Virus record (IMG/VR): IMGVR_UViG_3300049483_000322
Coordinates: 1-33,721 of that record
Reading direction: 5' to 3' (one strand)
Source: a virus
Length of the DNA: 33,721 bases
Shown: one piece after another, positions 1 to 33,721 of the stretch
How positions within the stretch are numbered: the first letter of the stretch is position 1
Layout of the letters: the number at the start of each line of letters is the position of its first letter
Translations under genes and position numbers: made by a program
The notes under the pieces: model-generated
The model's input: only the letters and a program-made list of their open reading frames with translations
Told to the model about the DNA's origin: nothing
The model's database searches: none

Positions 1-127
1 TGACAGCCCAGTACCTGAACTGACGCAGCTTGCGTACGAATCGGACGTTGGGCCTGCATTGGTTCACTATCTGTCCAAACACCAAGATGAGATGGAGCGG
101 ATTGTTGCGCTACCAAGTCACCGTCGT
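1..127. repeat. Terminal direct repeat, left copy (contig circularises)
   Basis: Bases 1-127 are identical to 33595-33721. Overlapping the two copies gives a circle of 33,594 bp and restores a single reading frame (scaffolding protein) across the join. A 127-base overlap equals a common assembler k-mer size, so it is more likely the signature of a closed de Bruijn path than a physical terminal repeat of the virion DNA. Confidence 0.95.
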
Positions 128-340
128 TTGATCGCCCTGGGTAAGTTGGAAGATAAACTAGCTGCGACCCCAGCGGCTGTTGTTGCTCCACAGAAGAAGA
201 GTTCAGCTCCTACCCCAGCTACGCCAGAAAAGGGTACACCAACGACCAAGAAGTCGCTTGATGACCCAAATCTGTCACAAGCAGAGTACCGTGCTCTACG
301 AGCTGCTCAACTCGTAGCAAAGGGTCACTTTGCACGGTAA
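1..340 (+). CDS. Scaffolding protein, C-terminal part (gene split by the contig ends)
   Basis: This is the 3' part of the gene that begins at 33065. After the 127-base end overlap is merged, the frame is continuous and encodes 289 aa. The segment carries a conserved-looking stretch (LVHYLSKHQDEMERI, then LIALGKLEDKL). It matches the pattern seen in scaffolding proteins of P22-like and related podophages, where a helical region ends in a short 'YLaknp...aigrle.kL' block. It continues into a Pro/Ala/Thr/Lys linker and a basic C-terminus (AEYRALRAAQLVAKGHFAR). A basic helical tail is how P22 scaffold binds coat protein, so the same role is inferred here. The internal ATG at 59 is not the start. 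The gene lies directly between portal and coat, as expected. Confidence 0.82.
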   Translation, partial: DSPVPELTQLAYESDVGPALVHYLSKHQDEMERIVALPSHRRLIALGKLEDKLAATPAAVVAPQKKSSAPTPATPEKGTPTTKKSLDDPNLSQAEYRALRAAQLVAKGHFAR

Positions 341-352
341 GTAACCGCAAAA

Positions 353-392
353 ACACCGGAATGATAATCTTTTTGGTCAACCATTCCGGTGT
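353..392 (+). promoter_or_regulatory. Hairpin between scaffold and coat genes
   Basis: ACACCGGAATG (353-363) is perfectly complementary to CATTCCGGTGT (382-392), giving an 11-bp stem with an 18-nt loop. There is no U-tract after the stem, so it is not a classical terminator. It lies 12 nt after the scaffold stop and immediately before the late promoter motif at 397. A transcript barrier or an mRNA-processing/stability element are both possible. Confidence 0.6.
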
Positions 393-396
393 CGCA

Positions 397-404
397 CTAA
401 ATAC
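397..404 (+). promoter_or_regulatory. Late promoter motif CTAAATAC for coat protein
   Basis: CTAAATAC followed by AGATAC. It is one member of a recurring (G/C)TAAATAC series found before plus-strand operons in this window. This copy is exceptional in lying 181 nt before its gene's start codon; most of the others are 29-42 nt away. It resembles the T4-family late promoter core TATAAATAC. Confidence 0.6.
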
Positions 405-577
405 AGATACAGATGCACACTCATCTATAAAACGTGGTTCAGGCGACACCCTTGAAAACTGTCCTGTGATACGATCCAGTATGACGTAGCGAAATACGGT
501 TGATGTTCGGTTAAACATCGGAAAACAGCACCACGTAATGTGGTAACACTTACCATTTAACCCAAAAGGAAACAGCA
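405..577 (+). other. Long structured 5' leader of the coat gene
   Basis: No ORF is supported here. The leader holds two small hairpins, GATGTT/AACATC (502-507 with 514-519) and ACCAC/GTGGT (530-534 with 540-544). The ribosome binding site AAAAGGAA follows, 6-7 nt before the coat ATG. Such leaders often stabilise abundant capsid mRNAs; that role is inferred, not shown. Confidence 0.5.
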
Positions 578-1825
578 ATGGCTGCAAATACCCTTCTGAC
601 CATCAGCATGATCTCACGCGACGCTGCTATGGTTCTTGGCAACTCCCTGGACTTGGCAAAGCGTGTCAACCGTGAACAAGATGGCGCCTTCGCCATCAAG
701 ACCGCTCAAATCGGTCAAACGGTTAACGTCCGTCGTCCAATCCGTCCAACGGTCCGTACTGGATCTGTTGTTGACATTCAAGCAATCACTGAAACGTACA
801 GCCCGCTGACGTTCAGCGACCCAATCGGTACTGACTACGCACTGACTTCGCAAGAACTGACGTTCTCTGTGGAAGACTACTTCGGCAAGGTTGTCAAGCC
901 TTCCGTTGCACGTATCGCTTCCGAAATCGAATCGCAAGGTCAGGCTCTGATCACGCAATTCTACAACACAATCGGTACTCCAGGCGTCGCACTGACGGGT
1001 GGTCCAACTGGTACAGCACGTAGCGCAGTTTCGTCTGCTCTTGCAATGCTGAACAAGAACGACGCTCCACGTGAAGCAGGTCGCAAGACTCTGTTGAATG
1101 ACCCTGACTTCAACGGCGTTCTGGTCGACAACAGCGCTGCTCTGTTCAACCCATCGGCAGAAATTGCCAAGATGTACACAGACGGCTACCAAGGTACATA
1201 CGCATCGTTCACGGTGTTCATGAACCAACTGGTCCGTTCGACAACGAACGGCACGTTCTCCGGTTCAATCACTGTTCAAACGACTGTTCCTGCGAACAGC
1301 ACGTGGGCAACGACATCGCAGATCACAACACAAGGTTGGACAGGTGCGCCTGCAGTCGGTCAAGTGTTCACGATCGGTACTGGTGCTACTTCGGTCTACA
1401 TGGTCAACCCACAAACCAAGCAAGCTCTCAGCACGAAGCAACAGTTCTCTGTTCAAGCTGTAACTGACAACGGTGGCGGTTCGCTGACACTGACGGTCGC
1501 TCCAGCAATCGTGACAAGCGGTGGTTTCCAGAACGTATCACGTGCCCCAACGGCAACGGACGTGGTTACCAACCTTGGTGCAACTGGTGTTTCTACCCAA
1601 AATGCTCTGGCATTCGACAAGGATGCTATCATGCTGGCCTGCCAAGAACTGATGCCTTACAGCGTCGGCCTGGGCAAGACGACAACAGATGACCAGACGA
1701 ACATCCCAATCCGGGTTCAACAAATGCCTGACATCCGCACAAACCAGGAAATCTTGCGTTTCGACGTAATGACCGCCTGGGCAACGCTGTACTCACAGCT
1801 GGCAGTGCGTGTTTGCACGACTTGA
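578..1825 (+). CDS. Major capsid (coat) protein, P22 gp5-like
   Basis: A 415-aa protein that forms the icosahedral shell. The N-terminus (MAANTLLTISMISRDAAMVL, then NREQDGAFAIKTAQIGQTVNVRRP) has the layout typical of the P22 coat family: an N-arm, then a 'G.tV.vrrP' strand, then ALTSQELTFSVEDY. A beta-rich central segment (about residues 205-335, FSGSITVQTTVP to TLTVAPAIVT) is where P22 coat carries its inserted domain. Length is close to P22 gp5 (430 aa). The ATG is chosen because AAAAGGAAACAGCA precedes it. The preceding gene is the scaffold, as expected. The stop codon is followed closely by a second in-frame stop and a UUCG hairpin. Long antisense ORFs in this interval are mirror frames and are not annotated. 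Confidence 0.88.
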   Translation: MAANTLLTISMISRDAAMVLGNSLDLAKRVNREQDGAFAIKTAQIGQTVNVRRPIRPTVRTGSVVDIQAITETYSPLTFSDPIGTDYALTSQELTFSVEDYFGKVVKPSVARIASEIESQGQALITQFYNTIGTPGVALTGGPTGTARSAVSSALAMLNKNDAPREAGRKTLLNDPDFNGVLVDNSAALFNPSAEIAKMYTDGYQGTYASFTVFMNQLVRSTTNGTFSGSITVQTTVPANSTWATTSQITTQGWTGAPAVGQVFTIGTGATSVYMVNPQTKQALSTKQQFSVQAVTDNGGGSLTLTVAPAIVTSGGFQNVSRAPTATDVVTNLGATGVSTQNALAFDKDAIMLACQELMPYSVGLGKTTTDDQTNIPIRVQQMPDIRTNQEILRFDVMTAWATLYSQLAVRVCTT

Positions 1826-1829
1826 TGAT

Positions 1830-1845
1830 AGGGGCTTCGGCCCCT
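1830..1845 (+). terminator. UUCG-tetraloop hairpin after the coat gene
   Basis: AGGGGC-TTCG-GCCCCT forms a very stable 6-bp stem capped by a UUCG tetraloop, 4 nt after the coat stop. It is followed by CTCTAAC rather than a run of T, so it may act as a 3' stability element or a leaky terminator. Either would keep coat mRNA in excess over the downstream gene. Confidence 0.6.
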
Positions 1846-1885
1846 CTCTAACAACCCAACTTGACCACTTGAAAAGGAGACATAC

Positions 1886-2083
1886 ATGTCCGCACCAAAC
1901 GTAGAAGGCACAAGCAACCCAGTAGCAACCGGTGGAGCCACCGGCGGCGTCAAGGTAGGCGCATCAACATCACAGACTCTAGGGTTCTATGGTGTTACAG
2001 GCGTCGCCCAACAAACTGGCGTTGTCGTTTCAGCAGCTGCCATTCACGCTGCTCTGGTTGCACTCGGTCTGATCACTGCGTAA
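1886..2083 (+). CDS. Small virion-like protein (possible head decoration or head-fibre type)
   Basis: A 65-aa, Gly/Ala/Thr-rich protein. Its core TLGFYGVTGVAQQTG, followed by AAIHAALVALGLITA, is a motif I associate with phage head-fibre or decoration-like proteins and with the ends of some fibre proteins. This is family resemblance from memory and was not checked. The start is supported by AAAAGGAGACATAC directly upstream. It sits 60 nt after the coat gene, beyond the UUCG hairpin, and before a strong terminator, so it probably shares the coat transcript. The Gly-rich N-terminus (GGATGGVKVG) is probably disordered. No catalytic motif is present. Confidence 0.65.
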   Translation: MSAPNVEGTSNPVATGGATGGVKVGASTSQTLGFYGVTGVAQQTGVVVSAAAIHAALVALGLITA

Positions 2084-2105
2084 GCATATCTGGCGAAAGC
2101 AATCG

Positions 2106-2132
2106 AAAAACCCGGCCTGGTGCCGGGTTTTT
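2106..2132. terminator. Bidirectional intrinsic terminator
   Basis: AAAAACCCGGC-ctggt-GCCGGGTTTTT: a perfect GC stem with A-tract and T-tract flanks that works in both directions. It separates the plus-strand coat transcript from the convergent minus-strand gene at 2136-2435. Confidence 0.9.
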
Positions 2133-2135
2133 GCA

Positions 2136-2435
2136 TTATAGGCGCCTGATTAGACCTGCCTGGACCAGCTCATCTGCTGACTTACCAGCCCAACTGACTG
2201 TTTGCTTCCGTACAATCGGAGGCGGAGCAGGTGGAGCTGGTCGGTGAATGATCGGCGGTGGAACTACCGCCGGCTTGTTCCATTCGTGATAAGGACGCAT
2301 CACCTCACTTACGGTTTGTACCTTCTTGCGGGCGTACGAAAGCCGTTGGTCGGCACGGCGCTTTTCCTTGTACTTCTCAGCGAAGTCGGGGTCGACTTTC
2401 AGTCGTTGTTGAATGTACTTCCAAGAGCTTGCCAT
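2136..2435 (-). CDS. Small basic hypothetical protein
   Basis: A 99-aa protein. The start at 2435 is preferred over an upstream in-frame ATG at 2483, because AAGGAGGCATT precedes MASSWKYIQQRL. The N-terminal third is highly charged and helical (DPDFAEKYKEKRRADQRLS). It resembles the repeated DPxF/Y-charged units in the C-terminal tail of the HNH protein at 9842-10897. The middle is proline-rich (VVPPPIIHRPAPPAPPP), and the end SADELVQAGLIRRL is helical. No enzymatic motif is recognised. The gene is convergent to the coat operon, with its own sigma70-type promoter (2622-2650) and a long structured leader containing a terminator-like hairpin. This suggests an early or separately controlled accessory gene. 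Confidence 0.65.
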   Translation of the reverse strand: MASSWKYIQQRLKVDPDFAEKYKEKRRADQRLSYARKKVQTVSEVMRPYHEWNKPAVVPPPIIHRPAPPAPPPIVRKQTVSWAGKSADELVQAGLIRRL

Positions 2436-2615
2436 AATGCCTCCTTGGATACTTATGATCCCCAAAAACACGTAGAGCCACATCAAGGTGGCTCCATGGT
2501 GCGTTGAACGCTAGTCAGGTCACTGTGTGAAGATCAAGCGTCAACGATTGTAAGGTGCACAGATGCCCTACGCATTACTACGGACGGGCCTCACGGTTCC
2601 CCGACCATCTGTGCA
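2436..2615 (-). ncRNA. Structured leader RNA or small RNA upstream of the 2136-2435 gene
   Basis: It runs from the inferred start of the 2622-2650 promoter. The 5' part is closed by a perfect 11-bp inverted repeat, GTGCACAGATG (2555-2565) with CATCTGTGCAC (2606-2616), enclosing 40 nt. The 3' part ends in a terminator-like hairpin (2475-2494). The RNA would be about 150 nt if terminated there, or a 180-nt 5' UTR if read through. This layout fits an attenuator, a riboswitch-like leader or an sRNA. No known class is recognised, and the boundaries are inferred. Confidence 0.45.
2475..2494 (-). terminator. Terminator-like hairpin in the leader (possible attenuator)
   Basis: Read on the minus strand, GAGCCAC-cttgat-GTGGCTC is followed by TACGTGTTTTTGG. 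It lies about 40 nt upstream of the start codon at 2435, so termination here would block the gene. The weak T-tract leaves termination efficiency uncertain. Confidence 0.5.
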
Positions 2616-2621
2616 CGTGTA

Positions 2622-2650
2622 CTTATACTAGCTTGCTTGCCAATACGCAA
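2622..2650 (-). promoter_or_regulatory. Sigma70-type promoter for the 2136-2435 gene
   Basis: On the minus strand the -35 is TTGCGT (2645-2650) and the -10 is TATAAG (2622-2627), with a 17-bp spacer. The sequence after the -10 (TACACG) is nearly the same as after the promoter at 4342-4370 (TACAAG). The -10 overlaps the stop codon of the 2623-2805 ORF. Confidence 0.55.
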
Positions 2651-2805
2651 CACCGGTGCAGTTCAGCTGCATTGTGCATGTACTGCACCAAGTACTGTGG
2701 GTCATTGATCAGCTCAACAACGTCTACCGGTGGTGTCAATGCGAGTTGGTAGTGCTGAATTGCTTGTGCAAGCGTTGCTTTGTCAAGTTGTGATAGTTCA
2801 ATCAT
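2623..2805 (-). CDS. Small hypothetical protein, possibly leaderless
   Basis: A 60-aa predicted helical protein (MIELSQLDKATLAQAIQHYQ). Its amino-acid mix looks natural, but I recognise no family. No ribosome binding site precedes the ATG. A strong sigma70-type promoter (2812-2840) ends 6 nt before the ATG, which places the inferred transcription start on the A of the start codon. The message would then be leaderless. The stop overlaps the -10 of the next minus-strand promoter, so the two units are tightly packed. It may instead be untranslated and part of an RNA element. Confidence 0.45.
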   Translation of the reverse strand: MIELSQLDKATLAQAIQHYQLALTPPVDVVELINDPQYLVQYMHNAAELHRCCVLASKLV

Positions 2806-2811
2806 GACGTA

Positions 2812-2840
2812 AGTATACGTTGCCCTGTTGATCTGGTCAA
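2812..2840 (-). promoter_or_regulatory. Sigma70-type promoter on the minus strand
   Basis: The -35 is TTGACC (2835-2840) and the -10 is TATACT (2812-2817), with a 17-bp spacer, all read on the minus strand. It is a near-consensus host promoter. The predicted start coincides with the ATG at 2805. Confidence 0.65.
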
Positions 2841-2841
2841 C
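2827..2841. promoter_or_regulatory. Operator-like imperfect palindrome over the -35
   Basis: GTTGATCTGGTCAAC has matching 5-bp arms GTTGA/TCAAC. It overlaps the -35 of the minus-strand promoter and supplies TTGATC on the plus strand toward the lipoprotein gene. A shared operator or divergent promoter is possible. The plus-strand -10 is weak, so this is tentative. Confidence 0.3.
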
Positions 2842-2894
2842 GTGGTTACCTTATTGTCACCCAATCACAAATCGTTTTCTTTAGGGGAACAAAT

Positions 2895-3170
2895 ATGAAA
2901 GTACTTATTTGCGCACTGGCAATCGTCGTATCTGGATGTGCTTCCATCAGCTGCCCTGACGGAGACCGCCAGTGCTTGCGTGATTTGGAACAGAAGAGGG
3001 CGAATGCCGCAGCCGCGTTTGCTGCTGGTATGAGTACTTGGAAACCATTACCGCCTCCTCCACCGATGCAGCTTTACATACCGCCTCCTCCTCCACGACC
3101 AACCGTAACCCGCTGCACACAAAACGTGTACGGTGATCCGAATAGCAGCGTTACTTGTAGGACACAATGA
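2895..3170 (+). CDS. Proline-rich lipoprotein, candidate outer-membrane spanin subunit
   Basis: A 91-aa precursor with a short signal peptide (MKVLICALAIVVSGC). The lipobox VSGC places the lipidated cysteine at residue 15. The mature part contains a charged, Ala-rich stretch and two proline clusters (PLPPPPPMQ and IPPPPPRP), then Cys-containing TRCTQNVYGDPNSSVTCRTQ. Small, proline-rich lipoproteins are typical of Rz1/o-spanins, which span the periplasm and fuse membranes at lysis. However, no partner i-spanin with an N-terminal membrane anchor is evident next door, and the additional cysteines are unusual. A superinfection-exclusion or surface lipoprotein is the alternative. The ribosome binding site is TAGGGGAAC. 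It overlaps the next gene by an ATGA junction. Confidence 0.6.
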   Translation: MKVLICALAIVVSGCASISCPDGDRQCLRDLEQKRANAAAAFAAGMSTWKPLPPPPPMQLYIPPPPPRPTVTRCTQNVYGDPNSSVTCRTQ

Positions 3171-3385
3171 TGAAAAAGCGCCCATACACGATTACGTTCC
3201 AGAAGCACACCGGTGGCAAGACATGGCGTGTGATTAAGCACAGCAAGGTTGCCCGTATTCAGGTGTACGATGGTCCGTTTTGGATCAATGCAGATGCAAA
3301 CCACCTTGCGGTTGTCAAGCAATCAAAGGCACTTGAGTTTGGTCAGTTGCGCAATGCGGCTAAACAGGCAGGTGTTGTTTGGTAG
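3167..3385 (+). CDS. Small basic hypothetical protein
   Basis: A 72-aa protein, basic at the N-terminus (MMKKRPYTITFQKHTGGKTW) and probably mostly beta-stranded up to residue 50. It ends in a short helix (FGQLRNAAKQAGVVW). I recognise no family. The start overlaps the stop of the lipoprotein gene (ATGA), so the two are translationally coupled and likely act in the same process. A strong intrinsic terminator follows 50 nt downstream and closes this two-gene unit. The lack of membrane segments argues against it being the missing i-spanin. Confidence 0.6.
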   Translation: MMKKRPYTITFQKHTGGKTWRVIKHSKVARIQVYDGPFWINADANHLAVVKQSKALEFGQLRNAAKQAGVVW

Positions 3386-3437
3386 TTGACATAAGCACTT
3401 ACGGTACGAACAGGATGCTCTCTAGCCGTTTCAACAG

Positions 3438-3466
3438 AACCCACCACTAACCCTGGTGGGTTTTCT
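3438..3466 (+). terminator. Intrinsic terminator after the lipoprotein unit
   Basis: AACCCACCA (3438-3446) pairs perfectly with TGGTGGGTT (3454-3462) across a 7-nt loop and is followed by TTCTGTTT. Flanking A and T residues allow partial function in either direction. Confidence 0.88.
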
Positions 3467-3516
3467 GTTTGCCATCTACGGTGGATTTGTCTTCCTTTTC
3501 CAGGTGGAGACACCGA

Positions 3517-3587
3517 AGCCTTGTTTGCAAGGCTCTAAATGAGTAGTACCTACTCCAATACAGAATACCGTTCATTTAGAGCCTTGC
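3517..3587. repeat. Nested inverted repeats at the 3' end of the 3572-4159 gene
   Basis: GCAAGGCTCTAAATGA (3527-3542) is the exact reverse complement of TCATTTAGAGCCTTGC (3572-3587), a 16-bp arm with a 29-nt loop. The left arm can alternatively pair with AGCCTTG (3517-3523) to form a short hairpin with a 4-nt loop. The segment GAGTAG...CTACTC (3541-3555) forms a third hairpin inside the loop. The right arm encodes the stop codon and last residues of the minus-strand gene. No U-tract follows on either strand. It may be a switchable terminator, a recombination site or a protein-binding cruciform. Confidence 0.7.
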
Positions 3588-4159
3588 GGTCCCCGAATGC
3601 GTTTAGGCAGCTTGAACCCTGATTTGTGAACCAAGTCACGTGCTTGCATGTATTCCCGTTTGTGCAGTGAATTGCTTCCAATGTGACCTGTCTGCCTGAC
3701 GCCCTTGGCCAAGGCGTACATATCACGAACGGCAGTGACTAGTGGAAGCCATAGCTCCACATTGAACTGGCGTCGCTTCAATTCACGGACTGGATCTGTT
3801 CCGTCTTGTTGCCATTGACGACCAAGAATGAACGCTCTTGTGACAGCTTTAGCAAGGTTGGACTGGTTGGTACAGAAGTCAAAATCAAAAGGCAGAGGAT
3901 AATCCTTCAAATGCCGCACCCTTCCCGCCACTATCTTCGTGACAAGACGCAATCCCAGCTCCATGTACGTCTCTTCCGTTTGGACTGTGATTAGGTGGTT
4001 GTTTCCTACTGAATCAGCAAACGACATCGCAGTGCTGCCTGTCATGTGATTACGTAAGATGTAGATCGCACACGTGTACTTGTTGACGACGCGGTACGGC
4101 TTGTCGTAACTCACACCTCCACCGCTGCTTTCTTTCTCATATGATATCTCCAAACACAA
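3572..4159 (-). CDS. Hypothetical protein with structured, attenuator-like leader
   Basis: Up to 195 aa if translation begins at the TTG at 4159. I recognise no family. The central part (MSFADSVGNNHLITVQTEETYMELGLRL to KDYPLPFDFDFCTNQSNLAKAVTRAF) looks like a globular alpha/beta domain, and the C-terminus is basic (HKSGFKLPKRIRGPQGSK). The start is uncertain. GGAG lies 7 nt before an out-of-frame ATG that opens a 9-codon ORF; its stop overlaps an in-frame GTG (GTGTGAG), so the mini-ORF may couple translation to a 180-aa form starting VSYDKPYRVV. The gene has its own sigma70-type promoter (4342-4370), a 175-nt leader, and a 16-bp inverted repeat over its 3' end. It is isolated from the late operons and is likely an accessory gene expressed early. 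Confidence 0.65.
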   Translation of the reverse strand: MCLEISYEKESSGGGVSYDKPYRVVNKYTCAIYILRNHMTGSTAMSFADSVGNNHLITVQTEETYMELGLRLVTKIVAGRVRHLKDYPLPFDFDFCTNQSNLAKAVTRAFILGRQWQQDGTDPVRELKRRQFNVELWLPLVTAVRDMYALAKGVRQTGHIGSNSLHKREYMQARDLVHKSGFKLPKRIRGPQGSK

Positions 4160-4335
4160 AACCCTTTGATGTCTGGCAGGGCAGCGATGCCCACATCAAA
4201 GGGTGTGTAGTCGTGAGACTAGAGTTGGTGCTATGAGTATCGCTGTTTGACCACCTGCCAGAGTGGTGTTACCCTATAAAACGAAAAACGATTTCGGTTC
4301 AAAACAGGGTACTTGGTCAACATCACTGTCGACCT
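4160..4335 (-). ncRNA. Structured leader RNA or small RNA upstream of the 3572-4159 gene
   Basis: It runs from the inferred start of the 4342-4370 promoter to just before the gene. It contains a nested hairpin (TACCCT/AGGGTA arms enclosing CGAAA/TTTCG, about 4270-4311), a small ACCAC/GTGGT hairpin near 4250, and the strong hairpin at 4161-4204. Its size and layout match the leader at 2436-2615: sigma70 promoter, about 175-180 nt, terminator-like hairpin, then gene. No known riboswitch class is recognised. Confidence 0.45.
4161..4204 (-). terminator. Strong bulged hairpin, terminator-like (possible attenuator)
   Basis: ACCCTTTGATGT (4161-4172) pairs perfectly with ACATCAAAGGGT (4193-4204). 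Inside is GGGCA-gcga-TGCCC (4179-4192) with a 6-nt bulge on one side. On the minus strand the stem is followed directly by TTTGTGTTTGG, consistent with an intrinsic terminator, and it sits immediately upstream of the coding start. On the plus strand no T-tract follows. Confidence 0.6.
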
Positions 4336-4341
4336 CTTGTA

Positions 4342-4370
4342 CTTATACAGGATTGCGTCAAAGATGTCAA
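4342..4370 (-). promoter_or_regulatory. Near-consensus sigma70 promoter for the 3572-4159 gene
   Basis: On the minus strand the -35 is TTGACA (4365-4370, perfect consensus) and the -10 is TATAAG (4342-4347), with a 17-bp spacer. It points away from the late motif at 4396, so early and late transcription diverge here. Confidence 0.75.
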
Positions 4371-4395
4371 CAGCATTCTATTCTACCTCAAAGGT

Positions 4396-4403
4396 GTAAA
4401 TAC
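4396..4403 (+). promoter_or_regulatory. Late promoter motif GTAAATAC
   Basis: GTAAATAC lies 34 nt before the ATG at 4430. It belongs to the recurring series and probably drives the appendage operon 4430-8439. Confidence 0.65.
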
Positions 4404-4429
4404 ATTACTGTGTCAAATGAGAGCGTCCA

Positions 4430-4753
4430 ATGAAATCACTTTCGCCCTATGTCCACGAGTCTGGTGTGGTTACGATATATGAAGTGTCTGACTACGTCAA
4501 CACCTACATACCTGATGGTGCCGCTGTCACGGTGACGGTTCCTGCACTAGCCAAATTTGCTGTGTTCACGGGTACTGGGAACTTCTGGGTTGATTTTTCG
4601 CTTGGTGGAACGGCAGTGCTTCCGACCGTTCAAGTGACAGATGGCACCGCTAGTGTGATGAATCCGTCAGTTCGCCGGCTTCCACCTGACCAACCAACGT
4701 TCTCCATTATTGCACAGGGAACGACCGTAGTTCAAATTGCGTTCTATAGGTAA
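4430..4753 (+). CDS. Small beta-rich structural protein, unknown
   Basis: A 107-aa protein with alternating hydrophobic residues and many V/T residues (VTIYEVSDYVNTYIPDGAAVTVTVPALAKFAVFTG), consistent with an all-beta fold. It ends in FSIIAQGTTVVQIAFYR. That ending resembles small phage structural proteins encoded just before long repeat proteins of the same operon, and a virion-associated role is inferred from position only. It lies 34 nt behind a late promoter motif and 3 nt before the 829-aa repeat protein, so the two are co-expressed. The ribosome binding site GAGAG is modest. No catalytic motif is seen. Confidence 0.65.
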   Translation: MKSLSPYVHESGVVTIYEVSDYVNTYIPDGAAVTVTVPALAKFAVFTGTGNFWVDFSLGGTAVLPTVQVTDGTASVMNPSVRRLPPDQPTFSIIAQGTTVVQIAFYR

Positions 4754-4756
4754 TCA

Positions 4757-7246
4757 ATGATCAATCTATCATCAACACCAATGCTGACCTCTTCCGGTCA
4801 GATGGCATCAGCAGGGTATGTTTACGACACCGGCACAATGTCGTGGGTTCCATCAACCGCCAGCGGCGGGTCTGGTCCATCAGCAAACGTCAACGTAACG
4901 AACACTTCACTTGCAGTCACCCAGCTTGGAACGTGGACCGTCAACACAACTGGATTGACTGATGCTCAACTGCGTGCATCACCAGTTCCGGTTTCGCTGA
5001 CATCAACAACTGTCACCGGTACTGTTGCAATCAGTGCTGCGTCGTTGCCTCTGCCTACTGGTGCTGCTTCTGAATCAACGTTGTCATTGATCAATGGAAA
5101 GATCCCAGCACAGGGACAAGCAGCAATGGCTGCATCGTTGCCTGTTGTTATCGCATCAAACCAAACCGGAGTTCCTGTCACTGGCACATTCTGGCAGACG
5201 ACACAACCAGTCAGTATTGCATCAATGCCTACGACTCCTGTCACAGGTCCATTGACAGACACCCAACTGCGTGCTTCTGCCGTACCGGTTTCATTGACAA
5301 GTACCACTATTACTGGCACTGTTGCAGCAACGCAGTCCGGTACATGGAACATCGGTTCCATCACCACGCTGCCATCGCTGGCTGCCGGATCTGCAATCAT
5401 CGGCAAGGTCGGTATTGACCAGACAACCCCTGGCACGACAAACAAGGTGTCAATCGGTAGTGACGGTGTTGTTGGTATCGGTACATCGCTTCCAGCTGGT
5501 TCTGCTTTGATTGGTAACGTTGGTATTACAGGCACAGCAACGACATCGGACACTCACACAACTGCTGCCGCCCCTCTGTCCGTTCGCTTATCTGATGGTG
5601 CAGCGTTCTACAACGCATCTGGTGGTGCTGGTGGTAATTTGGCAACTGCTGCAAAGGGAGCAACAACAGCTGGTAATCCAACGTCAGAGAACACAAGTGC
5701 TGACCTTCAATCTCTACACGTCAGGGTAACAAACACCACGTTGGCTGCAACGCAGTCCGGTACGTGGAACATTGGTTCTATCACTACCCTACCAGCATTG
5801 GTTGCAGGGTCTGCAATTGTTGGTAAGGTTGGCATCGATCAAACGACACCGGGAACAACAAACAAGGTATCGATTGGTTCGGACGGAACAGTTGCAATCA
5901 ATGCCGCACTACCAGCGGGTGCCGCAACAATTGGTGCTGTCAACATCAACGGCACGGTTCCTGTTTCTCTAGCTAGCACGACAATCACCGGCTCCGTTGC
6001 GGTTACAGGTCCGTTGACAGATACGCAACTACGGGCATCTGCCGTACCGGTTTCATTGGGATCAACGACCGTTTCCAACACCGTTGCAATCAGTGCTGCG
6101 TCGTTACCTCTACCGACCGGCGCTGCTTCTGAAACAACACTGGCAGCATTGAACACAAAGGTTCCTGCACAAGGCCAAGCATTGATGGCCGCATCGTTGC
6201 CAGTCGTCATTGCTTCGAACCAAAGTACGGTTCCTGTATCATTAACGTCTACAACAATCACCGGTTCAGTTGCGGTTACAGGTCCGTTGACAGATACGCA
6301 GTTGCGGGCATCTGCCGTACCGGTTTCGTTGACCAGCACAACAATCACAGGCACGGTTGCTGCAACGCAATCAGGTACGTGGAACATTGGTTCTATTACT
6401 ACCTTACCTTCACTACCAGCTGGTGCAAACACCATCGGTAACGTGATTGTGATCGGCCAAGCCGCATCAGGTGCAGCAAACGCCGGCAACCCAGTCAAAA
6501 TCGGTGGTGTGTTCAACACAACTCAGCCAACCGTAACGAACGGCCAAGCAGTTGACGCACAGTCAACTGCTCGTGGTGCACAAATCGTTGCAACTGGTGT
6601 CGACACATTTAACGTCAACGTATCGAACGGTTCATTGGCTGTTACCGGTCCACTTACCGACACACAGCTACGGGCATCTGCTGTTCCTGTGTCGTTGTCA
6701 AGTACCACTATTACTGGCTCCGTTGCGGTTACAGGTCCGTTGACAGATACGCAACTACGGGCATCTGCAGTACCAGTTTCGTTGACCAGCACAACAATTA
6801 CAGGTACAGTCGCTGCAACCCAATCAGGCACGTGGAACATCGGGTCAATCACAACGCTTCCAGCGTTGGTGGCCGGATCCGCAATTATCGGCAAGGTCGG
6901 TATTGACCAAACAACGCCAGGTACAACAAACAAGGTATCGATTGGAACAGACGGTATCGTCTCAACCAAGACAGCTCTAACGCCGTCTGCACCTGCAACT
7001 GCTTCCGTTGGCGTGGCCAGCGCATCCGCCGTTGCTGCCAACTCAAGTCGCAAGGGGCTAATCATTACCAACCTATCGAACAACATCGTGTCGCTGGGAC
7101 TAGGTGCAACTGCTGTGTTAAACAGCGGCATTTCACTGTCGCCATACGGCACCTGGTCGATGGATGAGTTCAGCTTCTGCACCAGTGCGGTCAATGCTAT
7201 CGCCGGCGCCGCAGCAAGCACGATTAGCATTCAGGAGTTTGCATGA
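4757..7246 (+). CDS. Large repeat-rich virion appendage protein
   Basis: An 829-aa protein built from shuffled, near-identical modules. PLTDTQLRASAVPVSL or a close variant recurs about six times. ATQSGTWNIGSITTLP occurs four times, GKVGIDQTTPGTTNKVSIG three times, and AISAASLPLPTGAASE twice. The composition is rich in T, S, V, G and A, with no long helices, suggesting a fibrous beta structure. A unique C-terminal domain of about 80 residues (RKGLIITNLSNNIVSLGLGATAVLN to TISIQEFA) is the likely globular tip or attachment domain. The role in the virion (side fibre, decoration or adhesin) is inferred. DNA-level repeats mean copy number may vary by recombination. It overlaps the next gene by ATGA. 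Confidence 0.72.
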   Translation: MINLSSTPMLTSSGQMASAGYVYDTGTMSWVPSTASGGSGPSANVNVTNTSLAVTQLGTWTVNTTGLTDAQLRASPVPVSLTSTTVTGTVAISAASLPLPTGAASESTLSLINGKIPAQGQAAMAASLPVVIASNQTGVPVTGTFWQTTQPVSIASMPTTPVTGPLTDTQLRASAVPVSLTSTTITGTVAATQSGTWNIGSITTLPSLAAGSAIIGKVGIDQTTPGTTNKVSIGSDGVVGIGTSLPAGSALIGNVGITGTATTSDTHTTAAAPLSVRLSDGAAFYNASGGAGGNLATAAKGATTAGNPTSENTSADLQSLHVRVTNTTLAATQSGTWNIGSITTLPALVAGSAIVGKVGIDQTTPGTTNKVSIGSDGTVAINAALPAGAATIGAVNINGTVPVSLASTTITGSVAVTGPLTDTQLRASAVPVSLGSTTVSNTVAISAASLPLPTGAASETTLAALNTKVPAQGQALMAASLPVVIASNQSTVPVSLTSTTITGSVAVTGPLTDTQLRASAVPVSLTSTTITGTVAATQSGTWNIGSITTLPSLPAGANTIGNVIVIGQAASGAANAGNPVKIGGVFNTTQPTVTNGQAVDAQSTARGAQIVATGVDTFNVNVSNGSLAVTGPLTDTQLRASAVPVSLSSTTITGSVAVTGPLTDTQLRASAVPVSLTSTTITGTVAATQSGTWNIGSITTLPALVAGSAIIGKVGIDQTTPGTTNKVSIGTDGIVSTKTALTPSAPATASVGVASASAVAANSSRKGLIITNLSNNIVSLGLGATAVLNSGISLSPYGTWSMDEFSFCTSAVNAIAGAAASTISIQEFA
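5996..6780 (+). repeat. Dispersed 59-bp in-frame repeats inside the 829-aa gene
   Basis: Three near-identical 59-bp units lie at 5996-6054, 6269-6327 and 6722-6780 (core GGTTACAGGTCCGTTGACAG). A diverged copy is near 6635-6700. Identity at synonymous positions indicates recent duplication or gene conversion rather than only protein-level constraint. Confidence 0.85.
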
Positions 7247-8439
7247 GCGTAAACAATCCGCTTCAGCCTGCTGTACAAGATGAAGGTACGCCGCAGGGTC
7301 GTGTACATACGTTCAACTTTACAGGAACGGGTGTCACTGCGTCCGTTTCTGCTGGTGTAGCAACTGTCAACGTTCCAAGTGGTGGTTCCGGCACGGTAAC
7401 GTCTGTTACGCTAACACAACCAGCAGCAGGATTGACGATCACCAACACGGGGGTTGCACAAACTCCAACCCCCAATTCCACATTTGCCCTTGCCAATGAT
7501 TTGGCCGCAGTAGAGGGACTGGTGACAACTGGTATTGCCGTACGCACAGGTACAGATGCGTGGACAACTCGCACAATCACGGGTACAGCAAACCAAATCA
7601 CACTGACGGATGGCGGCGGTGTTGCGGGCAATCCAACGATCAGCCTACCAACACAGGTTCAGACCGGACAATTTGCACCAACTAACACAACGCTGGGTAT
7701 CACATCAATCGGTGGTGCGTTGGCTCTTCGCCCTGCAAGTAATGCGGCAGGTACTGGTTTTTCATTGATCTTGCAAGGCGGATTTGCTGGCACATCTACA
7801 GGTGGAGCTGGTGGCGCAATCTCTCTCAACTCCAGCCCTGGCGACCTTGGTGGTACTGGTGGTGGGTTGGATCTAATTGCTGGACAAGGTGGAGCAACCG
7901 GAGCTGGTGGTGCAGTGAATCTAACAGCAGGGCCTGGCGGTGGCACATCTGGTAATGGCGGCAGTGTAACGATCGCAGGTGGAACGGTAACTTCCGGTAC
8001 AGCAGGAACGGTAATAATCAAGACTGCAAACGTCAACCGGCTGGTCATTGGTGCAGCAGGTGGATGGACTGTAAACAGTTCGGAAGGTACATCAGGTCAA
8101 GTACTGACGTCACAGGGTCCCAGTGCAACACCTCAATGGACAACGGTATCTGGTGGATCAGGATCAACGTTTACAAACTTTACCCAAGACCTGGGTGCAG
8201 CTGATCGGTCGGGAACGTTTGACATCACGGGGCTGTCAGGACTGACAGCAGACAAGAACGTTGACATTATCCAAACAATGCAACCGATTGCATCAAAAGG
8301 TAACGCAAGAGATGAATGTGAGTTTGATAGTATCATTGTCCGTGGATACGTGCTCAATAGTACAACAATCCGCTGTATTTGGAATGCAACCGGCGTTGTC
8401 GTCGGCACCTACGCATTTGCTTACCTTGTAAGTGCTTAA
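7243..8439 (+). CDS. Fibre-like structural protein with Gly-rich beta repeats
   Basis: A 398-aa protein. The N-terminus (HTFNFTGTGVTASVSAGVATVNVPSGG, then GTVTSVTL) is a module common at the start of phage fibre proteins. Residues of about 180-260 form a run of short Gly-rich GGxVxIxGG-type repeats. The segment [20 protein letters not shown] follows and recurs nearly unchanged in the 1260-aa fibre at 23471. The C-terminus (FDITGLSGLTADKNVDIIQT to VVVGTYAFAYLVSA) is beta-rich and unique. It overlaps the 829-aa gene by four bases, so the two are coupled. It is probably part of the same appendage; no depolymerase motif is recognisable. Confidence 0.7.
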   Translation: MSVNNPLQPAVQDEGTPQGRVHTFNFTGTGVTASVSAGVATVNVPSGGSGTVTSVTLTQPAAGLTITNTGVAQTPTPNSTFALANDLAAVEGLVTTGIAVRTGTDAWTTRTITGTANQITLTDGGGVAGNPTISLPTQVQTGQFAPTNTTLGITSIGGALALRPASNAAGTGFSLILQGGFAGTSTGGAGGAISLNSSPGDLGGTGGGLDLIAGQGGATGAGGAVNLTAGPGGGTSGNGGSVTIAGGTVTSGTAGTVIIKTANVNRLVIGAAGGWTVNSSEGTSGQVLTSQGPSATPQWTTVSGGSGSTFTNFTQDLGAADRSGTFDITGLSGLTADKNVDIIQTMQPIASKGNARDECEFDSIIVRGYVLNSTTIRCIWNATGVVVGTYAFAYLVSA

Positions 8440-8448
8440 TCGATTATC

Positions 8449-8456
8449 GTAAATAC
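8449..8456 (+). promoter_or_regulatory. Late promoter motif GTAAATAC
   Basis: GTAAATACATCTATT begins 29 nt before the ATG at 8478. The 13-base core TAAATACATCTAT is shared exactly with the copy at 11881. Confidence 0.68.
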
Positions 8457-8477
8457 ATCTATTCAGGAGAAACACAA

Positions 8478-9170
8478 ATGGCAGTTATCAACGACCCGAC
8501 CACAGCTTCACAAATCCAACGTATTGGAATGGCATCAGGTATGGTGTGGACCCCAGCGCACGTTGCTTCCGGTCCCCTAACAGTTGGTGCAGGTGGTGCT
8601 TACCGCCTTTCGATGCAATCCGGTACAATCGCTGCTGCTTTGGCAGCGAACAGTGAACTGTTCCAGTTCCGCTATGTAACAGGAGCCAGTCGGGTTTGTA
8701 TTGTTCACGGTGTGTCTGTATCCGCTGGCGCCAACGTAGCAGCATCTGCTGCTGCCCTTCAGGCACTTCGTCTGACGGTAGCGCGTGGTTGGACGGCTGC
8801 AGGTTCCGGTGGTACCCGTGCAACAATGACTGGTAACAACCAGAAGCTGCGCACGTCGTTTACAACATCAGAAGTCAACGACATTGGTATGGCAACAACA
8901 GGTGCACTGACAGCAGGTACAAAGACTCTGGATGCACAAGACCTCGGTTCTGTAACGTACGGTGTTGGTACCGGTGCTATCACAACGTCTCTCCCGTTGA
9001 AATTGGTTAGCTCAACAAACTTGCTGGGTGAATTTAGTGGTGGATTGGCTTACCCGCTGATCCTTGCCAACCAAGAAGGATTCGTCATTCGTTCTGGTGT
9101 AATTGGACCAGCAGGTATGACGTGGCAGCTTTCCGTATCAGTTATCTGGTCAGAAGTGGACGGATTCTAA
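8478..9170 (+). CDS. Virion-associated protein, unknown
   Basis: A 230-aa protein. The ATG at 8478 is chosen because TTCAGGAGAAACACAA precedes it; a longer frame reaches upstream into the previous gene but lacks a ribosome binding site. The sequence starts MAVINDPTTASQIQRIGMAS. It is rich in short beta segments (FQFRYVTGASRVCIVHGVSV) and ends in a Trp-containing strand (GMTWQLSVSVIWSEVDGF). Proteins with this opening and length are, as far as I recall, annotated as hypothetical structural proteins in phages. No enzyme motif is visible. It is followed after one base by the 77-aa gene, so both belong to the transcript from the late motif at 8449. Confidence 0.65.
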   Translation: MAVINDPTTASQIQRIGMASGMVWTPAHVASGPLTVGAGGAYRLSMQSGTIAAALAANSELFQFRYVTGASRVCIVHGVSVSAGANVAASAAALQALRLTVARGWTAAGSGGTRATMTGNNQKLRTSFTTSEVNDIGMATTGALTAGTKTLDAQDLGSVTYGVGTGAITTSLPLKLVSSTNLLGEFSGGLAYPLILANQEGFVIRSGVIGPAGMTWQLSVSVIWSEVDGF

Positions 9171-9171
9171 T

Positions 9172-9405
9172 ATGAAGACAATGCTTGTAACTTCCCGTCA
9201 GTGGAACGCTCCACAGATTGAAACGTATTGCACAACGGCTGAGATTGGATCGAAAATCGCAATCGACGATGTGATTGAAGCATTGGTAGAGCAGATTGGT
9301 AACCCAACTGCTCTTGTCACCAAAGCACAACTGAGGTCAAAGCTGACGCTAGCGTTCGATCAGATCGTTCTTGAGCTCAAGAACGCTACAAAGTACGTTG
9401 CCTAA
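9172..9405 (+). CDS. Small helical hypothetical protein
   Basis: A 77-aa protein (MKTMLVTSRQWNAPQIETYC...), predicted largely helical from residue 30 on (IDDVIEALVEQIGNPTALVTKAQLRSKL). I recognise no family. It starts one base after the previous stop and so is co-transcribed with the 230-aa protein. Its stop abuts the stop of the convergent minus-strand gene at 9406 without any spacer or visible terminator, so the two opposing transcripts must overlap unless they are expressed at different times. Confidence 0.6.
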   Translation: MKTMLVTSRQWNAPQIETYCTTAEIGSKIAIDDVIEALVEQIGNPTALVTKAQLRSKLTLAFDQIVLELKNATKYVA

Positions 9406-9855
9406 TCAACCTTTCAGCAACTGATCCAAAAGCTGTTTGGCACTTTGTAGAGCCTGTTTGACCTTGTGTAGTTGCTGTATATCAGCAACTGCAAGATTGA
9501 ACAATCGTTGTGACGTCACATAACCAGGAACACGACCATCTGGATCCAACTTACGGATCCGGTTCTTCAGTTGAATCGCAATCGTTTCGTCGTCAAGTGC
9601 AATTGCACTCTCCCATACCCAATGGCGTTCACCTTCTGGTGCATCCGGATTAATTACCTTGCACACAACAACGTAACATTTCCCGTCTTCAAGTTGGTCG
9701 TAGCAGTTCCTAACAACCAACTTGTCTGGAGAGATAATGTGCGTTCCAACAGACCCAGTCAACCGTCGGTAACGAACCTTCAGCTGTTTGCGGGACTTCT
9801 TGATTTCGATGTGTGGTGTCAGAAACACCAACTCAATTTGGTCATTTGGATTCAT
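9406..9855 (-). CDS. Hypothetical protein downstream of the HNH gene
   Basis: A 149-aa protein. Residues 1-85 look like a small beta-barrel (IELVFLTPHIEIKKSRKQLKVRYRRL, then GKCYVVVCKVINPDAPEGERHWVW). The C-terminal 50 residues form a probable coiled coil (VADIQQLHKVKQALQSAKQLLDQLLKG). I do not recognise it. Its ribosome binding site AGGAG lies inside the last codons of the HNH gene, and the two frames overlap by 14 nt, so it is translationally coupled to the endonuclease. It may be a partner or simply hitchhike with it. Confidence 0.65.
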   Translation of the reverse strand: MNPNDQIELVFLTPHIEIKKSRKQLKVRYRRLTGSVGTHIISPDKLVVRNCYDQLEDGKCYVVVCKVINPDAPEGERHWVWESAIALDDETIAIQLKNRIRKLDPDGRVPGYVTSQRLFNLAVADIQQLHKVKQALQSAKQLLDQLLKG

Positions 9856-10897
9856 CTTTGTTCTCCTGTTGTGCTTGTTTGATTTGTTTTTGTCTGGCCC
9901 GCCACTGAGCGCTCAGCTCACGCTGCCGTTCAACCTTGGCCGGATCATTTCGCCGCTTTTCGTATGCCCTACGCTCACGTTTCCGAACTTGTTCAAGGTT
10001 GTTCTCACGGTCTTTTGCTGCATATTGCGCAACCTTCTTTTTGAATGCGGGATCCTTGGCCTTGTTCTGACGCCATGCCCTCATCTTGTCAGCACGCAGC
10101 TTCTTGCCCTCCGGTGTCATCGACACTGCCCGCTTCTCTTGCCACAGTCGCTGCCTCTCTAGTGTGCGCTGATACATCTCAGGGTTTTCTTGCCTGATCC
10201 GCTCTCTATAGGCAGTAGCAGCATCCCGTTTCATTTGTCTGTACTCCGGATCGTTGTTATACCTTTGTTCTTCAAACTTACGCTGCTTAGCGTAGTACTT
10301 TGCCCATGCCTTGCGCTCTTGTTCGGTGATTTGCGACTTCAATCCGGACCTGAGCTTTTGACGGTACGACATAACATCAACATCCCACACACCTTTGGGC
10401 TGATACGTCTTCTGCTTTTTGATCCATTCGTAATCTACACCAAGCTCCTTGCGCAACCAAGCCCAAGTCCATGGGTGGTATCGAACACTTCGAACATTGT
10501 GTGCCGTGCAGCCTGCCTCCCTTGCGATCTCTTTGATTCGCTCTGTAGATAGCGTTGGAGATGTGATTATCTCTGTCGCTTGTTCTCTTGACAGCTTGTG
10601 TGTATTGCGTCCTTTGCGGGCACAATCGTGAGAGTTTTGCCGTATCGTACCTACTGTCAGGTGATCCGGATTAACACAGCTTGGTTGGTCGCACGTATGC
10701 ATGACATGCATTCCAGCTGGGATTGGACCATGTGCAATCTCAAACACAACTCTATGTGCGTAGAATGTTGTTGCCGCTCCGTTGACAGAGCGGCAGATTG
10801 GAAGGTATCCACGGGGCGCCTTACCACCTTCCGCCAACCAGCAGTCGTTGATGTCATCGGGGATTGTAAAGTTGATTGAGTCTTCAAGGGGTTTCAT
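9842..10897 (-). CDS. HNH homing-type endonuclease with long charged tail
   Basis: A 351-aa protein. The start at 10897 is chosen because ACAGGAGATATACTG precedes MKPLEDSINF; an upstream ATG at 10930 has no ribosome binding site. An HNH_3-type nuclease domain spans about residues 18-97, with YAHRVVFEIAHGPIP, MHTCDQPSCVNPDHL (H67, N76, H79) and TVGTIRQNSHDCARKGR. The first HNH histidine, the asparagine and the last histidine are present. Residues 98-150 look like a DNA-binding helix-turn-helix linker (LSREQATEIITS, ERIKEIAREAGCTAHNVRSV). The last 190 residues are an extremely charged helical tail with DPEYR and DPAFK repeats, probably nonspecific DNA binding. It is a free-standing selfish gene inserted antisense in the late region, with its own sigma70 promoter. 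Confidence 0.85.
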   Translation of the reverse strand: MKPLEDSINFTIPDDINDCWLAEGGKAPRGYLPICRSVNGAATTFYAHRVVFEIAHGPIPAGMHVMHTCDQPSCVNPDHLTVGTIRQNSHDCARKGRNTHKLSREQATEIITSPTLSTERIKEIAREAGCTAHNVRSVRYHPWTWAWLRKELGVDYEWIKKQKTYQPKGVWDVDVMSYRQKLRSGLKSQITEQERKAWAKYYAKQRKFEEQRYNNDPEYRQMKRDAATAYRERIRQENPEMYQRTLERQRLWQEKRAVSMTPEGKKLRADKMRAWRQNKAKDPAFKKKVAQYAAKDRENNLEQVRKRERRAYEKRRNDPAKVERQRELSAQWRARQKQIKQAQQENKDESK

Positions 10898-10931
10898 CAG
10901 TATATCTCCTGTCATATGGTTTGTGTACATA

Positions 10932-10959
10932 CTTATGCGATCGTTCCTTAAGCGTTCAA
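10932..10959 (-). promoter_or_regulatory. Sigma70-type promoter for the HNH operon
   Basis: On the minus strand the -35 is TTGAAC (10954-10959) and the -10 is CATAAG (10932-10937), with a 16-bp spacer. The transcript would have a leader of about 30 nt before the 10897 start, with no attenuator-like hairpin. Confidence 0.55.
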
Positions 10960-10974
10960 CACCCTGTTGTCATC

Positions 10975-10982
10975 GTAAATAG
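10975..10982 (+). promoter_or_regulatory. Late promoter motif GTAAATAG
   Basis: GTAAATAG lies 42 nt before the ATG at 11017 and diverges from the HNH promoter. The last base departs from the GTAAATAC pattern. Confidence 0.55.
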
Positions 10983-11016
10983 ACAGCACATTCAGCATTC
11001 AATAGAAAGCCCCAAT

Positions 11017-11247
11017 ATGAACACTTTTTTCGACACAACCGACATCGTCCTTGCCGCATACCTGTTCACCGTTCGGTGCCCGTTAGTAAAGGTAACAATG
11101 CAAGGCAACCGTGGAACATTTCAGTTCAGCGGTGTAGACCCTTCACTGATCAGCACGTTTGATTTGGGGCAAGCACTTGTTGAACCAGCTACGTTCAACA
11201 ACTCAGTCAAGCACCTAACTAGCGCCTGCCGTCGCAACAAGGATTAA
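11017..11247 (+). CDS. Small DUF5659-like protein
   Basis: A 76-aa protein. The sequence TTDIVLAAYLFTVRCPLVKV, with a short GTFQF strand and a final helical segment (VKHLTSACRRN), matches the pattern I associate with the small DUF5659 family, common in phages and without an established function. The ATG at 11017 is preferred to a longer upstream frame because the latter would run through the late motif at 10975. The ribosome binding site is weak (GAAAG). It is followed after two bases by the 104-aa gene; both are transcribed from the late motif. Confidence 0.6.
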   Translation: MNTFFDTTDIVLAAYLFTVRCPLVKVTMQGNRGTFQFSGVDPSLISTFDLGQALVEPATFNNSVKHLTSACRRNKD

Positions 11248-11249
11248 CT

Positions 11250-11564
11250 ATGACGCAACTCGAAAAAGACCAGATTGACCTCACTATCTACCGACTAATC
11301 ACATCCCCGGTCCAGTACAACACACTACTGACGCAATTCCAAGCGCGGTGCGGCGTATCTGCTCAAACTGTGGCACAAGAGCAATTCGACAAGATTGCGG
11401 CTGACGGATCAACCCCAAAGGCAGCTCTTGACAACGCAATCGGTCAGCTGGACAAACTGCTTGCAAATCTGACCAAGCAACACGCTGCTCTCAAGAAGAC
11501 CGCAACGGACGTCCAAACCCAACTTGACGCAGCAAAACAGGCGTATGCACAATGGTGCAAGTAA
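11250..11564 (+). CDS. Coiled-coil hypothetical protein
   Basis: A 104-aa protein. The first half is a compact helical region containing one cysteine (QFQARCGVSAQTVAQEQFDK). The second half is a clear heptad coiled coil (ALDNAIGQLDKLLANLTKQH, then KKTATDVQTQLDAAKQAYAQWCK). The ribosome binding site AAGGATTAACT is good. It lies in a short cluster of small genes just upstream of the TerS-like and neck genes. I recognise no family; a small scaffold- or chaperone-like role would be speculation. Confidence 0.62.
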   Translation: MTQLEKDQIDLTIYRLITSPVQYNTLLTQFQARCGVSAQTVAQEQFDKIAADGSTPKAALDNAIGQLDKLLANLTKQHAALKKTATDVQTQLDAAKQAYAQWCK

Positions 11565-11587
11565 CTTGTTACCCCTTGGAACCAACA

Positions 11588-11848
11588 ATGACAAACGACG
11601 ATCACTACGAACTCCCTGAAGATCCAATCCGCCAAGCGGAACAACAGCTTGAAGCATTGAAGTTGCAATCACCTGAACGTAAGACACTTGACGAATGGGA
11701 GGGTCGTCTTCCCCCACCACAACTGACGTATGCACAGTACAAGCACGATAAGCTCCGTCAGACAGCTGCAGACAGTGGATGGGGCTGTGGGTGTGAGCTG
11801 TGCAACTTTGTTAGGGTCCTGACCCACGTTATGCGTTCTGCTGGTTGA
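11588..11848 (+). CDS. Small acidic protein with CxCxxC motif
   Basis: An 86-aa protein if started at the ATG at 11588; an in-frame ATG at 11552 overlaps the previous gene and would add 12 residues. The N-terminus is acidic and helical (NDDHYELPEDPIRQAEQQLEALKLQ). The C-terminus carries CGCELC, preceded by WG, a possible metal-binding or redox motif, although only three cysteines are available, so any zinc site would need another ligand or a dimer. Neither start has a strong ribosome binding site. The 3' end is followed by a bulged hairpin GCTGG/CCAGC (about 11839-11874) and a poly-C stretch. Confidence 0.52.
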   Translation: MTNDDHYELPEDPIRQAEQQLEALKLQSPERKTLDEWEGRLPPPQLTYAQYKHDKLRQTAADSGWGCGCELCNFVRVLTHVMRSAG

Positions 11849-11879
11849 TTTTTCACCCCCCCTAAAAAGCCAGCCAATG

Positions 11880-11887
11880 CTAAATAC
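11880..11887 (+). promoter_or_regulatory. Late promoter motif CTAAATAC at the TerS-like gene
   Basis: CTAAATACATCTAT shares its 13-base core with the copy at 8450 but ends only 4 nt before the ATG at 11892. If it is active, the inferred start point falls on or next to the AUG. Confidence 0.5.
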
Positions 11888-11891
11888 ATCT

Positions 11892-12305
11892 ATGAACCTA
11901 CCGGAACAACAAAAGCGTCCACGTGGCCGTCCACCGATTGACGTTGATCAAGACAAAATCCTTGAGCTCGCTTCAATTGCGTGCACATTGGATGAAATCG
12001 CTATGCTATGTGGTTGCAGTGTGTCAACGCTGCGTGGCAAGTACAAAGAAGTGTATGACCTTGGGTTTGCCAAGGCACGCAGCTCACTTCGTCGGGAACA
12101 GTGGAAAGCAGCACACTCCGGAAGTAACGCAATGTTGATTTGGTTGGGTAAGCAAATGCTTGGTCAACGTGACTTCAAGGATGACCCAGCAAAGGCACAA
12201 GATGCTGAGTTGACAGCGGCAGAACTGGATCAAAAGATTAGCAAGCTATTGGAAGCACCGCAAGTTTCGTTAAATACGGATACGCCAAGTGGAGAGAATG
12301 AATGA
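11892..12305 (+). CDS. Terminase small subunit-like HTH protein
   Basis: A 137-aa protein from the ATG at 11892; an ATG at 11877 would add 5 residues. It opens with an AT-hook-like RPRGRPP. A helix-turn-helix follows (ILELASIACTLDEIAMLCGC, SVSTLRGKYKEVYDLGFAKA), then SSLRREQWKAAHSGSNAMLIWLGKQMLGQRD. The 'a..gn..mliwlgK..LGqrd' ending is characteristic of small DNA-binding proteins annotated as TerS. An acidic C-terminal tail follows. TerS recognises the packaging site and recruits TerL. Unusually, TerL lies on the far side of the genome (28687). No ribosome binding site precedes either ATG, and the late motif abuts the start. A transcriptional regulator is the main alternative. Confidence 0.6.
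   Translation: MNLPEQQKRPRGRPPIDVDQDKILELASIACTLDEIAMLCGCSVSTLRGKYKEVYDLGFAKARSSLRREQWKAAHSGSNAMLIWLGKQMLGQRDFKDDPAKAQDAELTAAELDQKISKLLEAPQVSLNTDTPSGENE
12270..12277 (+). promoter_or_regulatory. Possible late promoter motif TTAAATAC
   Basis: TTAAATACGGATAC lies 32 nt before the gp4-like start. It closely matches TAAATACAGATAC at 398. It sits inside the end of the TerS-like gene and has T rather than G/C at the first position. Confidence 0.45.
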
Positions 12306-13039
12306 GCACAACCCGTCAACTGATTACAGGTGCTATGCGCCTTTTGAACATCTACGCTGCTGGTGAAACACCATCTGCTGATGATATGGACATCGCAAAG
12401 CAAGCGCTTGCCGGAATGATCGACAGCTGGTCAAACAACCGGTTGATGGTTTACACAGTAACGCCGTACCAATTCGCAACAGTATCAAACCAAGCAACGT
12501 ACACACTTGGGGTAGGTGGCAACTGGAACACAGAGCGCCCAATGGAGATTGCAAGCATGCAGGCCCGTCAGAACCCAGGGTCAGCACAACAGCTTGACAT
12601 CCCAATGCAATCATTGACTGATGAACAGTATGCAAGTATTGCGGTCAAGAATGTCACAAGTACATTCCCATTTGCATACTATGATGCTGGTGATTACCCT
12701 TTACGGACAATTACGTTGTTCCCAATCCCAGCAAGTGGTTTTGTGATTGCGTACTTGTGGTCTCCGCTGTTGGATCTGGACAACCTTGATGTTGAAGTTA
12801 GTTATCCACCTGGGTATGAGCGTTGCTTCCGTTTCAACCTTGCCCTTGAACTTGCAGCAGAGTTTGGTAAAACTGTACCAGAACAAGTCGGTGCAGTTGC
12901 CCTTGCATCAAAGCAGGAACTAGAGCGCCTGAACAGTACGCCACGTTACGCCCACGGAGACGGTGGAATGATTCGTGGTGGACGCAACCGCTTCTTCAAT
13001 TACATCACAGGCAACTTCCGCACATTTGGGAACTGGTAA
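12302..13039 (+). CDS. Head-to-tail adaptor, P22 gp4-like
   Basis: A 245-aa protein. MSTTRQLITGAMRLLNIYAAGETPSADDMDIAKQALAGMIDSWSN is the hallmark N-terminal helical region of the P22 tail accessory factor gp4 family. It binds under the portal and helps retain packaged DNA. The middle (YTLGVGGNWNTERPMEIASM) and C-terminal half (ELAAEFGKTVPEQVGAVALASKQELERLN) also match the family layout, and the size is typical or slightly larger. It overlaps the TerS-like gene by ATGA and the gp10-like gene by one base. The order gp4 then gp10 is that of P22. Its ribosome binding site, GGAGAG, lies in the end of the upstream gene. Confidence 0.82.
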   Translation: MSTTRQLITGAMRLLNIYAAGETPSADDMDIAKQALAGMIDSWSNNRLMVYTVTPYQFATVSNQATYTLGVGGNWNTERPMEIASMQARQNPGSAQQLDIPMQSLTDEQYASIAVKNVTSTFPFAYYDAGDYPLRTITLFPIPASGFVIAYLWSPLLDLDNLDVEVSYPPGYERCFRFNLALELAAEFGKTVPEQVGAVALASKQELERLNSTPRYAHGDGGMIRGGRNRFFNYITGNFRTFGNW

Positions 13040-14508
13040 TGGCTGAGAACAAACAAGTCTTTGAAGGGTTCATTGGACCCTCTTACACTGGTCGCAGTGA
13101 ACGATTCCAGGCACAACGTCTGGTTAACTACTACCTTGAGCTTGACCAAGTTGGTTACGCAAAGGGTGGGCAGAAGGCTGTTGCGATTGGTACGCCTGGG
13201 TTGGAACTATTGCACACCGTTGGTGCTGGCCCAATCCGTGGGCTGTACACACAAAGCAATGATGAGATTTCATACATTGTATCTGGTAACCAGGTGTTTT
13301 CAATCAGTGCTTCACTGTCTACGCCTGTCCTACTGTCAGGCAATCTGAACAGTTCATCTGGTCCTGTAGCAATCACCGACAACGGCTTGCAAGTGATTAT
13401 TGTTGATGGTACAGATGGGTACTACATCACGATCGGCACAACTACCGTTACACAGATTGTAGACCCTAACTTCTTTTCGACCAAGACGATCACGTTCCAA
13501 GACGGATACTTCATTGGGGTTGACTACGGGACACAAGCATTCTTCACCAGTGACATCAACAGTATTAACTTCCCACCGCTGAATGAGACCAATGCACAGG
13601 GTTCACCTGACGTGTTGGTAGCAGCAATCAGCAACAACCGTGAGCTGTACCTACTGGGGTCAAAGTCGTTGGAGATCTGGTATAACCTCGGGCAAAGTGC
13701 AACAACCCCATTCCAGCGCCAAGACGGTCGGTTCAGTCAGATTGGCTGTGCAGCGGCTGCAAGTATCGCTGTGATTGGTGAGACATTCTTCTGGTTGGGC
13801 AGCAATGCACAGGGTGGTGGAATCGTGTACGCTCTTGAGAACGCACTGCCAACCCGTATCAGTACACACGCTGTAGAGTACGCCATCCAACAATTGGGTG
13901 ACATCTCCGGTGCAACTGCGTACGCATACCAACAAGAGGGCCACCTGTTCTATGTGCTGAACATCCCAGGTTCTCCTACGACTTGGGTGTATGACATGTC
14001 CAGCGGACAGTGGGCGGAACGTCAGAGCAAGGTCAACGGTGTAACAGGGCGCCATCTTGGTGAGAACCACTGCGTGCTGGCTGGTACACACTTAGTAGGT
14101 GATTACCGCAATGGCAACGTGTACAGGTTCAATCTGGACTACAACTACGACGACACCCACAGCATTCCACGTATCCGTCAAGCACCACATTTGAGCGCAA
14201 GCTTGAACCTAAACTACTACTGGTTACTTGAAGTCGACTGGCAGATGGGAGTTGGCCTTCAAAACGATGGGGTCAACCCTGCAAGTTCAGTTGATCCCCG
14301 TGCAGTGCTGGAGATCAGTCGTGACGGCGGTGAGACGTTCACCTATGTGCAGTATGCATCTTTAGGTAAGGTTGGTCAGTACCGATACCGTGCCCGTTGG
14401 CGCCGTCTTGGTTCTGGTCGTGACCTTGTGTTTAGGGTTACCCTAACAGAACCTGTACGGGCAACCATGTTGAGCGCCTACATTGATTGGGAACAGGGTC
14501 AAGCATGA
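13039..14508 (+). CDS. Tail hub / packaged-DNA stabilisation protein, P22 gp10-like
   Basis: A 489-aa protein. The N-terminus has IGPSYTGRSERFQAQRLVNYY, which resembles the 'yt.rs...d.qrliN.Y.E' opening of the P22 gp10 stabilisation family. The rest is beta-propeller-like: IRGLYTQSNDEISYIVSGNQ, FTSDINSINFPPLN, LLGSKSLEIWYNLG, FFWLGSNAQGGGIVY. Length is near P22 gp10 (472 aa). It forms the hexameric hub to which spikes or fibres attach, below the gp4 ring. It is adjacent to gp4 through a TAATG junction and overlaps the cupin-SET gene by ATGA. No disruption is seen. Function is assigned by family layout and context. Confidence 0.82.
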   Translation: MAENKQVFEGFIGPSYTGRSERFQAQRLVNYYLELDQVGYAKGGQKAVAIGTPGLELLHTVGAGPIRGLYTQSNDEISYIVSGNQVFSISASLSTPVLLSGNLNSSSGPVAITDNGLQVIIVDGTDGYYITIGTTTVTQIVDPNFFSTKTITFQDGYFIGVDYGTQAFFTSDINSINFPPLNETNAQGSPDVLVAAISNNRELYLLGSKSLEIWYNLGQSATTPFQRQDGRFSQIGCAAAASIAVIGETFFWLGSNAQGGGIVYALENALPTRISTHAVEYAIQQLGDISGATAYAYQQEGHLFYVLNIPGSPTTWVYDMSSGQWAERQSKVNGVTGRHLGENHCVLAGTHLVGDYRNGNVYRFNLDYNYDDTHSIPRIRQAPHLSASLNLNYYWLLEVDWQMGVGLQNDGVNPASSVDPRAVLEISRDGGETFTYVQYASLGKVGQYRYRARWRRLGSGRDLVFRVTLTEPVRATMLSAYIDWEQGQA

Positions 14509-15371
14509 GTGAGATCACTATCCGTTCTGATAGTTCTGTTGCAATACCGATTGCCGAAGTTGAACAGAAGATGCTTGCAATGCCACAAGCTGATTGTCAG
14601 ACCCGTCATATGTTTGACAAGGGATGCTACGTCCGTGAGTTACGAATGAAGGCTGGAACGCTAGCAATGGGACACTACCAAAAGTATGACCACCTGAACT
14701 ACCTGATTGAAGGTAAGGTCCAAATGGTCAACGATGACGGTCAAGTGGTTGTGCTGTCTGCACCAATGATATTCGTTGCACCACCTGGCCGCAAGGTTGG
14801 TTACGTACTTGAGGACACTGTCTGGTGGAACATCTATGTCACTGACATCAAGGATGTTGACCTTGCAGAAGCAGCGTTCTTGGAAAAGAGTGCTGACAAC
14901 CTTGACGTGCAGGCCCATATGTTCGCACAGCAGTCGCTTGCAGCAGAAGTTGATCGCCAAGACTACCAGCTACTGCTGGAACAGTTTGGTGTGACGGAGA
15001 CGCAAGCGATTGAACAAGTCGTTGACGAAACTGACCAAACAGAGATGCCAGTAGGAATGTATAGCTTCTGTAAAGCTATCAGTCCAATCGCTGGGGTTGG
15101 TATGTTCGCCACAAGTAACATCGCCAACGGAGAACCTATCGGGATGGCAAGAGTCGATGGTAAGCGCACACCACTGGGCCGTTACGTCAATCACAGTAAA
15201 TATCCCAATGCACAGATGGTTGCCGTTGGCGATCAGATTTTGTTAGTTGCCATTGAAAACATCGTTGGTGCTTTGGGTGGGCAACAAGGACAAGAGATCA
15301 CGGTGGACTACCGCCAATCAGTTAAACTAGTAAGGGAAATCGCATGTCAGCAATCGCAACTGCAATCGTAG
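14505..15371 (+). CDS. Cupin-SET domain fusion protein
   Basis: A 288-aa protein. Residues 40-115 form a cupin-like barrel (GHYQKYDHLNYLIEGKVQMV, then APMIFVAPPGRKVGYVLEDT) with H57 and H63 as possible metal ligands. Residues 115-180 are a helical linker. Residues 187-272 form a compact SET domain: SPIAGVGMFATSNIANGEPI, RYVNHSKYPNAQMV and QEITVDYRQ. These include the NHS..PN signature and the catalytic-type DYR. SET domains transfer a methyl group from SAM to protein lysines. The conserved residues suggest it is active, but the substrate is unknown: virion proteins of the same operon or a host protein. Position between gp10 and the ejection genes, with overlapping frames on both sides, marks it as a late tail-operon gene. 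Confidence 0.75.
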   Translation: MSEITIRSDSSVAIPIAEVEQKMLAMPQADCQTRHMFDKGCYVRELRMKAGTLAMGHYQKYDHLNYLIEGKVQMVNDDGQVVVLSAPMIFVAPPGRKVGYVLEDTVWWNIYVTDIKDVDLAEAAFLEKSADNLDVQAHMFAQQSLAAEVDRQDYQLLLEQFGVTETQAIEQVVDETDQTEMPVGMYSFCKAISPIAGVGMFATSNIANGEPIGMARVDGKRTPLGRYVNHSKYPNAQMVAVGDQILLVAIENIVGALGGQQGQEITVDYRQSVKLVREIACQQSQLQS

Positions 15372-16501
15372 GTGGAGCCGTCATCGGCGGTGTGTTGTCG
15401 TCCAACGCTGCGGAAAACGCTGCGGAAACACAAGCAAATGCTGCCACGGGCGCATCTCAAGCATCGTTGCAGGCAACGCGTGAAACAAACGCCCTGCAAC
15501 AGCAAATGTACCAACAAAACCTGGCCAACCAGTCTCCGTGGCTGCAGTCAGGTGGATTGGCACTGTCCGCTCTAACAGGTGGATTGGGGTTAGGTCAAGT
15601 ATACGGTGCTGGTGGTCAGCCTGATGGCCGTATGCAGATTCCACAAACACCTCCACGGTCCCAAGCACTGTCCGCTCCAAGTGGCAGCAATCTGGGTCAA
15701 ACTGGTGGTGGTGCCTGGATGGGGAGTGAGTCTCCTGACAGCGGTCGAGCATTCGCAATGGGCGGAGGTGGAGGCGGAGCAGCCGGTATGTGGCGTGGTC
15801 AAACCCCACCTCCGCGTAGTGGTCTGATTGGAACCGTTGCTAACTTGGTTGGTGGAGCTGCAGGTGCAGGTCAACCACAACCAGCAGGGTCAGGTTTGAT
15901 CCCCGCTGGTGCAGGTCAGGTTCAGAACTACGGTGCTTCCCCTGAAGCGATGGCTGCAGCAGGTCGTCAGTATGCTGGTAATGGTGGTCGATTCACAGAG
16001 ACATTCCGCCCAAGCGACATCTACACTGACCCTTCATACCAATGGCGCACTGAACAAGGTCGTCGTCAACTGGAAGCAAGTGCAGCAGCACGTGGTATGA
16101 CTGGTAGCGGTCAGAACCTACGTGATATCACTGATTACGGACAGCAAGCTGGCTCACAAGAGTACGGTGCAGCGTATGACCGGTTTATGAACAACCAAAG
16201 CACACTGTACAACCGTCTTGCAGGTCTTGCAGGGGTTGGTCAAACAACTGCCGGTACATTGGGAGCAGCTGGTCAACAAACCGCTGCAAACATTGGTCAA
16301 AATACAATGGCCGGCATCGGTGCATCTAATAGCGCACTGATTGGTGGCGCCAACGCACAAGCAGCTGGTCAAGTTGGTAGCGCAAATGCTTGGGGCAGCG
16401 CAATCGGTGGTGGTATCAACAACTACATGGGATGGCAGTATCTGAATGGTAAGATGACACCACCTGTAACAGCTGCCCCAGTAACAACCGGAGTGTCCTA
16501 A
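15344..16501 (+). CDS. Ejection / DNA-transfer protein, P22 gp7-like
   Basis: A 385-aa protein. A short hydrophobic N-terminus (IATAIVGGAVIGGVLSS) is followed by an Ala/Gln-rich coiled region, a long Gly/Pro-rich disordered stretch, and a conserved block near residue 228. That block reads DPSYQWRTEQGRRQLEASAA, then ARGMTGSGQNLRDITDYGQQ, then YDRFMNNQSTLYNRLAGLAG. It is the recognisable core of the 'DNA transfer protein p32 / gp7' group in podophages. The protein would travel inside the capsid and enter the host envelope with the DNA. Its start lies 28 bp inside the cupin-SET gene. It is the first of three consecutive ejection-type genes. Confidence 0.72.
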   Translation: MSAIATAIVGGAVIGGVLSSNAAENAAETQANAATGASQASLQATRETNALQQQMYQQNLANQSPWLQSGGLALSALTGGLGLGQVYGAGGQPDGRMQIPQTPPRSQALSAPSGSNLGQTGGGAWMGSESPDSGRAFAMGGGGGGAAGMWRGQTPPPRSGLIGTVANLVGGAAGAGQPQPAGSGLIPAGAGQVQNYGASPEAMAAAGRQYAGNGGRFTETFRPSDIYTDPSYQWRTEQGRRQLEASAAARGMTGSGQNLRDITDYGQQAGSQEYGAAYDRFMNNQSTLYNRLAGLAGVGQTTAGTLGAAGQQTAANIGQNTMAGIGASNSALIGGANAQAAGQVGSANAWGSAIGGGINNYMGWQYLNGKMTPPVTAAPVTTGVS

Positions 16502-17835
16502 TGGCTGAGATCAACGCATCAATTCCACTTCAATCAACATACCCCCAACCAAACGTCAAGGATTGGGCTAATCTTGCTGCAATTGGTCAACAGATCAGTG
16601 CAAGCAAGACGGCGCAGCGTGCCCAAGAGGCTGGTATTCCAGGGATTACAGCTGAGTCAGCTCTGAAGACAAAGACTGCGGCCTACCAAAAGTGGCTGTC
16701 TGATAACGTTGGCGCATACGCCAACGAAGACGGTACACCTGACACCGTCCGGCTACTAGATGCAGCCGGACGTGCAGGTTTTACAACACACGCTACGGAG
16801 ACGCGTCAGGCCGACCTGACAGCAAAGGGTACAGCGATTCAAAACGCCACGAACCAACAAGACCAAGGGATCAAGAAGCTTGATTACATCCACTCCCTAC
16901 TTGGCCACACAGCGACAGAGCTGTCAGAGATCAAGGACAAGGGTAAGGCAGTGTCAACGCTGTACCAACGTGCAGCGATGGCCGACAGTGTGATGCCTGG
17001 GGCTGGACAACAGCTGTTGAAGAGCTTCCTATCCACAGATAAGGATGGTGGTTACTCAGGTGTCGATCCAGACCGCCTGAAAGCTGTTCGCACAGCAACA
17101 ATGACTCCTCTTGAACAGGGTAACCTTGCTCTTACAACAGAGCAGGTAACACAGGCAGGAATTGCAAACATGACTGGCCCTGAGGGTCGTGACCCAAAGA
17201 GTCAAGGTAGTAAGCATGCCCGCGAACTTGCAGCCCGACTAGGGTTTCCTGTCTCAGAGGACACGTCTGCAGCAGAGATTGTCAATATCCCTGGGTTCAA
17301 GGAATCATACATTTCGAACGTTGTACCTGCAGGCGTCAAGGCCCAGGGCCTCCAAGACGCAGCAACTCACTTGCAACAGAGCTCATCGTTGATCAGTGCA
17401 GCGGGTGCAATTGATAAGCTGATCGCAAGCGGTAAGATCACCAGTTCAACGAATCTTGGTGAGTGGTTGAAGGCAAATGCTAGCAAGTTGGGTAATGACC
17501 CAGATTTCCGTGCAGCACAGGCCGCTGTCCAAGCTGCTGTTGGTGTTGACCCAACGTTCAATTTGAACCTTGGTGCAAACCAAATGTCTGCAGCAATGAA
17601 GCAACTATCAGCACAGTCGCTGAGCAAGTCGCGCGTGTCGAAGCAAACAGCTACCAACACAACATTCTCTCAAGCAGCACCAGCTGCTGAGGCTGCTGCC
17701 GCAAATCCCGCACAGCCTGCTGCACCTATTGCTGTTCAACCAAAGCTGAAGGTTGGAGACATTCGCAAGGGACACGTGTACCTTGGTGGTGATCCTAATG
17801 TTTCCAGTTCGTGGAAGCCTCAGGGAGCTAAGTAA
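16501..17835 (+). CDS. Ejection-type internal virion protein
   Basis: A 444-aa protein, mainly helical with Ala/Gln-rich segments (DWANLAAIGQQISASKTAQRAQ, ATHLQQSSSLISAAGAIDKL). The C-terminal part carries a proline/alanine linker and a short beta end (LKVGDIRKGHVYLGGDPNVSS, WKPQGAK). No direct homology is recognised by eye, but position between the gp7-like and third ejection genes, TAATG junctions on both sides, length and composition all fit the second of the three ejection proteins (P22 gp20/gp16 positions). No lytic transglycosylase motif is apparent. Confidence 0.6.
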   Translation: MAEINASIPLQSTYPQPNVKDWANLAAIGQQISASKTAQRAQEAGIPGITAESALKTKTAAYQKWLSDNVGAYANEDGTPDTVRLLDAAGRAGFTTHATETRQADLTAKGTAIQNATNQQDQGIKKLDYIHSLLGHTATELSEIKDKGKAVSTLYQRAAMADSVMPGAGQQLLKSFLSTDKDGGYSGVDPDRLKAVRTATMTPLEQGNLALTTEQVTQAGIANMTGPEGRDPKSQGSKHARELAARLGFPVSEDTSAAEIVNIPGFKESYISNVVPAGVKAQGLQDAATHLQQSSSLISAAGAIDKLIASGKITSSTNLGEWLKANASKLGNDPDFRAAQAAVQAAVGVDPTFNLNLGANQMSAAMKQLSAQSLSKSRVSKQTATNTTFSQAAPAAEAAAANPAQPAAPIAVQPKLKVGDIRKGHVYLGGDPNVSSSWKPQGAK

Positions 17836-18938
17836 TGGCCACAATGCCTTGGGAAGATGTGTATGAGTCAGTATCAAGTGATCCTCCCGCACCAACGGTG
17901 CGGCGTGGTAGCTTGCAGCGGAAGCCCTATGTTGCACAGGGCCCAGATGATGTAGTGACCACCGCTGACTTCACCAATGCATTTAAGCAAGGTGCTGCTA
18001 ATGTTGGTGCGCAGGTGGGACCAGTCGCCGGTGGTGTGGTGCGTGGCGCAACAATGAATTTGGTTGACCCTGCGTCAATTGTCGATAGGTTTACACCTGG
18101 TGAAACGCTGTCACTTGCAAAAATCATGGCCCGCAATCGTGCTGCCCGTGAATCCGGACCGGGAAGTACATTGTCTTCCCTTGGTGAACTTGCTGGTTCT
18201 GTCGGTACTGGTGTGATGGCCCTACCTAAGCTGACAGCAAAGTTGGCACCAAAGGCAGCCGCCTGGATGGGTGGTGTTCCTATGGCGGCTGGAGAACAAG
18301 CAGTTCAAGGTGGGGTGTCAGCGTACGCTGGTGATCCAAACACTACTGTTGGAGATGCAGCCCAATCTGCCGTAGTGCAAGGTGGACTAACGGGACTATT
18401 AGGAACAGCTGGTAAGACTGTCAGTGCTGGACTTAACAAGGTTGCAGAGAAGGCTGTTGACACCGCAGTGTTTAAGCCTGGTAAAGCTGCAGAGGGATTC
18501 AAGACCAGTCTCAACGACAGCGGTAAGGCAATGCTTGCCGCTCCAGCGGTAAAAGAATACGCGTCGTCTACTCTGCCTGGTGCATCCCAACTGTCAGTAA
18601 ACATGGTCAACCACATCAAAGATGGTATCGTCAGTGGTACCGTTGGTGCTGCGGGTGGTTACTTTGTCAACCTGCTGACAGGTGAGCAACTGAGCCCTAT
18701 ACAAGCAATGGCAGGTGGTGCAACAGCTGGTGCATCGTTGGGCCTCCGTGCAGGTGCAAATGAGATTGCTGACGTGCTACTACAAAAGGCTGCACTGAAT
18801 TCAAGTAAGTGGGCGGGAAAGGTGTTACCTGTTGCACGTGGCGCCGGGTCCGCTGGTGGTACCGCAACCAGGAACACGGTAGGTCCAACGCCCGTCGCTA
18901 CGGAGACCCCGCCGTGGGAAGATCAGTACGAAAAGTGA
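17835..18938 (+). CDS. Ejection-type protein with Gly/Ala amphipathic segments
   Basis: A 367-aa protein. Several Gly/Ala-rich, weakly hydrophobic segments (PVAGGVVRGATMNLVDPASI, SLGELAGSVGTGVMALPKL, DGIVSGTVGAAGGYFVNLL, AMAGGATAGASLGLRAGA) could insert into membranes and recall ejection proteins that form a channel for DNA entry. The short motif PWEDxYE appears at residues 5-11 and again at 360-366, bracketing the protein. Similar PWEKY-type tags occur at the ends of internal virion proteins, as I recall. It is the third ejection-type gene in tandem. Its stop codon abuts the stop of the 22-aa minus-strand ORF. Confidence 0.62.
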   Translation: MATMPWEDVYESVSSDPPAPTVRRGSLQRKPYVAQGPDDVVTTADFTNAFKQGAANVGAQVGPVAGGVVRGATMNLVDPASIVDRFTPGETLSLAKIMARNRAARESGPGSTLSSLGELAGSVGTGVMALPKLTAKLAPKAAAWMGGVPMAAGEQAVQGGVSAYAGDPNTTVGDAAQSAVVQGGLTGLLGTAGKTVSAGLNKVAEKAVDTAVFKPGKAAEGFKTSLNDSGKAMLAAPAVKEYASSTLPGASQLSVNMVNHIKDGIVSGTVGAAGGYFVNLLTGEQLSPIQAMAGGATAGASLGLRAGANEIADVLLQKAALNSSKWAGKVLPVARGAGSAGGTATRNTVGPTPVATETPPWEDQYEK

Positions 18939-19007
18939 TCAGTCTTTTGTCAAGCGTACGGCCCGACCAAAGATGAAGATCACAACGAGCACAAAGATCC
19001 AGAACAT
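18939..19007 (-). CDS. 22-residue membrane micropeptide
   Basis: On the minus strand, ATG at 19007 to TGA encodes MFWIFVLVVIFIFGRAVRLTKD. It is a single transmembrane helix with a positively charged cytoplasmic-type tail. It is supported by an AGGAG ribosome binding site 6-7 nt upstream and by a sigma70 promoter with a perfect TTGACA (19039-19067) just before that. The ORF is too short for routine gene callers. Function is unknown; possible roles are a membrane signal, superinfection exclusion or a lysis modulator. It lies tail-to-tail with the ejection gene. Confidence 0.65.
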   Translation of the reverse strand: MFWIFVLVVIFIFGRAVRLTKD

Positions 19008-19038
19008 TTCGTTCTCCTGTTAGCGTTTCGATGAGTGA

Positions 19039-19067
19039 ACTGTAAGGGTAAACCCAAGATGTGTCAA
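19039..19067 (-). promoter_or_regulatory. Sigma70-type promoter for the micropeptide gene
   Basis: On the minus strand the -35 is TTGACA (19062-19067, consensus) and the -10 is TACAGT (19039-19044), with a 17-bp spacer. It diverges from the late motif at 19089. Confidence 0.6.
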
Positions 19068-19088
19068 CAGGGCACCCACCCATTCGCT

Positions 19089-19096
19089 GTAAATAC
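19089..19096 (+). promoter_or_regulatory. Late promoter motif GTAAATAC for the first fibre
   Basis: GTAAATACAACGATA begins 35 nt before the ATG at 19124. Confidence 0.66.
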
Positions 19097-19123
19097 AACG
19101 ATATTTAAGTTGGAGCCCAATCA

Positions 19124-20845
19124 ATGCCATCGGTAACCCTTTCCCCCGTATTTAACGAACTACAGTACTTCAGTAACACTGGTGCACCTCTAAGCGGCGG
19201 AAAGATTTTCGCTTATCAGGCAGGAAGCTTCAGTTCACTGCAGGCTACGTACAACAGCAGCTCTGGTTCTACACCAAATGCGAACCCGATTGTGCTGGAT
19301 TCCAGCGGTCGTGCTAACGTACCAATCTGGTTAGTAGTCAACTCAGCGTACAACCTTGTGCTGACGCAGTCTGACGGCACAACTGTGATTGAAAACATCG
19401 ACAATGTGACCGGTATCACACCTGGTTCTGGTTCGTTTGTGCTGAAGGCCGGCGATACGATGACGGGTTCGCTGACATCTCCAGCGTTTATTCCGAACAG
19501 TGCAACGGTTCCTGTCAATGGAATGTACCTTCCTGGTGCAAATACACCAGCATTCACATCAAACGGTGTGCTTCGACTGCAATTTTCATCGACCGGTGCG
19601 TGGGGTCTGGCTGGTGCAACCTATGGAGCTGCTGGTCAAATCCTGACATCGAACGGAAGTGCAGCACCACCAACGTGGCAAAGCGCATCTGGCACCGGTA
19701 CAGTGACATCAGTCAGTGTGACATCGGTCAACGGATTCGCTGGAACAGTAACCAACCCAACATCAACACCAGCAATCTCACTGTCAACAACAGTGACAGG
19801 GATCCTGAAGGGTGATGGTACGTCTATCAGTGCAGCTTCGATTGGTGACTACCCAACGTTCAACCAGAACACAACTGGTACTGCAGCTGGATTGTCAACA
19901 ACGCTGCCAATCGCCAGCGGTGGTACTGGTCAGGTGACGGCATCTGATGCCCTGAATGCTCTTCTACCAACACAAGCCGGCAACAACGGCAAGTTCTTGA
20001 CAACAAACGGTAGCCTTGCATCGTGGGCAACTGCTTCTGGCACAGTAACATCGGTTGGTGTATCTGGTGCGAACGGAATTGGTGTGTCTGGTTCTCCTAT
20101 TACATCCAGCGGCACAATTGCGCTCAGCTTGGGTGCTATTACCCCAACAAGCGTAACTTCTTCAGGGGCAGTTTCAGGTTCAAACTTGAGCGGTACGAAC
20201 ACCGGCGACCAGACGATCACGTTGACTGGTGATGTCACTGGTTCTGGTACAGGGTCATTTGCAACAACATTGGCAGCAAGTGGTGTGTCTGCAAACACCT
20301 ACGGCTCAAGCACATCAATCCCAACATTCGTAGTTGACGGTAAGGGTCGGATCACATCAGCATCCGGTAATGCAGTGATTGCACCAGCTGGGACGCTGTC
20401 AGGAGCTACCCTAAACGCCTCTGTAACAGCTTCTTCGCTGACGTCTGTGGGTACGTTGGGCTCACTGACAGTATCAGGAGCAATCACAGCTACCAGTTCA
20501 GCAAGCGCATTCGCTGCTGCATCAACGGTTGGCGGTATCGAAATTGGTTTCCGCAACATTCCACGTAGCACAACAACGACGACAGTCGCAATTGGTGACC
20601 GTGCAAAGTGTATCGCATTGACAGCTGGTATCACGGTGCCAGCGTCTGTGTTTGCAGCTGGTGATGCAGTGACACTGTACAATGATTCCGGGGCAAGCGT
20701 GACGATCACCCAAGGTGGTGGTCTGACAATGCGTCTGGCTGGTACAGCGACAACAGGTAACCGCACACTTGCCCAACGTGGCGTGTGTACAATGTGGTTT
20801 AACAGTACAACAGAGTGTGTAATCTCCGGAGGTGGTTTGACATGA
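19124..20845 (+). CDS. Tail fibre/spike A with spike-type N-terminal domain
   Basis: A 573-aa protein. The N-terminus (LSPVFNELQYFSNTGAPLSG, GGKIFAYQAGSF, then [18 protein letters not shown] and [11 protein letters not shown]) is the classical particle-binding domain of tail fibres and spikes, about residues 1-105. Next come repeat modules (GAAGQILTSNGSAAPPTWQS, GTVTSVSVTSVNG, then [13 protein letters not shown] and [19 protein letters not shown]), which recur in the 1260-aa fibre. The C-terminal domain (TAGITVPASVFAAGDAVTLYN to CVISGGGLT) is a beta domain found at the tips of many fibres. It has its own late motif and a GGAG ribosome binding site, and overlaps the Gly-rich adhesin gene by ATGA. 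Confidence 0.78.
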   Translation: MPSVTLSPVFNELQYFSNTGAPLSGGKIFAYQAGSFSSLQATYNSSSGSTPNANPIVLDSSGRANVPIWLVVNSAYNLVLTQSDGTTVIENIDNVTGITPGSGSFVLKAGDTMTGSLTSPAFIPNSATVPVNGMYLPGANTPAFTSNGVLRLQFSSTGAWGLAGATYGAAGQILTSNGSAAPPTWQSASGTGTVTSVSVTSVNGFAGTVTNPTSTPAISLSTTVTGILKGDGTSISAASIGDYPTFNQNTTGTAAGLSTTLPIASGGTGQVTASDALNALLPTQAGNNGKFLTTNGSLASWATASGTVTSVGVSGANGIGVSGSPITSSGTIALSLGAITPTSVTSSGAVSGSNLSGTNTGDQTITLTGDVTGSGTGSFATTLAASGVSANTYGSSTSIPTFVVDGKGRITSASGNAVIAPAGTLSGATLNASVTASSLTSVGTLGSLTVSGAITATSSASAFAAASTVGGIEIGFRNIPRSTTTTTVAIGDRAKCIALTAGITVPASVFAAGDAVTLYNDSGASVTITQGGGLTMRLAGTATTGNRTLAQRGVCTMWFNSTTECVISGGGLT

Positions 20846-22080
20846 GCGCAATGCAGCAAGCGCTGCTTATGGCCTCCAGTAGTGCTGTATCTGTCATTAC
20901 ACTGTCAACTTCCGTTCCCACAGCCGATTACAATCTGTTCGTACAGGCAGGCTCACCAACGGGGGTTGCTGATGTAACGCTGACAATCAACAGCGGTGGA
21001 TACTTGTATGGCTCAAGCAACGTAACGTATGCCCTGGATACCGGCACTGGCTGGGTCGCTGGGTCGACGTTGACTGTGATTAACAACGGCGGTATCTACG
21101 GATACGCTGGTGTTGGTGCTTTGGAAACTGCAACCAACAACCTGGCTGGATACAATGGCCAAAATGCAGGACCTGCTGTCAATGCACAGTATGCGGTATC
21201 GATTGTTAATAACAGCGTTGTTGCAGGTGGTGGTGGAGGTGGTGGTAGCGGTGGTAACATCAACAACGCTGCTTCAGGTGGTTGGACACTGAACTCTGGT
21301 GGTAATGGCGGTGGTTTTGCTGTATCTACGGGCGGCAACGGTGGAAGTGGTGTCAATAATGCACCGCCTCCAACAACCGGTGGTCGCGCCGGCGGTGCTG
21401 GGGGTGCTGCTGGTCAACAGGGTGCAGCATACACGGTAACCGGTACGCCAAACGCATTCTACAACACAGCGGTGTTTGCAAACAGCGGCTCTGGTGGTGG
21501 TGGAGGAGGTGGTGGTCTTGGTTCATACGGTGGCAACGGCCAGAACTCACAGAACCTATCAGTGACATACAATGGTGGTACTGGTGGCGCTGGCGGCAAG
21601 GTCGCTGTGTCAAGCAGCAACATCACATGGTCAACGCCAGGGATTCGGTATGGTCGCTTGGATAGCACCCCGTACACATACCTGGGCGGTCCAACGATCA
21701 CGTACGTTTCATCAACGCCAGGGGTTGCCGCATCACTGCAGTTCTCTGTACGTGGTGACGGTGTTATCAATGACTTTGGAACATATGTGACCCGCTCTGT
21801 AGTGAACGGTACAATGCCGCAGTCGTGGTACCAGCCAAACACAGCCAGCATTGGGTCTTCGTACTGGGTTCGGTTGACGATTGTGTCAGGTTCTACACCA
21901 GGATCTGGTACGGTTGGATCGTGGTTGGCTCTCAGTTCAACACAAACTTGGATTTGGACATCAGCTACAACTGGTGTAAGCACAGTCGGTGCAACGGTTC
22001 TGGTGGAGATCTCAACAAGCGCTGGTGGCAGCCCAGTTGTTACTTCAGGAACATACATCGTCGCTGCCCAGCACGTGTAA
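20842..22080 (+). CDS. Gly-rich tip adhesin 1
   Basis: A 412-aa protein from the ATG at 20842. The N-terminal 110 residues are beta-rich (FVQAGSPTGVADVTLTINSG). They are followed by several glycine-rich motifs ([47 protein letters not shown]). Such runs are the hallmark of polyglycine-II adhesins such as the gp38-type tip proteins of T-even phages, where loops between Gly runs contact the receptor. The last 150 residues form a separate beta domain. It directly follows fibre A by an ATGA overlap, as fibre-then-adhesin pairs usually do. The next late motif overlaps its stop codon. Confidence 0.7.
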   Translation: MSAMQQALLMASSSAVSVITLSTSVPTADYNLFVQAGSPTGVADVTLTINSGGYLYGSSNVTYALDTGTGWVAGSTLTVINNGGIYGYAGVGALETATNNLAGYNGQNAGPAVNAQYAVSIVNNSVVAGGGGGGGSGGNINNAASGGWTLNSGGNGGGFAVSTGGNGGSGVNNAPPPTTGGRAGGAGGAAGQQGAAYTVTGTPNAFYNTAVFANSGSGGGGGGGGLGSYGGNGQNSQNLSVTYNGGTGGAGGKVAVSSSNITWSTPGIRYGRLDSTPYTYLGGPTITYVSSTPGVAASLQFSVRGDGVINDFGTYVTRSVVNGTMPQSWYQPNTASIGSSYWVRLTIVSGSTPGSGTVGSWLALSSTQTWIWTSATTGVSTVGATVLVEISTSAGGSPVVTSGTYIVAAQHV

Positions 22081-22084
22081 ATAT
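22077..22084 (+). promoter_or_regulatory. Late promoter motif GTAAATAT for the second fibre
   Basis: GTAAATATACGTTAC begins 33 nt before the ATG at 22110 and contains the TAA stop of the upstream adhesin gene. Confidence 0.64.
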
Positions 22085-22109
22085 ACGTTACAAACATCAA
22101 GGATCAAAA

Positions 22110-23471
22110 ATGCCAGCTGTTTCCCTCTCCCCTGCGTTGAATGAGGCGCAGTTCTTTTCCAATCTTGGCGTTCCCCTGAATGGCGGGAAGATTTTCTCCT
22201 ATCAAGCCGGCAGCTTCAGCACGCAGGCTCCTACGTACACGTCTGCCTCTGGTGCTGTTGCGAATGCAAACCCAATTGTGCTGGATTCCAGCGGTCGCTC
22301 TGGCACATCAATTTGGTTGGATGATGCGCAATCATACAATCTGGTTCTAACGCAGTCGGACGGTACAACCGTCCTCCGTTCGTACGATGATGTCACCGGC
22401 GTGCCACCCCAGCCAGTCGCTGGTTCTGGCATCAACGTGTGGAATGCAATCGCCGTTGCCCCAACGTTCATCAACGCAACGAATTTCATTGTCACTGGTG
22501 ACTTCACAACGGAGTTCGCTGTTGGTAACCGTGTCCGGTTCACAGTTGGTTCTGGATTCGGATACGGCACAGTCAGTGCGTCCGTGTACTCTGTTCCCAA
22601 CACGACTGTCACGCTGATCAACGACACGATCGCACTTGATAGCAGCATCAGCGCTGTGTTCTGGAGCACATTGGTTGTTGGTGGTATCACAGTTGATGCA
22701 GGTGCTGTCAAGTACACATCTGCACTGACATATCCAGCTGGCACAGTTGGCAACCAGATCCAATCCGCAGCCGCAGCCGCAACATCACTGGGCAGCCGGA
22801 TCAGTAGCACATACGTTGTGCTGCCTTTGACTGGTGCTCCTGCGTATGTCGGTACGGCAGACGCTGCAATCGTATCGTATGCTGTTGGTCAAACATTCAA
22901 CGTTCAGTTCAACGGTGCTGCGTCTGGTGCATGCACGTTGAACATCAACGGGATTGGTGCTGTTTCTCTGAAGCAGTACGACTACCTGGGTAACCGGGTC
23001 AATCCAGTGATTGGTGCTTTTATGGTCAGTCCTGTCCTGTATGACGGCACATACTTCATGATCATTGCTGCACGGCCAACTGCATACGCTTACCCAACTG
23101 TGTACCACATGGCTCAACCGCTTGGTGCTTCTTCGTCACGCACCGTGTACCTAACAGCAGGTACGTGGACACTATCGTTGCTGACGATTGGACAAGACCG
23201 TGATGACCTGAGTACAGGTAACAGTAACTTCACTGTGACGCAAACCGCTACACTGGTCACGATCGGCAACATCACTTCATCGTTTGCAATGTTCCGCTCC
23301 GGTGGTGCTGGTTACGGCCGCATCGTAGGCGGGCAAGACCTGGCCGTGTCGTCATTTGCGATTGTCAGTGAACAAAACTACACACTGCAACTGGGACCAG
23401 TTGTTGTGACCGGCAGCGGCACAGGGAACTACATTCCACGTGGTGCGTTCGTAACCCTTGAGAAGCAATAA
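22110..23471 (+). CDS. Tail fibre/spike B, paralogue of fibre A at the N-terminus
   Basis: A 453-aa protein from the ATG at 22110, which has AAGGATCAAAA before it; a longer frame reaching back to 21825 is a shadow of the adhesin gene. Residues 1-105 ([45 protein letters not shown]) are closely similar to fibre A, so both should dock at the same virion site. The rest differs: a beta domain ([20 protein letters not shown]), a module with [20 protein letters not shown], and a C-terminal jelly-roll-like part. Cysteine is rare. Two paralogous attachment domains with unlike distal parts suggest mixed or alternative fibres. Confidence 0.75.
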
Positions 23472-26400
23472 TGGCATCAGGAGATCCACGCTCACAGATT
23501 CCGCTTCACTATCAATGGTTCGATCTGAAGACGGGACGTTTGACACAGCCTGCTGCATTCTGGTTGCAGCAGTTCGCTAATGCTTTGCCTCCAACTTCTG
23601 CTGGATACGTCAACAACGGTGGAGACCTAAACAACTCCAACGGCCAAATCACGATTTATCAGGGCAATTCAGGCGACTTAGTCGGTGTTGACCCTGACCC
23701 AGGAAACATCTTTATTTCCGTCGATACAGGCGTGATTTACGGTGTAATTGGCGGTATTTGGATCGAAATCTCTCCAGCGCTGACTGGTGACGTGACAAAG
23801 CCGTACGGAAGCAACGTGACCACGTTGGCGACGGTAACAACACCAGGCACGGTCGGTAGCGACACAATGATTCCCTCAATCACGTATGATGAGAAGGGTC
23901 GAATCATAAGCGTAACTGCGTACCCACTGCCACCAAGCAGTGCTGCTGGGGGTGAGAATCAGATTCAGTTCAATGTTAGCGGTGGCTTGGCAGGTGATTC
24001 GCTTTTCACATACGATCCATCGACCAAACTACTGACGGTAACGGACATCCACGTGACCGGACAGATCACGTTTGATACCCCTCTAACAACATTCAACAAC
24101 CTGTCCCCTCTAACAACCAAGGGTGATTTGCTGACGCACAATGGCACAAACAACGTGCGGGTTGGCGTTGGTGCAGACGGATACTCCCTGCAAGCAGATA
24201 GCACACAGACCAATGGCGTCAAGTGGGCACAAGCAGGAACAGTAACATCTGTCGCTGTCTCTGGTGCAAACGGGATTGGTGTATCTGGTTCTCCTATCAC
24301 GTCTTCCGGCACAATCAACCTGTCGCTGGGTAACATCACCCCAACAGGGGTTGCTTCAACTGGTACAGTGACCGGTACGAACCTTTCCGGTACAAACACA
24401 GGTGACCAGACAATCACGTTGACTGGTGACATCACCGGTTCTGGTACAGGCACATTCGGCACAACATTGGCTACTGTCAACGGTAACGTTGGTTCGTTTA
24501 CGAATGCAAACATCACGGTTGATGCAAAGGGCCGCATTACAGCAGCCGCATCCGGCGGGGCAGGTGCAGGAAGTGTAACGTCTGTCAACGCTGATGGTGG
24601 TAGCACAGGCCTATTGTTCACTGGTGGTCCTGTCACGTCATCTGGCACATTGCTGCTGTCTGGTACTCTGGCCGTTACTAATGGCGGTACTGGAGCTACG
24701 GATGCACAAACAGCGTTCACCAATCTCGCTCCATCTCAAAGCGGTCAATCTGGTAAGGTGTTGACATCAAACGGTATCTTTGCTGAATGGCAAACTAGTG
24801 GCGGGGGCGGTGGTGGTGGTAGTCCTGCGGGGTCAAATACATACGTTCAATACAACGGCGGGGGTATTTTTGCTGCCGATGGTGCATTTCGTTGGGACGT
24901 TTCTACGCAAACAATGACACTTGGCAACCCAGCTGGTCCAGGGCCAAACATAACAATTCAAAGCAGTGACTTTTCCACGTCTTCTACTGTGCGTGCAATT
25001 GGAATTGCTGGTGGCGCAAATACTGACACAACAACAGGTGATGGTCAAGCAGTATTTTTGACTGCTGGATCAACGCTGGCAGCTGGCGCTGGTGGTGCCA
25101 TTGTCCTTCAAGCAGGTAGTGCTGCCGTCGCAGCAGGAGGCAAAGGTGGTACCGTCTATCTATATGGTGGAAGTGGTAACCACAATACCGGCGTAGTCAC
25201 TGCCTCTAATGTTGAGATTCTTGCTGGAACAAACAGTGGAACTGGTACCAACGGGCGTGTTATGATTCAAGGAGCTGCCGCTGGTGGATCAGGGGTTGGT
25301 GGACACGTATATTTGAAGGGTGGACTGGCCTCAACAGTCGGTCACGTCGGTGGTGCCGTCTTTATCAATGGTGGTGACCAGGGTCCCGTCGACGGTATTG
25401 CAATTAGTACAGGAGCTGTCGACATTCGGGGCGGTAATGCCCGCAGTCCTGTAGGGAACACAAGTACGGGTGGAACTGTTTCCATATACGGTGGATATGG
25501 CGGTGGCTCCAGTGGTACTACTGGTGGTGCTGTTGCGATCAATGGCGGTACTACCTTTGGATCGAACGCTAACGGTGGCGCAGTGTCGATCACAGGTGGA
25601 CTGGCTTCAGGAGCTGGCGCGGCCGGTCATGTTACGATTGGAGGTGGCACGGGTGGCACTGCTGGTACTGTTATAATCACGACAAGTGGTAGCAGCCGAT
25701 TGATCTTTGGCGCTGCTGGTGGCTGGACCGTCAATGCAACAGAAGGTACATCGGGTCAAGTGTTAACGTCTCAAGGTGCGGGTGTGACTCCACAATGGCT
25801 AGCACCGGCAGCCTCTGTGACGTCCTTCAGCGCTGGCACAACGGGATTTACCCCAAGCTCTCCAACAACAGGTGCAGTAACACTTGCAGGCACGTTGGCT
25901 ATTGCAAACGGCGGTACCGGTCAAACTTCACAGACAGCGGCTTTCAATGCATTGGATCCGTTGACAACAAAAGGTGATATCATTGTTAACGACGGAACGA
26001 ACTCAGTTCGTTTGCCTGTTGGCACCGATACGTACGTGTTGACAGCAGACAGCACACAGACGTCTGGTGTTAAGTGGGCAGCTGGTGGAGCGGGAGGAAG
26101 CAGTGCACTAAGTGCTATTACAGCTGCAATTGCTTCAAACTCAATCAACAATGGTGACTTTGCACAAACGTGGAATTGGGCGCTGACGACGGCAGCCAAG
26201 TCTGCATTTACATTCACTGAAAATACAGCAGCGACAAATGGTGCTGGCGCACAGTTCTTGCTTGATGTAGGTACTATCGCTTCATCGACAGCCAATCCAA
26301 TCCGCATTCGTGCACAAGGTAATGACATTCTGACGGTGACAAGCACTGGTGTGACAACGTTGCAGGGAGCCAATGCAAGTACAGCACGTGCCGTAACAGT

Positions 26401-27253
26401 CCAAGGTGGCAACAGCTCCAGTGGTGTTGGTGCCACTGCGTCTTTGATTGGTGGTAGTGCGTCTAGTAATAGCGCTGGTGGTGCTGCTATCATCACAGGC
26501 GGAGCAGGAGCAGGAAGTGGTGCAGGTGGGGCGGTCACTATTACAGCAGGAGCGGGTGACGGTAATAGCGGAGCTGCTGGGGCGGTCACCATTACTGGTG
26601 GTGCAGGCGTGTCGGCTGGTAACGGTGGTGATGTCATTATTAGTGGTGGCACACCAGCCTCCTCACACGGTGGCAGTGTTTCAATTACAGGGTCAGCGGC
26701 ATCAGGTAGCAACAAGAACGGTGGTATTGTCACGATCACCGCAGGTGCAAAGACAGGAGCAGGCACAGACGGATCAATTAAGCTGGTCATTCCAGCAGCC
26801 GGTGACCTGCAAATCAATGGAGCTGCGGGTACGTCTGGGTATGCGTTGACATCTGCTGGAGCTGCTGCACCACCAACTTGGTCAGCGGTGGTCACACCAA
26901 CGGGCACACAAACCCTAACTAACAAAAGAATCACACTGCGAATTGGTACAGAAGCATCCAGTGCGACGTCAACGCCGGACTCCGACGCATACGATCAGTG
27001 GAACGTAACAGCCCTGGCTGCTGCTGACGCCTTTGCTGCCCCAAGTGGTACACCAACGGACGGTCAAAAGCTAATGATCCGCATCAAGGATAACGGAACC
27101 GCACGTGCCCTAACGTGGAATGCAATCTACCGTGCTGGAACAGACATTCCTCTACCGACAACTACTGTGATAAGTAAGACGATGTATATTGGGTTTGTTT
27201 ACAATGCCGCAGATTCGAAGTGGGATCTTATTGGTGTAGTAGGAAATATCTAA
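23471..27253 (+). CDS. Giant tail fibre with beta-solenoid Gly repeats
   Basis: A 1260-aa protein. The first 100 residues ([32 protein letters not shown]) look like a short attachment region. Repeat modules follow that are shared with fibre A ([55 protein letters not shown]). Residues of about 500-760 and 960-1110 form long GGxVxIxGG beta-solenoid arrays. Each array is followed by an insertion-like connector ([30 protein letters not shown]). The C-terminal 160 residues ([20 protein letters not shown] to [20 protein letters not shown]) match the knob-type end of many phage fibres. It starts at a TAATG junction with fibre B. Confidence 0.74.
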
Positions 27254-27254
27254 C

Positions 27255-27962
27255 ATGACAACACAAACATTCACAACCACAGGTGCCAACAGTTGGGTAT
27301 GTCCCAGTGGTGTAACCCGGGTATACGTGGAACTCTACTCAGGTGGTGGAGGTGGTGGAGGTGCTGGAACAGGAACTCCTGCGCACGGTGGAGGTGGTGG
27401 AGGTGGTGGATATGCTGCTGGATATGTAACGGTTGTTCCAGGGACAACGTATACTGTAACAGTTGGTGCCGGTGGTACTGCAGGAGCAGCGGCAGCTGGT
27501 GCTGGTGGAGCTGGTGGTGTGACGTCGTTCAGCGCAGCCGGATCTCCAACGACAACCGGTGGGGGTGGAGGCAACGGTGGTACGACCGACGGTGTTGTAA
27601 CAGGTGGCGCTGCTGGTACAGGTACAGGCACCGTATCCAATAATGGAGGCGCAGGTGCAACAGCCATTGGCACGAATTCTGCGGGTGGTGGTGGGTGTGG
27701 TGATGCGGTTGGTGTGGGAACAGCGGGCACGAATGCAAACCCCGGTGGTGGAGGTGCTGGTGGTGGCGGGATTGGAGGTGCCGGTGGCGCCGGCGGTACT
27801 GTTGCTGGTGCTGGTAGTGTTGGCGGAGTTGGCGGAATTCCTGGTGGTGGCGGTGGCGGAGGCCGTAAAAACAATGCAACAAACCGGGCCGGTGGTGTCG
27901 GTCGGCGTGGTGAGGCATATTTAACGTGGACAGTCAACTCTTTACTGCCATTCTTCAACTAA
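27255..27962 (+). CDS. Gly-rich tip adhesin 2
   Basis: A 235-aa protein. The opening MTTQTFTTTGANSWVCPSGV, followed by RVYVELYSGGGGGG, is the common start of glycine-rich adhesin domains. Numerous Gly runs follow (HGGGGGGGGYAAGYV, TGGGGGNGG, NPGGGGAGGGGIGGAGG, PGGGGGGGR), separated by variable loops, and the protein ends GRRGEAYLTWTV. This is the layout of polyglycine-II sandwich tip proteins. Loop sequences rather than Gly runs would carry host specificity. It follows the giant fibre after one base and probably forms its receptor-binding tip. It is the second such protein in the genome. Confidence 0.72.
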   Translation: MTTQTFTTTGANSWVCPSGVTRVYVELYSGGGGGGGAGTGTPAHGGGGGGGGYAAGYVTVVPGTTYTVTVGAGGTAGAAAAGAGGAGGVTSFSAAGSPTTTGGGGGNGGTTDGVVTGGAAGTGTGTVSNNGGAGATAIGTNSAGGGGCGDAVGVGTAGTNANPGGGGAGGGGIGGAGGAGGTVAGAGSVGGVGGIPGGGGGGGRKNNATNRAGGVGRRGEAYLTWTVNSLLPFFN

Positions 27963-27974
27963 CAGGTATCCATA

Positions 27975-28169
27975 ATGAATCAACACCTTGACCACACAAT
28001 CCAAGTAGTCGCCGTAAAGTCAGCTCCACCGGTAGCAATAACTGCACTATCAATTTGGGGTGTACCTCTACAAGATTGGGTTTACATCGTGACAATTGTC
28101 TACGTTGTCATGCAAGCAGCACTGCTGGTGTACAACTTTGGAGTGAAGAAGCATTGGTGGAAGTTCTAA
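27975..28169 (+). CDS. Holin candidate
   Basis: A 64-aa membrane protein. The sequence APPVAITALSIWGVPLQDWV, then YIVTIVYVVMQAALLVYNF, contains one strong transmembrane segment (about residues 34-55). A weaker hydrophobic stretch (18-30) precedes it and a basic tail GVKKHWWKF follows. The 'PPV.it...i.GvplqdWVyi.Tivy...Q' pattern is typical of small holins from podophages with N-out or class II topology. It would form membrane lesions at the end of infection. No endolysin gene is found next to it or elsewhere in the window. Expression is with the fibre operon. Confidence 0.7.
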   Translation: MNQHLDHTIQVVAVKSAPPVAITALSIWGVPLQDWVYIVTIVYVVMQAALLVYNFGVKKHWWKF

Positions 28170-28187
28170 CCTGCAACAGGGTCTAGC

Positions 28188-28195
28188 GTAAATAT
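28188..28195 (+). promoter_or_regulatory. Late promoter motif GTAAATAT
   Basis: GCGTAAATATACGC, a palindromic context with GCGTA/TACGC arms around AATA, begins 31 nt before the ATG at 28219. It probably drives the packaging operon 28219-30135. Confidence 0.66.
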
Positions 28196-28218
28196 ACGCC
28201 TATACACAGAGGACACAT

Positions 28219-28395
28219 ATGACCGAACAACGCACATTGACAGCTCAAGCAAAAGAGCTGATGGCAGCATACGACGCTATCAGCAAGCAAGAAAATGCAG
28301 CCAAGGGCAGCGCAAAGCTGCTGCTGACGTTCGAACTTGAAGCAGCAGTTGAACAACTGAAGCGCCTTTTCCTGTTGGGGAAGCTGTATGATTGA
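28219..28395 (+). CDS. Small helical protein preceding terminase
   Basis: A 58-aa protein, MTEQRTLTAQAKELMAAYDA... ending EQLKRLFLLGKLYD. It is almost entirely helical and charged. The ribosome binding site AGAGGA lies 5 nt before the ATG, and a late motif is 31 nt upstream. It overlaps the next gene (28388) by 8 nt, so it is translated in coupling with it. I recognise no family. Position before a 100-aa protein and TerL makes a packaging accessory role possible but unproven. Confidence 0.6.
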   Translation: MTEQRTLTAQAKELMAAYDAISKQENAAKGSAKLLLTFELEAAVEQLKRLFLLGKLYD

Positions 28396-28690
28396 GAACA
28401 ACCCCCACAAGCGTGTTACTGAAGGCCAGCTGAGGAAGCAACACGCAGACGAAATCCGTGACAGCATTGCAACGTTAGTTGACCTGCTGGAGAAGTTTGG
28501 AAGAGAACACTACTTCCAAGCATACGCACCCGATCTATCCGTCAACCCCACAGACCACACAGCTTTGATGAGCTGGGGGATTGATACAGACGTTCAGACA
28601 GCGATCGACTTGACATTGAAGTTCAATGAGCAGTACGGTGACCAACTACCACGTCTGAAGGTGATGCTACTGGGCAATGTCAACCTATGA
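28388..28690 (+). CDS. Hypothetical protein preceding terminase
   Basis: A 100-aa protein with a basic helical N-terminus (NNPHKRVTEGQLRKQHADEI). Helical segments follow (RDSIATLVDLLEKFGREHYF) and a compact C-terminal part (GIDTDVQTAIDLTLKFNEQY). It starts inside the 58-aa gene and overlaps TerL by an ATGA junction. This is the position in which TerS is often found. It lacks an obvious helix-turn-helix, so TerS is assigned more cautiously to 11892; this protein remains the alternative candidate. No family is recognised. Confidence 0.6.
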   Translation: MIENNPHKRVTEGQLRKQHADEIRDSIATLVDLLEKFGREHYFQAYAPDLSVNPTDHTALMSWGIDTDVQTAIDLTLKFNEQYGDQLPRLKVMLLGNVNL

Positions 28691-30135
28691 GCCAACGCCA
28701 AGTCCACGAGCTGTCGCTTGATGAGAAGGCAGAGCTGTACCTTCTATTGGAGACCAAACGTCTGTTGATGCGTGATCGCAAGATGGACACAATGTTTCCA
28801 ACGGATGGTCCACTGCGTCGTGAGTTGTACAAGAAGCAGATCGACTTTTTCAAGGCAACCAAGAAGTCGAATGAAGTGATGTTGCTTGGTGGCAACCGAA
28901 CCGGTAAGACGTGCGTTGGTGCTTACGCAATAGCTGTATGGACAACTGGTGAATACCCAGATTGGTGGGCAGGCCGCGTGTTCGACGGTCCTGTTGATGT
29001 TTGGATCGCTGGAGACACTTCAAAAACAGTCCGTGACATTGTCCAAACGGAGCTACTTGGACCAGCAGACCAATACGGTACTGGCATGCTTCCTAAGAAG
29101 TCAATCGGCACAATGTGGAAGGCAAGTGGTACAGCCGCCTACATGGATACTGTTGAGGTAATGCACACAAGTGGCACTCCATCCCGAATCCAGTTCAAGT
29201 CGTATGACCAAGGGCGTAAGGCGTTCCAAGGGACAAAGAAGGACATCATCTGGTTGGACGAAGAGAGCGATGATAGCATCTACCAAGAATGCTTGATGCG
29301 GACAATGACAACCGGCGGGTTGGTGATTCAGACAATGACGCCTCTGATGGGTCTGACGCCGCTGATCAACTCATTCAAAACAGCCGACCCGAAGTCGGGT
29401 CGTATAGTGATCACGGTGACATGGGACGATGTGCCTCACCTGACACAACAAGACAAAGACCGCCTGTATGCTGGGTTACCTCCACACCAGCGTGATGCCC
29501 GTAGCCGTGGTGTTCCACAACTCGGTGCAGGTGCAATCTATCCAGTACCAGAATCAGGGTTTAGTGTTCCACCATTTGAGATTCCCAAGCACTGGAGACG
29601 GGTATACGCACTTGACGTTGGTTGGAATTTCACTGCGGTCGTGTGGTATGCAATCGATCCTGATACAGGTGTACGATACATATACAGCACACACAAGCAA
29701 GGTGAAGAGCGTCCACTGTTCCACGCAGATGCAATTAAGGCAAGAGGTGCGTGGATCCCTGGTGTGATTGACCCGGCGTCACGTGGCCGAAGCCAAGATG
29801 ACGGTGCAAAGTTGGTTGACCAATACAAGGGACACGGGCTGGCTCTTGACTTTGCAAACAATGCAGTTGAAGCAGGCATTTACGCCGTGTGGGAGGCGTT
29901 GAGCACTGGTAAGTTGAAGGTGTTCTCAACCGTAGCGGACTGGTTCGCAGAGTTCCGCACATACCACAGAGATGAAAAGGGTCGTATTGTCAAGAAGGAT
30001 GACCACTTGATGGATGCAACCCGATACGGGTGGATGGCAGGTGACAAGGCTATTGTTGAGCCGGTGTCAACGCAGCCGTACCAGCAATACCAAGTACCGA
30101 ACCAGTTCCGCCCACAACCAATCATACGGAGATAA
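28687..30135 (+). CDS. Terminase large subunit
   Basis: A 482-aa packaging motor that pumps DNA into the prohead and cuts concatemers. The ATPase domain has Walker A GGNRTGKT (residues 67-74), Walker B with catalytic acid IIWLDEE (186-192) and a coupling motif QTMTPLMG (near 215). The C-terminal RNase H-like nuclease begins with ALDVGWN (near 310), continues through GVIDPASRG, and ends with KKDDHLMDATRY (about 440). The three acidic positions expected for the two-metal nuclease are visible. The length is typical. It overlaps the preceding gene by ATGA and is followed by the GroES-like gene and the portal. Confidence 0.92.
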   Translation: MSQRQVHELSLDEKAELYLLLETKRLLMRDRKMDTMFPTDGPLRRELYKKQIDFFKATKKSNEVMLLGGNRTGKTCVGAYAIAVWTTGEYPDWWAGRVFDGPVDVWIAGDTSKTVRDIVQTELLGPADQYGTGMLPKKSIGTMWKASGTAAYMDTVEVMHTSGTPSRIQFKSYDQGRKAFQGTKKDIIWLDEESDDSIYQECLMRTMTTGGLVIQTMTPLMGLTPLINSFKTADPKSGRIVITVTWDDVPHLTQQDKDRLYAGLPPHQRDARSRGVPQLGAGAIYPVPESGFSVPPFEIPKHWRRVYALDVGWNFTAVVWYAIDPDTGVRYIYSTHKQGEERPLFHADAIKARGAWIPGVIDPASRGRSQDDGAKLVDQYKGHGLALDFANNAVEAGIYAVWEALSTGKLKVFSTVADWFAEFRTYHRDEKGRIVKKDDHLMDATRYGWMAGDKAIVEPVSTQPYQQYQVPNQFRPQPIIRR

Positions 30136-30139
30136 CCAA

Positions 30140-30706
30140 ATGACAGACTTACAAGCAACAGCAACAAACGTAATCTATAAGTGGCGTGACCCAGCCGTGT
30201 ATAAGGTTGGGGCTATTGAGCTGGCCCAGCAACTGCAGATGGATACCCGGTGGGCTGTCGTGTTGGTGACAGGAGTCAAGTCAATCCTTAAGCCAGGCGA
30301 TCACATTTTGTTGTCGGCACGCCCGGTCAGCTACACATTCGAATATGAAGGAGAAACAATGTACAACACAAGCGACGAAAGCACGCTAGCATTCAAGCGT
30401 GATGGAAAACTGGGTGCAACAGCACAGACAATCCTATACGAATGGTTGCACGAAGCAGATGCTGAAGAAACAACTGAGAGCGGAATCATCATCAAGCGGA
30501 AGAAGGAAACCAAGGAGTTTACTCCTATGTGGGCAGTTGTTCATGCCGCAGGTCCTGATGCCGGTGTTATTGCTGGTGATCACATCTTGGTTGCATACAA
30601 CAAGGACGCCTACACAATTGAGATTGACGGACACAAGCTGCACAACTGCGGGTCAAAAGAGAGTCTGATCTGCTATCGGCGCCCTTCTGCGTCTCAATCA
30701 GTGTAA
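30140..30706 (+). CDS. Tandem-duplicated GroES-like co-chaperonin
   Basis: A 188-aa protein from the ATG at 30140 (GGAG upstream). It consists of two related halves. ATATNVIYKW (6-15) parallels ATAQTILYEW (93-102), WAVVLVTGV (38-46) parallels WAVVHAAGP (131-139), and KPGDHILLSA (51-60) parallels IAGDHILVAY (144-153). YTFEYEGETMYNTSDES (65-81) parallels YTIEIDGHKLHNCGSKES (158-175). The pattern (V..G...GD.i..., then beta strands with an acidic hairpin) is that of GroES-type barrels. In the second half, EETTESGIII corresponds to the GroES mobile loop with its GroEL-contact tripeptide (GIVL in E. coli). The first half lacks this loop. By analogy to T4 gp31, it may assist coat folding with host GroEL. 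Position between TerL and portal supports a morphogenetic role. Confidence 0.7.
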   Translation: MTDLQATATNVIYKWRDPAVYKVGAIELAQQLQMDTRWAVVLVTGVKSILKPGDHILLSARPVSYTFEYEGETMYNTSDESTLAFKRDGKLGATAQTILYEWLHEADAEETTESGIIIKRKKETKEFTPMWAVVHAAGPDAGVIAGDHILVAYNKDAYTIEIDGHKLHNCGSKESLICYRRPSASQSV

Positions 30707-30710
30707 ATAC
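30703..30710 (+). promoter_or_regulatory. Late promoter motif GTAAATAC before portal
   Basis: GTGTAAATACAC (a perfect palindrome around AA) begins two bases before the octamer. The octamer lies 33 nt before the portal ATG and contains the TAA stop of the GroES-like gene. Confidence 0.68.
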
Positions 30711-30735
30711 ACAACTGATGTTAAGGTAACCCACG

Positions 30736-32997
30736 ATGATCAACGACGACGAAATCCTCAAGCAAGCCCACGAACGGTTTGACCTGTGCGTAACTGCATG
30801 GGGGCACATGCACCAGAAGAACAATGAAATCCTCAAGTTCATCGCCGGTGATCAATGGACAGAGATGGCACGGTCGAACCTTGAGAACGCTGGATTCTCC
30901 GCACAAACACAGGACATGATCAAGCCAGCACTGCGCCAAATTACCAATGAATTGCGCAAGAATACGCCGTCAATTCAGGTCAATCCAGCTGATGACACGA
31001 CTGTCAAGTCTGCTGGAAAAATGGACGACTTGGTGCGTAGCATTCAAGAAGCATGCAAGGCTGATGTTGCATACCAGCAAGGTGGCCTTGCAGCTGCACA
31101 AGTTGGTATGGGATTCCTGCGGGTTCTGTCGAAGTACGAATCCAATGACAGCATGAACCAGGTTCTGTACGTGGAGCCAGTATACGATGCAAACACAGTG
31201 ATGCTTGACCCTAACCACCGTGGCGTGGCTGGGCAGGATAGTGAATACGCATTCGTTACAACGACGTTGACATTGGATGAGTACGGTCGCCGCTACGGTG
31301 GGTCAAAGCTTGATGAGATGATCAAAGCGAAGTCGTGGGTTGGTGCACGGAAGAACTGGATTGAGGGCGACATGGTCGTAATCAACGAGTACTACTTCAA
31401 GGACTACGACAAGAAGACCCTGTACCAAATCCGGTTTGTTACGACGGGTAAAGTTGACACAACGTTCGATCTATCGCAGTACTACGTGCTAACGGAAGAC
31501 GGCATGATTGACGGAGAGCTACCACAGGAAGAGATGTTGACACATCCTGACCTTGTGATGGTAATCGATCAGCGCAACGTTCAGGTTCCAACGATTCGTT
31601 GGTGCAAGTTGAATGAGGTTGAGGTGCTGGAAAAGTCAGTGTGGCCAGGTGACTACATTCCAATCGTTGCTGTCAAGGCAGATGAGTTTTGGATTGATGA
31701 CAAGCGCCGTGTGGTTGGTGCTGTTGAGCCTGCAATTGAGGCTCAGGTGTCACTAAACTACTACCTATCACTGGAAGCACAATACATTCAGATGGCTCCA
31801 AAGGCTCCGTACATTGGTACGGCAGCACAGTTTAAGACATTTGAACAGCAGTGGGCTGCACTGAATGTTAGCAGCCAAGCGTTTATCCCGTACAACAAGG
31901 ATGACAACGCACCTCCTCCATCGCGTGACCTGGGTGAAGTTCCAATCCAACGCCTTGCAGAGCTGGTTGCAGATGCCCGTAACGCTGTGCGTCAAATCTT
32001 CGGTGTTTTTGACCCAACGAACACACAGATTGCCCCCGAATCTGGCAAGGCACTTCTTGCCCGTCAACACCAAGCTTACAATAGCAATTTCCACTTCTAC
32101 GACAACCTGGCCCGTAGCGTTCAGCACGTTGGCTGCATCTTGATTGATGCAATCCCAACTTTCTACGACACGCCACGCCGGATCCAAACAATCAATGAAG
32201 CTGGTGAGCAAAAGACAGTTGACTTCAATACACCTGATGAGTCGGGCAAAGTAGCTTACGACCTGACAAATGGTTCGTACACGGTTTCGATTCAAACAGG
32301 CCCATCATTCGGCACGAAGCGCCAAGAAGGTGCATCACAACTGCTTGAGTTGATGAAAGTGTTGAGCCCTGAGGCATCTCAAGCACTTGCCGACATGGCA
32401 GTCAGCAACATGGACTGGCCAGGGGCTAAGGAAGCGGCAGCACGCCTACGTGCAATGGTTCCGATTGAGATTCTGCAAGCATCAGATGCCGAAGAAGGTG
32501 TTGACTCAGCAGAAGACGCAGCACGCCTCAAGGCAATGGTAACTCAGCTGAAGCAACAACTGGAGAAGGTGCAGCAAGCATTCGTCCAACAGCAGCAAAT
32601 GCTTGACATCGCCAACCAAGAAATGAAGTTGGAAAAGATGAGCAAGGAAGTCGACATGCTCAAGGCAGAGCTGGATTACAAGCTGAAGTCCCGTGATCAA
32701 GACGTCAAGGAAGCAACGACTGAGCTTGAGTTCTACATCAAGCAGAAGGAACTGGAGATGCAGCAACAAGAACTGGACCTGAAGAAGGCCCAGATGGCGG
32801 TTGCCGGTATCAAGGTTGCAAGTGAGATGAATCACCGGGACTTGGAAGCAAGTGAACGCCAGACAACGTTGGAAAAGAAGCTGACGGATGCGGGTACCGA
32901 CGTCGGCATTGGTATTCCAAAGCTGAAGACAGACATCATGCCTGATTCATCGATTGACAACGACATGGGAAACACACTGAACACAACGTTGGAGTAA
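30736..32997 (+). CDS. Portal protein, P22 gp1-like
   Basis: A 753-aa dodecameric ring at the unique vertex through which DNA enters and leaves. The N-terminal half (QWTEMARSNLENAGFSAQTQ, RQITNELRKNTPSIQVNPAD) has the layout of the P22-type portal, including FLRVLSKYESNDSMNQVLYV and VYDANTVMLDPNHRGV. From about residue 590 a very long coiled coil runs to 710 (AMVTQLKQQLEKVQQAFVQQ, ANQEMKLEKMSKEVDMLKAE). This corresponds to the helical barrel at the portal C-terminus in P22. The length is close to P22 gp1 (725 aa). The ribosome binding site is AAGG. It is followed after 67 nt by the scaffold gene. Confidence 0.88.
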   Translation: MINDDEILKQAHERFDLCVTAWGHMHQKNNEILKFIAGDQWTEMARSNLENAGFSAQTQDMIKPALRQITNELRKNTPSIQVNPADDTTVKSAGKMDDLVRSIQEACKADVAYQQGGLAAAQVGMGFLRVLSKYESNDSMNQVLYVEPVYDANTVMLDPNHRGVAGQDSEYAFVTTTLTLDEYGRRYGGSKLDEMIKAKSWVGARKNWIEGDMVVINEYYFKDYDKKTLYQIRFVTTGKVDTTFDLSQYYVLTEDGMIDGELPQEEMLTHPDLVMVIDQRNVQVPTIRWCKLNEVEVLEKSVWPGDYIPIVAVKADEFWIDDKRRVVGAVEPAIEAQVSLNYYLSLEAQYIQMAPKAPYIGTAAQFKTFEQQWAALNVSSQAFIPYNKDDNAPPPSRDLGEVPIQRLAELVADARNAVRQIFGVFDPTNTQIAPESGKALLARQHQAYNSNFHFYDNLARSVQHVGCILIDAIPTFYDTPRRIQTINEAGEQKTVDFNTPDESGKVAYDLTNGSYTVSIQTGPSFGTKRQEGASQLLELMKVLSPEASQALADMAVSNMDWPGAKEAAARLRAMVPIEILQASDAEEGVDSAEDAARLKAMVTQLKQQLEKVQQAFVQQQQMLDIANQEMKLEKMSKEVDMLKAELDYKLKSRDQDVKEATTELEFYIKQKELEMQQQELDLKKAQMAVAGIKVASEMNHRDLEASERQTTLEKKLTDAGTDVGIGIPKLKTDIMPDSSIDNDMGNTLNTTLE

Positions 32998-33064
32998 GCA
33001 GTTAACAAACTACTGGCGGTTACAATCACCAGGTAAACCACAATCTTGAAAGGATTGGTATATT

Positions 33065-33721
33065 ATGACAACAGAAACCACAACCACAGCTACCCCTGCG
33101 GCTACAGAAACCACAACTCCCGCAGCAGTTGTTGAAACAACGACGCCCGCGGCGGTAGAGGCAACAGCGACTGAAACTCCTGCGGAAACGACAGAGGCAA
33201 CAGCGACTGAAACTCCTGCGGAAACGACAGAGCCTGTAGAAGCTCCAAAAGAGGCAAACGGATTCCAGCGACGGGTTGAGCGTGCAAAGGCTAAGGCCCG
33301 TGCAGAGTCAGCTGCTGAGATTGAGTACTGGAAGCAGCAAGCAATGGCTGCATCAGCACCACCGCAAACAACTCAACCACGCTCAAACAACAAGCCGGAG
33401 TTGGCTGATTACCCGGATATGACGTCGTACATTGATGCACACTCACAATGGGTGATCACCAATACACTGGCGCAACAAGCACAACAAGCACAACAACATC
33501 AAGCTGTGTCACAGTACAACACACGTGCTGCTGCATATGCGAAGGCAAACCCAACGTTTGCTGAAGACGTGCAAGACTTGGTTGATACGTACGCTGACAG
33601 CCCAGTACCTGAACTGACGCAGCTTGCGTACGAATCGGACGTTGGGCCTGCATTGGTTCACTATCTGTCCAAACACCAAGATGAGATGGAGCGGATTGTT
33701 GCGCTACCAAGTCACCGTCGT
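33065..33721 (+). CDS. Scaffolding protein, N-terminal part (runs off the contig end)
   Basis: It encodes residues 1-219 of the 289-aa protein completed at 1-340 (3' part). The first 60 residues are a low-complexity Thr/Glu/Ala/Pro region with a perfect 12-residue tandem repeat (EATATETPAETT twice). A charged helix follows (GFQRRVERAKAKARAESAAEIEYWKQQAM), then a Gln-rich stretch (NTLAQQAQQAQQHQAVSQYN). The conserved central block (AAAYAKANPTFAEDVQDLVD, then SPVPELTQLAYESDVGPALV) is typical of podophage scaffolds, with 'dp.f...i..l....p......l..s..gp.l'. The ribosome binding site is GAAAGGATTGG. It follows the portal and precedes coat, the canonical order. The protein is expected to direct assembly and leave the prohead. 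Confidence 0.82.
   Translation, partial: MTTETTTTATPAATETTTPAAVVETTTPAAVEATATETPAETTEATATETPAETTEPVEAPKEANGFQRRVERAKAKARAESAAEIEYWKQQAMAASAPPQTTQPRSNNKPELADYPDMTSYIDAHSQWVITNTLAQQAQQAQQHQAVSQYNTRAAAYAKANPTFAEDVQDLVDTYADSPVPELTQLAYESDVGPALVHYLSKHQDEMERIVALPSHRR
33158..33229 (+). repeat. 36-bp perfect tandem repeat in the scaffold gene
   Basis: Two identical 36-bp units (33158-33193 and 33194-33229) encode EATATETPAETT each. Exact identity at third positions implies recent duplication. Confidence 0.92.
33595..33721. repeat. Terminal direct repeat, right copy
   Basis: Identical to 1-127, inside the scaffold gene. When merged, the scaffold frame is continuous (33065 to 33721, then 128 to 340). 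Confidence 0.95.

Follow-up and report, generated by a model that had tools for sequence, protein, structure and literature searches.

The locus and its genomic setting

The DNA that we analysed (the window) is a complete IMG/VR record of 33,721 bases. Its two ends are identical over 127 bp (1-127 = 33595-33721), and it probably represents a whole genome, either circular or with terminal repeats. Among its products are a P22-like coat protein, a portal, a large terminase and a head-closure protein; no replication, integrase or repressor genes were recognised among the ORFs scanned in the 33,721-base record. The nearest records are environmental podovirus-like contigs (61-64% protein identity), and the nearest named phage by terminase is EBPR podovirus 1 (53.7% identity). 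In the two nearest relatives the counterparts of the capsid-side genes 578-1825, 1886-2083 and 12302-14508 are contiguous; since these relatives lack the intervening stretch, the minus-strand genes at 2136-2805 and 3572-4140 form part of an accessory stretch. Elsewhere in the window, an 829-codon ORF (4757-7246) contains many diverged repeats of 80-230 nt each, and its product is likely to be a structural or fibre protein with a repetitive sequence. A minus-strand HNH endonuclease gene (PF13392; 9842-10930) adjoins a further minus-strand ORF at 9406-9855, for which no family was assigned, and the C-terminal part of an ORF between the terminase and the portal (30014-30706) matches GroES/Cpn10 (PF00166).

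The feature studied here, leader B, lies on the minus strand upstream of one of the accessory genes. The first ORF after it is a nine-codon minicistron, MRKKAAVEV (4140-4111), preceded by the Shine-Dalgarno (SD) sequence GGAG; its stop codon, TGA, overlaps the GTG start (4114) of a 180-codon ORF (4114-3572) in the tetranucleotide GTGA. Such a stop/start overlap is the usual sign of translational coupling, although here a single sequencing indel could also have produced it. The 180-codon ORF belongs to no known family, and no homologue was found in viral contigs, GTDB genomes, phages or plasmids; AlphaFold, run without an alignment, gave a model with a pLDDT of 44. The end of this ORF coincides with a strong 3' hairpin (3587-3527) built on a 15-bp perfect inverted repeat (z = -6.9, equalled by none of 200 shuffles). 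The repeat, CAAGGCTCTAAATGA / TCATTTAGAGCCTTG, spans the region of the stop codon and has no T-run behind it.

Promoter B, the leader and its terminator-like hairpin

Transcription leftwards into the leader is expected from promoter B, which consists of TTGACA (4370-4365), a 17-bp spacer and TATAAG (4347-4342). The two hexamers match TTGACA/TATAAT at 11 of 12 positions, and TTGACA-17-TATAAG is the sole exact match in the 33.7 kb, with no sites at one or two mismatches. By its sequence match, this is a strong sigma-70 promoter of the type used by host RNA polymerase. Transcription would start at about 4335, giving a leader of about 175 nt (∼4335 to ∼4160). The predicted fold of this leader is far more stable than expected for its composition (-65.5 kcal/mol, compared with -47.5 ± 3.7 kcal/mol for shuffles; z = -4.9, with none of 200 as good). 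An earlier note on this DNA, made from the sequence alone, had described a near-consensus promoter driving a structured leader of this length, and both parts of that description hold. The 5' part of the leader is predicted to form tandem hairpins, I and II (4334-4270); the fold of 4335-4269 has an energy of -25.9 kcal/mol (z = -5.1, 0/200 shuffles). Rfam returned no family at the gathering score for leader B, and hence no known riboswitch or leader; weak matches at 2048-2197 correspond to a terminator after the capsid region, outside both leader B and the 'leader A' discussed below.

The leader ends in a hairpin (4204-4161) of 12 bp, a 6-nt bulge and 5 bp, with an energy of -24 kcal/mol (z = -4.05). 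The tail that follows is UUUGUGUUU, which is U-rich to about 4152. The hairpin and its tail thus have the stable stem-loop and adjoining U-rich tract of an intrinsic terminator and read as one; as the U-tract is interrupted, the strength of this terminator is uncertain. Our terminator scan missed the hairpin because it accepted loops of 3-8 only. The 12+5 bp bulged hairpin and the T-rich tract had been noticed earlier and are confirmed here, but the statement that the tract stands right before the coding start was loose, as the ATG at 4140 opens nine codons only.

Searches for relatives of leader B were made by similarity and by pattern. Searching phages with blastn gave no homologues, and the single match among eight related virus records, within the G003 capsid gene, is attributed to chance. 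The exact pattern CTGGCAGG-8-CAGCGAT matched 73 times in IMG/VR, about the number estimated for chance, and in no case with the partner strand; the exact pattern ATCGCTGCCCTGCCAGACATC gave no match in IMG/VR. A terminator-stem pattern had a single match in IMG/VR, which was rejected as a relative of leader B as its flanks are unrelated. Leader B is known from one sequence, with no homologue of the leader or of the gene in any collection searched, and this limits the weight of what follows.

A predicted helix that would compete with the terminator

A second pairing, overlooked in the earlier note, is a 25-bp long-range helix between 4262-4229 and 4198-4172. Its core is the complementarity of UCUGGCAGG (4262-4254) with CCUGCCAGA (4180-4172) and of CAGCGAU (4245-4239) with AUCGCUG (4188-4182), and neighbouring pairs bring it to 25 bp. 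Both CCUGCCAGA and AUCGCUG sit within the terminator hairpin, and the helix, a putative antiterminator, and the terminator stem are predicted to be mutually exclusive, with the helix forming first as the RNA is transcribed. In minimum-free-energy folds of the growing transcript the helix appears once the 3' end reaches ∼4186 and is complete with ends between 4172 and 4162 (-61.5 kcal/mol); from 4160 the terminator replaces it (-62.0 kcal/mol). The full-length gap between the two folds is 0.5 kcal/mol. At the level of predicted folds, leader B has one feature expected of a transcription attenuator, an alternative pairing exclusive with the terminator.

We compared this balance with that of sequences in which the terminator was kept and the upstream part was shuffled. 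The gap was then 9.7 ± 2.8 kcal/mol; a value as low as that of leader B was reached by 5 of 1000 shuffles, and by 3 of 200 when the test was repeated. The test was devised after the helix had been seen. Under four energy sets the gap is 0, 0, 0.5 and 3.9 kcal/mol, i.e. below 1 kcal/mol in three of the four; with the Langdon2018 energies the terminator is favoured over the antiterminator. The same test applied to the E. coli attenuators gave 13.8 (thr), 11.7 (trp), 15.1 (leu) and 26.2 kcal/mol (his), none of them low, because the ground state of these leaders is the terminator; leader B is balanced differently. A low gap certifies no attenuator, and it is not diagnostic of the classical attenuators. 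The fetched loci also supplied a weak empirical null: of their 25 strong hairpin-plus-T-run sites, three, leader B included, have a gap of ≤0.5 kcal/mol, and several of the other sites look more like coding sequence than like terminators.

The 5' strand of the helix is also where a possible 30-codon leader ORF, MLTKYPVLNRNRFSFYRVTPLWQVVKQRYS (4323-4231), comes to its end: its last codons and its stop codon (TAG, 4233-4231) fall in that strand. The ORF has a fair ribosome-binding site (SD energy of -6.5 kcal/mol), and its start site is inside hairpin I. Its codon use is unlike that of the phage genes (0.4th percentile), yet it is the best of the six frames. To model a ribosome on the leader, the bases that it would cover were blocked and the probabilities of the two folds, P(term) and P(antiterm), were computed. 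For the naked RNA the model gives 0.53 and 0.42, respectively. With a ribosome at the stop codon of the leader ORF these become 0.98 and 0.0, and with one at codon 15 they become 0.42 and 0.54. At codons 5-10 the terminator is still favoured in the model [P(term) of 0.81 and 0.72], so early stalling in the leader ORF would not clearly turn the gene on.

Interpretation and alternatives

We give a probability of about one half to the reading that leader B is a transcription attenuator of the minus-strand accessory gene. Host RNA polymerase would start at promoter B, and the nascent RNA would fold into hairpins I and II and then into the antiterminator helix (4262-4229/4198-4172). As the last bases emerge, the terminator hairpin (4204-4161) would compete with the helix, with a predicted stop at about 4155, just before the gene. 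Because the two folds are nearly equally stable, a small input could choose between a terminated RNA of ∼180 nt and the full mRNA. The likeliest input would be a ribosome translating the 30-codon ORF: once at the stop codon or close to it, the ribosome would cover the 5' strand of the antiterminator and force termination, whereas the antiterminator would stay available if translation were slow or absent. The same outcome would follow if a protein or a second RNA occupied 4262-4229. We infer termination itself, translation of the leader ORF and the ribosome as the signal, and control of the accessory gene by leader translation is a tentative part of the model, considerably less certain than attenuation itself. 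A phage-borne translation sensor, in which the gene is on by default and off whenever a ribosome completes the 30-codon ORF, is a good deal more speculative; if it were true, the accessory gene would be switched on when translation in the host breaks down, as it might when a defence system blocks it.

The E. coli trp, his, thr and leu attenuators resemble leader B in having a promoter, a short ORF with its stop codon in the antiterminator strand, exclusive folds and a gene just downstream. In contrast to these, leader B lacks both the run of regulatory codons for one amino acid by which ribosome-mediated attenuators are recognised, which is absent from MLTKYPVLNRNRFSFYRVTPLWQVVKQRYS, and a clear I:II protector stem, the element that would release the terminator in the absence of a ribosome. 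Hairpin II (4311-4270) excludes region II (4262-4229), and the only hairpin that overlaps part of region II is one of 6 bp at 4267-4250. Leader B also differs in that its folds are nearly equal, so that read-through may be the default, and in that it precedes a phage accessory gene and no biosynthetic operon. Attenuation of the trp type likewise involves competing folds of similar stability (PMC1183508).

As regards the order of folding, leader B is also like the Bacillus trp/TRAP type, in that the antiterminator comes first and occupation of its 5' strand by a factor would tip the leader towards the terminator. The Bacillus type is a protein-controlled attenuator with the antiterminator as the default; an array of its binding triplets was not noticed in leader B in an unsystematic look.

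In the usual description, a phage accessory gene belongs to a constitutive cassette of promoter, gene and terminator. The main rival to attenuation, a serious possibility that we nevertheless consider less probable, is that leader B is the front of an ordinary cassette of this 'moron' kind: a short transcript (a 30-residue peptide or a small RNA) would end at a constitutive terminator that insulates the gene, the gene would owe its expression to partial read-through, with the antiterminator no more than a chance pairing. The strong promoter and the hairpin with its U-tract suit this explanation, as do the bounding of the region by a second terminator-like repeat (3463-3444) together with the 3' hairpin, and its place as an insertion relative to the relatives with contiguous capsid-side genes. 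Like moron cassettes, this locus has an accessory gene, here on the minus strand, inserted among structural genes under a host-type promoter of its own; unlike them, it has a terminator-like hairpin between the promoter and the gene. Shuffles reach the balance of leader B at a rate of 0.5-1.5%, which the post hoc choice of the test could absorb. A 25-bp competing helix over most of the 5' arm of the terminator and its apical stem is nevertheless unusual, and the stretch 4160-4114 shows no promoter that would serve the gene separately. If the attenuator reading is right, an attenuator with a micro-ORF would be a case of a phage using RNA folding, and perhaps translation, to gate an accessory gene, and the locus would offer a compact system for probing what leader B senses.

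It is improbable that the leader is instead a small RNA acting in trans, ∼175-180 nt long and with a promoter and a terminator of its own, the downstream gene being incidental. Promoter and terminator do bracket a highly structured RNA of about 175 nt, but there is no Rfam match and no homologue that would show a conserved core, and a ribosome-binding site and ORF start less than 20 nt from the hairpin are a better fit to a leader. We consider it very unlikely that hairpins I and II act like the put RNA of phage HK022, binding RNA polymerase and permitting read-through of the terminator. HK022 putL is ∼70 nt long, with two stem-loops just downstream of PL (PMC9378689). Leader B similarly has two stem-loops over ∼65 nt (z = -5.1) directly after a phage promoter and upstream of a terminator; the likeness is one of size and position, and leader B has its own antiterminator pairing in addition.

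Leader A

The earlier note had taken leader B and 'leader A' (2627-2464, minus strand), which has a -10-like TATAAG, two hairpins and a terminator-like hairpin, as two copies of one phage-specific regulatory RNA with the same architecture. The segments that it cited as common are present: TATAAGTACA, the promoter end, occurs twice on the minus strand (at 4347 and 2627), and TTGATGTGG lies inside the final hairpins of both, although 0.7 occurrences of the latter are expected by chance per window. The resemblance goes no further. The best local alignment of A and B was equalled by 146 of 1000 shuffle pairs and their structure distance was no better than that of shuffles (79/150), which is the outcome that the earlier note had named as refuting its proposal; in the balance test A was equalled by 168 of 200 shuffles, compared with 3 of 200 for B, and so lacks the antiterminator balance. 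The promoter of A is weak, with only TTGCGT at -35, and its TATAAG shares bases with the stop codon of a 60-residue minus-strand ORF (2805-2623). Related phages yielded no additional copies. We rejected A and B as one RNA family, and it is scarcely credible that they are two copies of one regulatory RNA: their common features are those of any pair of terminated leaders on the minus strand, plus the 10-bp -10 region. A regulatory RNA leader before a minus-strand accessory gene is a fair reading of B; a two-copy system with A is not supported.

The terminator-like hairpin of A (2496-2466) may simply separate two minus-strand genes. The 60-residue ORF has a better promoter-like site of its own, TTGACC-17-TATACT at 2840; its ATG follows this site by about 7 nt (2840-2623, minus strand), and its transcript is possibly a leaderless mRNA.
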